From positions 1-64,000 of the forward strand of contig DASXVS010000041.1 of NCBI GenBank assembly GCA_036504095.1: 64,000 bases of DNA, in the 5' to 3' direction. Positions within the stretch are counted from its first letter, which is position 1, and each line of letters starts with the position of its first letter. This DNA is from Armatimonadota bacterium. GTDB lineage: Bacteria > Armatimonadota > DTGP01 > JAKQQT01. The position numbers and the translations under genes were made by a program. The notes beneath the pieces were generated by a model, which made no database searches, was not told the origin of the DNA, and saw only the letters and a list, made by a program, of their open reading frames with translations. Of the stretch, positions 1 through 64,000 are shown piece after piece.

Positions 1-1
1 C

Positions 2-370
2 GGCAGTCAGCGTAATTTCGGCAACAACTGGTGGTTCCCCAGCATGACAAGCAAATATGGAGAACCAATGAGCACGATCCGATTCGAGCTCATGCGCGAG
101 GGGCTAGAGGACCATGAATATCTATGTATGCTCAGCGACCAGATTAACAGGACGAAAAAGTCGCCAAAGAGCGAAAGTAGTTCCGCAGTATTGGCGCGAG
201 GTAAAGCGCTTCTCAAACGAGCGGAAGCAGCAGGCGGCAGCTACATGGGTGCGGGTGGGGAATACTACTTTGAGGGCTATCTCCAGGATCCCATCAAACT
301 GCTAGCGCTTCGACATGACATCGGAGAGTTTCTCGGAGCAAATGGGACATCACGACAAGTGAAGCGATGA
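2..370 (+). CDS. C-terminal fragment of a DUF4091 / GH123-like protein (5' end outside window)
   Basis: The frame is open from base 2 of the window, so this is the last 122 residues of a longer protein; the first ATG at 44 is internal. The stretch around PMSTIRFELMREGLEDHEYL matches the conserved end of DUF4091 (glycoside hydrolase 123-like catalytic region), where an S-x-R-x-E-x-x-R-x-G-x-E-D-x-E-Y-L run closes the TIM barrel. About 75 residues follow, rich in Lys and Ser, with no further motif. Members of this family are usually exported and act on glycans. The assignment rests on this one motif, and substrate cannot be inferred. Confidence 0.6.
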   Translation, partial: GSQRNFGNNWWFPSMTSKYGEPMSTIRFELMREGLEDHEYLCMLSDQINRTKKSPKSESSSAVLARGKALLKRAEAAGGSYMGAGGEYYFEGYLQDPIKLLALRHDIGEFLGANGTSRQVKR

Positions 371-791
371 TTAAGTTCACTCTGATCGTCATTATCAATA
401 TCGATAAACAGGATATGAATGATACAAAACCATCCTGGCGATTTTTGCACAACCCCCGCCAGTGTAAATTCAGTCTATCGGTTTATCGTAATCTTCTTGC
501 AAAACACTGCCCGGGCTTCTTGTATCGCCTTCCAATTGCACCGCACTGGCGCTCTCCCTTCACTTCGGATGACTCCTTTCCTGGAGTTCATCCTATCATC
601 TCACGTGGGCCAGTTTTCCGGGGGAGGCCCATGGCGACGATCGAAAGCATGCTGGCGCCATGGTTTGAGGGGGGACGCTGGGCAGCAGGCGAACCGCAAG
701 AAGCCTGGAATCCCGCGTAGCCGTTGACAGGCAGGGGGTTGGAGGCTGGATTCCGAAATCCAACCTCCAATCTCCAACTTCCCACCTCCAG
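371..791. other. 421-bp intergenic stretch, no gene seen
   Basis: It lies between a plus-strand gene end and a minus-strand gene end. Short open frames here have no family resemblance, no convincing ribosome-binding site and a composition unlike the neighbouring genes. The GC content drops in roughly 371-520, unlike the rest of the window. The last 60 bases hold a heptamer repeat listed separately. Confidence 0.6.
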
Positions 792-794
792 CTA
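735..794 (-). repeat. Stop-anchored heptamer repeat hairpin (TTGGAGG type)
   Basis: Read on the minus strand, directly after the TAG stop of the deacetylase gene, the sequence divides into phased 7-mers: CTGGAGG, TGGGAAG, TTGGAGA, TTGGAGG, TTGGATT, TCGGAAT, CCAGCCT, CCAACCC. The last units are the inverse of the earlier ones, so TTGGAGGTTGGATT pairs with AATCCAGCCTCCAA (one G-U pair) around a TCGG loop. It may act as the 3' hairpin of the deacetylase transcript. There is no T-tract. Confidence 0.75.
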
Positions 795-2189
795 CCGCCC
801 CAGAAGGACCGCTTCCTTCACGCCCAGCGCTTGAAGCGCGGAGATCAGGGCCTCGCGGCGGCAGAGGTGATTGGTTTTGCCCAGGACCGGCGTGCCGTCG
901 GTCTTCCAGCCGATGAAGGTGGCGAGGCGCCTGCCGCGCTGCCAGACGGCGGCCTCCACGGGCGCGCCTTCGTGCAGAATCTGCTCCGAACCCACCACGG
1001 CGAACGATGTTTCCGGCCACAGCACCTTGATCCCATCCGGCGAGACGCCGATCCACGGCTGGTAGGCGACTATGTAAGCGTGGTCCGGATTGCCGATCAC
1101 CAAGGGGCGCCCCGTCCACTCCCACTGCCGCTCCGGCGGGGCCTTACCGGCGAGCGTCGCGTTGAACAGCATGTCCGGCACGATGATGCCGCCCAGATCG
1201 TCGGGATTATCCGGATTGGGGATGATTCCGGCCCAGACCTCGTTCGTGAGCGTGATGGGCAGGCCGTCCGGCGATTCCGTGTGGACTTTGGCCGCGGTGG
1301 GAATCTTCACCGTCGTGCCGGCGGGCAGGGTTGCGGGACGGGCGTCCTCGCCTTTCCAGCGGGCGAGGATATCCTCGAGGCGGAACGGCGCGAAGCGGGC
1401 CAGGAACAGGCGGTCGGCGGGCGCGGCATCCCACGCGCGCGCCTCGCCCCAGGCGGCCTCGTAGCCGGCGTCCGCGACCATCTGCGCCGTCTGCTCGTCG
1501 CCGTTTCCTTCGGTGTAGGCGAAATAGCGGCACGGCTTGCCCATTTCCTTTTCGATGGACGCTTTGGAATCGGTCAACTGCCTGCGGACTTCGTCCGGGG
1601 TGAGTATGCGGAGATCTGCGGGGTGGTCCACCGTGTGAGAGCCGATTTCCACGAGGCCAGAATCCTGCATCTCGCGGAGCTGGTCCCAGGTGCAATGCCC
1701 CTTCTCGGTCTTCACGCCGACCTTGCCGGTGTGGACGAACTGGGTGGAGTGGAAACCGAATTTGCGCAGGATCGGGAAGGCGTTCTCGTAGATGCCCACG
1801 GTGTTGTCGTCGAACGTGAGTGCGATGGGCCTGGGAGGGAGGAGCTTGCCGGATTTCAAGTGCTCGACCACGTCCGAGAGCGGGACCACGTTGGCGCCCG
1901 CGTCCTTGATCGCCTGCATCTGTTCTTCGAACGCACGGGTCGTCAGGTCGAACCAGACCTGCTTGCGCGGGACGACATCGTGATACATGATGACGGGTAT
2001 CTCGTCCTTGCCGGCGGTCCACACGCGATCCGATGCGGGCAGTTCCGCCACTTCGGGCTTTGACGGCGCTTTGAGCCGTGGCGGGTGGACGACGATGGGC
2101 GTCCGGTTCAGGCTCGGGCCGTAATAGAGGTATGCGGCCACTCCGCCAACGATAAGCAGGGCTATCAGGGGTACGATCAGACGCTTCAC
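792..2189 (-). CDS. NodB-type polysaccharide deacetylase with a degenerate phosphodiester-glycosidase tail
   Basis: The 465-residue product has an N-terminal membrane anchor or signal (residues about 3-21). A carbohydrate esterase 4 domain follows at about 62-260: IPVIMYHDVV, the metal-binding TFDDN near residue 125 (TFDDG is usual) and the histidine motif GSHTVDHP near 182. It is expected to remove N- or O-acetyl groups from a cell-surface polysaccharide. The C-terminal 165 residues are not a standard NodB partner; they align with the NAGPA domain of the adjacent gene (shared GRPLVI, an Ile-Val-x-Tyr-x-x-Trp segment, VLGKTN versus VLGATD, KEAVLL versus REAVLL) but stop before the catalytic Asp-Ser/Gly-Gly end. 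The start overlaps the upstream gene's stop by 4 bases, so the two are translationally coupled. Confidence 0.85.
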   Translation of the reverse strand: MKRLIVPLIALLIVGGVAAYLYYGPSLNRTPIVVHPPRLKAPSKPEVAELPASDRVWTAGKDEIPVIMYHDVVPRKQVWFDLTTRAFEEQMQAIKDAGANVVPLSDVVEHLKSGKLLPPRPIALTFDDNTVGIYENAFPILRKFGFHSTQFVHTGKVGVKTEKGHCTWDQLREMQDSGLVEIGSHTVDHPADLRILTPDEVRRQLTDSKASIEKEMGKPCRYFAYTEGNGDEQTAQMVADAGYEAAWGEARAWDAAPADRLFLARFAPFRLEDILARWKGEDARPATLPAGTTVKIPTAAKVHTESPDGLPITLTNEVWAGIIPNPDNPDDLGGIIVPDMLFNATLAGKAPPERQWEWTGRPLVIGNPDHAYIVAYQPWIGVSPDGIKVLWPETSFAVVGSEQILHEGAPVEAAVWQRGRRLATFIGWKTDGTPVLGKTNHLCRREALISALQALGVKEAVLLGR

Positions 2190-3109
2190 GATGGGTTCCC
2201 TCTTACACCTGAGTCGATCACGATCAGTGCGTGCGGCACGGGGCGGCTGGGCATGTCGCGCCGGCTGTGGCCGCTTACCAGAATCCTGTCTCTCCAGACG
2301 AGCGATGTGCTGAATCCGGAGTCGAGCAGCACGGCTTCGCGGATATCAAGTTTCTTCAGTGCCGTTGCGAGGCGACGGCTGTCGATGCTGTAGTCCGTGG
2401 CTCCCAGAACGATGCGGTCCGCCGTGTCGATGCCGACGAAGGCGCGGCGGCGGAAATCCATCGCGTCCGCAACGCAGTTCGCGCGAATGGATTCCTCGGT
2501 TTCGGGTTCGCCGTTGTGGACGAGCCAGCCGCCCGCGAGGAACGCGTCCGTCACGCCGGGGAGCACGCGGCGCAACGCATCCTCGGAGTCCCCCATCCAC
2601 ATCGCGTAGGGCACAATGGCGATTTGCGCGCCGTCCAGGATCACCAGCGGGCGGCCCACGCAGCGCGGCGCGTCGCTGGGATCGACCGGGGCGTATTCGT
2701 GGCTCGCTCCGGTAAGAAGCGGGCCGATCATCTTGTTTCCGCGGCCGGCGACGCGCGCATCGCTGAAGAATGTGCCGTTCAGCCCGCCAACGCCGCCCAC
2801 GCGGGTGATCATATCCGAGACCATATCGCGTGATGCGCTGCGCACCGTGGTGAGGGTTCCGCCGCGGACGTAATACAACCGCTTCCGGCGAACGGGGATG
2901 GAACCGCTCTCCGCGGGGGACACGGCGAGCTTGATGATGGGGTGGTCCTGGAGCGCGGCCAGGACCTCGGGATCGGTGGTCGCCGTCGCGACGGGGCCGG
3001 GCGTTACCCCGGGGGCCGGTCGGGCGGCGGGCTTCTCGCGGTGGCAGCCGCACAGGGTGACCGCAACGGCCGCCGCCGGAAGGAAGATTCTGAGTACCGA
3101 TGGTCGCAA
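2186..3109 (-). CDS. Phosphodiester glycosidase (NAGPA / DUF2233) lipoprotein
   Basis: The 307-residue product begins with a lipoprotein signal (MRPSVLRIFLPAAAVAVTL then CGC, lipid attachment at about Cys21 or Cys23). The rest is one NAGPA domain: GGLNGTFFSD near residue 110 (the NGTFF/NATFF motif), GRPLVILDG, and the closing REAVLLDSGFSTSLVW, equivalent to the LDGGGSS catalytic end of the family. These enzymes hydrolyse sugar-phosphodiester links, as in uncovering enzyme, and in bacteria act on cell-wall polymers outside the membrane. It is the first gene of a two-gene operon with the deacetylase, whose C-terminus is a broken copy of the same domain. Confidence 0.82.
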   Translation of the reverse strand: MRPSVLRIFLPAAAVAVTLCGCHREKPAARPAPGVTPGPVATATTDPEVLAALQDHPIIKLAVSPAESGSIPVRRKRLYYVRGGTLTTVRSASRDMVSDMITRVGGVGGLNGTFFSDARVAGRGNKMIGPLLTGASHEYAPVDPSDAPRCVGRPLVILDGAQIAIVPYAMWMGDSEDALRRVLPGVTDAFLAGGWLVHNGEPETEESIRANCVADAMDFRRRAFVGIDTADRIVLGATDYSIDSRRLATALKKLDIREAVLLDSGFSTSLVWRDRILVSGHSRRDMPSRPVPHALIVIDSGVRGNPS

Positions 3110-3472
3110 GGCGCGCTCCTGGGAAGGGATTACACTTGGAGTTTAGCACGGTGCGGGCGGTTGGCCGTGAAGCCGGCCAGCGACCGGGCACTGAAGTACC
3201 CGTCTGGAGGGCCTTCGGCCGATCGTCCTCCGGACGACAGAGATGGCGGTCACCCGTGTGTTTTGTGCTCTGCAGGAATGGATTTTTCGTTCAGAATGGC
3301 GCGACCTCAGCACCATCATTGGCCCCGAACCCCAATACCGTCCATTTGAGGCCGTCTCACGCGCTCACGTCCGTGGGAGGAATCCCACGGCAGAGTGGCC
3401 TTCGGCCGTGATGCCCGTGAACGGGCAGAGGATCGAGGCCATTCATGGCGTTCGCGGCCGAAGGTCCAAAAC
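3110..3472. other. 363-bp intergenic stretch with hairpin-rich repeats, no gene seen
   Basis: No open frame here is supported. The stretch holds the dispersed element listed at 3184-3249. It also holds a second cluster of short inverted repeats around 3368-3470 (CCGTGGGAGGAATCCCACGG, GGCCTTCGGCC, GCCCGTGAACGGGC and GGCCGAAGG). None is followed by a T-tract. Confidence 0.6.
3184..3249. repeat. Dispersed triple-hairpin element, copy 1
   Basis: Three short hairpins in a row: one centred on ACTGAAGT, one on GGCCTTCGGCC, and one on TCGTCCTCCGGACGA. The same order and nearly the same bases recur at 36709-36772, about 80% identical by eye over 62 bases, which marks this as an interspersed intergenic family similar in style to REP elements. 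Confidence 0.7.
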
Positions 3473-4414
3473 CTATCGCAGGTACATTTTCGTGGTTTTG
3501 GCGGCGTAGTGGTCCTGGAAGGCGGCGCCGTCGAAGCCGGGATCGTCGTCGGGGATTTCCGCGAGCGCTACCGTGGCGCCGCCCCTCTCGCGGGAGATGC
3601 GGCCGGCGAGGAGGATCTTGACGCTTTCCGTTATGTCCGGGACCGGGACGATGAACGGCGCGCCGGTTTTGACGGCATCGCATACGAGGTCGAGCATCGG
3701 GTGGTAGATGATGCCCGTGTCCACGCAGTACTGGTATGTCGATTTGGTGGTTGTGATAACGACTTCGAACGGCTGCCACACACCGATGCAGAGGTTGTAG
3801 ACCGCGCTCTGGCCGGAGTCGAGGCGCACGAAGTAGGTCTCCGAGCGCGCGCCGCCGACCTCGCCGCATCCGCAACAGGTTACAGATACCGCGCCCGGTC
3901 CCAGCAGGCCGCCGATGGTTTCCGCCGCGTGGATCGCGTAGTCGAAGTCGTTCACGCCGGATGTGGCGTATACGTTGACGATCTCGCCGCGCTCCTCAAC
4001 CGGGATAGCCAGGAAATCCGTGGTTTCCTTCACGTATCGCAGTGAGGAACTGCCGAGTATCACCGCGCCGGCGGCGGCGAGCGCTTCGACCTTCCCGCAG
4101 TCGGCAATATTGCCGACGATGGGCTTGTCGATGAAGACCGGCTTGCCGCGGTCGATGAACGGCTGGGCCTGTTCGACGTGCTTGTCCCAGTTGACGCCCT
4201 GGATGAAGCCGACGTCCACCGAGTCGGCGAGTTCCTCGATGGTGGCGCAGCGCTTGTCGAGGCCGTGGTTCCGGATGAACGCCTCGACCTCCTCGTCGCC
4301 GCGGAAGGAGTCGTTGTAGACGGCGGCGTACCGGGCGCGATCGCCCTGCCGGAAGTAGGCGCTGAACGCCAGCGGGTGGGACGTGTCGATATTCACTACG
4401 CCGATGCGAATCAT
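3473..4414 (-). CDS. Gfo/Idh/MocA-family sugar dehydrogenase (cytoplasmic)
   Basis: Start chosen at the ATG of MIRIGVVNIDTSHPLAF because GAGGAGG lies just upstream; a longer frame to 4534 adds 40 residues with no homology and passes the ribosome-binding site. The 313-residue product has the N-terminal Rossmann fold (IRIGVVNID in place of a classical GxGxxG) and VFIDKP in the position of the catalytic EKP motif, followed by the beta-sheet substrate domain. There is no signal peptide, unlike the three Tat-exported relatives at 42-48.6 kb. It probably oxidises a sugar or polyol with NAD(P). It is transcribed divergently from the GntR/LacI-type regulator, and the shared promoter region suggests control by that regulator. 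Confidence 0.8.
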   Translation of the reverse strand: MIRIGVVNIDTSHPLAFSAYFRQGDRARYAAVYNDSFRGDEEVEAFIRNHGLDKRCATIEELADSVDVGFIQGVNWDKHVEQAQPFIDRGKPVFIDKPIVGNIADCGKVEALAAAGAVILGSSSLRYVKETTDFLAIPVEERGEIVNVYATSGVNDFDYAIHAAETIGGLLGPGAVSVTCCGCGEVGGARSETYFVRLDSGQSAVYNLCIGVWQPFEVVITTTKSTYQYCVDTGIIYHPMLDLVCDAVKTGAPFIVPVPDITESVKILLAGRISRERGGATVALAEIPDDDPGFDGAAFQDHYAAKTTKMYLR

Positions 4415-4532
4415 AGTGTGGCGCCTCCTCAAGCGCCGAAGCACGGCAGTCTTTCCCGGGGTGGGGCGCCAGGACGGGGCCGTCGGGCCGACCTGCCTCA
4501 CCGGATAGGGAATTGAAGGTGCTCCGGGCGGC

Positions 4533-4553
4533 AACGGGCAGGATGCCCGTTTT
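4533..4553 (+). terminator. Terminator-like hairpin upstream of the regulator promoter
   Basis: AACGGGCA, a GGA loop, then TGCCCGTTTT forms an 8-bp stem followed on the plus strand by a short T-run. It would block plus-strand read-through into the regulator promoter. On the minus strand it lies in the leader of the dehydrogenase and has no T-run. Confidence 0.5.
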
Positions 4554-4589
4554 GCTTTGGATCATTTGGACAACGGATTGAGGGGGCAC

Positions 4590-4638
4590 TAGACAGCCGG
4601 TAAAAATGATTATATAATTATGCTGTCTTTGACAGCAA
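4590..4638. promoter_or_regulatory. Overlapping divergent promoters with palindromic operator
   Basis: Plus strand: TAGACA (4590-4595), 17 bp, TATAAT (4613-4618), a near-consensus sigma-70 promoter with start near 4625. Minus strand: TTGCTG (4638-4633), 18 bp, TATAAT (4614-4609), pointing to the dehydrogenase. A perfect palindrome, TGCTGTC-TTT-GACAGCA, fills 4621-4637, covering the plus start site and the minus -35. An extra half-site AGACAGC (4591-4597) overlaps the plus -35. This is the layout expected for autoregulation by the adjacent GntR-type protein. Confidence 0.75.
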
Positions 4639-4651
4639 GCGTTGTCTGCGG

Positions 4652-5824
4652 GTGGCGCAGCGGCCCGCGATTTCCCGGAACTGGACACTGGCGCACATGA
4701 ACTCGGCTTTCTATCCCAAACGTCCGCCCTGCGATCCCGCGAACCCCATGCCGCGGTACCAGCAGCTGCGCGACTGGCTCGAAACGCAGATCCGGTCGGG
4801 GGCGCTCAGCAAGGGCGACAAACTCCCGGCTGAGCGGGAGTGGGCGCCCGCGTTGGGGGTCAGCCAGATGACGCTCAACCACGCCATCCAGGGTCTGGTC
4901 CGCGATGGGTTCATCATCCGCGAAGTGGGTCGCGGCACGTTTATCGCCGACCTCGAAAAGCCGGTGGTGCCGGCGCACATCGGCCTGGTGCTGCACTGGC
5001 GCAAGGATTCGGATGGCGGGCACTACGGCGCGTCGATGCTTCACGGGATCTACAACCTGGCGGCCACCCGGCCCGCCAAGTTCTCGTTTGCGTGGGGGGC
5101 GGAGGGCGCGGATCCACCGCCGGAGTACTATGTGGACCTGGCGGCGGAGATGGGTGTGGATGGTCTGCTGCTTGTGATGCCACCCGCTTACGCTCTGCCG
5201 CAAATCCTCACGTTGCAGGAGACCGGGCTTCCATTCATCGTGGCCGGCGCGTCATGGGAGTCCTACGCGATCGCGAGCGTGGACTTCGACAACGGGACCG
5301 GGGCGGAACTCGCGGCGCGCCACCTGCTGGAACTGGGCCACCGCCGGATCGGCATCGTGAACGGGGCCACGTACCTGCGCTCGTCCATGGTCCGCACGGC
5401 GCGTTTCCAGCGAGTGCTGGAAGAGGCGGGCATCCCGGCCTCATCCTCCTACGAGGTCACGTCTTCATCTTTCCAGATGGATGCCGGCGCAACCCGCCGG
5501 CTGAAGGAACTGTCGATGTCCGGCGATGGGCCCACCGCGTGGTTCGCCGCCGGCTATTACCTGTCCATGCAAACCGTGGAAATGATGCAGAGCCTCGGCC
5601 TGCACATCCCCACGGACGTGTCTGTGGTGGGGTTTGGCGACCCATACACAGCCGCTTACATGAACCCACCGCTCACGACTGTGCGGCACCCCATCGAGGC
5701 GTTAGGAGAGTTGGCAACCACGCGCCTGCTGGACGATGTGGCCCGCGGCGCACAATCGAGCGAAACCGACATGCTGCCCGTGGAATTCGTGATTCGCGAG
5801 TCCACGGCCCCACCTCGGAAATGA
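4652..5824 (+). CDS. GntR-type transcription regulator with LacI-like sugar-sensing domain
   Basis: The 390-residue product is drawn from the GTG at 4652; an ATG at 4697 (MNSAFYPKRP) is an equally possible start, as neither has a strong ribosome-binding site. Residues about 30-100 form a GntR winged helix (PRYQQLRDWLETQIRSG, LPAEREWAPALGVSQMTL, VGRGTF). Residues about 105-385 form a periplasmic-binding-protein-like effector domain of the LacI/GalR type (DFDNGTGAELAARHLLELGH, VSVVGFGDPYTAAYMNPPLTT). The architecture is that of AraR-like regulators of sugar use. It should bind the palindrome at 4621-4637 and be released by a sugar ligand. A hairpin follows its stop. Confidence 0.88.
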   Translation: MAQRPAISRNWTLAHMNSAFYPKRPPCDPANPMPRYQQLRDWLETQIRSGALSKGDKLPAEREWAPALGVSQMTLNHAIQGLVRDGFIIREVGRGTFIADLEKPVVPAHIGLVLHWRKDSDGGHYGASMLHGIYNLAATRPAKFSFAWGAEGADPPPEYYVDLAAEMGVDGLLLVMPPAYALPQILTLQETGLPFIVAGASWESYAIASVDFDNGTGAELAARHLLELGHRRIGIVNGATYLRSSMVRTARFQRVLEEAGIPASSSYEVTSSSFQMDAGATRRLKELSMSGDGPTAWFAAGYYLSMQTVEMMQSLGLHIPTDVSVVGFGDPYTAAYMNPPLTTVRHPIEALGELATTRLLDDVARGAQSSETDMLPVEFVIRESTAPPRK

Positions 5825-5828
5825 GAAA

Positions 5829-5883
5829 CGACTGAGGCTGCGGCGAGACAGTTTCTACCCCGTTATCGCCGCAGCCTCAGTCG
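5829..5883. terminator. Perfect 18-bp stem-loop after the regulator gene
   Basis: Positions 5829-5846 and 5866-5883 are exact inverse complements with a 19-base loop, beginning five bases after the TGA stop. There is no T-tract, so Rho-independent termination is uncertain; it may mark the 3' end of the message or protect it. Confidence 0.65.
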
Positions 5884-5925
5884 AATCCTAGCCCCGCCCG
5901 GATGGGCGGTACCAAAGGTAACAAC

Positions 5926-8900
5926 ATGACACTTCGCAAATGGATTTTTCCAGTGGCGCTCGCAGCAGCGGCTCTGGGAACTACCGCAAGGGCACAGATC
6001 GTCTCGGGACCGATGACGAATCTCACCAAAGGGTCGGTTCTCGGCGACTTCGTTCCGCGCATCAGTTTCGACGGCTCCATCGTCGCCTATACCAATTCCA
6101 CCGCTTTCACCGTGAGCGGCACATCCAACCAGAGCGTACTGCCTGGCCTGGTGATGCGCAGCAACGACGTGTGGACGGTGAAGAGCGACGGGACCGGACG
6201 CACCCGGCTCGCCGGAGGCCCGCACGAGAACAACTCGGAAGAGTGGCCCTGTCCGTCGCCGAACGGCCGCTACATCGCGATGCATAATTTCTGCGGATCC
6301 AGCACAACTCCCGCCGGAAATGGCACGGGCCCAACGCGCCTCTTCGTTTACGATACGCTTCTCGGGACGTGGACACAGATGTCCAACTACGGGGTCCCCG
6401 GCTCAACGAACGGCTATGAGTCCTATCCGGTCTGGAGCCCCGACGGTACCAAGATCGCTTTCGCTTCCCAGCGCAACTCGATCTCCGGCGCCGGAACCGG
6501 CAGCCCGCCGCAGTTCCAGGGCTATCAGCTATTCATTATGAACGCCGTGGACGCCAACGGGAACCTGACTCCCGAATCGGCCACGAACGTGCCCATCCAG
6601 TTGACGAATTTCTCCGGCACGGCGGCCGGAGCTCTGGGCACCGGCAACCGCCAGAGGTTCACCGCGGACGGCCTGCACCTCGTCTTCTCCGCGCAGAGCT
6701 ATGACCGGCAATGGACCGCCACCACTCCGCCTCCGGCCAAGCCGTGGCCGATGTACTGGGATCTCTTCAAGTGCGACATCACGGATAACGACGGCGACAA
6801 AATGGGCGACAACATGGTCCGCCTTACCGACAACGTGCTGTTGAGGACGCCCGGCGCCACTGCGCTCCCCACGCTGCTGAACCCGTGCCAGGGGGCGGTC
6901 AACGGCGAGATCTACTTCGACGCCGGCCTCTACCCCGACAACGGCAAGTTCCATATCTACGCCATCGACGACCAGGACAACACGCAGGGCCAGGCGGCGA
7001 TCATCGCCAATAAGGGCCTCCGCCAGATCACCAGTTCAAATGGGAATGAGGATTATCCTTCCGCCACGGCGGACAAGCTCGTCTTCCGCACCCAGGATCC
7101 CGGCCAGTTCTTCGAAAACCGGCTCGGCGTCGGCAACCAGGATATCGGCATGCTCCCGCTCACCCCGGTTCCGGCCGCCGGAACCGCGCTCGGCAGCGTT
7201 TCAGGCGTGATCGTGGCCGACGGGGGGCAGCCGCTCGCGAACGAGACCGTTGAACTGTGGAGCGGTTTTGCCACCGCCCCCATCGCCACCACGGTCACCG
7301 GGACCGACGGCGCCTACGCTTTCCCCGGCCTTGAACCCGGCGCCTACCTGCTGAAATACCTGTCGGCTCCGGCCGGCGCGGCGGCGACGTTCGATACCAG
7401 GAACAGCACCTACACGACCGTCACACGCGGCTTCAACCTTGTACCGGGCGCTAACCTGACCGTTGACGCCTTCACTTCCCTTTCGCTTGCCGGTCGCCCG
7501 GTTGCCCCAGTCGCGACCATTGTGGACCCGACCGCCGCCAGCCCGTCCGTGAGCATCCGCTGGGCTCTCAGCGGCAATTCGACCGTGGGCGGCATCACCT
7601 TCACGCCGATCGGCTACAATGTGTACCGCGCCCCCGCGGAAACCGGTCCCTGGACCAAGATCAACGCCACGCCGGTGCCGCACATCGCGCCTCTGGAGTA
7701 CGTAGATACGACCCCCGGCGACATCACTCAGGCGTTCTACGCCGTCACCCTCGCCGGGCTGAGTGAGACCGCGCCGGCCGTTGACCCGTCCGTGGTCATC
7801 AATGAGAGCGCCCGGTCCGAAGTCGCCCAGGCCACCAACAACCTCCTCAAGAACCCGTCGTTCGAGCAGGTGGATTCAACCACCGGCCTTCCGGTCGGGT
7901 GGGTGGTTCAGAGCCCTCGCAACACGGGCAAATGGGGCGTGGACGCCACCCAGGGCGCCGCCGGCGCCAGCGCTCTGTACCTGGAAGCCGTCAATCCGGG
8001 GCCGGATACGCCGGCCTACGGGCAGACCCTGTTAAATGAGGACCTTCCCTACGCGGTTCCGGTCACCCCGGGGCAGCCGATGGTGCAGGGCGTATTCTGC
8101 AAGTTGAGCGCCATCAAGACGAATGCGGCGTCGCGGACCAATCTGGCGATGGTGGCCGGCGACCCGAACCCGGGCGCTTATCTGTCCTACGACACCTCCT
8201 TTGACACGGGTGCGATTACCGGGGCGAACACCGCCGCGCCGGGCCAGACGAGCGTCTGGACGTGGCTCAACCAAGGGAACGTCTACATCTACCCGTACGA
8301 GTTCACCACCTACACCCGCTACTCCGTTTTGAGCGCTACGGAAGCGAACCAGATCGCCACGTACGGAGGCCGCATTTACTTCGACGAAGCACACTTCCAG
8401 GCGAAGCGTTCTCTCGCCACGGGGACCATCTACGGGCGCGTGGTGGACTCCGCCGGAAACAGCGTGTCCGGTGTTTCGGTTACAGCCGGCGGCCGGACGG
8501 CGCTGAGCAAGAGCAACGGCGTCTACGTCCTCACTAACGTCCCCACGGGACAGGCCACCGTTTCCATCTCGTACCCGGGACAGACCACCCGCACGGTGAC
8601 GGTGTGGAACGTCGGCGGCGCGTTCATCGATGACACTACGTTCACAGGGACGATCCCCCAGGCTGTCGGCGGCAATGTGACGTACTCAGACGGCACGCCT
8701 GCCGCGGGGGCAAGGGTCCGCATCCTCTTCGACTACTTCGCCGACATCAACCTGACCAACGCCCAGCCTGCCTATGAGGCCACTACCGACGCCGCCGGGG
8801 ATTATACGTTCGACCTGAACGCCTACGCCCCGTTCGCGCCGGACCTGACGCAGAAGGTGTGGGTGGCGGCGTCCAAGGGCGGCTATCAGTCCGCGTATGT

Positions 8901-9879
8901 GGGTGGGAAAAACCTCGCGCCGGCCGGCAAGACGCTCTTCAACCTCCAGCTTGGCCAGCCCGTCCCGGTGATCGAAATCGCCCGCGCGAGCACTCCGCCG
9001 ACCATCGACGGGATCGTGAACCCCGCAGAATGGCAGAACTCCGCGGCGATTCCGCTGTCCTACAGGTACTCCAGCGGCGCTCCGGCCGTTCCGACGACGG
9101 CGTATGCGTTGTGGGACGACAACAACCTCTACTTCGCGATGGTCGGCGCCGAACCGAACATCCCCGGCCTCGTAGCCGGTTGGATCGGAAACGACCAGAG
9201 CGGAAGCGGCACGAGCATCTGGGCCGACGACTACCTGGGAATGTTCATCGACCCCACCAACAGCGCCGCCATCGGCTTCGCCAATTCGGCGTGGCAGATC
9301 GGCGTGAACGCCAACCAGCCGGTGGTCGGCTACACCGATGGGACGATCCGCACCGGCCCGACGGCGAACCACATCCGCAACGTCGAGAACATCACGGGCT
9401 TCGACGCCACCAACCCGGCCAACCACGTTGATAGCACCAACGGCAACTGGTCGGTTGAGTTCTCGATTCCGTGTCACGACGGGAACATGGGCCTGAACGA
9501 CAGCCAGGGGCTGAACGTGACGGCGCCGGTGGTGGGTACGGAGTGGCGCGCGATGTTCGTTCGCCAGCGCGCGCAGACCGGAGAGCTCTCCGCCACCTGC
9601 GCCCTTCCCTACGCCGCGGCATACGCGTTTGAGCAGGCGTTTGCGTGGAATACTCTCCGATTCGTGAGCGCCGTCCATCCGCCCGTTGTGAAGGGTGACC
9701 TGACGGGCGACGGACAGGTGACGAACGCGGACGCGTTTGCCGCCGTGCGCATCGCCGGCGGCGTGGAAGCCCTCGCCGGCCGCACGCAAGGCGACGTTGC
9801 CGGCAGCGACAACAAGGTGGACATGCTGGACGCCCTGCGCATTCTGCGCAAGGTGAACGGCCTGGAGTCCGGGTGGTAA
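5926..9879 (+). CDS. Very large exported propeller / carbohydrate-binding protein with C-terminal dockerin-like domain
   Basis: Start at the ATG of [18 protein letters not shown] because AAAGGT precedes it; an in-frame ATG eight codons earlier lacks a site. The 1317-residue product has a Sec signal (about 1-24) and, in order: a TolB/PD40-like propeller (about 25-430; [19 protein letters not shown]); a carboxypeptidase-regulatory-like fold (about 430-510); a fibronectin-III-like module (about 530-640); a jelly-roll module starting LLKNPSFEQ (about 650-840); two more regulatory-like folds (about 840-1020); a CBM9-like module ([26 protein letters not shown]; about 1035-1240); and a dockerin-like pair of calcium loops ([14 protein letters not shown] and [15 protein letters not shown]). 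No catalytic domain is recognised. It probably binds polysaccharide at the cell surface. No cohesin is in the window. Confidence 0.8.
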
Positions 9880-9900
9880 TCGCCCGTTGAAGGACAGAAT

Positions 9901-9922
9901 GGCCGGCCCGAAAGGGCCGGCC
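9901..9922 (+). promoter_or_regulatory. 9-bp GC stem with GAAA tetraloop before the pseudopilin
   Basis: GGCCGGCCC, loop GAAA, GGGCCGGCC: a perfect 9-bp stem closed by a GNRA tetraloop, ending five bases before the GGAG ribosome-binding site of the pseudopilin gene. There is no T-tract. A role as an mRNA stabiliser, processing site or attenuator of pilin translation is inference. Confidence 0.7.
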
Positions 9923-9937
9923 ACCCTGGAGATAGAA

Positions 9938-10693
9938 ATGAAACCGAACGTTACAGACCGCCGGGCGTTCACGCTGATTGAGCTGCTGGTGGTGATCGCC
10001 ATCATCGCGATCCTCGCCGCCATCCTGTTCCCGGTCTTCGCCAAAGCGCGCGAACGGGCGAAGGCCATCAATTGCATTTCCAACCTGAAACAGATTGGGA
10101 TCGCCGCAAAGATGTACGAAGGCGACTACGACGATCAGCTCGTTCCGTACGCGGTGTTCGGCCAGGCGCGCTTCACGAAGCTTCTTCAGCCCTATACCAA
10201 GAGCCTCGAGATCTTCACGTGTCCCAGCGACCTGCTTCGGCGGGACAAACTGAACGATCCGAGCTATGCCCAATATCCGACGACGTACGGCGTGAACTGG
10301 TACATCTGCAGCGGAGTGGGCGACTACCCCGGCTACGGGCATTACAACAGCAAGCCGACGAGCTTCGTGAAGGACCCATCCGGCACTGTCTGGTCGTGCG
10401 ACTGCGCGGTGATCGATGGATCGACGAAGGACAAGGCGCCGATCGACTGGAAAGAGGACAAGAAGATCGCGCCGACATACAGAGCTGACATCTATTACTT
10501 CTACGTGCCGTGGGATCCGAAGAACTGGGACGGTGGAGGGATCGCGTTCGTGCGTCCGTTCCCGCGCCACCAGGGCCGTCTGAACGCGATGTTCTTCGAC
10601 ACGCATGCGCAGGCGCTATCGGCGGACAAGATTCCCACCAAGATTACCGATAACGGCGCCCCTGGCGACATGTTCGACAATTTCCCCGGCTAG
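9938..10693 (+). CDS. Type II secretion pseudopilin / type IV prepilin-like protein
   Basis: Start set at the ATG of [16 protein letters not shown], preceded by GGAGA; the frame to 9887 would read through the hairpin. The 251-residue product has a short leader, the prepilin peptidase motif [12 protein letters not shown] (cleavage before Phe, Glu at +5), an N-terminal hydrophobic helix and the family segment [12 protein letters not shown]. The C-terminal [18 protein letters not shown] is the counterpart of the H-x9-DG end found in these pseudopilins. It should be assembled into a pilus or secretion pseudopilus in the envelope. Such genes are often multiplied in Armatimonadota genomes. It follows the giant exported protein closely, perhaps in one transcript. 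Confidence 0.88.
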
Positions 10694-10741
10694 CACGGCC
10701 GGCACACGCCGGGCCGGCGCGGGTAACCGCGCGCGAAGCAG

Positions 10742-11782
10742 ATGCGACGAAAATACTTTATGAAGAACTCCTCCATATACGTTCACGGTGACGGCACGGT
10801 GCACATCCAGGAAACCGGGATGCCGGAAGCGCTGCCGCGGCAGGCGCTCATCCGGATGGCCGTCGGCGCCGTCAGCACCGGCACGGAGACGACCGGCATG
10901 ATCGAGATGCGCCGGCGGCCCGATCCTCAGCGCGCTCCGGCCCGCCTGGGTTACTCCGGGGCAGGCGTTGTGGAGGCCGTCGGCTCCGAATACAGCGGCC
11001 CTCCGGCCGGCACGCCGGTGGCCGTGTACGGCGGACCGTACGTTTCCCACTCCCAGTGGTGCGCGGTGGGGCAGAACCTCATCGCGCCGGCCCGGGCGCC
11101 GCTGGAGCAGGCGGCCTTCGGCGGGATCGGGGCGATCGCCATGCACGGCGTCCGGGAAGCGGACGTCCGTCTGGGAGAACGGGTTGGCGTTCTCGGGCTG
11201 GGCGTGCTCGGACAGATGGTCGCCCAACTCGTTCGCGCCGCGGGTGCGTTTGTGGTGGCATCCGACCCGCTGCCGTCGCGCCGCGAGATGGCGATCCGGC
11301 TGGGCGCGGATATGGCGACGACGCCCGATGAATTCCTGGCGGCTGCCGAGGGTATGACTCGCGGCCAGGGGCTGGATGCGGTGATTGTCGTTGCCGGAAC
11401 GCCGGACAGCGCCGCGCCCGCGCAGCAGGGGCTCCGCGCGCTTGGCTACAAGGGGCGCCTGCAGATTGTGGGCAACGTGCGCACCGAATGGGTGCGCGAG
11501 GAACTCTTCCAGAAGGAGGTCACGGTCCGCGTGTCCCGCGCGGCGGGGCCGGGACGATACGACCCGAATTATGAACGCGAAGGCCACGAATGGCCCGTCG
11601 GGATCGCGCCGTGGACGGAAGGCCGTAACCTCAGGTGCACGCTGGATCTGCTCGAAGCGGGCAGGCTTCAGGTGGCGCCGCTGGTGACCGCCGAGTACCC
11701 TTTCACGTCCGCGAATGAAGCATATGACCGCCTGATCGAAGCGCCCAACGACAACCTGGCTATCCTCCTGCGCTTCGCCTGA
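10742..11782 (+). CDS. Zinc-less medium-chain dehydrogenase (MDR superfamily)
   Basis: The 346-residue product has a GroES-like N-terminal half (ALIRMAVGAVSTGTETTG, RLGYSGAGVVEAVGS) and a Rossmann half with GLGVLG. The catalytic-zinc Cys of alcohol dehydrogenases is replaced by Ser/Thr in VSTGTETTG, and the four structural-zinc Cys are absent, so it is probably a non-zinc oxidoreductase. The start at 10742 is uncertain; MKNSSIYVHG at 10760 is an alternative. It heads a tight block with the SDR gene and the DapA-like aldolase. The three together look like a route converting a sugar or sugar acid through oxidation, reduction and aldol cleavage; the substrate is unknown. Confidence 0.78.
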   Translation: MRRKYFMKNSSIYVHGDGTVHIQETGMPEALPRQALIRMAVGAVSTGTETTGMIEMRRRPDPQRAPARLGYSGAGVVEAVGSEYSGPPAGTPVAVYGGPYVSHSQWCAVGQNLIAPARAPLEQAAFGGIGAIAMHGVREADVRLGERVGVLGLGVLGQMVAQLVRAAGAFVVASDPLPSRREMAIRLGADMATTPDEFLAAAEGMTRGQGLDAVIVVAGTPDSAAPAQQGLRALGYKGRLQIVGNVRTEWVREELFQKEVTVRVSRAAGPGRYDPNYEREGHEWPVGIAPWTEGRNLRCTLDLLEAGRLQVAPLVTAEYPFTSANEAYDRLIEAPNDNLAILLRFA

Positions 11783-11820
11783 ATACTCTCACCATACATA
11801 CATACAGACTCCGAGAATCC

Positions 11821-12906
11821 ATGGAAACCACGATATCACGACCACTGCCCGCGGGCCAGCCGGATGGCCTGCGCGAACCAGCCGCCGGGCCCGAAACCGA
11901 ATATGAACTTGACGAGATGATCTCACGGCCCACGCCGGGCGCGCTGGAGGCGCTGGGCCGTCTCGAAGGCGACTTCCTGCTGCTTGGCGCGAGCGGAAAG
12001 ATGGGGCCTTCGCTGGCGCGGATGATCCGGCGCGGGCTGGACGAAATCGGCAGGACCGCGCGGGTCACTGCCGTCGCGCGCTTCAGCAACCCCAACGCCG
12101 AATCCGGGCTTCACGCGGCCGGGGTTCAGACGATCCGGGCCGACCTCCTCGACTCCGGGGCATACGCCGGCCTGCCCTATGCCGAGAACGTGTTCTTCAT
12201 GGCCGGGCAGAAATTCGGAACGAGCAAGCACCCGGAACTCGCGTGGGCTATGAACACGATCGTCCCGGCATATGTGGCGGAGCGCTACAAGGCGTCCCGC
12301 CTGCTGGCGTTTTCCACGGGCTGCGTCTATGCGAACGCGGCCGTGGACAGCGGCGGGTCCGTTGAAACCGACGATCTCGAGCCGCTGGGCGATTATGCGA
12401 ACTCATGCGTCGGCCGGGAACGCGTCTTCTCGTGGTTCGCGCACAAGCACCGGACGCCGCTGTCGCTTTTCCGGCTTAGTTACTCCATCGATCTGCGTTA
12501 CGGCGTGCTGGTGGATGTCGCGCAGCGCGTTTTCAGCGGCGCGCCGGTTGATGTGACCATGGGCTACGCCAACGTCATCTGGCAGGGAGACGCCAACGCT
12601 CGGGCGATCCAGACTTTGGAACGCGCGGCGGTCCCGCCTTTCGTGCTGAATGTGACGGGCGATGGGACGATTTCCATCCGCGAAGTCGCCGTGCGCTTCG
12701 GGCGGCTTTTCGGTCGCGAGCCGGAATTCGCCGGGAAGGAAGCGCCGGAAGCGCTGCTCAGCAACGCCGGGCGGTCGCTGGCGTTGTTCGGGAAGCCGGG
12801 GGTTTCGGTGGACGACATGATCGGGTGGATCGCCGCCTGGCTGCTTCGCGGCGGCCGCACCTTGAACAAGCCGACCGGCTTCGAGCGATTCGACGGGAAG
12901 TTCTGA
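11821..12906 (+). CDS. Extended-SDR NAD-dependent epimerase/dehydratase with altered active site
   Basis: The 361-residue product carries a Rossmann dinucleotide motif, GASGKMG at 56-62, after an unusual 50-residue N-terminal extension rich in Pro and Glu. The region expected to hold the catalytic Y-x-x-x-K reads Y192-ANS-C196, followed by VGRE like the usual AGE, so Lys is replaced by Cys. The upstream Ser/Thr position is kept (FSTGCVY). This argues for a shifted chemistry or for a binding role. It lies 38 bases after the MDR gene and 2 bases before the aldolase gene, so all three are probably translated from one message. Confidence 0.78.
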   Translation: METTISRPLPAGQPDGLREPAAGPETEYELDEMISRPTPGALEALGRLEGDFLLLGASGKMGPSLARMIRRGLDEIGRTARVTAVARFSNPNAESGLHAAGVQTIRADLLDSGAYAGLPYAENVFFMAGQKFGTSKHPELAWAMNTIVPAYVAERYKASRLLAFSTGCVYANAAVDSGGSVETDDLEPLGDYANSCVGRERVFSWFAHKHRTPLSLFRLSYSIDLRYGVLVDVAQRVFSGAPVDVTMGYANVIWQGDANARAIQTLERAAVPPFVLNVTGDGTISIREVAVRFGRLFGREPEFAGKEAPEALLSNAGRSLALFGKPGVSVDDMIGWIAAWLLRGGRTLNKPTGFERFDGKF

Positions 12907-12908
12907 CC

Positions 12909-13937
12909 ATGGACCTTCGAGCGCACCTGCTGGACGGGCAGGTCATCCCGGCGCACCCCCTGGCGCTTACGGCCGAGCGGAAACTCGACGAGCGCCGGCA
13001 GTGCGCGCTGACGCGATACTACGTGGACGCGGGCGCGGGCGGACTCGCGGTTGGCGTTCATTCGACGCAGTTCGCGATCCGCGAGCCGCGCTATGGGCTG
13101 TTCGAGCCGGTTCTGCAGATCGCCTCCGAGACGATCGACGCGTCGCTGGCGGAGGCGCCGAGGCCATTTATCAAGGTGGCCGGCGTATGCGGGCGCACAC
13201 AACAGGCCGTGAAGGAGGCCGTCACCGCCCGGCTGCTGGGCTATGACGCGGGCCTTCTCAGCCTGGCGGCGTTCGCGGATGAACCGGCCGACGACGTTCT
13301 GGCGCACTGCCGAACGGTCGCCGGGGAGATCCCGGTTCTCGGCTTCTACCTGCAGCCCGCGGTCGGTGGGCGCGAGTATCCCTATTCGTTCTGGCGGCGG
13401 TTCGCCGAGATTGAGAACGTGATCGCCATCAAGATCGCGCCGTTCAACCGCTACCAGACGCTGGACGTGGTGAGGGCGGTGGCCGAGGCGGGGCGCGACG
13501 ACATCGCGCTCTACACGGGGAACGACGACAACATCATCGCAGACCTGCTGACGCGGTTCCCGTTCGGCGGACGAACCATCGCCGGCGGGCTGTTGGGCCA
13601 GTGGGCGGTGTGGACGCATCGCGCGGTGGGGATTCACGCGGAGGTGAAGGCGGCGCGAGCGGGGAATTCGCTGGACGCGGAATGGCTGACGACGGCGGCC
13701 GCGTACACAGACGCCAACGCGGCGATATTCGACGCGGCCCACGCCTTTCAAGGGTGCATACCGGGCATCCACGAGGTCCTTCGGCGGCAGGGCCTGATGG
13801 CGGGAACGTGGTGCCTCGACCCCGATGAATGCCTTTCGCCCGGGCAGGCGGACGAGATCAGCCGCGTCTGCGCGGCGTATCCGTACCTCACCGACGACAA
13901 TTTTGTGGCGGAACACGTGGACCGGTGGATGGGGTAG
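12909..13937 (+). CDS. DapA-family aldolase/synthase (class I, Schiff base)
   Basis: The start is the ATG of MDLRAHLLDG, 2 bases after the SDR stop; the frame continues upstream inside that gene. The 342-residue product matches the dihydrodipicolinate synthase / N-acetylneuraminate lyase superfamily: a TIM barrel with GLAVGVHSTQF, a Tyr in GFYLQP (147) and a Schiff-base Lys in AIKIAPF (175). It is slightly longer than the usual 290-310. In context a 2-keto-3-deoxy sugar acid aldolase is more likely than lysine biosynthesis, because all neighbours are sugar enzymes. The exact substrate cannot be read from sequence. Confidence 0.82.
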   Translation: MDLRAHLLDGQVIPAHPLALTAERKLDERRQCALTRYYVDAGAGGLAVGVHSTQFAIREPRYGLFEPVLQIASETIDASLAEAPRPFIKVAGVCGRTQQAVKEAVTARLLGYDAGLLSLAAFADEPADDVLAHCRTVAGEIPVLGFYLQPAVGGREYPYSFWRRFAEIENVIAIKIAPFNRYQTLDVVRAVAEAGRDDIALYTGNDDNIIADLLTRFPFGGRTIAGGLLGQWAVWTHRAVGIHAEVKAARAGNSLDAEWLTTAAAYTDANAAIFDAAHAFQGCIPGIHEVLRRQGLMAGTWCLDPDECLSPGQADEISRVCAAYPYLTDDNFVAEHVDRWMG

Positions 13938-13967
13938 GTGTTGCGGCAAGGTTGCATCGCGAGGTAG

Positions 13968-14057
13968 TGTCGGCGGGGACGCCGACAACGATTGCCGATG
14001 TATGTCGGCGGGGACGCCGACAATGATTGCCGACGGTTGTCGGCGGGGACGCCGACA
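13968..14057. repeat. 35-bp tandem repeat, three hairpins
   Basis: TGTCGGCGGGGACGCCGACA occurs at 13968, 14003 and 14038, an exact 35-bp period. Each copy is an 8-bp stem (TGTCGGCG/CGCCGACA) with a GGGA loop, and the spacers (ACGATTGCCGATGTA, ATGATTGCCGACGGT) are near-identical. It sits in the 161-bp gap between the aldolase and the lyase genes. Confidence 0.85.
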
Positions 14058-14098
14058 CTACCGTGGCGGCCAAGGCATATTCACTGCAAGGAAAGCAC

Positions 14099-16432
14099 AT
14101 GAAACCTCGATATCTGCTCCCGCTCCTCGCCTTGGTGGCGCCGCCGGCGGCGCACGCGGCGCCAGGCGTGCCGCTGACGCCCTGGCTCAGACAGATGGAC
14201 GCGTTTCAGACGGCCAACGTCCGGCCGCATCCCCGGCTTCTGCTGACCAAAGAGGAGCAAGTGCGGGTTCGGCAGGCGTGCCGGACCGAGATCGGCAAGC
14301 CGTACTGGGACGCGGTGAGGAAGTACGTGGACAAGGAGACGGCAACGCCGATTCCGGCCGATCCGGCGGGCTTTCCGGGCGGCAAGTGGACGGTTGACGA
14401 GTGGCGGCGCATCGTGGACGCGGGCGGCGATGCGCAGAACCACGTGCTAGCCGCCGCATTCGCCTGGGTGGTGACGCAGGATCCGGCCGATCTGGCCGAG
14501 GCGAAGCGCTGGGCACTGGGGATCGCCCGATGGGACCCGCACGGCGCCAGCGGTATCGAGGGCGTGGACCACGACGCGCACGACGTCCTCCACGCCCTAG
14601 CGCTCTCGTACGACTGGCTGTATGACCAGTGGACGCCGGCGGAGCGCGATACGCTGCGCCGGAGCATCGCGGAACGCGGCAAGGCCCTGTATAAGCACCT
14701 GAATCCGTACACCTACGACTCGTGGAACAACCACGCGTGGTTCCAGACCACGGCGCTGGCGGAAGCGGGGCTGGCCCTGGCCAATGAGGTCCCGGAGGCA
14801 GACGCATGGTGGCGCTATGCCAGCAAACTCTACTTCGCGGAATACCTCCCGCTGGGCGGCCAGGACGGCGACTGGCACGAAGGCACGCACTACATCTCGT
14901 ACACGTTGATCTTTGTGTACCAGTGGGCGGATGCGCTCCGCTCCGCGACCGGCATCGACGCGTACCAGGTGCCGTGGCTGAAGCAGGTCGGCTATTTCCG
15001 CCTGTACACCCACCCGCCGGCATCCGGCGGAATCAAGTTCAACGACAACAACTTCACCGGTCCGGACAACTGGGACCGCATGACCGCCTACAACGCCGCA
15101 AGGAACACCGGCGACCCGCCGCTGCAATGGTACGCAGACTCGATGCGAACCACGCCGCCCAGCAACCCGATCCCGGCGCTGTACACGCTGATTGCGCGGA
15201 ACCCCAACCTGCCTTCCAAGGCGCCGGGCAAGGATCTGCCGCTCGGCGTCTGGTATCGTGACAGCGGGTGGGTGGTGATGAGAACGGACCTGGCCGATTC
15301 CAACGACACACAGTTCGGACTGAAATGCGGTCCCCACCTCGCGGTAAAGGGCGAAAAGGGGCACGACCACCCCGACCAGAACGGGTTTCTCATCAACTCC
15401 GGCGGTGAACCTCTGGCGGTGGACAGCGGCTATTACGACTACTACGGCAGCCCGCACCATACCAACTGGGCTTTCACGCCGCAGGCGCACAACACGATCT
15501 TCGTGAACGGCAAGGGACAGGAGATCGCGCCGCCGAAACCGTCTAAGGTGGTGTCTTTCGTCTCGTCCAACACTGGACTCGATTTTGTGGAGGGGGAAGC
15601 CGCCAACGCCTACGCGCCTGGCACGCTGAAATCATGGCGGCGCCAGGTGCTGTTCATCCGGCCAAGCACGTTCCTGGTGCGAGACGTCATCCGGCCGACG
15701 AAGCCTTCGAAGATCACCTGGCTGTTGCACGGGAAGTCGGAAATTGCCGTCAACGGGCAGGATTTCAGCACGGGCGGCGAGAGAGCCGGGCTGTCAGGCC
15801 GCATCATCGAGCCGGCCGGCCTCACAATGAAGCCCTGGGCCGGGTTCCCCGAGGACGCCCAGCCGGAGCGCAAGAAGCCCGGCGTGTATCCGGACGAGTA
15901 TCACCTCAACGCGGAGACGCCGGAACCGGTGAGCAGTGTTGTCGGCCTGTCGATCTACCAGGTGGGGCCGAAGGGGGGTAAGGCCGCGCCGAAGGTCACC
16001 CGTCAGGTCAAGGACGGCGTGGAGTTTGTCATCGTCGACGGAACGGCACAAAAGGCCTTTTGCGTCTTCAGTGACCGTCCGGGTCGCTGGGAGTTTGGGG
16101 GGGGAGGGTCGGATGCCCGGGCGTTATGCGCCGCAGTTCTCTCCAAGACCCTAACTGCTTCCGTCATGTTCTCCCACGCTACCTATGTTCGCGACGAGCA
16201 TGGACTCGGCTGGGCTAGCACGGCGCCGGCCGATGTCAGCGGAGCTTCTGCTAAGTCGAGCTTCACCGTCTTGTCGGTTCGCCTGGATGATGCCGCCAGG
16301 ATACGGTTCAGATCGGCCAAACCGAAAGCCGTGAGTGTGGACGGCAAGAAGGCGGCGTTCACGTATGATGCGAAGACGAAGACCACCGCGCTGAAGCTCT
16401 CGGAGGGGATGCACAAGATCATCGTGAAGTAG
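14099..16432 (+). CDS. Exported heparinase II/III-like polysaccharide lyase
   Basis: The start is the ATG of MKPRYLLPLLALVAPPAA, with AAGGAAA just upstream; the longer frame to 14027 runs through the 35-bp hairpin repeat. The 777-residue product has a Sec signal ending AHA. An alpha/alpha-toroid domain (about 55-390; HPRLLLTKEEQ, NNHAWFQTTALAEAG, QDGDWHEGTHY) comes before a beta-sandwich of the heparinase II/III C-terminal type (about 400-770; EKGHDHPDQNGFLIN, FVNGKGQEI). The Asn/His in NNHAWF and the Tyr in HYISY are candidates for catalysis. It should cleave uronic-acid polysaccharides by beta-elimination outside the cytoplasm, next to a GH78 rhamnosidase. Confidence 0.82.
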   Translation: MKPRYLLPLLALVAPPAAHAAPGVPLTPWLRQMDAFQTANVRPHPRLLLTKEEQVRVRQACRTEIGKPYWDAVRKYVDKETATPIPADPAGFPGGKWTVDEWRRIVDAGGDAQNHVLAAAFAWVVTQDPADLAEAKRWALGIARWDPHGASGIEGVDHDAHDVLHALALSYDWLYDQWTPAERDTLRRSIAERGKALYKHLNPYTYDSWNNHAWFQTTALAEAGLALANEVPEADAWWRYASKLYFAEYLPLGGQDGDWHEGTHYISYTLIFVYQWADALRSATGIDAYQVPWLKQVGYFRLYTHPPASGGIKFNDNNFTGPDNWDRMTAYNAARNTGDPPLQWYADSMRTTPPSNPIPALYTLIARNPNLPSKAPGKDLPLGVWYRDSGWVVMRTDLADSNDTQFGLKCGPHLAVKGEKGHDHPDQNGFLINSGGEPLAVDSGYYDYYGSPHHTNWAFTPQAHNTIFVNGKGQEIAPPKPSKVVSFVSSNTGLDFVEGEAANAYAPGTLKSWRRQVLFIRPSTFLVRDVIRPTKPSKITWLLHGKSEIAVNGQDFSTGGERAGLSGRIIEPAGLTMKPWAGFPEDAQPERKKPGVYPDEYHLNAETPEPVSSVVGLSIYQVGPKGGKAAPKVTRQVKDGVEFVIVDGTAQKAFCVFSDRPGRWEFGGGGSDARALCAAVLSKTLTASVMFSHATYVRDEHGLGWASTAPADVSGASAKSSFTVLSVRLDDAARIRFRSAKPKAVSVDGKKAAFTYDAKTKTTALKLSEGMHKIIVK

Positions 16433-16783
16433 CCTCGGGTGGCGCCGGCCTCCGTGCCGGTGAACCGGCGGGACGCCGGTCGTACCGTGAATCGCGGGGG
16501 CCGGGGCCACGTTGGTGTCGGGCGCGGAGGCCCGACCTACCGGGAATCGCGGGGGCGGAGGGCGGGGCCATGTCGGTGTCGGGCACGGAGGCCCGACCTA
16601 CCGGGAATCGCGGAGGCGGAGGGCGGCGCCACGTTGGTGTCGGGCACGGAGGCCCGACCTACTTTTCGTCCACAGCCGGGTCGGCCGTGCTACATATTGC
16701 GCCCGGTTTCCCGTTACAATGTGGGAAAGCGGGCGCCGCCTCTTTGCGCCCCCCAACGTTACGTGAAACGAGACCAAACCCCT
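16433..16783. repeat. 351-bp intergenic region with three 61-bp tandem repeats
   Basis: From 16487 to 16663 a unit of 61 bp is present three times, starting at about 16487 (shortened to 56 bp), 16543 and 16604. Each unit starts near GAATCGCGG and ends CGGAGGCCCGACCTAC; it contains the hairpin GTCGGGC/GCCCGAC. Before it, at 16442-16485, are two more short hairpins (GCCGGCCTCCGTGCCGG and CCGGCGGGACGCCGG). Nothing else is seen before the rhamnosidase start. An open frame passes through the repeats but its residues there are low-complexity Gly/Arg and not credible. Confidence 0.82.
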
Positions 16784-19700
16784 ATGAACAGGAGACTCAT
16801 CGCCATGGCGCTCAGCGCATCCGTGGCCGGCGCCGCAAGCGCCATGACCGTCGGGAACCTTCGGTGCGAATACCACCCGAACCCGATCGGCATCGACATC
16901 GCGCACCCCCGGCTGAGCTGGATTCTGACGTCCGGCCGCCGCGCGGAAACCCAGACGGCGTACCGCATCATCGTTGCGTCCTCGCGCGAAAAGCTCGACG
17001 CGGATAGCGGCGACGTTTGGGACACCGGCAAGGTGTCATCGGACGAGACGGCCCATCACGCTTACGGCGGCAGCGTGCTGAAGTCCGGGCAGGAGTGCTG
17101 GTGGAAGGTCCGGGCGTGGGATCGGGACGGTTCGCCTTCCGCGTGGAGCGCGCCGGCCCGGTGGACGATGGGTCTGTTGAACCGCACCGACTGGAAAGCG
17201 AAATGGATCAGTGCGCCCAAGCCGCCAGTGTCGCCGTCGGCCGCCGCGAATCCGCTGAGCGGTCTGTCGTGGGTGTGGTACCCCGGTGAGAACGCGCTGA
17301 GCGGCGGGCCGAAGGGCACGCGGACGTTTCGCCGCTCTTTCGCCATACCGGCCGGCAACGGAATCAAGGAAGCGAGGTTCGTGCTTACCGCCGACGACCA
17401 GTTCACGCTGTATGTGAACGGGCACCTCGCCGGAAAGAGCGACGGCCAGACGGACGCCTGGAAGCGCCCGGTCACTGTTGACGTGGCGTCTTATCTCACG
17501 CCGGGCGACAACACCTTGGCGATTCAGGCGGAGAACGCCGGCGGCGCGTGCGGGCTGGCGGGTGTGTTGAAAGTCCGCCTCGATCCGGGCGACCGCATCA
17601 CGGTCAACGTAGACGATTCGTGGAAAAGCGCTCAGGGCACGCCGCACGGCTCGACGGCTCCGGGATTCAGCGATCAGTCCTGGCCGCAGGCCGAGGTTAT
17701 CGCGAAAATGGGCGACGATCCGTGGGGGATACCGGGCAGCCAAGGGCACCTGACGCTGCCGCCGGCGCCCTATCTGCGCAAGGCGTTCAGTGTCGAGAAG
17801 CCTGTGAAGAGCGCCGTGCTTTACGTTACCGCGCTGGGCGTCGTGGAACCCAGCATCAACGGGCGCAAGGTGAGCGATGAGCTTCTCGCACCGGGCTGGA
17901 CCGATTACAAGAAGCGCGTGTATTACCGCACGTACGACGTCACATCGCTGGTGAAGCAGGGAGATAACGCCATCGGCGTCGTTCTGGCCGATGGTTGGGC
18001 CTGCGGCTACGTGGGATTCGGGTCGCGGCGCAATCTGTACGGCATCGGCCGGCCGCGTCTGCTGGCGCAGCTTGAGGTCACGAGGGATGACGGATCGAAG
18101 CAGATGGTCGCAACCGACAGTTCCTGGAAAACGGCCTACGGCCCCATCGTTGAGGGCGACCTGCTGATGGGCGAGACGTATGATGCCCGCCGGGAAGTCG
18201 CCGGCTGGGATACTGCCGGGGCGGACGCCGCCTCATGGGGGGCGGTAGAGGAACGTGAAGCGTGGCCCGCCACGCTGGACGCGTATCCCGGTGTCCCCGT
18301 TCGGCGCCTGATGGAACTGAAGCCGAAAGCGATCACGGAGCCCAAGCCGGGCGCGTTCGTGTACGACCTTGCGCAGAACATGGTCGGCTGGGTCCGCCTC
18401 AAGGCCGCTGGGCCCGCCGGCACGAAGATTACGATGCGATTCGCGGAAATGCTGAACCCGGACGGGACGGTTTATACGACCAACCTTCGCGCCGCCCGGT
18501 GCACCGACACCTACACGCTGCGGGGTGGTGGCGAGGAAACGTGGGAGCCCATGAGCACGTTCCACGGCTTCCGCTACGTTGAAGTGACCGGATTTCCCGG
18601 CACACCGGGCCTCGATGCCATCACGGGCGTCGTTGTCGGATCCGACGCGCCGGAGGCGGGAACCCTGGTCACGTCAAACCCGCTGGTGAATAAGCTTCAG
18701 CACAACGTTGTGTGGGGGCAGCGCGGCAATTTCCTGGAAGTGCCGACCGATTGCCCGCAGCGCGATGAGCGCCTCGGGTGGATGGGCGACGCCGAGGTAT
18801 TCGTCCGCACCGCGTGCACCAACGCGGACGTGAGCGCGTTCTTCACGAAATGGATGATCGATGTTGAAGATGCGCAGCGCCCGGGAGGCGCGTTCACGAA
18901 TGTCTCGCCGGATATCCTGGGCGAGGACGGATCGCCGGCGTGGGGTGACGCCGGGGTGATCGTGCCGTGGACCATGTTCGAGGTCTATGGCGACAAGCGG
19001 ATCATCGAACGGCACTACCCTGCGATGCGCCGTTTCATCGCCTGGATGGAGACCAACAGCGAAGGCCTGCTGAGGCCGGACGGAGGGTTCGGAGACTGGC
19101 TGAGCATCGGTGCGGACACGCCGAAGGACGTCATTTCCACCGCATTCTTCGCGTACAGCACGGACCTGCTGGGCCGAATGGCCGCGGCCATCAACAAGCC
19201 CGACGAGGCGGCAACTTACCACGCGCTGTTCGAGCGGATCAAGGCGGCGTTCAACACGGCGTACGTTGCGCCGGACGGCCGCATCAAAGGCGACACGCAG
19301 GCGTGCTACGTGATGGCGCTTTCGATGAACCTGCTGCCGGACGCGATGCGCCAGAAAGCGCTGGGATACCTGGTCGATGACATCGAGAAGCGCGGGTGGC
19401 GGCTGTCCACCGGGTTCGTGGGCACCGGATTACTCAACCCGGCGCTCACAAACAACGGGCGCACCGACGTTGCGTACCGACTCCTGCTGCAGGACGAGTT
19501 CCCAAGCTGGCTGTTCAGCATCAAGTACGGGGCCACCACCATCTGGGAGCGGTGGAACGGTTGGACGCCGACGGAAGGGTTCGGCGATCCGGGGATGAAC
19601 TCGTTCAACCACTACTCGTTCGGCGCTGTGGACCAGTGGATGCACGCCAACATCGGCGGGATCGACACCGATCCGACGCACCCCGGGTTCAAGCGCATCG

Positions 19701-20002
19701 TGCTCCACCCGCGCCCGGGCGGAGGGTTGACCCACGCGCGCGCCACCTATGATTCCATACGCGGGCGGATCGTGAGCGTGTGGTCGACGGAAGCCGGACG
19801 CTTCGAGCTCAACGTGACTGTGCCGGCGAACACGACCGCCGAGGTGTGGGTGCCGGCGGCGGCCGCAGACCAGGTGACCGAAGGCGGTAAAGCGGCGGTA
19901 TCGGCGGAGGGGGTCAAGCTCCTTCGGCAGGAAGATGGGTGCGCTGTGTTCGAAGTCGGCTCCGGGACGTACACGTTCGTGGCGCCGAAGCCGGCGGCGT
20001 AA
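16784..20002 (+). CDS. Exported alpha-L-rhamnosidase, GH78
   Basis: Start at the ATG of MNRRLIAMALSASVAGAASA, which gives a Sec signal; the frame extends 115 codons upstream through the 61-bp repeats and is rejected there. The 1072-residue product has the GH78 order: an N-terminal beta-sandwich beginning LRCEYHPNPIGIDIAHPRLSW, a second sandwich (VEPSINGRKVSDELLAPGWTDY), then an (alpha/alpha)6 barrel. Catalytic motifs are visible: CPQRDERLGWMGDAEVF (general acid region) and TTIWERWNGW (general base region), with FNHYSFGAV after it. A C-terminal sandwich closes it. It releases terminal L-rhamnose from polysaccharides or glycosides outside the cytoplasm. It links to the rhamnulokinase at 53.6 kb. 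Confidence 0.93.
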   Translation: MNRRLIAMALSASVAGAASAMTVGNLRCEYHPNPIGIDIAHPRLSWILTSGRRAETQTAYRIIVASSREKLDADSGDVWDTGKVSSDETAHHAYGGSVLKSGQECWWKVRAWDRDGSPSAWSAPARWTMGLLNRTDWKAKWISAPKPPVSPSAAANPLSGLSWVWYPGENALSGGPKGTRTFRRSFAIPAGNGIKEARFVLTADDQFTLYVNGHLAGKSDGQTDAWKRPVTVDVASYLTPGDNTLAIQAENAGGACGLAGVLKVRLDPGDRITVNVDDSWKSAQGTPHGSTAPGFSDQSWPQAEVIAKMGDDPWGIPGSQGHLTLPPAPYLRKAFSVEKPVKSAVLYVTALGVVEPSINGRKVSDELLAPGWTDYKKRVYYRTYDVTSLVKQGDNAIGVVLADGWACGYVGFGSRRNLYGIGRPRLLAQLEVTRDDGSKQMVATDSSWKTAYGPIVEGDLLMGETYDARREVAGWDTAGADAASWGAVEEREAWPATLDAYPGVPVRRLMELKPKAITEPKPGAFVYDLAQNMVGWVRLKAAGPAGTKITMRFAEMLNPDGTVYTTNLRAARCTDTYTLRGGGEETWEPMSTFHGFRYVEVTGFPGTPGLDAITGVVVGSDAPEAGTLVTSNPLVNKLQHNVVWGQRGNFLEVPTDCPQRDERLGWMGDAEVFVRTACTNADVSAFFTKWMIDVEDAQRPGGAFTNVSPDILGEDGSPAWGDAGVIVPWTMFEVYGDKRIIERHYPAMRRFIAWMETNSEGLLRPDGGFGDWLSIGADTPKDVISTAFFAYSTDLLGRMAAAINKPDEAATYHALFERIKAAFNTAYVAPDGRIKGDTQACYVMALSMNLLPDAMRQKALGYLVDDIEKRGWRLSTGFVGTGLLNPALTNNGRTDVAYRLLLQDEFPSWLFSIKYGATTIWERWNGWTPTEGFGDPGMNSFNHYSFGAVDQWMHANIGGIDTDPTHPGFKRIVLHPRPGGGLTHARATYDSIRGRIVSVWSTEAGRFELNVTVPANTTAEVWVPAAAADQVTEGGKAAVSAEGVKLLRQEDGCAVFEVGSGTYTFVAPKPAA

Positions 20003-20013
20003 GCCGGCGTGGA

Positions 20014-20035
20014 GTGCGGCAGCTTGCTGCCGCAC
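20014..20035. terminator. Bidirectional hairpin between convergent genes
   Basis: GTGCGGCAGC-TT-GCTGCCGCAC, a perfect 10-bp stem with a two-base loop, lies between the rhamnosidase stop and the VWA gene stop. No T-tract on either strand. Confidence 0.6.
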
Positions 20036-20047
20036 ACCACCCCGGGG

Positions 20048-20776
20048 TCAGGGTCTTGTGTTCCAGAAGTTGCCTTCGCCGGTGTCTTCCGGCGTGGGCG
20101 GGACATCGGCATCGCGTTTGTAGAACGCCTTGCTTGATTTCATTCCGGCGCGGCGTTCGGCGACGTAGTTCATCGTGGCGGCGGCCTGGACACTGCCCGC
20201 CTCCTTCATCCCTTCGGATGTGGCTTTGAATGACGCCACATTGTCCGGGTGGATGCCCATCTCCTGCGATATCACGCTGAGGTCCTGATTGGATCCCAGG
20301 TAGACGAACGTCCAGCGGTCCGTCTTCTGGAGATCGCCGATGCGTTTGGCGATTTGCGGGTACGTGAACCTCTTGCTGTTGTTCTCATAGCCGTCGCTGA
20401 TAACGATGACGAGAAAAGAGACGTGGTCCTCACCGGCGTCTTTCATCGTTTTCAGGCGGTCGATGGTCAAGCCGACGGCGTCCAGCATGGCCGTGAGGCC
20501 CGTTGGGCAATAGTCCCTGGCCGTGAGCCGTGCGAGAGAGCCCACCGGCTCGTTCCAGTACACGGGGTTCGGCACCACGGTGTTGAACTTGACCAGACTC
20601 ACTCGGGTGTCCTGGTCGGCTGCGGCGGTCCGGATGGCATCGGCCTGTTCGTTGAAGGCGTCGATCGCCTCCCTCCGCATCGCGTCCATTGAGCCCGACT
20701 CGTCCAGGACGATCGCAACGTAGTTCTTGAGGCGCTGCGGGTGAGCGCCGTTTCCGTTTTGATAAGCGTACAGCAT
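20048..20776 (-). CDS. Von Willebrand factor A domain protein
   Basis: The start is the ATG of MLYAYQNGNGAHPQRL with GGAGG seven bases upstream; the open frame further upstream has no homology. The 242-residue product is almost entirely one VWA domain: VAIVLDESGSM is the MIDAS D-x-S-x-S, SLVKFN and a Thr in GLTAMLDAV supply the other metal ligands, and VIVISDGYEN closes the fold. There is no signal peptide or membrane helix, so it is probably cytoplasmic. The C-terminal 45 residues are charged and disordered-looking. It is divergent from a WYL-domain regulator, a pairing that suggests a stress or defence-related switch, but nothing here fixes its role. Confidence 0.82.
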   Translation of the reverse strand: MLYAYQNGNGAHPQRLKNYVAIVLDESGSMDAMRREAIDAFNEQADAIRTAAADQDTRVSLVKFNTVVPNPVYWNEPVGSLARLTARDYCPTGLTAMLDAVGLTIDRLKTMKDAGEDHVSFLVIVISDGYENNSKRFTYPQIAKRIGDLQKTDRWTFVYLGSNQDLSVISQEMGIHPDNVASFKATSEGMKEAGSVQAAATMNYVAERRAGMKSSKAFYKRDADVPPTPEDTGEGNFWNTRP

Positions 20777-20830
20777 GGTTGCCTCCTTCGGTGTTGATTC
20801 CGCTCTCACAAGGAACATACCATTCGGGCA

Positions 20831-20867
20831 TGGACAGCACGGTGTCCATGGTGGACAGCCTCCTGTC
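20831..20867. promoter_or_regulatory. Candidate operator between the VWA and WYL-regulator genes
   Basis: TGGACAGC occurs at 20831 and again at 20852, 21 bp apart (two helical turns). TGTCCA at 20843-20848 forms inverted repeats with both: TGGACA-N6-TGTCCA and TGTCCA-TGG-TGGACA. A degenerate CTGTCA follows at 20863. The arrangement suits a dimeric or tetrameric regulator such as the adjacent WYL protein. Confidence 0.6.
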
Positions 20868-20921
20868 AGGTTATTTTCGAACCGGCACGGGACCGCGGGC
20901 GCCGTGGCGAGGGAGCGACAG

Positions 20922-22007
20922 ATGAAGACCTCAGACGCAGCAGATAAGAGACCCGCCAATCCGGCGCAACCATTACGCCGCACCGCTCCGGCTTCGCTGG
21001 ATCACGACCGGTTTCGCCGCGTCACCAGGCTGCTTCAGATCGTTACCCTGCTGCAGTCGGGCAGGGGTTACAACCTGGCGGGCCTGGCGGCCGCCTGCGG
21101 CTGCTGCACGCGAACGATGCAGCGCGACCTCTCATACTGGCGCGAGTTGGGTGTGCCGATCGACTATGAGACCGACCGCAAATCCTATGTGCTGGCGGGG
21201 CCTCTTCCGTTCAAAGTGCTGGATATGACCGTGGCCGAGGCAACGGCCATCGCGCTGGCCGAGGGTTCCGCCATCGCGTCGGGCGGGCTGAGGATTGAGG
21301 ACGGAATCTCCAGCGCGTTTGACAAGATCCGCGGCCTGGTGCCGGAGGAAGTCGCGGAGCGGCTTGACGGCATCCGGTCGTCGCTTCTGACGGTGGGTGA
21401 GGCGCGACGGGATTACTCGCACGCGCCGCTGACGGCCTTGCTGGATGCCTGCCGGCGCGGCTATACCGTTTCCATCGATTACAACTCCGTCTCCACCGGG
21501 CGGCGAACGCGGATGATCGAACCATACCGCGTGGCATACCTGAACGGGTTCTGGATGGTGATCGCCCGGGACCCGGAGCACAATGACGTGCGAAAATTCG
21601 CACTGGACCGGATTCACGCGTGCGCGTTCCCGCGCCCGGACCGGCCGTTCAAGATCCCTCAAACATGGTCCCTCACCGAGTTCACGGCCGGATCCGTGGG
21701 TGTTCTCCGCGGGGATAAAGCCGAGATATGCCTCCGGTTCGAGCCCGAGGCGGCGCAGTACGCACGATCGCGCCTGTGGCGGTTCCCGCACGAGATTACG
21801 GAGGACCCGACCGACGGGTCCGTGCAGGTGCGCGGGACGGTCGCGGGGCTCGAGGAGATCACCTGGGAGGTTCTCCGCTGGGGCCGCTATGTGACCGTGC
21901 TCGAGCCTCCGGAGCTGAGAAACAAGGTCGCCGATGAGGCGCGACTCATTGCCTCAAAATATGACAGCGACCAAGCCTTGCAGCACGAAACGGTGCCGCG
22001 GTACTAG
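20922..22007 (+). CDS. WYL-domain transcription regulator with HTH
   Basis: Start at the ATG of MKTSDAADKRPANPAQ, with GGGAG upstream; an earlier in-frame start at 20775 would overlap the divergent gene. In the 361-residue product, residues about 28-85 form a DeoR-type helix-turn-helix (LLQSGRGYNLAGLAAACGCC, TMQRDLSYWRELGVP). Residues about 170-250 form the WYL fold (YTVSIDYNSVSTGRRTRMI, GFWMVIARD, FALDRI); the eponymous triad reads Trp-Met-Val. The C-terminal extension (WCX-like, about 270-350) is typical of the family. WYL regulators sense nucleic-acid or nucleotide ligands and often control defence or DNA-damage genes. It probably controls itself and the VWA gene through the repeats between them. 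Confidence 0.88.
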   Translation: MKTSDAADKRPANPAQPLRRTAPASLDHDRFRRVTRLLQIVTLLQSGRGYNLAGLAAACGCCTRTMQRDLSYWRELGVPIDYETDRKSYVLAGPLPFKVLDMTVAEATAIALAEGSAIASGGLRIEDGISSAFDKIRGLVPEEVAERLDGIRSSLLTVGEARRDYSHAPLTALLDACRRGYTVSIDYNSVSTGRRTRMIEPYRVAYLNGFWMVIARDPEHNDVRKFALDRIHACAFPRPDRPFKIPQTWSLTEFTAGSVGVLRGDKAEICLRFEPEAAQYARSRLWRFPHEITEDPTDGSVQVRGTVAGLEEITWEVLRWGRYVTVLEPPELRNKVADEARLIASKYDSDQALQHETVPRY

Positions 22008-22128
22008 CCCATGGTACCTTATTCCCCTTACGTCCTCAACGGGTGCTAGAGTAACGTAGGAATGGGAGCCATGCCGCAAGCATTCCTTTGAGCTTGCCTT
22101 CTATTGGGGTCCCGCCAGGAGCCACCGA

Positions 22129-23235
22129 GTGACCGATTTTGTTCCGTACACACCGGACGATTTTGCCCATAGCCCATTTGTGCTCTTCTACGAGGTAACG
22201 AGGGCCTGCGACCTTGTTTGCGCCCATTGCCGGGCGTGCGCGCAGCCCAAGCGCCATCCGCACGAACTCACCCATGAGCAGTCGGAACAACTGCTCACCC
22301 AGATAGCCTCTTTTCCCAAGCCGCCCGTGCTGATCTTCACCGGCGGGGACCCGATGAAGCGCGAGGACATTTTTGACCTCGTCCGCTTCGCGGTTGACAA
22401 GGGCCTCAGCACCGCGATGACGCCGTCGGCGACGCCGCTGGTAACGCACGAAGCCATCCTGAAGCTAAAGGAAGCCGGTCTGACGCGACTGGCGCTGTCC
22501 ATTGACGCGGCGGATGCGACGACGCACGACTCCTTCCGCGGCGTGCCCGGTTCCTTTGACCGCACGATCGAGATACTGAACGACGCGCACAGCGTTGGCC
22601 TGCCGATTCAGGTTAATACCACGATCACGCGGCGCAACGTGGACCAGGTCGATGCCATGGCGGAATTGTTCGGGCAGTTGGGGATCGTTCTGTGGTCGAT
22701 TTTCTTCCTCGTTCCGGTAGGCCGCGGGCTTTCCGAGGAGCGTGTTCCGGCGGAGAAGTATGAAGAAGTATTTGAGCGCATGTGGTATCACGCTCAGCAC
22801 CAGAAGTACAGCCTCAAGACCACCGAGGCGCACCACTACCGCCGCTTCGTTCTGGAGCGGATGGGCAACCCGCAGTATCAGCCGAGCGGGCCGGCGCCGG
22901 GCCGCATTCAGCGCGCCCCGCTGGGCGTGAACGACGGGAAGGGCGCGATGTTCGTGAGCCATACGGGGACGGTTTTCCCCAGCGGGTTTATGCCCATCCG
23001 CTGCGGCAAGTTCCCGGAGCAAAGCGTCGTTGATGTTTACCAGAACAGCGAAACCATGCAGTTGCTGCGCGACGGCGATCTGCTCAAGGGAAAATGCGGG
23101 GCTTGCGAATACCGCCAGATCTGTGGCGGAAGCCGCGCGCGTGCCTATGCGGTCACACAGGACCCTCTGGCGAGCGAACCCGATTGTGTGTATGTGCCCA
23201 AGGTCTGGAGGGAGATGGAAGAATGCTTAGCGTAA
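22129..23235 (+). CDS. Radical SAM/SPASM protein, NirJ/AhbD-like (resembles the BA_1875 group)
   Basis: The start is a GTG with AGGAG seven bases before it. The 368-residue product has the radical SAM cluster motif C27-x3-C31-x2-C34 (TRACDLVCAHC), the GGDP loop (IFTGGDPMKRED), and SIDAADATTHDSFRG. The C-terminal SPASM-like segment KGKCGACEYRQICGGSRARAY should hold an auxiliary iron-sulfur cluster. The overall sequence resembles the haem/haem-d1 synthesis relatives NirJ, AhbC and AhbD, and most of all the so-called BA_1875 family; the exact reaction is not known to me. It overlaps the next radical SAM gene by 13 bases and lies just upstream of c-type cytochromes, which favours a haem-related role. 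Confidence 0.85.
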   Translation: MTDFVPYTPDDFAHSPFVLFYEVTRACDLVCAHCRACAQPKRHPHELTHEQSEQLLTQIASFPKPPVLIFTGGDPMKREDIFDLVRFAVDKGLSTAMTPSATPLVTHEAILKLKEAGLTRLALSIDAADATTHDSFRGVPGSFDRTIEILNDAHSVGLPIQVNTTITRRNVDQVDAMAELFGQLGIVLWSIFFLVPVGRGLSEERVPAEKYEEVFERMWYHAQHQKYSLKTTEAHHYRRFVLERMGNPQYQPSGPAPGRIQRAPLGVNDGKGAMFVSHTGTVFPSGFMPIRCGKFPEQSVVDVYQNSETMQLLRDGDLLKGKCGACEYRQICGGSRARAYAVTQDPLASEPDCVYVPKVWREMEECLA

Positions 23236-24452
23236 GCAACCTGCTGTGCGATCACGCCGCCGGAAACGAGCGGCTTCGATATGGCCATATCCGTGGCGGG
23301 AAAGATGGCAACCTCGTTGACATCGACGGTTTCGGCGGCGCGCCGCGCCCCGTGGTGGTGTGGGCCGTCACGAAGGCGTGCAACCTCCGCTGCGTGCACT
23401 GTTACGCGTCCGCCGGGGCCGACCCCGCGCCGAACGAACTGAGCCACGCTGAAGGCATCGCGCTGCTGGACGACCTTAAGGCGTTCAACGTGCCGGCGGT
23501 CCTTTTTTCGGGGGGAGAGCCGCTTTCCCGCGCCGACACGCCGGAATTGATCGGGTACGCCCAGTCGATCGGCATTTCCTGCACCCTCTCGACCAACGGG
23601 CTGCTCATCGACGACGCCATGGCGGACCGTCTCCAGGCGCTGGGCCTGACATACGTCGGGATAAGCCTCGACGGCACCCGTCCGCGCCACGACAAACTCC
23701 GCGGCATGATGGGCGCCTACGACGGCACCCTGGCCGCCATCGACCGCTGCCGGGCCCGCGGCATCAAGGTTGGCGTCCGGTTCACGGTTCACGCTTTGAA
23801 CCAGGAGGACCTGGATCCGCTCTTCGACATCTGCCTGGAGCACGACGTGCAGCGGTTGTGCGTCTACCATCTGGCTTATTCGGGCCGGGGCGAGGGCATG
23901 ACGCGCGTCGACCTGTCCGCGGAGCAGACACGGACGGTTGTGGACCGGATTTTCGAGCGTACGCAGCAGTACCACGATGCCAACTACCCGCTGGAGGTCC
24001 TGACGGTTGGCAACCACGCGGATGCGGCCTACGTTCTGATGCACCTCGAGAAGAGCGATCCGGCCCGGGCGGCCCAGGTGCGCGAGCGCTTGCGGGGCAC
24101 CGGCGGCAACAGGAGCGGGTGCAACATCTCCGCCATCGATCCGATCGGGGACGTCCATTACGATCAGTTCTCGTGGCACTACACCTGCGGGAATGTGCGC
24201 GACGCGAAGTTCAGCGAGATCTGGTCGCAAGCCACGGATGAGCGACTGGCCATCATGCGGGACCGGCGCGCGTATCTGCCGGAGAAGTGCCAATCGTGCC
24301 GCTTTGTGGACGTGTGCAACGGGAATTTGCGCACACGGGCCGAATCGGCGACCGGAGACTGGCTTGGAATGGACCCAAGTTGCTATCTAACTGATAGTGA
24401 GGTAGCCGCGTCCGCCGCGGAGACCGCCGCAGGATATGTGACTGCCTCGTAG
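23223..24452 (+). CDS. Second radical SAM/SPASM protein, AhbC/NirJ-like
   Basis: The start is the ATG of MLSVSNLLCDH inside the end of the previous gene, with GGAGGGAG upstream; the 13-base overlap implies translational coupling. The 409-residue product has C53-x3-C57-x2-C60 (TKACNLRCVHCY), FSGGEPLSRAD and GISLDGTRPRHDKLRG. Two Cys-rich segments are at the C-terminal end: HYTCGNVRDAKF and CQSCRFVDVCNGN, which should bind one or two auxiliary clusters. In AhbC/NirJ proteins this layout supports side-chain removal from a modified sirohaem. The pair with the previous gene resembles AhbC/AhbD of the alternative haem pathway, but peptide modification is not excluded. Confidence 0.85.
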   Translation: MLSVSNLLCDHAAGNERLRYGHIRGGKDGNLVDIDGFGGAPRPVVVWAVTKACNLRCVHCYASAGADPAPNELSHAEGIALLDDLKAFNVPAVLFSGGEPLSRADTPELIGYAQSIGISCTLSTNGLLIDDAMADRLQALGLTYVGISLDGTRPRHDKLRGMMGAYDGTLAAIDRCRARGIKVGVRFTVHALNQEDLDPLFDICLEHDVQRLCVYHLAYSGRGEGMTRVDLSAEQTRTVVDRIFERTQQYHDANYPLEVLTVGNHADAAYVLMHLEKSDPARAAQVRERLRGTGGNRSGCNISAIDPIGDVHYDQFSWHYTCGNVRDAKFSEIWSQATDERLAIMRDRRAYLPEKCQSCRFVDVCNGNLRTRAESATGDWLGMDPSCYLTDSEVAASAAETAAGYVTAS

Positions 24453-24496
24453 CGTCGCCAATCTCGGCGAATGCATACTCGAAGGAGGATTGTCAG

Positions 24497-24880
24497 ATGA
24501 ACTGTCGTCTCGCCCTGACGCTGGGACTGGCCCTCATGGCCAGCGCCGCAATGGCCCACCCGAACTTTGTGGGGACTTTCAAACAGAAGTACCCCGCTCC
24601 CGCGGGTTCGGCCCTCGCAAAAGCCACCTGTGCGATCTGCCACGTCGGCTTTACGCCGAAACTGAATCCTTACGGAGTTGACCTTCAGAAGGCGCTGCGC
24701 GCCGACAAGACGAAGACGCTGAGCGCTGCCGAGCTGGCCAAAGTTGAGAAGCTGGATTCGGACAAAGACGGCGCCAAGAACATCGTCGAGATCAAGGCGG
24801 GCACGCTGCCCGGTGACGCGAAGTCCAAGCCCGGGGCGGTAAAGCCCAAGGCGAAGGCAAAGGCGCCGAAGAAGAAGTAA
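24497..24880 (+). CDS. Small exported mono-haem c-type cytochrome, paralogue 1
   Basis: The ATG follows GGAGG. The 127-residue product has a Sec signal (residues 1-20, ends AMA), one haem-binding motif C45-AIC-H49, the segment NPYGVDLQKAL and a calcium-loop-like LDSDKDGAKNIVEI near the end, then GTLPGD. A Lys/Ala/Pro tail (about 18 residues) is unique to this copy. It is a periplasmic electron carrier by inference. Two paralogues follow at 25063 and 25945, and the set lies between two radical SAM genes and a large cytochrome c/b fusion. Confidence 0.85.
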   Translation: MNCRLALTLGLALMASAAMAHPNFVGTFKQKYPAPAGSALAKATCAICHVGFTPKLNPYGVDLQKALRADKTKTLSAAELAKVEKLDSDKDGAKNIVEIKAGTLPGDAKSKPGAVKPKAKAKAPKKK

Positions 24881-25062
24881 GGCATCGTCCTGACATCCAA
24901 CGCCCGCGACCGGTATAGCCGGCAGGCCGAGCCAGTCAGCACCATGTCCGGCTGCATCGGCGACCCTGTGGCGGGCAAATCATCCCGAGCCGGAACCATC
25001 TACCGATGGGCGCCGGCCACCGGCCAGCGGCGCGCGTTGGCCCCTTCCCGCGGAGCAAGCAT

Positions 25063-25401
25063 TTGAGAACGATTCGTACGGTATTGACGATCGGATTCGC
25101 GGCAATTACAGCGACGTCCTTCGCGCTTCCGGCATTTCTGACCACTTTCCAGGCGACGTACAAGGCGCCGAAGGGTTCCGCCTTGGAGTCGGCTGGGTGC
25201 AAGACGTGTCACGTTGGGAGTACGACGAAGCGAAACCCCTACGGCCAGGACGTGGAGAAGGCGATGGCGGCCTTGAAGTCCAAGAAGGTGACGGCCGAAG
25301 TTCTGAAGAAGGTCGAGCTGCTCGATTCTGACAAGGATGGCGTCACGAACATCGCTGAGATTACCAAGGGCACGCTTCCGGGAGACCCCAAGAGCAAGTA
25401 G
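25063..25401 (+). CDS. Small exported mono-haem c-type cytochrome, paralogue 2 (TTG start)
   Basis: The start is taken as TTG at 25063 because GGAG lies seven bases upstream and the product then begins MRTIRTVLTIGFAAITATS, a good Sec signal. It also makes the gene exactly 339 bp, the same as paralogue 3. The frame open back to 25006 adds residues with no signal character. The 112-residue product has C46-KTC-H50, RNPYGQDVEKAM and LDSDKDGVTNIAEITKGTLPGD. It is like paralogue 1 without the Lys-rich tail. A strong terminator follows, so paralogues 1 and 2 may end one transcript. Confidence 0.85.
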   Translation: MRTIRTVLTIGFAAITATSFALPAFLTTFQATYKAPKGSALESAGCKTCHVGSTTKRNPYGQDVEKAMAALKSKKVTAEVLKKVELLDSDKDGVTNIAEITKGTLPGDPKSK

Positions 25402-25422
25402 CCAACAGGCAACCGTCTGGCG

Positions 25423-25481
25423 CAGGAATGGCGGAGCGGAGGACCTCGCGTTTGTGAGGCCCACCGCTCCGCCTTTTCCTG
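25423..25481 (+). terminator. Rho-independent terminator after cytochrome paralogue 2
   Basis: GGCGGAGCGG (25430-25439) pairs with CCGCTCCGCC (25464-25473) and is followed by TTTT. The outer CAGGAA/TTCCTG extends the stem and an inner CCTC/GAGG lies in the loop. This is the clearest T-tract terminator in the window apart from the one in the metal riboswitch. Confidence 0.75.
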
Positions 25482-25944
25482 TTTCAGGCCCCGCATGGAC
25501 CCCCGGGGGCGGCTAATGTGAGAGGCGGCGCTCCGAGCTCCGCCGCGGACACGGTCTGAGTGCGCGGCTCGCGACGAATGTGCGTCGGGGGCGCTTGGCG
25601 CGGGGGTACCTGAGTACTGCCGGGTGGCCTCATTTTCCCTAGTCTGATGGCCGCTTTCAGCTTTTCTTACTTCTCGCAGGCCTGTTAGACTTTGGTTATC
25701 AGTCAGGCGAATCGCATTTATCGCCTCGACAGGCAGCCTTCCGGTTGCCGCGCTTATCCCTGCGAACGGATCAGATTGTCCGCGTTGTCAACCCGTCATG
25801 AGATCGGACACGGGTATTTCATCTCTCAGGCGGAAATGGCCTGAGGCTTTGCCCCCAGATACGAGGGATCGGCGTAACATCGATCAAAGTCCGGCGCGCC
25901 GCTCCAGGCTGCGCAGACAATCAACCGCATTGAAGGGGATTCTG
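25482..25944. other. 463-bp intergenic stretch, no gene recognised
   Basis: It lies between the terminator and cytochrome paralogue 3. Composition alternates between GC-rich (25490-25620) and lower-GC (25630-25780) segments, unlike adjacent coding DNA. No known riboswitch or RNA class is recognised. The large gap after a terminator implies that paralogue 3 has its own promoter, which I cannot place with confidence. Confidence 0.5.
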
Positions 25945-26283
25945 ATGAACAAGTCTCGTTTCGTGATGACGCTCGCCCTGGCCACCGTTGCGGGCACGAC
26001 CCTGGCCCTGCCGCCGTTTGTCGGCGATTTCCAGAAGACGTACAAGGTTCCGGCAGGCTCCGCCCTCGCGAAGGCCAATTGCGCGACGTGCCACATTGGG
26101 ATGACCCCCAAACTGAACCCGTACGGCCAGGATTTGAAGAAGGCTATGGCCACTTTGAAGACCAAAAAGCTCACGGCCGACGTTCTGAAGAAGATCGAGA
26201 AGCTCGATTCGGACAAGGACGGCGTGAAGAACGGCGTCGAGATCAAGAAGGGCACCCTCCCGGGAGATCCCAAGAGCAAATAA
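25945..26283 (+). CDS. Small exported mono-haem c-type cytochrome, paralogue 3
   Basis: Start at the ATG of MNKSRFVMTLALATVAG, preceded by AAGGGG; the frame back to 25798 has no homology. The 112-residue product has a Sec signal, C46-ATC-H50, KLNPYGQDLKKAM and LDSDKDGVKNGVEIKKGTLPGD. By eye it is clearly more similar to paralogue 2 in length and to paralogue 1 in the TPKLNPYG segment. The D-x-D-x-D-G motif resembles EF-hand/thrombospondin-3 calcium loops, an unusual companion for a mini-cytochrome. It precedes the seven-haem fusion by 218 bases. Confidence 0.85.
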   Translation: MNKSRFVMTLALATVAGTTLALPPFVGDFQKTYKVPAGSALAKANCATCHIGMTPKLNPYGQDLKKAMATLKTKKLTADVLKKIEKLDSDKDGVKNGVEIKKGTLPGDPKSK

Positions 26284-26501
26284 CCGCCGCCCGGACGTGT
26301 TCCGGGTATCGAATGGGGGGAATGCGGGGGCCGGGTATCCGGCTTCCGCGGGCTTGCCAGGCTCCCGCTTCCCACCATCTGAATGCCACGCGCAAGGCCC
26401 GGTAAGCCTACGGACACCTCGCCAGACGCCGGCCACATCGGGGTGGAGAGCCCCGGCCCCAGGCTGCCTCATTTCGCGTTTTCAAACCGCAGGGAAGCAT
26501 A

Positions 26502-28340
26502 ATGCCTCAAATTTACCGCCGGCCACGCACGTGGCTCGTCTACGCGCTTGCCGGCTGCACCGGCGTCGCGTTGTTGTTCGGCCCCAGGGTGTCGGGGCAG
26601 CAGGCCTCCGCGACACCGCCCATCCCGCGCGATGATGTGAAAGCCTGTCTGGCGTGCCACGAACAGGCCATGTCGGACACCGTGAAAGCGGTGAACGCGG
26701 CCGGGCTGCAGACGTCCCCGCACAAAGAGCTGAAGTGCCAGGACTGCCATCAGAGCATCACTTCGGCGCCGCACACGCCGGCCATGGTCAAACAGAAGGC
26801 GCAATGCGTTTCGTGCCATGGCAACCAGATGGCCGGCAGCGTCATGACGGACCACCCGAAAGACTACGCGATCAGCGTGCATGCCCGCCCGGACAAAGTG
26901 GCGGGCGACCACCCGACCTGCGTCATCTGCCACGGGGGAGGCGATCCGCACGCGGTGGTGGCCGTCTCCTCGTTGACGGCCAAGGACAAGGCGGAGCTTT
27001 GCAGCAAGTGCCATAGCCAGAAGGACCGTATGGCCCGCTACGGCGTCGACCCGGACGCGGTTTCCTCCTACAACGAGAGTTTTCACGGAAAGGCGCTCCT
27101 CCGGTTCGACCTGCCGAACGTCGCTACCTGCACCAACTGCCATCACGCGCACGACGTGCTGTCTCCGAAGAACGCCGGCGCATCGACCAATCGCGCCAAC
27201 GTTGCGGCCACCTGCGGAGGCTGCCATAAGGGCGCCAAGGTGAATTTCGCCATGTCCGGGGCAAATCACCTGCGGCTCAAAGCGAAGGAATCCCGCGTTA
27301 TCCTCTGGGAACTGTGGTTCTTCAAGATCTTCGTGTTCAGCACGCTGTTCATGATGATCCTGGGTGTGGCGCTGGACCTTCGCCGCAAGGTGTTCACGCG
27401 GGGGCACGTTCCGTCCGCCGGGAAACCGGTGAGCGTGCTCGTGGCGCTCGGGTTCATGTTCACCGCCGCGGCCCTGGCTGTCGCGACGGCGGGCATCCCC
27501 GGGGCGCGAAAGTGCGCTATCGCCGCCGTGGTGTCGATGGTTCTGGCCTTCGTGGTTTATTACAGCCGCAAACGGCCGGTCCAGGCGCCGACGCCGACGA
27601 GAACCTACCCGAGGCTGTCCGTGGTTCTGCGATGGCAGCACGCGATTCTGATGACCAGCTTCACGATGCTGGCGATCACGGGGCTTCCCATGCGGTTCGC
27701 CAGCGTGTCCTGGGTTGGAAGCGTGTACGTTCTCTTCGGCGGCCTGGCCGGCGCACGAGGCGTCCATCGTTTCTGGGCCCTGCTGATGATCTTCACCGCG
27801 GTGTGGCACATCGCCTACCTGCTGCTCCAGTGGAAACGCTCCGGCTTCTCCCGCAAGAACTGGACGATGCTACCGAATTTGCAGGACGTGCGGGACTTCA
27901 TCGGAGTGTCGAAGTACTACCTGGGGATCACGCACGAGGAGCCGGCGTTCGGCCGGTACCAGTTCCGTGAGAAGATGGACTACATGGCGGAGTACTGGGG
28001 CGTGCCGGTGATGGTGCTCTCGGGATTCGTGATGTGGTTCCCGATTTACTGGGGCAACCTCCTTCCCGAGTCGGCGTTGTCGTTCGCATACATCGCCCAC
28101 TCGTACGAAGCCACCCTGGCGTTCCTGGCGATCATCACGTGGCACATGTACAACGCTCACTTCAACCCGGATGTCTTCCCCGCGAATAACGTGTTCTACA
28201 CCGGCACGCTGACCGAGGAACAGATGCGCAGGGAGCACCCGCTTGAACTGGAGCAATTGCTCCGGGCCGAGAACGCGTCCGGCGCCGACAAGCCCGAGGC
28301 GAAGGATCCGCCGAGTCACGGGCCGGACCCGGCCGCCTAG
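26502..28340 (+). CDS. Seven-haem cytochrome c fused to a membrane cytochrome b (b561/FdhI-like)
   Basis: The ATG follows AGGGAAG. The 612-residue product has an N-terminal signal or anchor (about 10-27). Seven CxxCH motifs lie between residues 49 and about 245: CLACH, CQDCH, CVSCH, CVICH, CSKCH, CTNCH and CGGCH. A multi-helix membrane domain follows (about 265-565) with histidines suited to b-haem ligation (RWQHAILM, GVHRFW, AVWHIAY, ITWHMYNAHF). The tail is charged. The architecture predicts a quinol-to-periplasm (or reverse) electron conduit, with the small mono-haem proteins as soluble partners. It is like NapC/NrfH or TorC systems in role, but with the c and b parts in one chain. Confidence 0.88.
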   Translation: MPQIYRRPRTWLVYALAGCTGVALLFGPRVSGQQASATPPIPRDDVKACLACHEQAMSDTVKAVNAAGLQTSPHKELKCQDCHQSITSAPHTPAMVKQKAQCVSCHGNQMAGSVMTDHPKDYAISVHARPDKVAGDHPTCVICHGGGDPHAVVAVSSLTAKDKAELCSKCHSQKDRMARYGVDPDAVSSYNESFHGKALLRFDLPNVATCTNCHHAHDVLSPKNAGASTNRANVAATCGGCHKGAKVNFAMSGANHLRLKAKESRVILWELWFFKIFVFSTLFMMILGVALDLRRKVFTRGHVPSAGKPVSVLVALGFMFTAAALAVATAGIPGARKCAIAAVVSMVLAFVVYYSRKRPVQAPTPTRTYPRLSVVLRWQHAILMTSFTMLAITGLPMRFASVSWVGSVYVLFGGLAGARGVHRFWALLMIFTAVWHIAYLLLQWKRSGFSRKNWTMLPNLQDVRDFIGVSKYYLGITHEEPAFGRYQFREKMDYMAEYWGVPVMVLSGFVMWFPIYWGNLLPESALSFAYIAHSYEATLAFLAIITWHMYNAHFNPDVFPANNVFYTGTLTEEQMRREHPLELEQLLRAENASGADKPEAKDPPSHGPDPAA

Positions 28341-28350
28341 ACCGAACCGC

Positions 28351-28391
28351 TCGCCCCGGATGGCGCCGCCCAACGGCGCCATCCGGGGCGA
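28351..28391. terminator. Perfect 18-bp stem-loop after the cytochrome fusion
   Basis: 28351-28368 and 28374-28391 are exact inverse complements with a CCCAA loop, ten bases after the stop codon. It is very stable, but lacks a T-tract. Confidence 0.65.
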
Positions 28392-28513
28392 ACGTTCTAC
28401 CGCACCCTGCCCGCGTCCCGCGCTCCCTTAAGCCGGCGGCGGCCTGTTGCCTTCCATTCCGTTGTACATCCCAGACTGATGCGTCGATGGCAGTAAATGG
28501 ACAAGGTGTATCA

Positions 28514-29800
28514 ATGAAGACGCCGATCCCGATCACATTCCGCGGCCTCAGCACCGTTTTCGGACTACTGATCGCCGCTTGCGGCGCCCTTTCCCGGCCG
28601 GCGCCGGGCATCAGCGTCCGTACCGCCCATTCCGCCGCCCCGGCCGGCTTCATCGAAATCCGCGGCCTCCGCGCGGGGCCGTTCAACCCGGCGAACTGGA
28701 AGGCCGGCGCGCTGAACCTCGTGCCGGACGTTCGAGACCCGATCCTTCCGCCGGCGGCCGGACCATTCCGCAATATTTACGCGCCGACCATCGTCCGGGA
28801 GAGAGCCGGCTATCGCGTTTTCTACGGTGGGTGGGACGGCAGCGATACGGGAAACGACCGCATATACTCCGTGACCGCGGACCCCGGCTTCCTGCATTGG
28901 AGCCACCGGTCGCTGGTGATCGACAACGGCCCGTTCATCCACGTGAACAACTGTTCCGCGGTGCGGATGCCGGACGGTTTGGTCACCATGTTGACAACCT
29001 GTTTCCCGGTTGGCGACAACACGAACAAGCCGGGCGTGTTTGCCAGCCCGGATGGCGTTACATTCAACGGCGCTTCACCTTATGTGCCCCGCACGAGTGA
29101 TCTCGTCTCGATGTCCGGTTACGCGACGTTCGATAAAGCCGATATCAACGGCATGAACGCCCTGCTTCGCGACGAAGCGGCCTGGCGTGTGTACTTCGGC
29201 GATTTCGCGAACTTCGGGCAGGTGTTCCGGGCATCTAGCATGGATGCCGTCCACTGGACCTTCGACGGTCCCGTGGTGAAGGCGGCGATGATGGTGAACG
29301 ATGTGAAACCGTTCGCGTTTGGCGGCAAGACGTGGTACGTCATGCTTCTGCACCAGAACGGCGATCGCGTGTCGGCGTCAGTTTCGACGGACGCGGGCGC
29401 ATTTCCGGCGCCCCGGACGCTATTCAAGAACGAAGGCCCTCAAGACCGGTACATCGTCGCGTGCGGCCTCGTGACGGACAGCAAGGCAGCCTATGGCGTC
29501 TTGTACGGCGCCGGCGCGGTGAAATCGCTCGATCAGAACCGCATATTCGCGCGGTGGCTGCAGAAGCGGGTGACGCTGAAGGTCGGCGCGGTCGATATTT
29601 CGTCCGGCGCCCGCGCCCTGGGGCCGGACCGCCTGCGCATCCGTCTCCCGGACGGCGTGACGGGCATGACCGGCACGTTGATCCTTCACTCGGAGGATGG
29701 CGTGACACCGCTGGGCCGGCTCGGCGGCGTCAAACTTCGGGCGGGCGACGCGCTGACGGTAACCTGCGCGCCCTCGCGCAAACGGTCACGGCGACACTGA
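28514..29800 (+). CDS. Exported five-bladed-propeller glycosidase-like protein (GH43/GH32 fold)
   Basis: The start is the ATG of MKTPIPITFRGLSTVF with AAGGTG upstream. The 428-residue product has a Sec or lipoprotein signal (LLIAACGALS). The body has repeated propeller-like features: APTIVRERAGYRVFYGGWDG, NNCSAVRMPDGLVTMLT, PGVFASPDGVTFNG, AWRVYFGDF, VKPFAFGGKTWYVMLL. Acidic residues in YGGWDGSDTGNDRIY are candidates for the active site. I cannot assign a GH family; it may be a GH43/GH117-like hydrolase or a binding protein. It precedes the GH106-like enzyme by 39 bases. Confidence 0.65.
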   Translation: MKTPIPITFRGLSTVFGLLIAACGALSRPAPGISVRTAHSAAPAGFIEIRGLRAGPFNPANWKAGALNLVPDVRDPILPPAAGPFRNIYAPTIVRERAGYRVFYGGWDGSDTGNDRIYSVTADPGFLHWSHRSLVIDNGPFIHVNNCSAVRMPDGLVTMLTTCFPVGDNTNKPGVFASPDGVTFNGASPYVPRTSDLVSMSGYATFDKADINGMNALLRDEAAWRVYFGDFANFGQVFRASSMDAVHWTFDGPVVKAAMMVNDVKPFAFGGKTWYVMLLHQNGDRVSASVSTDAGAFPAPRTLFKNEGPQDRYIVACGLVTDSKAAYGVLYGAGAVKSLDQNRIFARWLQKRVTLKVGAVDISSGARALGPDRLRIRLPDGVTGMTGTLILHSEDGVTPLGRLGGVKLRAGDALTVTCAPSRKRSRRH

Positions 29801-29839
29801 GACATATCCTGATAGCACAGCCAGGGAGGCGCTGAACAA

Positions 29840-32800
29840 TTGAGCCTGTATCCACGCAACACAACACCCACTCTCGACGCCGGGCTTTTCCGGCAGCCCA
29901 CCGCGGAGTATCGCGGCGCTCCGTTCTGGGCCTGGAACAATCGCCTGGACATCCCGCAACTGCGCCGTCAGATCGACGCTTTCAAGCGGATGGGGTTCGG
30001 CGGCTTCCATATGCACCCGCGCACCGGGCTGGACACCGAGTACCTGTCGGATGAGTTCATGGACGCGGTGAAGGCGTGCGTGGACAAGGCGAAATCGGAG
30101 TCGATGCTGGCGTGGCTGTACGACGAAGACCGATGGCCTTCGGGGTTCGCGGGCGGGCTGGTGACCCGGGACGAGAAGTATCGCGCGCGCTGCCTCGTGT
30201 TCACAACGACACTGGGCCCGACGCCACCGCTGGCGTCATTCGATGTGGGCCTCACGGACGGCCGCCTGGCGTTCGCGCGCCGGTGCGTTCCCGGAGAAGC
30301 CAACTCGTCGGGATACCGCACATGGCACGCCTACCTGAGAACGTCCGAAGAAAGCACCTGGCATAACAACCAGACGTATGTGGACACGTTGTCCCGAGCG
30401 GCGATCCAGCGCTTCGTGGAAGTGACGCACGAGCGCTATCTGGAGTGCGTGGGCGAGGAATTTGGCAAGACGGTGCCGGCGATATTCACGGACGAGCCGC
30501 AATTCACCCACAAGTCGTCGCTCCGTTACGCCGAGGACACGAATGATCTGGTGATACCCTGGACGGACGACCTCCCGGACACGTTCGCCAAAGCGTACGG
30601 CTTCCGCATCGAGGACCATCTGCCGGAGCTGTTCTGGGACATCTACGACGGACGGCCTTCGCGAGCGCGGTACCTCTATCACGACCATGTGTGCGAGCGT
30701 TTCGCCGAAGCGTTCGCCGATACCATCGGAGACTGGTGCGCCGACCATGGCATCGCCCTGACGGGCCACATGATGGAGGAGCCGACGCTGGGGTCGCAAA
30801 CCCGGTGCCTGGGCGAGGCGATGCGCTCGTACCGCGGTTTCCAGCTTCCGGGCATCGACCTGTTGTGCGACAATCGCGAGTACACAACGGCCAAGCAGGC
30901 GCAGAGCGCGGCACATCAGTACGGCCGGCCCGGAGTGTTGAGCGAACTCTATGGCGTCACAAACTGGGATTTCGATTTCGTCGGGCACAAGGCGCAGGGC
31001 GACTGGCAGGCGGCGCTGGGGATCACCGTGCGCGTGCCGCACCTGTCACTCGTCTCGATGGCGGGCGAGGCCAAGCGGGACTACCCGGCATCGATCAGTT
31101 ACCAGTCACCGTGGCACGAAGAGTACCCGCTGGTGGAGGACCACTTCGCGCGGCTGAACACGGTCCTGACACGGGGCAGGCCGGTCGTCCGCGTGGGGGT
31201 GATCCACCCGATCGAATCGTACTGGCTTTGCTTCGGACCGCTGGAGCAGACTTCCGCCGAACGTGAGGAGCGCGAGACGGCGTTCAAGAATATCACTGAG
31301 TGGCTGCTTTTCGGCCTTGTGGATTTCGATTTCATCTGCGAATCCCTTTTGCCTTCGCTCAACGAAGCGCAGAGCGGCAACCGGTTCACAGTGGGCGAGA
31401 TGGCGTATGACGTGGTGGTCGTTCCCGCCATGCGCACGATCCGGGCGACAACCCTGGAGCGTCTCGAAGCTTTCGCCGGCGCGGGCGGAACGGTTGTCTT
31501 CGCCGGCGAGGTACCGACTCTGGTGGACGCGGTACCGTCGCCGCGGCCCGGGAACCTGGCGAAGCGCTGTCCGGCGGTGGACATGACGCGGACGGCGGTG
31601 CTCGCCGCCGTTGAGCCGTACAGGGAGTTCGGCGCCCGGCACTCCGATGGATCGGAAGCGGACTCGCTGCTTCACCAGATACGGGCCGACGGGGACTATC
31701 GCCACGTATTCGTGTGCAACTCGGACAAACGGGCCCGCCGAGACGGGATGCGCCTGGAGTTCGGCGGGGAATGGGCCGTCACGGAGATGGGCACGATGAG
31801 CGGCGAGATGCGTCCGCTCAACGCGGCGTACGCCGGCGGCAAGACCATCCTCGCCCACGACTTCCCCGCTCACGGCAGCCTGCTGCTGACACTGGAACGC
31901 GGCCGCCGCGAAGGCCCCGGGCCGGATGCTCCAGCGTGGACCGAAGTCGGCCGGTTGGCCGACCCGGTTCCGGTAACGCTGTCCGAGCCCAATGTCCTGC
32001 TTTTGGATCAGCCGGAATACCGGTTTGACGGCGGCGAGTGGCAGGGGCGCGAGGAAATTCTGCGCATCGAGAACGCTGCCTTGGGCCATTTTGGACTGCC
32101 CGGAAACACCGGCAGCATCGCCCAGCCGTGGACGGACCGTTCCCCGGCGCCCGTCCTCGGCACGCTGGACCTTCGCTACACGGTTGACTGTGACGTTGCC
32201 GTGGGAGCGCCGTCGCTGGCGCTGGAAGACCCGGAACACACGACGATTACGGTGGACGGAGCGGTGGTTCCGGCCAGGGTGACCGGTTGGTGGGTGGACG
32301 AGGCGATCAAGACGGTTGAGTTGCCGCCATTGCCCGCGGGAACGCACGAACTGACGCTGAGTATTGCCTACACGCGCAAGTCGGTTGTGGAGGCGGCGTA
32401 TCTGCTGGGGGATTTCGGCGTGGAGGTCCGAGGGCGTCACGCCCGGGTGACGGCTCCGGTGCGGGAACTGGCGTTTGGCGACTGGACGACGCAGGGCCTG
32501 CCTTTCTACGCCGGCAACGTGGCTTACCACTGCAGGTTCACGGCATCGGGAAGCCGGATGGCGCTGCGGGCGCGGCGGTTCCGCGCGCCGCTTCTCCGGG
32601 CTTGTCTCGACGGCGCCGATGCCGGACCGATCGCCTTTGACCCGTATCGCGTCGAATTCGGCCGATTGGAACCGGGCGACCACACGCTTGATATCATAGC
32701 GTATGGCAACCGGTTCAACGCGCTCGGAATGCTTCACAACGCCAATGAGTCCGTGCCATGGGCCGGTCCCGGATCGTGGCGCGTCTCCGGAGACGATTGG

Positions 32801-32869
32801 GCCTACGAATACCAACTGCGCCCCGCGGGCATCCTCGTTGCGCCGACGATCGAAGCGGCGAAATCGTGA
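29840..32869 (+). CDS. GH106-like alpha-L-rhamnosidase family protein (cytoplasmic, TTG start)
   Basis: The TTG start is preceded by GGGAGG. The 1009-residue product begins with the motif of this family: PFWAWNNRLDIPQLRRQI, FGGFHMHPRTGL, LAWLYDEDRWPSGFAGG, and a TIM-barrel-like region to about residue 450 (TGHMMEEPTLGSQTR, SELYGVTNWDF). The middle and C-terminal parts are beta-rich (about 640-1000) with a sandwich that ends in a ligand-binding-like domain. No signal peptide is visible, so it would act on imported oligosaccharides. It is followed by a sugar ABC transporter, which suits intracellular hydrolysis of what that importer brings in. Confidence 0.7.
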   Translation: MSLYPRNTTPTLDAGLFRQPTAEYRGAPFWAWNNRLDIPQLRRQIDAFKRMGFGGFHMHPRTGLDTEYLSDEFMDAVKACVDKAKSESMLAWLYDEDRWPSGFAGGLVTRDEKYRARCLVFTTTLGPTPPLASFDVGLTDGRLAFARRCVPGEANSSGYRTWHAYLRTSEESTWHNNQTYVDTLSRAAIQRFVEVTHERYLECVGEEFGKTVPAIFTDEPQFTHKSSLRYAEDTNDLVIPWTDDLPDTFAKAYGFRIEDHLPELFWDIYDGRPSRARYLYHDHVCERFAEAFADTIGDWCADHGIALTGHMMEEPTLGSQTRCLGEAMRSYRGFQLPGIDLLCDNREYTTAKQAQSAAHQYGRPGVLSELYGVTNWDFDFVGHKAQGDWQAALGITVRVPHLSLVSMAGEAKRDYPASISYQSPWHEEYPLVEDHFARLNTVLTRGRPVVRVGVIHPIESYWLCFGPLEQTSAEREERETAFKNITEWLLFGLVDFDFICESLLPSLNEAQSGNRFTVGEMAYDVVVVPAMRTIRATTLERLEAFAGAGGTVVFAGEVPTLVDAVPSPRPGNLAKRCPAVDMTRTAVLAAVEPYREFGARHSDGSEADSLLHQIRADGDYRHVFVCNSDKRARRDGMRLEFGGEWAVTEMGTMSGEMRPLNAAYAGGKTILAHDFPAHGSLLLTLERGRREGPGPDAPAWTEVGRLADPVPVTLSEPNVLLLDQPEYRFDGGEWQGREEILRIENAALGHFGLPGNTGSIAQPWTDRSPAPVLGTLDLRYTVDCDVAVGAPSLALEDPEHTTITVDGAVVPARVTGWWVDEAIKTVELPPLPAGTHELTLSIAYTRKSVVEAAYLLGDFGVEVRGRHARVTAPVRELAFGDWTTQGLPFYAGNVAYHCRFTASGSRMALRARRFRAPLLRACLDGADAGPIAFDPYRVEFGRLEPGDHTLDIIAYGNRFNALGMLHNANESVPWAGPGSWRVSGDDWAYEYQLRPAGILVAPTIEAAKS

Positions 32870-33018
32870 TGCGCCGGGCCGTACCGAGTTGCACAACGGG
32901 GCGGGTTTCGCCGAAACTGGAGTGGGCGGTTCGTTCGACGATCGCCCGGTGCGCCCCCGCGCCAAGCTGAGAAACCATCACGGCCGCGTACGGCTGTGCG
33001 ACCAGGGGAGAACCCACG

Positions 33019-34014
33019 ATGCATTTTGAATCTCGCAGGATACTTGCTGTTGTCGCCGGGCTTTCGTGCCTCGGCCTGTCGGCGTGCCAGCCCAAACCGA
33101 AGGCGGCGCCTTCCGGGGCAAAGCGCTACAAGGTGGGGTTCGCCAACCTGCAGGAGGATATGCCGTTCGCGGTGCGCGTCCGCGAGGGCATCCAGAAGGC
33201 GGCGAAGGACGCGGGCAACATCGACCTCATCTGCGCGGACAACCGCCTGGACGGCAAGGTGGCGATGGACAACGCCAACAACTTCATCACCCAGCAGGTG
33301 GACGGCGTGATCGAGTTCCAGACCGACGCGGAGTTCGGCAAGGAGATCATGCGCAAATTCAACGAGGCGCACATCCCGGTGATCGCGATCGACATCCCGA
33401 TGCCCGGCGCCACGTTCTTCGGTGTGAACAATTACCCGGCGGGACACATGGCCGGCGCGAACCTCGGCAACTGGATTAAGGCGAACTGGGGCGGCAAGGT
33501 GGACAACCTGGTGATGCTGGAATTGCCGCAGTCGGGCAAAGTGCCGGCGGAGCGCCTGCGCGGCGAGCGCGAGGGCCTGGAGAGCGTGGTGGGCAAGTTT
33601 GCGGAGCCGAACGTAGTGCACCTGGACAGCAAGAATACGCTGGAGACAGCTCGGGCCCTGGTTGCGGATACGCTGACCCGTCTGCCGAACGCGCACCACA
33701 TCGCCGTGGTCTGCATCAATGACGACACGGCGCTTGGCGCGATCAATGCGGCAGAAGCGGCCGGACGGAAGAACGATATCGCCGTTTGCGCGGTGGACGC
33801 GAGCGATCGTGGCCGCGAGGAGATACGCAAACCGGGCAGCCCCCACAAGGGCAGCACGGCGTCGTTCCCGGAGAAGTACGGTGAGCACATCATCCCCGTT
33901 CTTCTGCAGGGCATGCAGGGCAAGAAGATGCCGGAGTCTTTCTACACCACCCACATCGTCATGACCAAGGACAACGTGGACAAGTACTACCCGAATGACA
34001 AGAAACAGGGCTGA
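33019..34014 (+). CDS. Sugar ABC transporter substrate-binding lipoprotein (CUT2 type)
   Basis: The ATG has GGGGAG upstream. The 331-residue product has a lipoprotein signal ending LSAC (lipid at about Cys23) and a periplasmic-binding fold of the ribose/galactose type: VGFANLQEDMPFAVRVREGIQ, NNFITQQVDGVIEFQTD, CINDDTALGAINAAEAAG. It is the first gene of an importer whose ATPase and permease follow at 34087 and 35592. A heptamer hairpin fills the spacer after its stop, in a position suited to making binding protein in excess over the membrane parts. Sugar specificity is unknown; rhamnose is plausible from context. Confidence 0.88.
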   Translation: MHFESRRILAVVAGLSCLGLSACQPKPKAAPSGAKRYKVGFANLQEDMPFAVRVREGIQKAAKDAGNIDLICADNRLDGKVAMDNANNFITQQVDGVIEFQTDAEFGKEIMRKFNEAHIPVIAIDIPMPGATFFGVNNYPAGHMAGANLGNWIKANWGGKVDNLVMLELPQSGKVPAERLRGEREGLESVVGKFAEPNVVHLDSKNTLETARALVADTLTRLPNAHHIAVVCINDDTALGAINAAEAAGRKNDIAVCAVDASDRGREEIRKPGSPHKGSTASFPEKYGEHIIPVLLQGMQGKKMPESFYTTHIVMTKDNVDKYYPNDKKQG

Positions 34015-34082
34015 GATCCGAGGGCTGAGGGCCGAGACACTGCTTCCCGAACCTCAGCCCGCACCCCTCAGCCCTCAGCCCT
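34008..34082 (+). repeat. Heptamer repeat hairpin filling the binding-protein/ATPase spacer
   Basis: From inside the last codons and stop of the upstream gene: GGGCTGA, GATCCGA, GGGCTGA, GGGCCGA, GACACTG, all in 7-base phase. After a short loop come the inverse units CTCAGCC, CGCACCC, CTCAGCC, CTCAGCC (34053-34080). A perfect 12-bp pairing is 34021-34032 with 34071-34082. It ends four bases before the ATG of the ATPase gene, which has no Shine-Dalgarno sequence. Confidence 0.85.
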
Positions 34083-34086
34083 GACC

Positions 34087-35595
34087 ATGCCTAGTCTCTT
34101 GGAAATGAACGGCATCCGCAAGTCTTTTGCGGGCGTGCCGGTTTTGCACGGCGTCGATCTCACGCTTTACGCGGGGGAGACGCTGGCGCTCCTTGGCGGC
34201 AACGGCGCCGGGAAGTCAACGCTCATCAAGATTCTGAACGGTGACTACACGAAGGACGCCGGGACGATTACGATTGACGGCGTCGAGTGCGCCTTCCGGT
34301 CGCCCGCGGACGCGGAAAGCGCCGGTGTTCAGGTCATCTACCAGGAACTCAACTACGCGCCGGACCTGAGCGTGGCGGAGAACGTGCTGCTGGGCAACCT
34401 GCCGCGCCGGCGCGGCCCGCTCGGCAGGTTCGTCGTCGATTGGCAGGCCGCCTATCGCCGCGCGGGAAGCCTTCTGGAGGCTCTGGAAGCCGACGTCGAT
34501 CCCCATGCGCTGATGCGACAACTAACGGTGGGGAAGCAGCAGATCGTGGAGATCGCGCGGGCTCTGTCCAAGGAGGCCCGCATCCTGGTGATGGACGAAC
34601 CGACGGCGGCGCTGACGCCTCGGGAGGTGAGGCTGCTTTTCGCGACCATTGAGCGCCTCCGCGCCCAGGGCGTGGGCGTGATCTTCATATCGCACCGCCT
34701 CGATGAGGTGGAGGAGATCGCGCAGCGGGTGCTGGTTTTGCGCGACGGCCAAGTCGCTGGGGAAGCGCACATGGACTCGGTGAGCCGCAACGATATCGTC
34801 ACGATGATGATCGGCCGCGATCTGGAGACGATCTATCCCGCCCGCCGCGCGACCACCGGTGAGACAGTGCTGGAGTTGCGGCAGTTCGCGCGCAGGGGAT
34901 CGTTCTCCGGCGTTGACCTCACTGTACGGGCGGGGGAGATCGTCGGCCTGTTCGGCCTCCTGGGGGCCGGGCACGAGGAGCTGATCCGCTCCGTGTTCGG
35001 GGCGGAGACGGCGGATTCCGGCAGCCTGTTCGTGGCGGGGAGGTGCGTGGACGTGGCTTCGCCGCGCGATGCCCGCCGCGCGGGAATCGGCCTCGTGCCT
35101 CAGGACCGCAAGACGGACGGACTCTTCCAGGTGATGTCGGTGACGGACAACATCACGGTTTCCAACTGGGAAGCGGTGGCGCCCGGCGGAGTGTTTCGCG
35201 CGGCGCGGCAGACGGATTGCGCCCGCAGATGGATCGACAGGCTCGGCATCGTGCTGGCCACGGGGCCGCGGCAGGAGGCGCGGACGCTGAGCGGCGGCAA
35301 TCAGCAGAAGATGGTTCTCGGGCGCTGGCTGGAGGCCGGAACGCGCGTGCTGCTGCTGGCCGAGCCGACGCGCGGCGTGGACGTCGGCGCGCGCGCCGAT
35401 ATCTACCGCGTCCTCGAGGATTTCCGCGAACAGGGGCTGGCGATTGTGCTCGTTTCGTCCGATATTGAAGAGGTGCTCGCGCTGAGCGACCGAGTACTCG
35501 TCTTCCGGAAGGGCCGCGTTGCGCGCGAGTTCGCCCGCGAGGAGGCGACCCAGGCCACCGTGATGTCCGAAGCAGCCGGAGAGCGTCCGCAATGA
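34087..35595 (+). CDS. Sugar ABC transporter ATPase with two nucleotide-binding domains (RbsA/MglA type)
   Basis: The 502-residue product is the usual length for CUT2 ATPases. First domain: Walker A GGNGAGKST, signature LTVGKQQ, Walker B ILVMDEPTAAL. Second domain: degenerate Walker A GLLGAGHEE (no Lys-Ser/Thr, as is normal for this class), signature LSGGNQQ, Walker B VLLLAEPTRGVDVG. It powers import of the sugar caught by the preceding lipoprotein. No ribosome-binding site precedes the ATG; the bases there are the right arm of the heptamer hairpin. Its stop overlaps the permease start by 4 bases. Confidence 0.93.
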   Translation: MPSLLEMNGIRKSFAGVPVLHGVDLTLYAGETLALLGGNGAGKSTLIKILNGDYTKDAGTITIDGVECAFRSPADAESAGVQVIYQELNYAPDLSVAENVLLGNLPRRRGPLGRFVVDWQAAYRRAGSLLEALEADVDPHALMRQLTVGKQQIVEIARALSKEARILVMDEPTAALTPREVRLLFATIERLRAQGVGVIFISHRLDEVEEIAQRVLVLRDGQVAGEAHMDSVSRNDIVTMMIGRDLETIYPARRATTGETVLELRQFARRGSFSGVDLTVRAGEIVGLFGLLGAGHEELIRSVFGAETADSGSLFVAGRCVDVASPRDARRAGIGLVPQDRKTDGLFQVMSVTDNITVSNWEAVAPGGVFRAARQTDCARRWIDRLGIVLATGPRQEARTLSGGNQQKMVLGRWLEAGTRVLLLAEPTRGVDVGARADIYRVLEDFREQGLAIVLVSSDIEEVLALSDRVLVFRKGRVAREFAREEATQATVMSEAAGERPQ

Positions 35596-36563
35596 CCGCG
35601 AAACCCCAGAGTATATCTTTCAACAAACGAAGCCGCCTATCGTCGATGGACGCCATCGGCCTGGTGGGTATTTACCTGATCCTCCTGGTCTTTCTGGCGA
35701 TCCGGGCGCCGTTTTTCCTCACCGCGTACAATTTCCTGAACATCCTCGTCGCGGTTTCGACGATAGGCATCATCAGCGTGGCGATGACGATGGTGATCGT
35801 TTCAGCGGGAATCGACCTGAGTGTCGGTTCTGTGGTCGCGCTGTCCGGCGTGGCCATCGCCCATGTCGGGCACGGCCGCTCCGTCTGGCTGGGGGTTTTC
35901 GCGGCGCTTTGCGTTGGCCTGATTGTCGGCGCCGTCAACGGCCTGTCGGTGACGAGGCTCCGCATCAACCCGCTGATCGCAACCCTCGGCACGATGTCGA
36001 TCGCGCGGGGACTGGCGTTCGTTTTTTCGGGCGGCCTGACGCAGAGCATCACCGATGACGCCTTCGGCTGGCTGGGGCGCGGGTTCGTTTACGGAGTGCC
36101 GTTTCACGTTCTGGTGATGGCGCTGATGTTCATCATCGCCGCGTGGGTGATGCGGCACACCGTATTTGGCCGCAGCGTCTACGCCATCGGCGGGAACGAG
36201 CAGGCGAGCCGCCTGGCCGGCCTGCCGGTGCAGAAGGTGCAGATGGCGGTGTTCGTGCTGTGCGGCCTCTGCGCGGCGCTGGGTGGTGTGTTCCAGGCTT
36301 CGCAACTGGGCGCGGCGGCGCCGGCGGCGGCGAACGGGATCGAGATGAGCGTCATCGCGGCCGTCATCCTCGGGGGTACGAGCCTCAGCGGAGGAAAAGG
36401 CACCATCTGGGGAACCCTGCTGGGCGTTCTGATCATGGGCACCCTCAACAACGGCCTCAATCTGATGCAGTTGTCGAGCTACTGGCAGGACGTGGCGCGT
36501 GGCTCCGTGCTGCTGCTGGCGGTCGGACTGGATCAGTTGCGGTTGAGGCTGGCAGAACGATAG
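35592..36563 (+). CDS. Sugar ABC transporter permease (RbsC type)
   Basis: The 323-residue inner-membrane protein has 8-10 hydrophobic helices and the family segments SAGIDLSVGSVVALSGV, VTRLRINPLIATLGTMSIARG, AIGGNEQASRLAGLPV and GGTSLSGGKGTIWGTLLGV. Only one permease gene is present, so the transporter would use a homodimer, as ribose importers do. The start overlaps the ATPase stop (ATGA). The gene ends with TAG followed at once by the 36571 heptamer array. Confidence 0.92.
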   Translation: MTAKPQSISFNKRSRLSSMDAIGLVGIYLILLVFLAIRAPFFLTAYNFLNILVAVSTIGIISVAMTMVIVSAGIDLSVGSVVALSGVAIAHVGHGRSVWLGVFAALCVGLIVGAVNGLSVTRLRINPLIATLGTMSIARGLAFVFSGGLTQSITDDAFGWLGRGFVYGVPFHVLVMALMFIIAAWVMRHTVFGRSVYAIGGNEQASRLAGLPVQKVQMAVFVLCGLCAALGGVFQASQLGAAAPAAANGIEMSVIAAVILGGTSLSGGKGTIWGTLLGVLIMGTLNNGLNLMQLSSYWQDVARGSVLLLAVGLDQLRLRLAER

Positions 36564-36661
36564 ACGAAACGATGAGCGATGAGCGATGAACGATGAGCGA
36601 TGAGCGATGAACGATGAGCGATGAACGATGAGCGATGAATGATGAACGATGAGCGATGATT
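36564..36661 (+). repeat. GATGARC heptamer array, 13 units
   Basis: The prefix ACGAAAC (36564-36570) directly after the permease stop is followed by 13 perfectly phased 7-mers: GATGAGC, GATGAGC, GATGAAC, GATGAGC, GATGAGC, GATGAAC, GATGAGC, GATGAAC, GATGAGC, GATGAAT, GATGAAC, GATGAGC, GATGATT. It does not carry the inverse arm. The 344-bp gap also holds the element at 36709-36772; the rest shows no gene. Confidence 0.92.
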
Positions 36662-36708
36662 GGTCCACCGTATTGAGGGGCTGTCTGATCCGGAAATGCC
36701 GCTGCCGG

Positions 36709-36772
36709 CCCGACACTGAAGTGCCGGTCTGAACGGCCTGCGGCCGATCGTCCTTCGGACGAAGATGGCTGG
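36709..36772. repeat. Dispersed triple-hairpin element, copy 2
   Basis: Same order of three short hairpins as at 3184-3249: centred on ACTGAAGT, GGCCTGCGGCC and TCGTCCTTCGGACGA. Arm bases differ in compensating ways in places, which suggests that the fold is conserved. Confidence 0.7.
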
Positions 36773-36907
36773 CAGCAATGATGAGGCTGGAGGTTCTGAC
36801 GGGCGCTCAGATTCCTCGTGTATCGCTCCTTCTTCGTCGTTTCCGGAGTTACACAATATCGAAACGCCGCCGGCTATCGGCGCGCACTTTTGGGGAGGAC
36901 CCTATTC

Positions 36908-38302
36908 TTGGCTGATTCCGATAAAAAGGGCTTTTCGCTCTACGTACGTCTCTCGATGATGATGTTCCTCCAGTTTGCCGTCTGGGGCGCATGGTCCGTG
37001 ATGATTGCGAACCACATGGAGAGCAACCTCCATTTTGACGGCAAGCATATCTCTTACGTGTTCGGGACCACCGCATTCGGCGCCATCATCTCGCCGCTGA
37101 TCGCGGGCTGGATCGCCGACCGGTACATGCCGAACCAGATCTACACCGGCCTTTCCCATCTCGTCGGCGCCGGACTGCTGTACTGGGCCTGGTTCATCAG
37201 CGCGCCGGTGGCGGCGGGCGTAACGGCTCCATTCTGGCCGCTTGAGATCACGATGATCGTATACGCGATCTTCTACTTCCCGACGATCGGCCTCACAAAC
37301 GCCATTGCCTTCCACCACATGGGCGACTCCAACAAGTTCGGGCTGATCCGTGTTTGGGGCTCACTCGGCTGGATTGCCGTGCAGACCGGCCTTGGTTTCT
37401 ACCTGATACACTGGAACAACCTGGGCGTGGCTCAGGGTCTGTCTCAGGGTATGGTCCAGGACGCGGCAAAGCAGTTGGGGCAGGCGCTGGGAAACCTTCA
37501 CAGCCGCGACTGCCTGATGATCGCCACTGTGGCCTCCGTGCTTATGGGCTTTTACAGCTTCACGCTTCCCAACACGCCTCCGGCGAAGAACGCGAAGAAC
37601 CCCTACGCGTTCCTGGAGGCGTTCAAACTCACCGAGAACCGGAACTTCGCCGTGCTGCTCATCATCTCGTTCATCGTGGCGATTGAGCTGCCGTTCTACT
37701 ACAACCTGACCAGCCTGTTCCTCGCCAACCCGACGATACAGAACGGAATCGGGCTTGGGGCGGGCAAAGCGCAGTTCTACATGACGTTCGGCCAGTGGGG
37801 CGAGGTCGCTATGATGGCGCTCCTCTACCCGATGATCCGTTGGGGAGGCATCCGCTGGACGATCTTCCTCGGGATCCTCGCATGGCCGGTCCGTTATGCC
37901 ATTTTCTCCCTCGGCCACCCCACGTGGCTGGTGATCGCGTCGCTTCCGCTGCACGGCATATGCTACGCGTTCTTCTTCGCGGGCGGTATGATCGCCGTTG
38001 AGCGCCTCGCCCACAAGGACATCAAGGCCAGCGCCCAGGGACTCATCGTCTTCGCCACCAACGGCCTCGGCATGCTGGTTGGGCATTTCCTGTCCGGCCA
38101 GATTCACGACCGCATGGCGTACAATGTGGTCGATCCCGCCACGGGACAGACTCTCATCGCGCACCACTGGGCGGGCGTCTTCGCGGTGCCGATTGTGGTC
38201 ACGGTCATCGCGGGAATCGCCTTCCTGATCCTGTGGGACGAGAAGCAATATCAGAAGGATACCGCGATCATCGCCGCGGAGCCTGTCGAAGCAACCGCGT
38301 AA
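36908..38302 (+). CDS. MFS nucleoside/sugar proton symporter (NupG/XapB-like)
   Basis: The start is taken as TTG at 36908 because GGGGAGG lies nine bases upstream; the frame extends 30 codons further back without a site. The 464-residue membrane protein has about 12 helices and the nucleoside:H+ symporter family features: MMFLQFAVWGAWSVMI, FGAIISPLIAGWIADRY, PTIGLTNAIAFHHMGD and IRVWGSLGWIA. In this context the substrate may be a sugar or glycoside rather than a nucleoside. The next gene, a glycosidase, starts 77 bases later beyond a hairpin. Confidence 0.85.
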   Translation: MADSDKKGFSLYVRLSMMMFLQFAVWGAWSVMIANHMESNLHFDGKHISYVFGTTAFGAIISPLIAGWIADRYMPNQIYTGLSHLVGAGLLYWAWFISAPVAAGVTAPFWPLEITMIVYAIFYFPTIGLTNAIAFHHMGDSNKFGLIRVWGSLGWIAVQTGLGFYLIHWNNLGVAQGLSQGMVQDAAKQLGQALGNLHSRDCLMIATVASVLMGFYSFTLPNTPPAKNAKNPYAFLEAFKLTENRNFAVLLIISFIVAIELPFYYNLTSLFLANPTIQNGIGLGAGKAQFYMTFGQWGEVAMMALLYPMIRWGGIRWTIFLGILAWPVRYAIFSLGHPTWLVIASLPLHGICYAFFFAGGMIAVERLAHKDIKASAQGLIVFATNGLGMLVGHFLSGQIHDRMAYNVVDPATGQTLIAHHWAGVFAVPIVVTVIAGIAFLILWDEKQYQKDTAIIAAEPVEATA

Positions 38303-38325
38303 TCGGCCAACCGATTATCGTCTTC

Positions 38326-38357
38326 GCGGAGCCTTCGGCGCGTGCCGAAGGCTCCGC
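38326..38357. terminator. 14-bp intergenic hairpin
   Basis: GCGGAGCCTTCGGC, loop GCGT, GCCGAAGGCTCCGC: perfect stem between the symporter and glycosidase genes. No T-tract; the ribosome-binding site of the next gene lies 12 bases downstream. Confidence 0.6.
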
Positions 38358-38379
38358 CTACATGAGATAAGGCAGAATC

Positions 38380-40560
38380 ATGAACGTCAGTGTTACGCGC
38401 CTGTCGGGCGCCATCCTTGTCGCGCTTATGGCCTGGCCGAGCGGCGCGCTCGGTGAAGGCCTCCCGGCCTCCTCCTCCGGTGTAGCGGTGGACCTGGAAG
38501 CCGCCACGGGACGTTACACCGTTACCTCGAACAAGCCTGACTTCACTTTCAGCGGGAAGCTGTCTGCCGCGCCCTCCAACGTCACCACGAAGTCCGGGCG
38601 CGATTCCGCGGGCAGGTACGACGAGATATCGTTTCAGTGGATGCAGGACGGCCGCATCGACGGCTCGATCAGGCGATATCGGGACAGGCCCATCGCGCTC
38701 TTCACGTGGCGGACCGGTGAGGCAAACCAGGCCTCGCCCATCGCCTTCCCGTCATTCACGGAGATCCCGCAGGGGCTGAACGTCCTCTCGTACAGGGACG
38801 TGAATTTCTCACCGTTCGCTTTCGCTCCGGAGAAGGGCAGCACGCCGTGGGTGCTCTTCGATGGGAACGGGAACACGGCGGTTGTGTCTCCCGCGGCGAA
38901 CTTCATGACCGCCAGCATGACCGGCGACGCGAAATCCGAAATCACCTGCGCGATCGACGCTAGAGTGGCCAACCTGCCGAAGGGCTTCACGCATAAGACA
39001 ATGCTTGCCTTTGGCCAAGGGATCAACGCGACGTGGGAAGCGTGGGGCAAGGGGCTGACCGACTTCGTGGGGGTGAAGCGGCCCGCCTATGATGCAGATT
39101 TCTACCTGAAGCACCTGGGGTACTGGACCGACAACGGCGCTGCCTACTACTACAACTACGACAAAGCCCTCGGGTATGAAGGCACGCTTCTGGCGGTCCG
39201 CGACGAGATGCAGCGGTTGGGCATCCCCATCCGGTACGTTCAGTTGGACAGCTGGTGGTACCAGAAGACGACGGTCAACTACAAGGGCGAGGATGAGAAG
39301 AAGCCGAAGGTGGCCAGCCTTCCCGAGGGTACGTGGAACGCCTATGGCGGCCTGACCAAATACGAAGCGCACCCGTTCGTCTTCCCGGATGGCCTGGACG
39401 GGTTCCACAGCAAAGTGGGCATGCCGTTGGCGACGCACAACCGATGGATCGACGTGAAGAGCCCGTACCGTGAAAAATACGATATCCCCGGCCTGCAGTC
39501 CACCGATCCGAAGTACTGGGAGGAGATCATCGGCTACATCGCGCGCTCCGGCGTGAAGATGTACGAGCAGGACTGGCTCAACTACACCTGGGACTACTCG
39601 CCGCGCTTTCATACCGAGCCATACACGGCGGCCGCGTTCCTCACCGCAATGGCGAAGGCCTGCGCAAATCACGGCCTGACGATGCAGTACTGCATGGCGC
39701 AGCCGCGGTTCTTCCTGCAGGGCGCCACGTATCCCAACCTCACCAACATCCGCGTCAGCGATGACCGCTTCGACCGCGGGAAGTGGGAGCGCTTCCTGTA
39801 CACGTCGCGCTTCGCGTCCGCGCTGGGCGAGTGGCCGTGGGTGGACACGTATATGAGCAAGGAGCGCGACAACATGCTCCTCGCCACACTGAGCGCCGGC
39901 CTGGTGGGCTTCGGCGATTTCATGGGCCAGGAGAGCGTTGAGAACGCGCTGATGGCCGCCCGCCCCGACGGCGTGCTGGTGAAGCCGGACGCATCCATCG
40001 TGCCGGTCGATGCGAGCGTCCTCTCGGACGCGCGAAAAGAGCACAAACCGATGGTGGCATCCACGTATACGCGGCACGGCGATCGCAAGACGGTCTACGT
40101 GTTCGCGTTCCGGCGCAAGGGTGATACCGAGAATACGGAGTTCCTGCCCTCCGACGTGGGAATGAACACCGCAGGGTACCGGTGGTATCCCTTCGACGGA
40201 GGAGTATCTCCCGTCGAGGCAGACACTACCATCCGGGGGAAGCTGGCGACAGACGATTGTACGTTCCTTGTGCTCGCGCCGACGGGTGTATCGGGAATCG
40301 CCTTCCTCGGCGACTTGGGCAAGTTCGTGGGCACGGGGAAGCAGCGCATCGAATCGATATCGGAAGTACCAGGCAGCCTGACGGCGACCGTGCTGTTCGC
40401 GGAGGGCGAGAAGAGCGTTACGCTGCACGGCTATTCACCCATCGGGCTGCAGAGTTCGGCCGGCCCGGTGAGCTGGGATGCCAAGGGCGGGCATTTCACC
40501 CTCGATGTCGCGTCCAACGGGAAGCCGCGTGTCACGCTGACGATATCGGAGAAACGATGA
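38380..40560 (+). CDS. Exported TIM-barrel glycoside hydrolase-like protein, family not assigned
   Basis: The ATG follows AAGG. The 726-residue product has a Sec signal (about 1-25), an N-terminal beta-sandwich (about 30-225), a barrel (about 230-560) and a C-terminal sandwich (about 590-726). In the barrel, LGYWTDNGAAYYYNYDKAL, IPIRYVQLDSWWYQK, GVKMYEQDWLNYTWDYS, LTMQYCMAQPRFFL and NIRVSDDRF look like the strand ends of clan GH-D/GH31/GH36 enzymes, with Asp residues in EQDW and VSDD as nucleophile and acid/base candidates. The fold guess is from motifs only. It sits between two MFS carriers, so the products of its action are probably taken up. Its TGA is the start of a heptamer array. Confidence 0.6.
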   Translation: MNVSVTRLSGAILVALMAWPSGALGEGLPASSSGVAVDLEAATGRYTVTSNKPDFTFSGKLSAAPSNVTTKSGRDSAGRYDEISFQWMQDGRIDGSIRRYRDRPIALFTWRTGEANQASPIAFPSFTEIPQGLNVLSYRDVNFSPFAFAPEKGSTPWVLFDGNGNTAVVSPAANFMTASMTGDAKSEITCAIDARVANLPKGFTHKTMLAFGQGINATWEAWGKGLTDFVGVKRPAYDADFYLKHLGYWTDNGAAYYYNYDKALGYEGTLLAVRDEMQRLGIPIRYVQLDSWWYQKTTVNYKGEDEKKPKVASLPEGTWNAYGGLTKYEAHPFVFPDGLDGFHSKVGMPLATHNRWIDVKSPYREKYDIPGLQSTDPKYWEEIIGYIARSGVKMYEQDWLNYTWDYSPRFHTEPYTAAAFLTAMAKACANHGLTMQYCMAQPRFFLQGATYPNLTNIRVSDDRFDRGKWERFLYTSRFASALGEWPWVDTYMSKERDNMLLATLSAGLVGFGDFMGQESVENALMAARPDGVLVKPDASIVPVDASVLSDARKEHKPMVASTYTRHGDRKTVYVFAFRRKGDTENTEFLPSDVGMNTAGYRWYPFDGGVSPVEADTTIRGKLATDDCTFLVLAPTGVSGIAFLGDLGKFVGTGKQRIESISEVPGSLTATVLFAEGEKSVTLHGYSPIGLQSSAGPVSWDAKGGHFTLDVASNGKPRVTLTISEKR

Positions 40561-40632
40561 ACGATGAGCGATGAACGATGAGCGATGCACGATGAACGAT
40601 GAACGATGAGCGATGAACGATGAGCGTTGAGC
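40556..40632 (+). repeat. GATGARC heptamer array, 11 units
   Basis: Starts inside the last codon of the glycosidase gene and uses its TGA: GATGAAC, GATGAGC, GATGAAC, GATGAGC, GATGCAC, GATGAAC, GATGAAC, GATGAGC, GATGAAC, GATGAGC, GTTGAGC. It is preceded by GAAAC, as the other two arrays of this sequence are. No inverse arm. Confidence 0.92.
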
Positions 40633-40716
40633 GCTGTGGATGCGCCTTGGTTCTTCCGATACTCAAGCGACGGCACGCTCGCCATTTGGCCCTAATGCTG
40701 TCAAAGGAGATCATAC

Positions 40717-41931
40717 TTGTCCACATCCACAACTCAGACCGCGGTTCCGCGCGGCCGCCTCTTCGTCGCATCGTGCATCGCACTCACCGCAACCGGCATG
40801 ACGTTCGCCGTGCGTGGCGATATCATGCCCGCGCTCGGCCAGAAATTCGCCCTCAGCGACTACCGGCTTGGCCTGATGGCCGGCGCGGCATTCTATGGTT
40901 TCGTGCTTTCCATCCTTTTCGGTGGTATGCTGGTCGACCTGTTCGGAATGGGTGCGATCCTGGCGCTGGCATTCCTCGCCCACCTCTGCGGGCTCGGCAT
41001 GACGATCTTCGCCAACGGCTTCACGATGCTTTTCGCGGCCACGCTCATAGTGGGCATCGGCAACGGCCTGGTGGAAGCCGCGTGTAACCCGCTGGTGGCC
41101 ACCATCTACCCGGACCAGAAGACGCACCGGCTCAACCGGTTCCACGCCTGGTTCCCCGGGGGCCTCATCATCGGGGGGCTGGTGGCGTACGGCATGACCC
41201 AGGCGCATCTGGGCTGGCAGTACAAAATTGGGGCCATCATGGTCCTCGTGGTGGTTTACGGCGTCCTGTTCACGGGGCACAAGTTCCCGGCGACCGAACG
41301 CGTTCAGGCGTCGGTGACCACGGGTGACATGTACAAAGAGGTCTTCCGCCCGGTATTCATTCTGCTGTTCCTCTGCATGTTCCTGACCGCCGCGACGGAA
41401 CTCGGCCCCAACCAGTGGATACCGGCGACGCTGGGCAAACTCGCAGGAGCCTCCGGCATTCTCGTCCTGGTCTTCATCAATGGGGTGATGTTCGTAGGCC
41501 GCAATCTGGCGGGACAGTTCGTCCATAAGATCTCGCCGGTTGGCCTGCTGGCGTGCGCCAGCGTACTCTCTGCGATCGGCCTGTACAGCCTCGGGCACGC
41601 GGACACGCCGATCAAGGCCTACGCGTCGGCAACGGTGTTCGCGCTGGGCATCTGCTACTACTGGCCCACCATGCTGGGTCTCACCAGTGAACGGTTCCCG
41701 AAGGGCGGTTCGCTGCTGCTGGCCATCATGGGCGCAGCGGGCAACCTGAGCACGGCCCTGGTCCTTCCATTCATGGGCAAAATCTACGACACCCACAAGG
41801 ATAACCCGGGCGTCGCATTCCAGACGGTTGCGATGTTCCCGGTCGTGTTGGTGGTGGTGTTCGGCGCGCTGTACCTGAGCGACAGGGCGAAGGGCGGCTA
41901 CAAGCGCGTGAAGCTGGAAGTAGCGGCGTAA
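40717..41931 (+). CDS. MFS sugar transporter (FucP-like)
   Basis: The TTG start has AAAGGAG nine bases upstream, one of the best ribosome-binding sites in the window. The 404-residue product has about 12 helices; GMTFAVRGDIMPALGQKFAL, GMLVDLFGMGAILALAF, VGIGNGLVEAACNPLVATIY and HAWFPGGLIIGGLV place it near the FHS/FucP group that imports fucose, glucose or similar sugars with protons. It is the last gene of the plus-strand block and converges with the Tat-dehydrogenase operon across a heptamer hairpin. Confidence 0.85.
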   Translation: MSTSTTQTAVPRGRLFVASCIALTATGMTFAVRGDIMPALGQKFALSDYRLGLMAGAAFYGFVLSILFGGMLVDLFGMGAILALAFLAHLCGLGMTIFANGFTMLFAATLIVGIGNGLVEAACNPLVATIYPDQKTHRLNRFHAWFPGGLIIGGLVAYGMTQAHLGWQYKIGAIMVLVVVYGVLFTGHKFPATERVQASVTTGDMYKEVFRPVFILLFLCMFLTAATELGPNQWIPATLGKLAGASGILVLVFINGVMFVGRNLAGQFVHKISPVGLLACASVLSAIGLYSLGHADTPIKAYASATVFALGICYYWPTMLGLTSERFPKGGSLLLAIMGAAGNLSTALVLPFMGKIYDTHKDNPGVAFQTVAMFPVVLVVVFGALYLSDRAKGGYKRVKLEVAA

Positions 41932-42013
41932 ACGAAACGATGAACGAGGAGCGATGAACGATGAATTTCGGAATCCGGATTCATCGTTCATCGCTCCTAC
42001 TTCATCGTTCTGT
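41932..42013. repeat. Two-armed GATGARC heptamer hairpin between convergent genes
   Basis: After the TAA of the transporter: ACGAAAC, GATGAAC, GAGGAGC, GATGAAC, GATGAAT, a loop of TTCGGAATCCGG, then ATTCATC, GTTCATC, GCTCCTA, CTTCATC, GTTCTG. The arms pair almost completely over about 31 bp. Read from the other gene's TGA the order is ACAGAAC, GATGAAG, TAGGAGC, GATGAAC, GATGAAT, so the element looks the same from both stop codons. It may act as a bidirectional terminator. Confidence 0.92.
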
Positions 42014-43354
42014 TCAGATTTTGCGCGTAGGCAGCGCCCAGGGCTTGCGGGCGGGGCGGCTGAGCATGGCGTTCGCCGCCGGATTGTCCTTAAACAACTC
42101 CTTCGCGGGATCCCAGTTCAGCTTGTCGCCGCCGAGGCGGAGGCAGATGTTCGCCAGGTGGCAGATGGAGACCGACCGGTGTCCGATTTCGGCGTCACAG
42201 ATGGGCTGCTTGCGCGAGCGAATGCACTCAATGAAGTTGGCGGCGTGGTCGTTGGACTCGTAGAGCCTGGTCGCGTTTGCCGGCAGCGGATCGTCGAGTA
42301 GTTTCTGGTCGCTCGCGTTGATGGCGCCCCTGCTCACGAAGATCCAGCCCTCTTCGCCCTCGAAGCGGACGCCGTTCTCCCCCTGGTTCGTGACGTGAAG
42401 CACGGCGCCGTTGTCGTAGGTGAAGTCCAGGCCGAACTCGGGGAAGGTGTTGTAGCAGTTGTGCCCGATGATCGGGCCTTTGCCCATGCCTTCCACGCTG
42501 ATCGGGCCCGAGCGGTCGTACCCGAGGCCCCACTGGGCGATGTCGTTGTGATGCGCGCCCCAGTCGGTTAGCATCCCGCCGGAGTAGTCCAGCCACCAGC
42601 GGAAGTCACCGTGGCTGCGTTCCTTGACGTATTCGGTTTCGGGCGCGGGGCCGAGCCACATATCCCAGTTGAAATCGGCCGGCACCGGGAGCGCGGGGAA
42701 CGGTCCGCCGGTGGGGCCGGTGGGGAGGCGGGCTTCCACTCTCTTGATCTTGCCGATGCGCCCGTTGCGCACGAGTTCGCAGGCCTTTCGGAATCGGGCA
42801 TCGGAGCGCTGCTGGCTGCCCGTTTGGAAGACCGCGCCGGTGTCGCGCCAGGTTTTAACGATCTGGCGGCCCTGTTCGATCGTGAGGGTCAGCGGCTTCT
42901 CGCAATAGACGTCCTTGCCGGCTTTCATCGCGGCGATGGCGATGAAAGCGTGCCAGTGGTCCGGCGTGCCGATCACCACGGCGTCGATATCCTTCTGGGC
43001 GAGGAGTTCGCGGAAGTCGGCGTATTTGCGGCAGTCCGCCCCAAACGAAGCCGCGGCCTCGTCCAGGTGGACCTTGTCAACGTCGCAGGCGGCGACGACC
43101 TTGACGCCCTTCTGACGCGCGCAGTTGTGGGTGTCGTTCAGTCCCTGCCGGTAACCGCCCTTGCTTCCGCCGGGGCCGATGACGGCGATGTTGATATTGT
43201 CGTTGGCTCCGAACGCCTTCCTGGGGCTCTGCGCAAACGCCGGCTGCGCGCCGGCGAGGCGATCTCCCAGTGCGAGTCCGAGTCCTACACCGGCCGCGAG
43301 GCGACCCGTCCGCGAGAGCATTTCGCGCCGGGTGATGGGGTTCTGTTCGCTCAT
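42014..43354 (-). CDS. Tat-exported Gfo/Idh/MocA dehydrogenase 3 of the operon
   Basis: The 446-residue product has a twin-arginine signal (TRREMLSRTG, Arg9-Arg10, then a hydrophobic stretch to about 42). A Rossmann domain follows (NIAVIGPGGSKGG), with PDHWHAFIAIAAMKAGK and the catalytic VYCEKPLT, then a beta-sheet domain (DWGAHHNDIAQWGLGYD). Tat-exported relatives such as glucose-fructose oxidoreductase carry NADP bound tightly and act outside the cytoplasm. It is the last gene of a seven-gene operon with DUF1080 proteins. The likely reaction is oxidation of a glycoside at C3, or the reverse reduction. Confidence 0.88.
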   Translation of the reverse strand: MSEQNPITRREMLSRTGRLAAGVGLGLALGDRLAGAQPAFAQSPRKAFGANDNINIAVIGPGGSKGGYRQGLNDTHNCARQKGVKVVAACDVDKVHLDEAAASFGADCRKYADFRELLAQKDIDAVVIGTPDHWHAFIAIAAMKAGKDVYCEKPLTLTIEQGRQIVKTWRDTGAVFQTGSQQRSDARFRKACELVRNGRIGKIKRVEARLPTGPTGGPFPALPVPADFNWDMWLGPAPETEYVKERSHGDFRWWLDYSGGMLTDWGAHHNDIAQWGLGYDRSGPISVEGMGKGPIIGHNCYNTFPEFGLDFTYDNGAVLHVTNQGENGVRFEGEEGWIFVSRGAINASDQKLLDDPLPANATRLYESNDHAANFIECIRSRKQPICDAEIGHRSVSICHLANICLRLGGDKLNWDPAKELFKDNPAANAMLSRPARKPWALPTRKI

Positions 43355-43375
43355 TTGTTCAGGTTCCTCTCAGGA

Positions 43376-43406
43376 CGACACGACCGGCGTGACGCCGGTC
43401 GTGTCG
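43376..43406. promoter_or_regulatory. 14-bp hairpin in the DUF1080/dehydrogenase spacer
   Basis: CGACACGACCGGCG, loop TGA, CGCCGGTCGTGTCG: perfect stem between the two genes. No T-run on the minus strand, so it is more likely an mRNA stability or expression-balance element than a terminator. Confidence 0.55.
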
Positions 43407-43415
43407 CGCTCGATA

Positions 43416-44120
43416 TCAATAGTGACCCGCGCCCTTCAGGGGGAGCGGCTTTACCCAGACGTTCCGGTAGGTAACGGGAGTGCCGTGGTCCTGAAGCACC
43501 AGGGGGCCCGCCTCCTGGCCCTCCGGATCGGTGGCAGAGCGTGTCGGGTGAGGCGCTTCGGTATTGTTCTGGACAAGGATGCCGTTCTGGAAGACGGTCA
43601 GCCTTGCGTTCTCTATCTTCTTGCCGTCGGCGTCGTAGCGCGGCGCTTTGAAGAAGATGTCGTAGGCCTGCCATTCAAGCGGGGGCTTGCAGGCGTTGAC
43701 GAGCGGGGCGGCGGTGTCGTAGATGGCGCCGCAGTCGCCGCGCCCGGGATCAGTGATGCCGTAAGAGTCGAGCACCTGGACCTCGTATCGCCCCTGAAGG
43801 TAAACGCCGCTGTTGCCGCGTTCCTGGCCGGTTTTGTCCGCCATCAGCGGCTCTTTCCATTCCACGTGATACCAGCCGTCCAGGAATTTCTCCTTGCTGG
43901 CGTTATCGCCGCCGCCGCCGGAGAGCATGGACTTGTCCTTCTCGATCTTCCAGGCCCTCGACCACGCGTCGGTGTTCTTGCCGTCATAGAGGACGACGGC
44001 TCCCTCGGGCGGTTTGCCGCCCACGCCGAGTACCCTCGTATCCGGCGCGCCCTTGGCCAGGGCCGGCACGGCGACGGCAACGGCCAGCGCCGCGACGAAT
44101 CCGTAATCTGCGAATTTCAT
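43416..44120 (-). CDS. Exported DUF1080 protein (3-keto-glycoside hydrolase/lyase family), copy 2
   Basis: The 234-residue product has a Sec signal (about 1-22) and one DUF1080 jelly-roll (concanavalin-like). Family features: VVLYDGKNTDAWS near the start, DGWYHVEWKEP, GNSGVYLQGRYEVQVLDSYG, PPLEWQAYDIFFKAPRYD, and GPLVLQDHGTPVTYRNVWVKPL. Pfam calls this fold 3-keto-disaccharide hydrolase; such proteins cleave glycosides after oxidation at C3. This one resembles the subgroup with the GNSGVYLQG and QDHG motifs. It differs from copy 1, so the pair probably has different substrates or steps. Confidence 0.87.
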   Translation of the reverse strand: MKFADYGFVAALAVAVAVPALAKGAPDTRVLGVGGKPPEGAVVLYDGKNTDAWSRAWKIEKDKSMLSGGGGDNASKEKFLDGWYHVEWKEPLMADKTGQERGNSGVYLQGRYEVQVLDSYGITDPGRGDCGAIYDTAAPLVNACKPPLEWQAYDIFFKAPRYDADGKKIENARLTVFQNGILVQNNTEAPHPTRSATDPEGQEAGPLVLQDHGTPVTYRNVWVKPLPLKGAGHY

Positions 44121-44153
44121 GTGTGTACCCTCGGTTCTTTGTACAGGCCCGCC

Positions 44154-44813
44154 CTAGCGGGACAGGCTCTTGATGCGGATATTGCGAAACGCGACATTGT
44201 TGGTCGGCTCGTGGTTCTGAACGCCGATGTAGCCTTCCAGCGACCGTGTTCCCACGTAATCGCAGACCTTCTTGCCGTTGATGGTAACCACGTAGTGATT
44301 TCCCACGACTTTGATGACCTCGGAGTTCCATTCGCCGTAAGGTTTGCCGGGCACGAAGGTTGACGGGGCGAAAGTGTAGACCGCGCCCGTGCGGTGCAGG
44401 TCATCCCCTGTGTCCGAAATCTGGATCTCATAGCCTTGGTTGACCGGCTTCCAGGGGTCGTCGCCGGGGTCCGGGAAGCGAACGAAGACGCCGGAGTTGC
44501 TGGTCTTAGAGAGGGCCTTCCAGTCGAGTTTGAGTTCGAAGTCCTTATATTTGGCCTTGGTGTACCAGAGCAGGCCCATGCCGCCTTCGGCGAGCATGCT
44601 GCCGTCGGGGAGGAGTTTGAAGCTGCCGGGCCCGGCCATTTTCCAGCCGTCGAGGCTCTTCCCGTCAAAGAGGCGCGTGAAGCCTCTATCGAGTTTGGCG
44701 AGCTTGCCGGCGGGGGCGCCAAAGCCGGCGGGCGCAGCCTGATCTTGGGCGAATGCCGCCGAGGCGATTACGAGAAGCGCCGCGCCGGTGGCTGCGGTTA
44801 TGCTGAATTTCAT
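44154..44813 (-). CDS. Exported DUF1080 protein, copy 1
   Basis: The start is the ATG of MKFSITAATGAALLVIASAA with AGGAAAGG upstream; the frame to 45047 runs into ApbE. The 219-residue product has a Sec signal and the DUF1080 fold: FTRLFDGKSLDGWKM, FELKLDWKALSKTSNSGVF, NQGYEIQISDTGDDLHRTGA, GEWNSEVIKVVGNHYVVTING and GYIGVQNHEP. It is a subgroup distinct from copy 2, with the QNHEP motif. It lies 29 bases after apbE and 33 before copy 2. Confidence 0.87.
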   Translation of the reverse strand: MKFSITAATGAALLVIASAAFAQDQAAPAGFGAPAGKLAKLDRGFTRLFDGKSLDGWKMAGPGSFKLLPDGSMLAEGGMGLLWYTKAKYKDFELKLDWKALSKTSNSGVFVRFPDPGDDPWKPVNQGYEIQISDTGDDLHRTGAVYTFAPSTFVPGKPYGEWNSEVIKVVGNHYVVTINGKKVCDYVGTRSLEGYIGVQNHEPTNNVAFRNIRIKSLSR

Positions 44814-44842
44814 TTTGAGTGTTCCTTTCCTGGGGTCAGTGC

Positions 44843-45784
44843 TCAATGCGCTGGCGAGAGTGAATGCGAGGCGGCACTGAGCGTTTGCGGCTCGCATGGG
44901 ACGACGAACGCGGCGTCCGGAAACAGAGGGGCGAAGCAGGGCAGGGTGGCGGCCTCCGCTTCGCCGAGGACCAGAAGCGCCGTGGAAAGCGCGTCGGCGT
45001 CCGTGGCGTTGTCCGTCACCACGGCGGCCAGTCTCGCCCGCTCGCACGGGCTGCCCGTCCTAGGGTCGAGGACGTGGCCTAACAGCCGTCCGTCGTCAGA
45101 TGTGAACGCCTTTCCATGGACTGCGCTCACGGAAAGCGCCTGCCCGTCCGTGATGGTGACGGATCTGAGGACGCCGTCCTCCGAACCGGGGTCACGGATC
45201 GCGATGTTCCATCCCTCGGAATTGTCCGATGAGCCGAGGGCGATGACGGTGCTGGTGCCGCCGTGCATCAGGGCGGAGCGCACACCCATATCCCTAAGGA
45301 TGTCCGCCGCGGCGTCCAGGGCATAGCCCTTGCCGATCGCGCCGAGATCCAGGCCGACTCCGGGACTGTCAAAGCGAACGGACGACGTCTCGGCATCGAG
45401 GGAAATGTGTCGTATACCGGTGACGGCGCGGGCGGCCGCAATCTCACCGGCGCCGGCGGCATGGCCGGATGCACCGATGAAGCCCCAGGCGCGCAGCATA
45501 GGCAGGACGGTTATATCGAACGCTCCATCGGTGGCGCGGGACAGGGCCTGGCAGCGCTGGAAAAGCGTGAAAACATCGGGGTGAACGCGGACCCAGCCTT
45601 CCGCGGCGTGGGAATTAACGCGCGCAGCCTCGCTTTCGGGGCGATAGATAGACAGGAGTCCCTCGATCCGTTCAACCTCGTCAAGCGCCGCCTCTCCGAC
45701 CGATCGCAGACGCCCGGGATCGGCCCCGCCGCCCAGGACGAGTTCGAAGCGCGTCCCCATCAAGTAGCGGCCGAGGGCAAGCAT
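44843..45784 (-). CDS. apbE: FAD:protein FMN transferase (ApbE family)
   Basis: The 313-residue product has the ApbE motifs: MGTRFELVL at the N-terminus, GAFDITVLPM, VGLDLGAIGKGYALD, HGGTSTVIALG, HVLDPRTG and TDADALSTALLVLG. These transfer FMN from FAD to a Thr or Ser of a partner protein, with a divalent metal in the site. No lipoprotein signal is seen, unlike many exported members, so this form may be cytoplasmic. There is no Shine-Dalgarno sequence; the bases before the start are the right arm of an octamer hairpin. No obvious flavinylation target (NqrB/C, RnfD/G or FMN-binding domain) is in the window. Confidence 0.93.
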   Translation of the reverse strand: MLALGRYLMGTRFELVLGGGADPGRLRSVGEAALDEVERIEGLLSIYRPESEAARVNSHAAEGWVRVHPDVFTLFQRCQALSRATDGAFDITVLPMLRAWGFIGASGHAAGAGEIAAARAVTGIRHISLDAETSSVRFDSPGVGLDLGAIGKGYALDAAADILRDMGVRSALMHGGTSTVIALGSSDNSEGWNIAIRDPGSEDGVLRSVTITDGQALSVSAVHGKAFTSDDGRLLGHVLDPRTGSPCERARLAAVVTDNATDADALSTALLVLGEAEAATLPCFAPLFPDAAFVVPCEPQTLSAASHSLSPAH

Positions 45785-45786
45785 TG

Positions 45787-45883
45787 TGGGAAGGACATGA
45801 GGAAACGGGGAAACGGGGAAATGGGGAAATGGATCGGAGTCCGTTCATTTCCTCATTGCCTCATTTCCCCATTTCCTGGTCTG
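45787..45883 (-). repeat. Octamer repeat hairpin filling the dehydrogenase/apbE spacer
   Basis: On the minus strand, six bases after the TAA of the dehydrogenase: AGGAAATG, GGGAAATG, AGGCAATG, AGGAAATG, a 15-base loop, then ATTTCCCC, ATTTCCCC, GTTTCCCC, GTTTCCTC. In-register pairing gives a stem of about 32 bp (45799-45877). It closes 14 bases before the apbE start, which has no ribosome-binding site, so folding brings the stop and start codons together. Confidence 0.88.
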
Positions 45884-47284
45884 TTAGGCGATGATCTGGC
45901 GTTTGATGGGGTCGAAGTTCATCGTCTTGTGCTCGAGTTCCGCCATTTCGGCGAGGGAGACGATGGTCTGAACGCGAACCGCAAGGCCGATGTTACCGTT
46001 CGGCGTCTTGCCGGTGCGGATGCAATCCAGCCAGTTCTTTTCGTGGACCTTAATGTCCTCGCCGGGGCCGACGACCGGGAAGTCCTGCGGATCGATCTCC
46101 TCGGCGAACGGGCGCTCCGGGCTGAGGGCGACTTTGCCGCCGCCGAAGCGGAGGGTCGCTTTGTGGCCGCGGATCAGATCTTCCAGGCCCTGCTCGTTGA
46201 CGGTGGACAGGAAGACGTACATCGTAACGCCGGACGGGAACTCAACCAGCGTGTGGATGGTGTCCGCCACTTCGCGGTCGGTGGAGATCTTCATCGTCCC
46301 AAGGGCCGTTACGCGGGAGGGGAATTCGGGCTTGTCGCCGAAGACCGCGATCATCAGCGGGTGGAGCTTGTGGGGCATCAGGTCGCCGAGCAGGCCGGCG
46401 GAGTAATCGCGATACTTGCGGTAGCGGAAGAAGCGGGCCTTGGAGTCGTCGTTCCAGGGGCGGTCCGGCGCGCTGCCGAGCCACATCTTCCAGTCCAGGT
46501 TGTCCGGGCCGGCGCCGGCGTCGATGTTGTAGTTCCATTCGCCGCCCTGGCTGTTGCGGGCATAGGAGCCCTGGCAGGAGACGAGTTCACCGATCTTGCC
46601 GGAACTCACCACTTCGTTGGCGACGTGCCACTTGGTGTCCGAAGTTCCCTGGGAGCCTACCTGGAAGACCTTGCCGGTCTTTTCCTGTGCGGCCAGAATG
46701 GCAAAGCCTTCGTCCATGTAGCGGGTCATCGGCTTTTCGCAGTATACGTGTTTGCCGGCTTCCATGGCGTCGATGGCGATCTGGGCGTGCCAGTGTTCCG
46801 GGGTGGCGATGACGACCGCGTCCACGTCCTTATTGTCGAGGAGTGCGCGATAGTCCTTCGCGGTCTGAACCTGCGCGGAGGCGTCATATTTGAGGATGGC
46901 GGCCTTGGCGCCATCCAGGCGGGGCACGTAGACTTCCGAGACGCCGATGGAGCGGGTATTGTTGACCTCGCGTTCGCCGTTCAGGATGTGGAGGTGCGCG
47001 CCGCCCTGTCCGCCCACTCCAATGTGAGCGATGGCGATGCGGTCGTTTGCCCCGATGACGCGCCCGGATGCCATGCGCACGCGCGGCTTCAGCCCGGCGG
47101 ATTTGAGAACTTTGGGTTTTGCCTTCGCCACCGCATCGCCCGCGGCGGCTGCGGCGAAACCGGGGGTTCCCATAGCGATGATCGTGCCGCCGACGCCCAA
47201 TGCGGCGGTCTTCAGGAAGTCTCGGCGGGTTGTGCCCGCGTTTTCGGTTTCAGCCGGCTTGAATGAGTCTTTTTCGTGTGACAT
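45884..47284 (-). CDS. Tat-exported Gfo/Idh/MocA dehydrogenase 2 of the operon
   Basis: The start is the ATG of MSHEKDSFKPAETENAG, with GGAG 12 bases upstream; the earlier ATG at 47296 is too close to it. The 466-residue product has a classic twin-arginine signal (TTRRDFLKTAALG, Arg20-Arg21), a Rossmann motif (IAHIGVGGQGGAH), PEHWHAQIAIDAMEAGK and the catalytic VYCEKPMT. The C-terminal half has WNYNIDAGAGPDNLDWKMW and RYRKYRDYSAGLLGDLMPH, common in exported planctomycete and armatimonad members. It should oxidise or reduce a sugar outside the cytoplasm. The octamer hairpin follows its stop. Confidence 0.88.
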   Translation of the reverse strand: MSHEKDSFKPAETENAGTTRRDFLKTAALGVGGTIIAMGTPGFAAAAAGDAVAKAKPKVLKSAGLKPRVRMASGRVIGANDRIAIAHIGVGGQGGAHLHILNGEREVNNTRSIGVSEVYVPRLDGAKAAILKYDASAQVQTAKDYRALLDNKDVDAVVIATPEHWHAQIAIDAMEAGKHVYCEKPMTRYMDEGFAILAAQEKTGKVFQVGSQGTSDTKWHVANEVVSSGKIGELVSCQGSYARNSQGGEWNYNIDAGAGPDNLDWKMWLGSAPDRPWNDDSKARFFRYRKYRDYSAGLLGDLMPHKLHPLMIAVFGDKPEFPSRVTALGTMKISTDREVADTIHTLVEFPSGVTMYVFLSTVNEQGLEDLIRGHKATLRFGGGKVALSPERPFAEEIDPQDFPVVGPGEDIKVHEKNWLDCIRTGKTPNGNIGLAVRVQTIVSLAEMAELEHKTMNFDPIKRQIIA

Positions 47285-47330
47285 GGGTTTATCCATCTCC
47301 AGTAAGTGATGATGTGCGGGCATTGGCGCC

Positions 47331-48605
47331 CTACAGGTCGTATAATTCCTTCGCGATGGTGATTCTGCTGGCGGAGTTGACCGCCTCGTTGGCCTTGATG
47401 ACGGCGACGGTGCTCTGGTATCCCTCGGTAGGCCCTGCGAGGGGTTTCTTGCCGGTGCGGATCGCCGAGAGGAAACCGTCCACGGCGTAGTTCAGCATCG
47501 CCTGATCGGTCATGGCGGGCGGAGCGGAGGAACCGGGCTCCTTGCCGAGCGCCAACTGCTTGCTGGCGTCCGCCACCAGGGCGATTCCGGTTTCGTCGCC
47601 GAGTTTGTCCTTGTGCGCGTAGACTTCCCAGCCCAAAGCCTTCGCGTCCGCTTCCTTGATGAGCCAGCCGCGTCCGTCCCGGAGGTAGATGGCGGAGTCG
47701 GAGCCCATCATGAGTTCGTATTTGCCGTCGAACGAATTCGCAACCGTGGCGTCGTACGCCAGGTGCACGCCCTCGGGGTACTCGAAGATGCACTGAACGG
47801 TGTCCGGCACGTCACGGCCGTCCTGCCACGCCAGGATGCCGCCGAAGCCGGACACAGCGACCGGCGTCGAGCGGAGGTACCAGTTCATCAGGTCGAGGGG
47901 CTGGATTCCGAGTTCGCCGACGAGGCCGAGCGAGGTGGCCTTCGAAAGCCGCCAGTTCAGCGCCTGCTCGCGTTCCGGTGTGGGGGCAGCGCGGCGCCAG
48001 TTTGTCTTGCGGTGATACTGGCCCCGTATCTGGGCGACCTTGGAGAGAACATCGGTCTCGATGAACTTGCGGACGTGCGTGCTGATCGGCAGCATGCGTT
48101 GAGTCAGTCCGCTCTGGAATATCCGGGTGGAAGCCTTGCCGGCCAACGCGATGGCCTTTGCGTCCTCGATGGTGTAAGCCAGGGGAGCCTCGCAGTATAC
48201 GTGTTTGCCGGCGGCGATCGCGTCCAGGACAATCTGCTTGTGCTGGTGGGTGGGCGTGGCGACAAACACGGCGCTCACGTCCGCGCGACCCAGTAGCTGC
48301 TTGTAGTCCTGAACGGCGGTTGCCTTCGTGGCGACGGTCAGTGCGCGGGTGTGGGCCGGGGTATAGGTGTCGCATACGGCTGTCACCGGGGCGTTGGCAG
48401 CGCGGGCCAGGGAATCAATCAGCGCGCGCCCCTGTGCGCCCAGGCCGATAACCGCGCAGTTCACCGGTGCGCCGCCGCCGGCGGGGGGCGCCGGCGCCGC
48501 GGGTGTCTGTGCGCGTAACTCTTCCGCGGCGAGCATCGAGAACATCATCGCGCCCGCACCCATCGTTAGAAACTGCCGGCGGTCCATGCCGGAATTGTCA
48601 GCCAT
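47331..48605 (-). CDS. Tat-exported Gfo/Idh/MocA protein 1 of the operon, with EAP in place of EKP
   Basis: The 424-residue product has a twin-arginine signal (DRRQFLTMGAGAMM, Arg9-Arg10), a Rossmann motif (AVIGLGAQGRA) and PTHQHKQIVLDAIAAGK. The catalytic E-K-P of the family is E139-A140-P141 (VYCEAPLA), so the Lys expected to take part in hydride transfer is Ala. The rest of the fold is intact (GELGIQPLDLMNWYL, VQCIFEYPEG). It may therefore be a binding or partner subunit, or use different chemistry. It lies 46 bases before dehydrogenase 2 and 41 after ThuA, clearly in the same operon. Confidence 0.85.
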   Translation of the reverse strand: MADNSGMDRRQFLTMGAGAMMFSMLAAEELRAQTPAAPAPPAGGGAPVNCAVIGLGAQGRALIDSLARAANAPVTAVCDTYTPAHTRALTVATKATAVQDYKQLLGRADVSAVFVATPTHQHKQIVLDAIAAGKHVYCEAPLAYTIEDAKAIALAGKASTRIFQSGLTQRMLPISTHVRKFIETDVLSKVAQIRGQYHRKTNWRRAAPTPEREQALNWRLSKATSLGLVGELGIQPLDLMNWYLRSTPVAVSGFGGILAWQDGRDVPDTVQCIFEYPEGVHLAYDATVANSFDGKYELMMGSDSAIYLRDGRGWLIKEADAKALGWEVYAHKDKLGDETGIALVADASKQLALGKEPGSSAPPAMTDQAMLNYAVDGFLSAIRTGKKPLAGPTEGYQSTVAVIKANEAVNSASRITIAKELYDL

Positions 48606-48646
48606 CCGTTTACCTCATGTAGTGGTTCTAGTGTTGTCTGAGTCTG

Positions 48647-49372
48647 CTACTTGCTGGCCCCGGCCGCCCATCGGATCCCGCCCAGCAGGTGCGCCAGGAG
48701 GAGCGGTTCGGAGTAGGCTTCCTTCGGGTGCCCGCACCCCGTGTACCAGATGCGCGCCTTGCCGATGTTGCGCCGCCACGCGAACGGGTGGTCCTTGCCC
48801 ATTTCCCCGCCCTTGTAAGTCGATTCGTCCACAGAGAAGAGAACGTGGACTTTGGGCCGCGGGCTGGCGGTGAACTCGTACCACTCGTCGGAGCGCTCCC
48901 AGGCAGCGGGAAGCATCCGCGTGGAGACGTCCTTTCGATCCTCAATGCGGATGGTGGCCTTCTGGAACGCGGGATGACGCTTGAACTCGGCGCCCAGCAT
49001 CTCTTTGTACCACGGCCAGTTGTGCTCGGTGTCGGTTGCGGCGTGGATGCCGACAAACCCGCCGCCGCGAGCGATGTAATCCTTCAACGCGGCCTTCTGG
49101 GCGTCGTCGAAGAGATCCCCCGTGGTGTTGAGGAAGATCAGGGCCTTGTACTGCGCCAGGCCGGCGGGCGTGAAGAGCGAGGCATCTTCCGAGGCGTCGA
49201 CGTCGAAACCATTGTCCTGTCCCAACTTCTGTATCGCAGCGATCCCGGCCGGGATCGAATCGTGGCGGAAGCCGGTGGTTTTCGAGAAAACCAGGACACG
49301 AAACCGCCTGTCTTTCGCGCCCGAGGGAACCGCCATCAATGCGAGGAGAGCAATCAATAGTAGGTGTTTCAT
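48647..49372 (-). CDS. Exported ThuA-domain protein
   Basis: The start is the ATG of MKHLLLIALLALMAVPSGA (Sec signal); a GTG three codons earlier is possible and no strong ribosome-binding site decides. The 241-residue product is one ThuA domain of the class I glutamine-amidotransferase-like fold: RVLVFSKTTGFRHDSIP, YKALIFLNTTGDLF, GGGFVGIHAATDTEHNWPWY, GKARIWYTGCGHPKEAY. The Cys nucleophile of amidotransferases is absent. ThuA works with the Gfo/Idh/MocA protein ThuB in trehalose use, where 3-keto intermediates are made. As first gene of this operon it supports the 3-keto-glycoside interpretation. Confidence 0.88.
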   Translation of the reverse strand: MKHLLLIALLALMAVPSGAKDRRFRVLVFSKTTGFRHDSIPAGIAAIQKLGQDNGFDVDASEDASLFTPAGLAQYKALIFLNTTGDLFDDAQKAALKDYIARGGGFVGIHAATDTEHNWPWYKEMLGAEFKRHPAFQKATIRIEDRKDVSTRMLPAAWERSDEWYEFTASPRPKVHVLFSVDESTYKGGEMGKDHPFAWRRNIGKARIWYTGCGHPKEAYSEPLLLAHLLGGIRWAAGASK

Positions 49373-49460
49373 CAAATCCACTATATGAAGTTGACGCGCG
49401 CAGGGGAAACTTCAAAGTGGCGAAAATTGGGATAGCGGGCAATCTCACCCTTGCAGCCGG

Positions 49461-50087
49461 TCAACCCAGCTTGACGTTCCATGTCAGTACGGCGTAGCCG
49501 AAGGTGTGATGCGGCGAATCATTGGTGCGGTATAGCGCCGGATTGAACGACAGGGACGGCGTGAGGTTGTAGGTGAAGCCGGCGGTTGAGGAGTTGCCTT
49601 CGCCGCTCTGGTAGTCCACCTGCCATTGCAGAACAGGATTCGACTGGTATGCATAGCCGAGCACGGCCTGCGAATGGGCGCCGTTTCGCAGAAGGCCGGC
49701 GATCGCTTTATGGGCGCCCACATAATATCCCCCTTCGAGGAATGGCTGCGGCGCGCTGCCGTCGCTGCTCCAGCCAGTGAAACCGGTGGATAACAGGTAC
49801 GGGCCGTGGTTGATGAGGCCGTACTCCGCGGCGGCCGTCTGAAGCCCGGGCTTCATTCCTTCGAAGAACGCCACCTCAAACCTCGGCGTTACGCCATACT
49901 CGGTCTGAAACTGGAGCGCATTGCCGATAGCCTCGTGCTGCGCCTGGAAAGAGAGTGACAGGATGCCAACCGGCTGAATGTCCGGGGTAACGATCTGGTT
50001 CAGCCCCTTGGTGGTCGCGCCGCTACGCCCGCATACGCACGCCGCGATTGAAACACACGCCAGAAGGCACTTTCGCGCGTCATTCAC
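49461..50087 (-). CDS. Exported beta-barrel-like protein of unknown function
   Basis: The start is GTG at 50087, preceded by GGGAGG; an earlier GTG at 50105 would place that site inside the gene. The 208-residue product has a signal (MNDARKCLLACVSIAACVCG; the Cys may be lipid-modified). The remainder is alternating hydrophobic/polar strands with aromatic ends (LSLSFQAQHEA, FEVAFFEGMKPG, FLEGGYYVGAHKA, VLQWQVDYQSGEG, AGFTYNLTPSLSFNPALY) and ends HTFGYAVLTWNVKLG, typical of a small outer-membrane barrel. It has its own gene orientation with the ThuA operon but starts 88 bases upstream of it. I do not recognise a family. Confidence 0.7.
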   Translation of the reverse strand: MNDARKCLLACVSIAACVCGRSGATTKGLNQIVTPDIQPVGILSLSFQAQHEAIGNALQFQTEYGVTPRFEVAFFEGMKPGLQTAAAEYGLINHGPYLLSTGFTGWSSDGSAPQPFLEGGYYVGAHKAIAGLLRNGAHSQAVLGYAYQSNPVLQWQVDYQSGEGNSSTAGFTYNLTPSLSFNPALYRTNDSPHHTFGYAVLTWNVKLG

Positions 50088-50243
50088 TGATAATCCCTCC
50101 CGCACCGTTCGATGGATGGAAATGCCTGTACGTACCGCATCCCTTTAGCGGCAGGATAGCATGGCAGACGGCTTCGTTTGAACCGGGACGCCCGGTCGTG
50201 ACCAACATGGCGCATCGACGAATTGCAGAGGGGAGACCGAACG

Positions 50244-53200
50244 TTGAAGACCTTAACTGGACGCCGCGTGCCATCCGTGCTGTGCGCCCTGACTGTCGCA
50301 TCGATCTGCGCGGCGGCTTCAGGAGAGCCCGTGTGGACGATCGGCCGCGAAAACCATGACGCCGGCGAGTTTGCTCTGGCGCCCGCCGCCTATTACACGT
50401 ATCGGGACGATGCGTATTATGTGGTGGGCAGATCGAACCCACGAACCGACTGGCCGTACGTTCTCCCGGGCCCGGCTGACTCCTGGGCGGGAAGCAGGAA
50501 GCACGAATGCGCCATCGCGTTCGGCCTGAAGCCCCCGCCCACGGCCGAATGCCGGCTCCGCCTCTCGCTGGTGGACGCGCAAGACACGAAGCCCCCGAAG
50601 CTGGCGATACGCGTTAACGGGACCGGTTTCGAGGCCGCGACGGAGCGCGGCGCCGGCGATTCCAGCATACAGGGCGATGCGTCCGCCGGCCGGCCGCAGG
50701 CGATCGATGTGGCCTTTCCCGCCGGATTGCTGCACGCGGGCATCAACGAGATCACGATCTCGACGGTATCCGGAAGCTGGCTCGTCTGGGACGCGCTGTC
50801 TCTGGACGCGCCGGGCGCCGAGGTCTCGGACGCCGAGCTCACACGCATCGCCGGCGTTCAATCGCCGCCGGTGCTCGTGAAGCGACTTGGCCGTCTGAAC
50901 CAGATCGCTGAGGTGACCATCGCCCGCGCGGGGGGAGCGCAGGATGTGGCCGTCTCGGTCGGTTCGCACACGGTGAAGGCAAGCCTCCACGACGGACGGC
51001 AGACGGTGGAGGTGCCGATCGGCGAGGTGGCCGGCAGGGTGAACCTTCCGGTATCGGTGACCAGCGCAAACGGCGCGCCGGTCGCAACGGGATCCCTGGG
51101 CGTCGAACCGGTGCGCAAGTGGGAAGTGTATCTGCTGCCGCACTCGCACGTGGATATCGGCTATACGGCGCTGCAGTCGGACGTGCTGAAGAAGCAATTC
51201 AGCAATCTGGAGACGGCCATCGACCTGGCGCGGCGCACGCGGGACTACCCCGAAGGCGCACGTTTCGTGTGGAGCGCCGAAGTTCTCTGGGCGGTCGATG
51301 CGTACCTGAAACAGGCGCCTCCGGCGAAGCGCCGCGCGCTGGTCGATGCGGTCCAGCGGGGCTGGATCGAGTTGGACGCGCTTTACGGCAACGAATTGAC
51401 GGCGCTGTGCCGCCCCGAGGAACTCTTCCACCTCGTGGAGCCTGCCGGGCGGTTGGCTCGGGAAACGGGCGCGCCGATCCATTCCGCGATGATCACGGAT
51501 GTTCCCGGATACGCGTGGGGACTCATCCCCGTTCTCGCGCAGTCCGGCGTACGCTATTTCTCCTTCGGCCCCAATTCGGGCGATCGCATCGGCCCCACGC
51601 TGAATGCGTGGGGCGACCGGCCGTTCCGGTGGGAGACCCCGGCCGGCGATGCGTCGGTGCTCTGCTGGATGGCCGGGACCGGCTACTCCTGGTTTCATGG
51701 ACAGACGCTGGCCCAGAAAGGCGACGCCGAACTGCTGGACTATCTGAAGTCGCTGGAGGGCAAGGCGTACCCGTACGACATGGTGCAGGTGCGGTATACG
51801 ACCAATGGCGATAACGGCGCGCCGGACCCCACGCTTTCCGACACGGTCCGCGACTGGAACGCCCGCTACGCTTACCCGAAACTGGTGATCGCGACAACGA
51901 CCCGGATGTTCCGCGATTTCGAACGGCGGTATGGCGCGAAGATCCCCCGCGTGCGCGGGGATTTCACGCCGTACTGGGAAGACGGAGCGGCATCGACCGC
52001 CGCGGAGACGGCGATGAACCGGGCCGCCGCCGAGCGGCTGACGCAGGCGGAGGCGCTGCAGGCGATGCTTCGCCCGGGCGTGCCGCTGACCGGCGCGTTT
52101 GAGGACGCCTGGCGTAACGTGGTCCTTTACGACGAGCACACGTGGGGCGCGTACAACAGCATCAGCGAGCCGGACAGTGCGTTCGCGAAGGGCCAATGGG
52201 CCGTCAAGCAGAAGTTCGCGCTTGATGCCGACCGACAGTCGCGAGCCCTTCTGGTGTCCGCGACGGGAGTTAGCGTCCATGCGGCGCCAAACGCGGTTGA
52301 CGTGTACAACACTTCGTCTTGGGACCGGACCGATCTAGTGACCATCGCGCCGGCTCTCAGCCGCGCCGGCGACCGCGTCATCGGGCCCGGCGGGGCGGCG
52401 GCGCCATCGCAGAGGCTTTCCGACGGCTCCCTGGCGTTTCTTGCGCGCGCAGTGCCCGCATTCGGAACCCAGCGTTACCGGATACTGGCGGGCCATCCCA
52501 TCGGAGGGAAGGCCGCCGTCACCGCCACCGCGCTTCGCGTTTCGGGCCTGGCCATTGCGATCGATCCGGCGACGGGGGCGATAGTGCGCGTGACGACGAA
52601 ATGGGGTAACCTCGCCCGCAAACTCAACGCGTACTTGTACGTTGCCGGGCGCGATCCGGGGTCTCCGGCGCCGAACGGCCGGCCCACCATCACGGTGAAG
52701 GAGCGCGGACCGCTCGTCGTGGCGCTGCAAATCCGGTCCTCGGCGCCGGGCGCGAATTCGCTGGTGCGCGAAATCCGGCTGGTGGAGGGCCTTGACCGCG
52801 TCGATATCACCAACACGCTGGATAAACAGGCGATCCGCACGAAGGAAGGCGTTCACTTCTCATTCGCCTTCGATGTGCCGAATCCCACCGTCCGCCTGGA
52901 CACCGCCTGGGCGGTGGTACGGCCGGAAACGGACCAGATGAGCGGCGCGTGCAAGAACTGGTTCACCGTACAGCGGTGGGCGGATGTATCCAACGCGTCG
53001 AGCGGAATCACAATGGCGACCGTGGACGCACCGCTGCTGGAGATCGGCGGGATCACCGCGGAACGGCCGTGGATGGCGCATGTCGCCCCGTCATCAACGT
53101 TGGTCAGTTACGTGATGAACAACTACTGGCACACCAACTACAAGGCGGACCAAAGCGGCCCGACCGAGTTCCGATATGCGTTACGGCCCCACGGGAAATA

Positions 53201-53564
53201 CGACGCCGGCGGCGCCGCGCGGTTCGGCGCGGAGGTTAGCCAGCCCCTCGTCGCCGTACCTGCCGCGGGGGCGGACGCGAACGGGTCACTCGTGCGGATC
53301 GAGCCGAATTCGGTGCTGGTGACGTCGCTACGGCCCGCCGCGGACGGGAAGGCCTTGCTGGTCCGGCTGTATGGCGCTTCGGGCAGGAAAGAGAGTGTGC
53401 GGCTGAGGTGGTCGAGCCCGCGCAAGGTCTCGTTCTGCGATCCCTCGGGGCGGCCGCTGAAGCCTGTCAAAGGCGAGGTCGTCGTGCCCGCGTGGGGAAT
53501 CGTGACGCTGAGAGCGGAGCCTGTCACGCAGCGTCAGCTCCAGAAGAAGCGTCAGCTCCAGTAG
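50244..53564 (+). CDS. Exported GH38-like alpha-mannosidase family protein
   Basis: The start is taken as TTG at 50244 with GGGGAG eight bases upstream, giving MKTLTGRRVPSVLCALTV as a Sec signal. The 1106-residue product has an N-terminal sandwich domain (about 30-290; YVVGRSNPRTDWPYVLPGP, related to galactose-binding folds) that is not standard for GH38. The GH38 core follows: LPHSHVDIGYT (zinc His and Asp), FVWSAEVLWAVD, HSAMITDVPGYAWGL (nucleophile Asp), and a late beta-sandwich. GH38 enzymes hydrolyse alpha-mannosides with zinc. It is divergent from the barrel-protein gene, and convergent with rhamnulokinase. Confidence 0.82.
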   Translation: MKTLTGRRVPSVLCALTVASICAAASGEPVWTIGRENHDAGEFALAPAAYYTYRDDAYYVVGRSNPRTDWPYVLPGPADSWAGSRKHECAIAFGLKPPPTAECRLRLSLVDAQDTKPPKLAIRVNGTGFEAATERGAGDSSIQGDASAGRPQAIDVAFPAGLLHAGINEITISTVSGSWLVWDALSLDAPGAEVSDAELTRIAGVQSPPVLVKRLGRLNQIAEVTIARAGGAQDVAVSVGSHTVKASLHDGRQTVEVPIGEVAGRVNLPVSVTSANGAPVATGSLGVEPVRKWEVYLLPHSHVDIGYTALQSDVLKKQFSNLETAIDLARRTRDYPEGARFVWSAEVLWAVDAYLKQAPPAKRRALVDAVQRGWIELDALYGNELTALCRPEELFHLVEPAGRLARETGAPIHSAMITDVPGYAWGLIPVLAQSGVRYFSFGPNSGDRIGPTLNAWGDRPFRWETPAGDASVLCWMAGTGYSWFHGQTLAQKGDAELLDYLKSLEGKAYPYDMVQVRYTTNGDNGAPDPTLSDTVRDWNARYAYPKLVIATTTRMFRDFERRYGAKIPRVRGDFTPYWEDGAASTAAETAMNRAAAERLTQAEALQAMLRPGVPLTGAFEDAWRNVVLYDEHTWGAYNSISEPDSAFAKGQWAVKQKFALDADRQSRALLVSATGVSVHAAPNAVDVYNTSSWDRTDLVTIAPALSRAGDRVIGPGGAAAPSQRLSDGSLAFLARAVPAFGTQRYRILAGHPIGGKAAVTATALRVSGLAIAIDPATGAIVRVTTKWGNLARKLNAYLYVAGRDPGSPAPNGRPTITVKERGPLVVALQIRSSAPGANSLVREIRLVEGLDRVDITNTLDKQAIRTKEGVHFSFAFDVPNPTVRLDTAWAVVRPETDQMSGACKNWFTVQRWADVSNASSGITMATVDAPLLEIGGITAERPWMAHVAPSSTLVSYVMNNYWHTNYKADQSGPTEFRYALRPHGKYDAGGAARFGAEVSQPLVAVPAAGADANGSLVRIEPNSVLVTSLRPAADGKALLVRLYGASGRKESVRLRWSSPRKVSFCDPSGRPLKPVKGEVVVPAWGIVTLRAEPVTQRQLQKKRQLQ

Positions 53565-53614
53565 AACGGGTGTCCCGCCTGTTAAGGGTTAGGGAAACGG
53601 GCGGGACGCCCGTT

Positions 53615-53620
<6 letters not shown>
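53559..53620. terminator. 25-bp convergent stem-loop spanning both stop codons
   Basis: 53559-53583 pairs with 53596-53620 with only two G-U pairs; the arms contain the TAG of the mannosidase and the TAG of the rhamnulokinase. The two arms read CAGTAGAACGGG and CCCGTTCTACTG at their ends. It is expected to act on both converging transcripts. No T-tract. Confidence 0.65.
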
Positions 53621-59121
<5,501 letters not shown>

Positions 59122-59160
59122 TTACCCAAATCTGACACGTGCCTTACGTCTCGTCGCTTG

Positions 59161-59190
59161 TTGACGCGGCTCGCGCGCATGCGATACATT
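59161..59190 (+). promoter_or_regulatory. Sigma-70-like promoter of the CDF transporter gene
   Basis: TTGACG (59161-59166), 18 bp, TACATT (59185-59190). The start would fall near 59195-59198, at the first helix of the riboswitch. Moderate match to consensus; position relative to the aptamer is the main support. Confidence 0.6.
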
Positions 59191-59193
59191 AGG

Positions 59194-59283
59194 GGTGAAG
59201 AGCAGGCAGCCCGGTGAATCGGGAGTAGCCGGGCCCGCGCGTGGCGGGCAGCAGGCATTGATGAGCCCTGCGGGACTGAAACC
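59194..59283 (+). promoter_or_regulatory. NiCo (czcD-type) metal riboswitch
   Basis: The order and bases match the NiCo aptamer: GAGCAGGCA (59200-59208), a hairpin CCCG/CGGG, GTAGCCGGG (the usual GCAGCCGGG), a second hairpin CCCGC/GCGGG, CAGCAGG, and CCTGCGGGACTG, the counterpart of the family's CUGUGGGACAG. GCAGG (59251-59255) pairs with CCTGC (59267-59271) for the last helix. P1 is short (GGT with ACC). NiCo RNAs bind Co(II) or Ni(II) and switch on metal exporters; the CDF gene follows. A terminator competes with the last helix. Confidence 0.85.
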
Positions 59284-59302
59284 AGGTTCCGCGGGGTTTT
59301 TT
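59266..59302 (+). terminator. Rho-independent terminator overlapping the riboswitch's last helix
   Basis: CCCTGCGG (59266-59273) pairs with CCGCGGGG (59289-59296), one G-U, followed by TTTTTT (59297-59302). Its left arm is the 3' strand of the aptamer's last helix, so metal binding should prevent termination and switch on the CDF gene. Confidence 0.85.
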
Positions 59303-59376
59303 GCGCGATCCCGCCGGGCACGTCGCCGGAGCGTCGGCCGGCATCGGGTCGTGCGCGCTTCACCAGGACACACGAG

Positions 59377-60798
59377 ATGAGTAAAAGCGAAACCGCCATC
59401 CGCCGGGCCGGCGAGGAGAAGCGTTGGGTGGCGCTCACCTCGGTGGGCGCGGCCGTCCTGCTGACCTCCACAAAGCTGGTCATCGGTATCTCCACGGGGA
59501 GCCTCGGAATCCTGTCCGAGGCGGCGCACTCCGGCCTGGATTTTGTGGCGGCGGCGATCACGTATTTCGCCGTCCGGGTGTCGGACCGTCCGGCCGACGC
59601 GGACCATACCTATGGCCACGGCAAGGTTGAAGCGCTTTCCGCGCTCGTGGAAACGCTCCTGCTGCTGATCACCTGCGCGTGGATCATCCACGAAGCGGTG
59701 GCGCGCCTACTGTTCCGGGAGGTGCACGTCGAGGCGACGCCCTGGGCCTTCGGGGTCGTGCTGATGTCGATCGTCATCGACGTGTCGCGGTCGCGAGCCC
59801 TGATGCGCGTTGCGAAGAAGCACAACAGCCAGGCTCTGGAGGCGGACGCGCTCCATTTCAGTACGGACGTCTGGAGCTCCACCGTGGTGCTCGTCGGCCT
59901 CGCGCTGGTGAAATACGGCGAGTTGACGCATGCGGGCGCCGGGTTCCAGAGAGCGGACGCCCTGGCGGCCCTCGGAGTGGCCGCCATCGTGATCCAGGTG
60001 TGCTTCAATCTGGGGAGGCGGACGCTGGACGTGCTGCTGGACAAGGCGCCGGCCGGCCTGGCCCTCGAGATCGAGGAGGCTGTGAGGGAGGTTGACGGCG
60101 TGCGCGGGGTCCACAGGCTGCGCCTGAGGCGCGTTGGCCCGGACATCTTTGTGGACCTGGTCGTTTCGGTGGAATCGCATACGCAATTGCAGCGCAGCCA
60201 TGCGATCGCGGAATCCGTTGAAGGCGAGATATGCAGGCTGTCTCCCGGAGCGGACGTCGTCGTTCACGTGGAGCCAGAGCCCCGCGCGGGCGAGTCCGAC
60301 ATTGAGCGCATCCGCGACGTGGCGGCGGGTCTGGGGCAGACGGTCCATAACGTCGTCCTTTGGGAGCACAGCGGGAAAACCCACGTTGACCTGCATGCTG
60401 AACTGCCGGATGGGATGGAGCTTGGAGACGCTCACGACGTCGCGGATGCGATGGAGCAGGCCATCCACGAGGCACTGCCGGATGTATCCTCGGTTACCAT
60501 CCATATCGAGCCGCGCGAGGATCGTCAGGGGGTCACGGAGGACATTACGGCTCATTCCAAGAGCGTCATATCCCGCGTGGAGGCTGCCGCGGCCGCGGTT
60601 GGCGGCGTGCTGGAATGCCACGATGTGAGTGTCCTCAAGACGGCTCAGGGGCATCGGGTGGCGATGCACTGCGTGTTTGACGCGTCGCTGTCCGTGTCGG
60701 AAGTGCACCGGATTTCGTCACAGCTTGAGGAGAGAGTACAACGGACTGTTCCGAACGTTATCCGGGTAACCACACACCCGGAGCCGCTCGGAAAGTGA
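59377..60798 (+). CDS. Cation diffusion facilitator (CDF) metal exporter with three tandem C-terminal domains
   Basis: The 473-residue product has six membrane helices (about 20-215), the metal-site pairs HSGLD (helix 2) and HFSTD (helix 5), and RADALAALGVA. CDF proteins usually end with one cytosolic dimerisation domain of about 80 residues and total near 300; here three follow in tandem (about 225-305, 310-390, 400-470), each ending in a segment such as VVVHVEPEP, SVTIHIEPRE and RVTTHPEP. The extra His and acidic residues suggest added metal sensing. It expels divalent metal by proton exchange. The NiCo riboswitch in its leader points to Co or Ni rather than zinc. Confidence 0.92.
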   Translation: MSKSETAIRRAGEEKRWVALTSVGAAVLLTSTKLVIGISTGSLGILSEAAHSGLDFVAAAITYFAVRVSDRPADADHTYGHGKVEALSALVETLLLLITCAWIIHEAVARLLFREVHVEATPWAFGVVLMSIVIDVSRSRALMRVAKKHNSQALEADALHFSTDVWSSTVVLVGLALVKYGELTHAGAGFQRADALAALGVAAIVIQVCFNLGRRTLDVLLDKAPAGLALEIEEAVREVDGVRGVHRLRLRRVGPDIFVDLVVSVESHTQLQRSHAIAESVEGEICRLSPGADVVVHVEPEPRAGESDIERIRDVAAGLGQTVHNVVLWEHSGKTHVDLHAELPDGMELGDAHDVADAMEQAIHEALPDVSSVTIHIEPREDRQGVTEDITAHSKSVISRVEAAAAAVGGVLECHDVSVLKTAQGHRVAMHCVFDASLSVSEVHRISSQLEERVQRTVPNVIRVTTHPEPLGK

Positions 60799-60840
60799 CG
60801 GGGCGGGGCGCGCGCCCCTGCGGCGCGCCATACAAGTGTG

Positions 60841-60870
60841 CTACAGGCCGCCCGTGCGGGCGGCCTGTAG
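60841..60870. terminator. 13-bp hairpin between convergent genes
   Basis: CTACAGGCCGCCC, loop GTGC, GGGCGGCCTGTAG: perfect stem 43 bases after the CDF stop and 13 before the stop of the convergent gene. A few T residues follow (GTCTTTC) on the plus strand. Confidence 0.65.
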
Positions 60871-60882
60871 GTCTTTCATTCG

Positions 60883-63450
60883 TCAGTCGCCGCCGCTGAG
60901 GACGTCTACGAGGCCGACGTCTATGCCCTGGCCGCCGGTGGTCTGGTGGCAGTGCGCCGCCAGCGTGATCTTAGCGCCGGGCTTCAGAAGAGCCGCGGCG
61001 GCGGGAGAGATGTCCAGCCACGTATAGGCGTTCACGTAGCCGGCCTCGGACGCGGCGGGAACGCCGTTCACGTAGATCTCGACGTCCTCGTCGTGGTAGA
61101 CGCTGAACTTCAGCGCGCGGAACCTGCCCTCGGGCATCGTGAACTCCCGACGAAGCCAGATGTCATCGGTGTTCCATGCCGTTCCGGCGACCGCTCCGGG
61201 GGTGCCGCGCGATCCGAATCCGCCGGGCCCTTCGGTCCAGCCCGAGGCGTCGAACGCGGGTGAAGCCCAATCGTCGGCCGGCTTCGCCGTCGTGTAGCGC
61301 CACATGACCGGCGTCCGCTCGGAAGTCGGGACCACTTCCTTCACCTCCGGCGGTGTGGGCAGCGGAGCCCACTTGCCGACCTTCGCCTTGTCGCGGCCGG
61401 CCCACTTCTTCCACACGGCGTCGTCCGACATCATCTTGATGAAGATACCGCCGATGACCGAGCGGGCGCGGAAGCCGGCCTCCCTCGCGTCCGTGGTCTC
61501 GTACCAGTCGGTGAACGGCACTCGCGAGCGGGTGTCGTTGACGGAGTCATAGGCGGCGGCGACGATCGCGTCGAGGTCCTCGCGCTTCTCTGCCATCGTT
61601 GCCGTCCAGAGCTCCCAGTCGGTTTTGGTGTACGTCCTCCGGCTGTCCAGCGGCACGCCGTAACGCTGCATCACGGTCCTGTAGAAGGCCAGTTCCTGGC
61701 GCGCCACGGACGCCGGGAAGATGTCCAGGCCGAGCAGGCGATCCCACACCAGGTTGTATTTCTGGCTCCAGGTTCCGGGCTTGTCGAACGCGAGGCGCGT
61801 ATGGTCTCCATCGGCGGCCATACGGACCCATTCCTTCGCCATGGAACGCGCGCTTGCGAAGAAATCATCGGCGACGTCCTGCTTGCCCAGCATTTCCGCC
61901 ATCCGGGCGTACGAAGCGAGCGCGAGGATTGCCTTGGCAGACAGGTTGACGTTGTGCGCCAGGTGACCGGCGAAGTCGTCGGTGCAGAGCTGGTTTTCGG
62001 GATCCAGGCCTTTTTCGCGCAGGTAGTTCGCCCATTTGGTGAGCGTTGGCCAGTAGGCGCCGGCGTATCTGGCGTTGCCGTCCGTCTTCGCCAGCCCGGC
62101 GATCATCAAGAGCATATCGCCGCTTTCCTCAACCGGCATCTGATTCTCTTCGGTGCGTTCGCCGCCGCCATAGACCTGGCCGCCCGCGATGGGGTAGGTC
62201 CCCAGATCGTGCGGGGCAAACGACCACTTCCAGCGGGGCGACGCGGCGTAGTCCAGCACGGGGGTCAGCTGGGCTTTCAGCAGTGACGGGCTGACGAGCA
62301 GGAGCAGCGGCGAACCGGGGTAGATGACGTCCACGGTGGCTATACAGCCGTTGCTGGAATTCTCCTTGGGGAAGTAGAGCGGCTGTTTCTTCGCGTCCGC
62401 GGCGATTCCGCACGCGGCGAGGGATTGGCGGTAGGCCAGCGCGCACAACTGGGCGTATTTCGCGCCGCCGAGACGTTCCGCATCCGCGGTGATATCGCGG
62501 TCGAACTCCACGCACCGCTTCTCGATGCCGGGGAATTCCTTGTAAGCGGTTCGCAGCAGGCCCTCCGGGGTCGCGCCATTGCGCCGCCAATACGGCCGGA
62601 GTTTCGTCCCGAAGTAGCGGATGGAATAGATCTCGTCGTACGCCAGGATCACCTGGCGCGTGACCGGTTCGGCGCTCACCTTGCCAAGATCGAAAGCGAA
62701 GGCCAGTGCGGTCTGGTTGGGGTCAGTTGGCTGCCGTCCGTTTTCATTGAACGTGATGGGGCTGCCGGTGAAGTCCGACATGATCGCCTGGCTGCCGCCG
62801 GCGACGGCCTTTTCACCCTGGCCGATGGCCGAGGCGACGTAGACGTAGCCCCAGTCGATTCGGTGATCGTCGCCGGACGAACGCAGCACCGGCTGGGAAT
62901 CGGTTCCAGCCCTGAGCCAGGACAGTGAACCCGCCATCCCGCGCTCGATCCCCACGGCTTCGCGAGGCGTGTTCACAGCCAACAGCGTGCTGGTGCTGTC
63001 GAAGAGCGAGACCGCGTGGGACTGCCCATCGATGGAGCGCACCTTCCACGTAAGGTAGGTGAGCGGGCGCGCGAACACCTCGAGGTCGTCCGGGAGCGAA
63101 GCGGTGAGGAACGTGAGCGTCACGTCTACCTGTTCCGTTGCGAAACGGTAGATAGTGCGCGTTGGCGTCACTTCCAGGCCGACCTGGGGCATCGCCTCGA
63201 CGTTCTCGGGGTCTGCGCCCATCAACCGGAATGATTTGCCGTCAACCTTAATGATGCTGGAGAGCGGTTGCGCGCGGTTGGTCCAGTGGACGGTGGTGGC
63301 ATCGGTCAGTCGATCGGCGGATGACCAGATGCTGAGGAATGGGTTGTTCGCCACGAGCGGCACGGAAGGCGGGCGGAAGGCGGTCTGCCCCCACGCGGGT
63401 ATCGAAACCGCGAGGGCGGCGCAGACGGCAAGTCGCTTGGTAATCAGCAT
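60883..63450 (-). CDS. Exported glutaminase-like protein (DUF4964/DUF5127/DUF4965/DUF1793)
   Basis: The 855-residue product has a Sec signal (about 1-21) and the order seen in GtaA-type proteins: TAFRPPSVPLVANNPFLSIWSSAD at the start (DUF4964), a beta-sandwich (about 80-260; DUF5127), then an alpha/alpha-toroid (about 300-660; KENSSNGCIATVDVIYPGSP, DLGTYPIAGGQVYGGG, LCTDDFAGHLAHNVNLSAKAI). The family was named for fungal glutaminase A, but most bacterial members lack evidence for that reaction and the toroid resembles glycosidases. The C-terminal 150 residues form an added GH2-like sandwich (MWRYTTAKPADDW, WLRREFTMPEG, YVNGVPA). In this setting a glycan role is likely. Confidence 0.85.
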   Translation of the reverse strand: MLITKRLAVCAALAVSIPAWGQTAFRPPSVPLVANNPFLSIWSSADRLTDATTVHWTNRAQPLSSIIKVDGKSFRLMGADPENVEAMPQVGLEVTPTRTIYRFATEQVDVTLTFLTASLPDDLEVFARPLTYLTWKVRSIDGQSHAVSLFDSTSTLLAVNTPREAVGIERGMAGSLSWLRAGTDSQPVLRSSGDDHRIDWGYVYVASAIGQGEKAVAGGSQAIMSDFTGSPITFNENGRQPTDPNQTALAFAFDLGKVSAEPVTRQVILAYDEIYSIRYFGTKLRPYWRRNGATPEGLLRTAYKEFPGIEKRCVEFDRDITADAERLGGAKYAQLCALAYRQSLAACGIAADAKKQPLYFPKENSSNGCIATVDVIYPGSPLLLLVSPSLLKAQLTPVLDYAASPRWKWSFAPHDLGTYPIAGGQVYGGGERTEENQMPVEESGDMLLMIAGLAKTDGNARYAGAYWPTLTKWANYLREKGLDPENQLCTDDFAGHLAHNVNLSAKAILALASYARMAEMLGKQDVADDFFASARSMAKEWVRMAADGDHTRLAFDKPGTWSQKYNLVWDRLLGLDIFPASVARQELAFYRTVMQRYGVPLDSRRTYTKTDWELWTATMAEKREDLDAIVAAAYDSVNDTRSRVPFTDWYETTDAREAGFRARSVIGGIFIKMMSDDAVWKKWAGRDKAKVGKWAPLPTPPEVKEVVPTSERTPVMWRYTTAKPADDWASPAFDASGWTEGPGGFGSRGTPGAVAGTAWNTDDIWLRREFTMPEGRFRALKFSVYHDEDVEIYVNGVPAASEAGYVNAYTWLDISPAAAALLKPGAKITLAAHCHQTTGGQGIDVGLVDVLSGGD

Positions 63451-63491
63451 TTAGAGTTTCCTTGTTTTCATTTTGATCCGGTCCGGAGCAT

Positions 63492-64000
63492 TCACTCAGG
63501 ATCGGGGCGAGTACAGGCAACGGCTACGTGGCTGTCCGCAGTCCCGTAGTACAGGTACCACCTGTGCCGGAAATGGACGAGGCCCTCAACGAAGACGGTC
63601 CCGCCCTGGTATTGGCCGGTCGTTTCGTATGGCTTCTCCGGTGTGAGGAAATAGCCGTCGCGACGATCGAGCAATTTCGCGGGGTCATCCTGCGAAAACA
63701 GAGCCTGGCCGGCGGAGTACGTGGCGGCTCGCAGGGTGGTATCTCCGTTGCGCGCCGCGTTCTTGCCATTGAAGAGAAGGACGATGCCGGCGGGTGTGAT
63801 GACGGCCGGCGGGCCACACTCCACCAGGTCGCTGTCCCATTTGCCGGCGCGGCGGTCCATCACCACGGCGAGGTCGCCGGGCGCATTGATGACGGGATTC
63901 CAGTCCATCAGATTCGTCGAAGTCGCGGCGTGGATCTGTCCCTCACCCCAGTACATCCAGTATTTGCCGTCGATTTTCGCGGCGATCAGGCGATCTCGCA
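63492..64000 (-). CDS. C-terminal part of a GH130/GH43-like beta-propeller protein (5' end outside window)
   Basis: The frame is open to the window edge, so the ATG at 63956 is internal; the residues before it, KIDGKYWMYWGEG, fit the propeller. Further motifs: TSTNLMDWNPV, DSDLVECGPPAVITPAGIVLLFNGKN, and FVEGLVHFRHRWYLYYGTADSHVAVA, the usual end of GH130 (the mannoside phosphorylase/hydrolase family) and DUF377 proteins. About 169 residues are visible. It acts on oligosaccharides, probably mannosides, which suits the GH38-like enzyme. The gene is followed by the glutaminase-like gene in the same direction, 41 bases later. Confidence 0.75.
   Translation of the reverse strand, partial: RDRLIAAKIDGKYWMYWGEGQIHAATSTNLMDWNPVINAPGDLAVVMDRRAGKWDSDLVECGPPAVITPAGIVLLFNGKNAARNGDTTLRAATYSAGQALFSQDDPAKLLDRRDGYFLTPEKPYETTGQYQGGTVFVEGLVHFRHRWYLYYGTADSHVAVACTRPDPE

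Follow-up and report, generated by a model that had tools for sequence, protein, structure and literature searches.

Intergenic 7- and 8-bp tandem repeats of many unit families, many of them in stop-proximal hairpins, in an Armatimonadota genome

Analysis of the thirteen-unit GATGARC array of an Armatimonadota genome placed it, in a reading to which we give about an even chance of being correct, within a genome-wide class of intergenic 7- and 8-bp arrays that resembles the STRRs of cyanobacteria, is built from many unit families, comprises both stop-proximal inverted hairpins and direct arrays, and would arise by slippage combined with hairpin-templated copying. The period, the intergenic location, the hairpin arms, the proximity to stop codons, the depletion from divergent gaps, the turnover between genera and the co-occurrence of units are observed properties of these elements, and direct arrays such as GATGARC x13 are possibly half-elements.

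Within the window, the whole 64,000-nucleotide stretch of DNA analysed, six of the six gaps singled out by a sequence-only reading carried the phased 7-bp units (8-bp at one) that it had described, touching a stop codon or lying no more than 7 nt from one. A TTGGAGR heptamer hairpin with the loop TTCGGAA (735-794, minus strand; fold z −2.7) starts at the TAG stop of the minus-strand gene 792-2189; in a GGGCTGA/GGGCCGA heptamer hairpin (34008-34082, plus strand; z −5.2) the TGA of the first unit is itself the stop of gene 33019-34014, encoding a periplasmic sugar-binding protein; and a GGAAATGR octamer hairpin with a 35-bp stem (45787-45883, minus strand; z −6.3) lies 6 nt past the stop (45884) of the minus-strand gene 45884-47323 (Gfo/Idh/MocA), with an ApbE gene on its other side. 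The remaining three sites, built from GATGARC, share the prefix GAAAC, an observation of the same reading that was borne out. The direct array at 36564-36661 (plus strand) lacks an inverted arm, and its 13 GATGA-type units start 7 nt past the TAG (36561-36563) of gene 35592-36563, which encodes an ABC permease (BPD_transp_2). Gene 38380-40560 uses as its stop codon the first TGA of the ten-unit direct array at 40556-40632 (plus strand), and at 41932-42013, which has no assigned strand, inverted GATGARC and GYTCATC arrays form a 38-bp stem (z −10.5) that occupies the whole gap between two convergent stop codons. The hairpin form attributed to these repeats did not extend to the reading's title site at 36564, nor to 40556, both of which were unstructured and less folded than shuffled sequence (z +2.6 and +1.25), whereas the other four were hairpins (z −2.7 to −10.5). 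The loop core GGATTCCGAAAT, shared by the sites at 735 and 41932, was rejected as a general feature, having only 2 exact intergenic sites.

Genome-wide, these periods stood almost alone. Among the 1.30 of 4.68 Mb of this genome (G000) that were scanned, comprising 949 genes and 204 kb of intergenic DNA as delimited by a simple codon-model gene caller and including several contigs picked for holding GATGARC, 65 intergenic tandem arrays of period 7 and 10 of period 8 reached a score of at least 14, and every other non-harmonic period had one at most. A first subset of 456 kb gave the same picture at that threshold, with 24 arrays of period 7, seven of period 8 and none of periods 4 to 6 or 9 to 13; shuffled intergenic DNA gave none. 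Because the excess at 7 and 8 bp was present in both the 456 kb and the 1.30 Mb and absent from shuffles, the pattern of the six sites is far beyond chance. About twenty unit families were represented, the commonest of which (TTCAGGA, CGATGAG, GGATGCT, AGGGCTG, CCTACTG, GGAACCC and GGAAACGG) each occurred at 5-13 gaps. An inverted partner lay within 200 bp of 35 of 94 arrays (control 4), and arrays were under-represented in divergent gaps (Fisher p=0.05).

The sequence-only reading had held that confinement of the runs to one contig would point to an assembly artefact, and they were found on further contigs and in further genomes. Two of 32 contig ends finish within arrays. Long, mixed heptamer arrays crowd together at 1-20000 of contig C46 and 86000-91248 of contig C25; both contigs end in a GGGCTGA/GGGCTGG-type array and may adjoin. 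An artefact is unlikely: the breaks of C25 and C46 both fall inside one type of array, and arrays of these types are present in other genomes as well.

Long intergenic hairpins, defined by a stem of at least 16 bp, numbered 172 compared with 22-23 in shuffled gaps, and 70 of them had arms with a 7- or 8-bp period (1-3 in shuffles). In co-directional gaps, 30 of 54 periodic hairpins began within 10 nt of the upstream stop, compared with 13.4 when placed at random in the same gaps (maximum 22 in 1000 placements), and the median distance to the stop was 8.5 nt for periodic and 34 nt for non-periodic hairpins. Three periodic hairpins take up the entire space between two convergent stops, and divergent gaps were poor in periodic hairpins (3/98, Fisher p=0.004). 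Bare arrays showed no such anchoring: with all arrays taken together, 13 of 71 lay within 10 nt of a stop where 8.2 were expected, which was not significant, so that the signal resides in the hairpins. The anchoring was replicated outside the genome of discovery, in two sets of IMG/VR contigs selected by repeat unit, where 42 of 82 periodic hairpins began within 10 nt of a stop (expected 25.0; maximum of 1000, 36). Hence the claim that the repeats always lie at or near a stop codon stood for the six sites and, as an enrichment, for the hairpin class across the genome but not for arrays as a whole, and a genome-wide lack of stop-codon enrichment, named beforehand as evidence against that claim, was not what the hairpin form displayed either here or in the contigs.

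The two arms of a hairpin matched each other unit by unit. When the order of units in one arm was permuted, none of 100 permutations outscored the real order in 33 of 41 hairpins, a test that is somewhat biased in that the hairpins were preselected for pairing, although permuted scores (mean 15.8) still exceeded the entry threshold of 11. Sliding the arms by one unit lowered Watson-Crick pairing from 80% to 69%, and for octamer elements from different contigs the agreement between arms exceeded expectation only weakly (50 vs 43 ± 4). Selection for sense-RNA pairing would be expected to leave more G-U than A-C mismatches on the sense strand. In periodic stems of this genome the counts were 53 G-U and 60 A-C, whereas non-periodic hairpins, which served as a positive control, gave 65 and 35 (p=0.0035). 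Metagenomic contigs gave 52 vs 42 for heptamer and 40 vs 68 for octamer stems; their non-periodic control was without bias (51 vs 53), so that the positive control holds only in this genome. The lack of wobble bias in periodic stems favours a DNA-level process, an argument to which we attach moderate weight.

Comparison with relatives revealed change in where the elements lie. The closest named relatives of one protein of the window come from an Opitutia and an Armatimonadetes MAG. In 299 kb of G001, which belongs to the same family but to another genus and for which some contigs were picked for holding the octamer, we found 13 heptamer and 8 octamer arrays, all intergenic, and at neighbouring periods nothing but single genic matches. 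Units common to both genomes were GATGARC, AYCCTGA and CACRAAGN. The Gfo-ApbE junction, a 99-bp gap with the octamer hairpin (45787-45883) here, corresponds to an orthologous 40-bp gap without one in G001, whereas on the 3' side of the next gene of the same operon G001 has a nested heptamer element and this genome a 33-bp gap. Element positions thus turn over between genera: each of the two has an element in a gap whose orthologue in the other is empty. The CACRAAGN octamer was found in 6 of 151 genomes of the phylum, spread over five families, and the loci from G030 and G046, chosen for the octamer, contained both 7- and 8-bp arrays; random samples of other genomes yielded no 7/8 arrays. Plasmid records gave no match to GATGARC and one 23-nt match to the octamer, in Burkholderia.

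Carriers of one unit family also tend to carry many others, a patchy genome-level trait. Three sets of IMG/VR contigs were compared: one selected by the octamer (97 loci, 0.84 Mb), one selected by AYCCTGA (0.58 Mb), and one selected by arbitrary 14- or 15-mers (133 loci, 1.15 Mb). Contigs selected by the octamer (CACRAAG) contained 70 heptamer and 18 octamer arrays of other units, and those selected by AYCCTGA contained 46 heptamer and 13 octamer arrays, compared with none and three, respectively, in the arbitrarily selected set. The density of 7/8 arrays of other units was 104.6 per Mb in octamer-selected contigs vs 2.6 in random ones, about 40-fold, with p about 3e-29, a value that is optimistic since neighbours on one contig are not fully independent. 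These contigs may be misclassified bacterial DNA, which hides their taxonomy and leaves the argument unaffected.

Comparison with published repeats showed that the elements extend a poorly explained kind of bacterial repeat known from Geobacter, cyanobacteria and Xanthomonas. The likeness to cyanobacterial STRRs drawn by the sequence-only reading was apt, and the tandem 7/8-bp period, the intergenic location, the scarcity between divergent genes and the recurrence of the same unit at many loci place the elements with STRR-type intergenic repeats, yet it was also too narrow, comparable elements having been described in Geobacter (PMC2700814), Xanthomonas and Nostoc (PMC4692102), and Beggiatoaceae and Bacteroidetes (PMC4679880). 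For the STRRs, PMC4692102 cites three heptanucleotides in Calothrix. Like the genome studied here, cyanobacteria hold several heptamer families per genome, but the units differ. To our knowledge, a predominant stop-anchored hairpin form that includes octamers has not been reported for cyanobacterial STRRs. The genome of Geobacter metallireducens has tandem octamers (GTTGCTYN and TCTCCGTS) and heptamers (MTYCTGA) in opposite-strand pairs at variable distance, interpreted as binding sites of global regulators (classes 1-3) whose binding is only proposed (PMC2700814). Those sites share with ours the tandem 7/8-mers, the mostly opposite-strand pairing and the dispersal within one genome, and they were not identified in a congener; the units of classes 2 and 3 resemble CACGGAGR and AYCCTGA here when compared by consensus only. 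The Geobacter sites fall into three classes, whereas the elements here comprise many families and include stop-anchored hairpins with short loops and arms that match in register.

Rehm and colleagues described quadruplex-forming heptamers of the GGGNATC type in Xanthomonas and Nostoc, enriched on the coding strand 0-50 bp downstream of stops and avoiding divergent gaps, and cited a polymerase-slippage hypothesis for a general excess of heptamers (PMC4692102). These arrays, which lack a gene-function bias, are intergenic, stop-proximal and rare between divergent genes as here, but their units are G-rich, with four units preferred, whereas GATGARC and most families here have no G-tracts; the GATGARC, CACRAAGN and GGATTCA units contain no GGG, and unit numbers vary widely. 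Direct TAACTGA repeats with a patchy distribution were reported by MacGregor in Beggiatoaceae, Cyanobacteria and Bacteroidetes (PMC4679880). They resemble ours as intergenic heptamer arrays of patchy phylogeny that are sometimes mixed with other heptamers and are gained and lost between relatives, but in Beggiatoa they lie just upstream of start codons, are nearly all direct and use one unit, whereas hairpins here favour stops, and no TAACTGA family was among those found in this genome. REP/RAYT palindromes are also dispersed intergenic hairpins but are not tandem 7/8-mers, and the REP flanking a RAYT gene in this genome is a separate sequence. A search for the literal unit strings in the literature returned no occurrence, and we found no description of stop-anchored hairpin dominance, in-register arms, many families per genome or strong co-occurrence of unrelated units. 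Heptamer repeats of bacteria have been reported piecemeal over decades with no agreed cause, and here they appear in one arrangement of 7 or 8 bp, with many units, inverted and stop-proximal. Given the 40-fold excess with which unrelated units share contigs, genomes can be surveyed for the trait and its presence compared with their gene content; the question "why seven?" thereby becomes testable, and a set of 3'-flank hairpins from across a genome is at hand for assays.

We propose that arrays would grow and shrink by replication slippage of 7-8 nt in the tolerant space behind genes, that an inverted copy would allow a DNA hairpin in which one arm templates the other and keeps variant units in register, and that units would disperse to new sites by some further route. 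Once present, such hairpins may take on a secondary role in protecting or terminating transcripts, but nothing in these data points to selection acting on the sense RNA. Slippage alone does not account for the recurrence of the same units at many loci and in distant genomes, or for hairpins lying nearer to stops than their gap demands. Mismatch repair is generally regarded as inefficient on loops of 7-8 nt. Its loss was rejected as a cause, mutS1 being present in this genome and in positive and negative genomes alike, and Rho was likewise rejected as a discriminator, as it does not separate the two groups. It is also conceivable, although we think it rather unlikely, that hairpins of 7-8-nt repeats are written behind genes by a dedicated generator with a scattered distribution among bacterial phyla, carriers having many unrelated families and non-carriers almost none.

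Among the alternatives, selection of the stop-proximal hairpins as RNA elements (transcript 3' ends, intra-operon stabilisers or U-less bidirectional terminators), with repeats as their mode of growth, is a serious possibility that we nevertheless do not favour. The tight position 4-10 nt past stops here and the stop proximity in independent contigs, the very stable folds, the several convergent gaps filled from stop to stop and the scarcity in divergent gaps are all consistent with it. However, the T-tract is absent, with at least 5 T in the 8 nt after the stem at 2 of 80 stem ends (mean 2.29 vs background 1.57); a terminator consensus scan stayed at chance level. Sense-strand G-U pairs do not exceed A-C, the direct arrays at 36564 and 40556 fold less than shuffles, and orthologous gaps of the sister genus lack elements, all of which argue against this alternative. 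Rfam covariance models at hairpin sites gave only microRNA-type matches far under gathering scores. Tandem sites for a DNA-bending or global regulator protein, suggested for Geobacter metallireducens (IHF/HU; PMC2700814), would match the architecture of tandem 7/8-mers on opposite strands at variable spacing, and by consensus only the class 2 unit TCTCCGTS complements SACGGAGA (compare CACGGAGG here) and the class 3 unit MTYCTGA resembles AYCCTGA; this analogy seems improbable for about twenty families in one genome, which would require many proteins, and the position behind stops and the depletion from divergent gaps are unlike promoter regulation.

Movement of the palindromes by a REP-associated (RAYT/Y1_Tnp) or MITE-type transposase would suit the 7 Y1_Tnp genes of this genome and the dispersed families whose positions differ between genera, but we consider it slightly more doubtful still: the Y1_Tnp gene at C80:206599 is flanked on both sides by a different, non-periodic REP (TCGGCTGAAGCCGAC), the other copies inspected have no heptamer hairpins in the REP position, and G001 has a single copy. 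A role as fail-safe stops has an appealing arithmetic, as 7 equals 1 and 8 equals 2 modulo 3, so that a unit bearing TGA or TAG places a stop in every frame behind a gene. Three-frame stops were found in 11 of 67 5' arms vs 1.8 in shuffles, stop triplets in these arms numbered 97 vs 76 ± 6 when shuffled, and all three frames are served by the GATGARC arrays (5/5/4 stops per frame at 36564-36661 and 3/3/4 at 40556-40632). We regard this explanation as very improbable, since many stop-anchored families (AGCATTC, GAGTTCC and CACAAAGR) have no stop triplet in the sense arm, periods 4, 5, 10 and 11 would be equally suitable yet are absent, and the available part of PMC6764699 reports no evidence for selected extra 3' stops in eubacteria. 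Writing of the repeats by a telomerase-like reverse transcriptase hardly deserves credence: RVT_1 genes occur in this genome and in G046 (three each), but the element-bearing G001 has no RVT_1 match at 92% completeness, and RVT_1 is also present in G005 and G014, whose sampled DNA showed no arrays.

Other repeats and elements were observed alongside the 7/8-bp class. The REP-like TCGGCTGAAGCCGAC elements lie at 206439-206513 and 207014-207088 of contig C80 in G000 and flank the RAYT-type Y1_Tnp gene 206599-206934. A non-periodic dispersed palindrome of the GTCATnCTGAGCGnAGCGAAGnATCTC type was found in both genera (G000 C71 69536, C43 29414 and C43 161309; L060; L274). In the window, a non-periodic hairpin (AGTAGAACGGGTGTCCCGCCTGTT...) at 53560-53619 occupies all of the space between two convergent stops; with a further copy on contig C24 (L279 383-443), it constitutes a second dispersed hairpin family. 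GC-rich REP-like units in the window form minisatellites at 16494-16662 (61 bp x 2.8) and 13960-14057 (35 bp x 2.8). Finally, a match to the NiCo riboswitch at 59186-59280 (plus strand; 37.7 bits vs a gathering score of 37) precedes the gene 59377-60798, which encodes a cation-efflux (CDF) protein.

Follow-up and report, generated by a model that had tools for sequence, protein, structure and literature searches.

A predicted NiCo/czcD-class riboswitch with a promoter-abutting aptamer upstream of a CDF metal exporter gene in an Armatimonadota bacterium

INTRODUCTION

The riboswitch class closest to the element described here, known as NiCo or czcD, was reportedly introduced by Furukawa et al. 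in 2015. Passages of several articles (PMC7689651, PMC7266159, PMC9484302, PMC9294342, PMC7917058, and PMC11477304) supply the background that follows. According to review passages, the published mechanism is the same termination-based ON switch that we propose below, and in a solved NiCo relative the metal is coordinated by G46 and G47 in junction J2/3 and by G87 and G88 in J4/1.

Which metal the class senses is contested. Passages of a 2021 review recount that binding of Co and Ni was originally reported, call the cognate metal unclear, and list later affinities obtained anaerobically (61 nM for Ni, 93 nM for Zn, 120 nM for Co, 400 nM for Fe, and 11 μM for Mn). The same passages argue that, of these metals, Fe(II) and Mn(II) alone would occupy the switch in cells and describe a Listeria member that controls a PfeT-like exporter conferring Fe(II) resistance. 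In the corresponding passages of two later reviews, the ligand is described as under debate (2022) and the class is entered as Fe2+ (2024).

Here, we analyze a 64,000-nucleotide stretch of DNA from an Armatimonadota bacterium (contig DASXVS010000041.1, positions 1 to 64,000; referred to as the window). It contains what is very probably a NiCo/czcD-class riboswitch that steers a CDF metal exporter gene through transcription termination, with metal binding and switching predicted from the sequence.

RESULTS

Identification of a NiCo-class element

An Rfam scan of the 64-kb window returned a single RNA family above its own cutoff, the NiCo model RF02683, with 37.7 bits (E = 7.3e-5; gathering score, 37). 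Because this excess of 0.7 bits is thin, we used the 32 other NiCo elements of the phylum, without the window element, to construct an independent lineage covariance model. This model scored the window at 55.6 bits at 59188-59280 (rough E value, 2.2e-16), and its second-best match in the window reached 11.8 bits. We also carried out a genome-wide word-pattern search, which proved far too loose in GC-rich genomes to serve as an element finder and was used only as a source of decoys; among the 80 listed of the 117 chance loci bearing the same three words, the highest score with the lineage model was 21.1 bits.

The first-pass annotation had assigned this DNA to the NiCo family from conserved blocks occurring in order, and had proposed the Rfam covariance model as a check. 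That model was passed narrowly, the window-free model agrees, and all four blocks can be located between 59200 and 59276: GAGCAGGC at 59200-59207, GCCGGGC at 59228-59234, GGCAGCAGG at 59247-59255, and CCUGCGGGAC at 59267-59276, with P2, P3, and P4 likewise present in order. Across the 32 relatives, 14 of 23 aptamer pairs show two-sided changes, and 93.6% of alignment cells are paired, versus 30.7 to 41.5% with slid partners. These results confirm that the element upstream of the exporter is, as judged from its sequence, a true member of the known NiCo/czcD riboswitch class. The features of the locus are as follows.

59161-59190, + strand: promoter, with -35 TTGACG at 59161-59166, an 18-nt spacer, and -10 TACATT at 59185-59190
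59186-59280, + strand: NiCo (RF02683) match, 37.7 bits with Rfam and 55.6 bits with the lineage model
59199-59200, + strand: P1 5' strand, pairs A59199-U59277 and G59200-C59276
59205-59230, + strand: P2, GGC 59205-59207 with GCC 59228-59230, and inner CCCG 59210-59213 with CGGG 59220-59223
59231-59233, + strand: GGG block of J2/3, assigned from sequence; 59233 also closes P3
59233-59249, + strand: P3, GCCCG 59233-59237 with CGGGC 59245-59249
59251-59271, + strand: P4, GCAGG 59251-59255 with CCUGC 59267-59271
59272-59275, + strand: GGGA of J4/1, assigned from sequence and also lying in the left arm of the terminator
59263-59302, + strand: intrinsic terminator, stem 59263-59277 with 59285-59299, loop 59278-59284, and T run 59297-59302
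59365-59368, + strand: ribosome-binding-like AGGA, assigned from sequence alone, with the start codon 8 nt on
59377-60798, + strand: CDF metal exporter of 473 amino acids, with a Cation_efflux domain and three ZT_dimer stretches

The junction guanines are intact, with G at every position of 59231-59233 and 59272-59274, and a C59203-G59274 pair forms within the junction. These J2/3 and J4/1 guanines would correspond to the metal-site guanines of the solved relative, a mapping to the crystal numbering that we infer. No other promoter-like site occurs in 59000-59500 (shuffle mean, 0.0), and usual promoter spacing would place +1 near 59197. Because they overlap the -10 box, the first columns of the NiCo match are probably not transcribed here and represent promoter DNA rather than RNA.

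Among the 291 genomes of the phylum, 33 have a NiCo match with the Rfam model (32 score over the cutoff), and the window's own genome has one; the lineage model matches 40 of the 291 at an E value of 0.001, two of them (G134 and G286) weakly. For comparison, we used the Clostridia-type class of a Lachnospiraceae record, in which 25 of 196 sampled genomes match. The comparisons below concern 33 phylum elements (L001 to L033, including the window element) and 28 class elements. Downstream of the former lie 25 CDF genes, 6 P-type ATPase genes, and 2 others (L007 and L019, the latter at a contig end); downstream of the latter lie 20 CDF and 8 P-type ATPase genes. The window element adds one more copy of the NiCo class in this phylum.

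A terminator that shares strands with the aptamer

The terminator stem comprises 15 pairs, 5 of them G-U, and has a predicted energy of -25.6 kcal/mol (z = -5.4), a value that none of 200 dinucleotide shuffles reached. Under a laxer control, in which shuffling was confined to the 60 nt that follow the aptamer, the window energy was reached in 20 of 300 rounds; that stretch is GC-rich. The left arm consists of the P4 3' strand (59267-59271), J4/1 (59272-59275), and the P1 3' strand (59276-59277), in line with the earlier proposal that the 3' strand of the last helix doubles as the left arm. That proposal had also described a perfect T-tract terminator; the T run and the stem are there, and "perfect" is a slight overstatement because a third of the pairs (5 of 15) are G-U.

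In predicted folds of transcripts starting at 59197, P2, P3, and P4 are kept up to 59284, and the terminator displaces P4 by 59303; the lowest-energy fold of 59197-59303 contains the terminator. The shared strand and this fold support the ON-switch logic put forward earlier. Under this mechanism, of which we infer the start site, metal binding, and switching, transcription would begin almost at the aptamer's first paired base. With no metal, P4 and P1 would open, and their freed 3' strands would pair downstream to form the terminator, so that RNA polymerase would stop at about 59302. A divalent metal (Co, Ni, or Fe) bound at the guanine-rich junction, cooperatively as would be expected of the class, would instead hold P4 and P1, block the terminator, and allow the exporter to be produced.

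The same overlap is found among relatives. Of the 33 phylum elements, 32 build a terminator on the P4 3' strand (the one miss contains an N), as do all 28 class elements; a lax shuffle control of the phylum set gave 5 to 16 of 33. Terminators of -18 kcal/mol or lower occur in 30 of 33 phylum elements, compared with 0 to 5 of 33 over 12 shuffle rounds.

The exporter and the identity of the sensed metal

The downstream gene had been called a CDF exporter, and this call holds: alongside its Cation_efflux domain, the protein scores 278.3 against the CDF superfamily model TIGR01297 (cutoff, 82.35). It stays under the equivalog cutoffs for FieF (198.9 versus 420) and for the Co/Ni exporter DmeF (45.9 versus 250), as well as under those for MntE and ZitB, and its metal therefore cannot be named from sequence. 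Both TM2 and TM5 carry an HxxxD motif. The best relative in the PDB is the ferrous-iron pump FieF, over residues 19 to 301.

The protein carries three ZT_dimer stretches where one is usual; similarly long CDFs follow the switch at L006 and L021 and, in the class sample, at L178. Its closest full-length relative, with 55% identity, is encoded in genome G012, on a contig with about 64 nt of sequence ahead of the gene. The nearest genome, G001, gave no match to the CDF and none to the NiCo model.

Nickel or cobalt had been taken as the signal of this switch. This part of the earlier reading is not established, given that the review passages call the ligand contested and bring Fe(II) and Mn(II) into consideration. 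The same switch might instead respond physiologically to Fe(II), or to Mn(II), with the CDF guarding against iron excess, an alternative that we regard as a serious contender placed just on the doubtful side of even. The contested ligand, the in-cell affinity argument, the Listeria PfeT-like case, and the Fe2+ listing all speak for it, as does the match of the exporter to FieF. The 2021 review passages, however, leave Co and Ni possible, the exporter falls far short of the FieF equivalog cutoff, and its TM2 has His where FieF has Asp. Gene neighborhoods contribute as well: L007 adjoins genes for a rubrerythrin and a VIT1-family protein, and downstream of L026 lies a gene for a Rieske [2Fe-2S] protein. 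These neighborhoods lean toward iron, but they represent just 2 of 33 elements.

The genes around these two elements can be described further. In the flanks of L007 (L151), the rubrerythrin and VIT1-family genes both adjoin the switch, and in the flanks of L026 (L154), the Rieske protein gene after the switch is followed by a P-type ATPase gene. The switch-controlled P-type ATPases of the phylum (L152 to L157) have TPC in the M4 metal motif, which we take to be the signature of the Nia type (P1B-5), associated with Ni and Fe. The gene neighborhoods of the phylum elements are useful for asking which metal the class senses.

A short P1 helix

The window P1 has two contiguous pairs; two of the four Rfam consensus P1 pairs, the outer ones, are nonstandard. 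Outward of P1, A59198 opposes G59278 and G59197 opposes A59279, and the outermost P1 pair is also unpaired in 20 of 32 relatives. We considered a kink-turn built from these A-G and G-A oppositions and rejected it, as the bulge lies on the wrong side for that motif. A possible extension of P1 by GGU at 59194-59196 pairing with ACC is predicted for an RNA start at 59194, but these bases would be untranscribed from the inferred start at about 59197.

The aptamer alone is about as stable as its shuffles (z = -0.19 and -0.41), and P1 is absent from the metal-free fold predicted from a start at 59197. Such unremarkable stability and a missing P1 may be natural for a switch that depends on its ligand, yet they lend it no support.

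It is quite improbable, in our judgment, that the element is a decayed attenuator in which the terminator still functions and the aptamer has ceased to sense metal. Decay would be in keeping with the P1 of two pairs and with the 37.7 bits, the joint lowest Rfam score among phylum matches over the cutoff. Every junction guanine is nevertheless intact, the lineage-model score falls inside the range of the relatives, and at most three contiguous P1 pairs are present in 25 of 33 relatives. Chance resemblance has a negligible probability: the region is GC-rich, the Rfam margin is thin, and the same words arise by chance at many other loci, but the 80 word-bearing loci stop at 21.1 bits against 55.6 bits here, so that the window-free model speaks strongly against this explanation, and the locus has its promoter, its terminator, and its exporter gene.

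A compact 5' layout in the phylum

For the NiCo-class switch that we favor, the first-pass annotation had remarked that P1 is short compared with known members and that the promoter lies directly against it. Both remarks are borne out, with the -10 box at 59185-59190 and P1 starting at 59199, and both features are usual in this phylum rather than peculiar to the window copy. In 22 of the 33 phylum elements, the window element and one weak case (L018) among them, the best -10 box ends 8 to 16 nt ahead of the CAGG core; plain shuffles gave a mean of 4.6 and a maximum of 9 across 50 rounds. Six further phylum elements, which either came from the lineage model or scored below the Rfam cutoff, all have the box at 10 to 15 nt (weakly in L213), and all precede a CDF gene. 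By family labels, the layout spans 14 taxonomic families of the phylum.

Class elements differ. Only 2 of 28 have the -10 box at 8 to 16 nt before the core, and in 23 of 28 the best one sits 30 to 61 nt upstream. The difference in promoter position (22 of 33 versus 2 of 28) has a Fisher p value of 1.4e-6, and that in the share of elements with at least four contiguous P1 pairs (8 of 33 versus 21 of 28) a p value of 0.0005; both values are too small because they ignore shared descent, and -10 calls are noisier in AT-rich genomes. Within the phylum, a P1 of two pairs occurs in the window element and seven others, and a P1 of one pair in three.

We also considered whether promoter proximity shortens P1. 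Mean P1 length is 2.8 pairs in elements with a -10 box within 16 nt (n = 23) and 3.0 pairs in the remainder (n = 10; Mann-Whitney p = 0.44); within the phylum, promoter distance does not predict P1 length, and this idea is not supported.

At usual spacing, no more than about 6 nt would separate the RNA start from the core, which would make the P1 5' strand the very 5' end of the transcript. The compact layout is a lineage variant, and any functional role for it is putative. It is an evenly balanced proposition that the phylum's NiCo switch is a 5'-terminal form, in which promoter and aptamer are fused, transcripts start with the 5' strand of a P1 of one to four pairs, and initiation and sensing are spatially locked, with a possible tuning role for the start site or the 5' triphosphate. 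Literature searches on the NiCo riboswitch, RF02683, Armatimonadetes riboswitches, and start sites with a P1 helix returned no title on such a layout, which is short of proof that none exists. The layout suggests that the aptamer, if functional, manages with an almost absent P1 and without a leader, and the phylum elements are useful for probing the role of P1.

Many class elements have a leader, and some of these show CAGT..ACTG pairing beside P1, at times with a variable hairpin between. This pairing would compete with P1 and is not present at the window element. An upstream word, TTTGCRCTGC, is common to 9 of the 28 class elements (L164 to L191) and is not seen at the window element.

Surroundings of the locus

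Between a lacZ-like gene and the riboswitch promoter lies a 122-bp imperfect inverted repeat (58990-59111) with 61-nt arms that are 74% complementary. The genome contains 47 copies of its word CGGCTGAAGCCG, versus 6 of the reversed control, and the copies of the word are often paired at similar spacing, in the manner of a REP-like dispersed element. Neighboring genes between 53615 and 63450 encode a carbohydrate kinase, a large family 2 glycoside hydrolase, and a GtaA-type glutaminase-like protein, none of them obviously metal-related.

COMPARISON WITH KNOWN SYSTEMS

The exporter most resembles FieF/YiiP, its best match in the PDB, and departs from it in the TM2 metal motif (Asp in FieF, His here), in its extra C-terminal dimerization domains, and in missing the FieF equivalog cutoff.

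Among the phylum elements, the window element shares the layout, the terminator overlap, and the mostly CDF-type downstream genes, and it sits at the low end of the Rfam scores. Most CDF open reading frames in this set span about 300 to 350 codons, whereas the window CDF carries three ZT_dimer stretches.

With the NiCo/czcD class at large, the predicted switch has in common the four-helix junction, the GGG blocks in J2/3 and J4/1, a terminator over the 3' part of the aptamer, the ON logic, and a CDF gene. It differs in its 5' end: in the class sample, P1 has at least four pairs in 21 of 28 elements and the -10 box lies 30 to 61 nt upstream in 23 of 28, while at the window element P1 has two contiguous pairs and the promoter abuts the aptamer.
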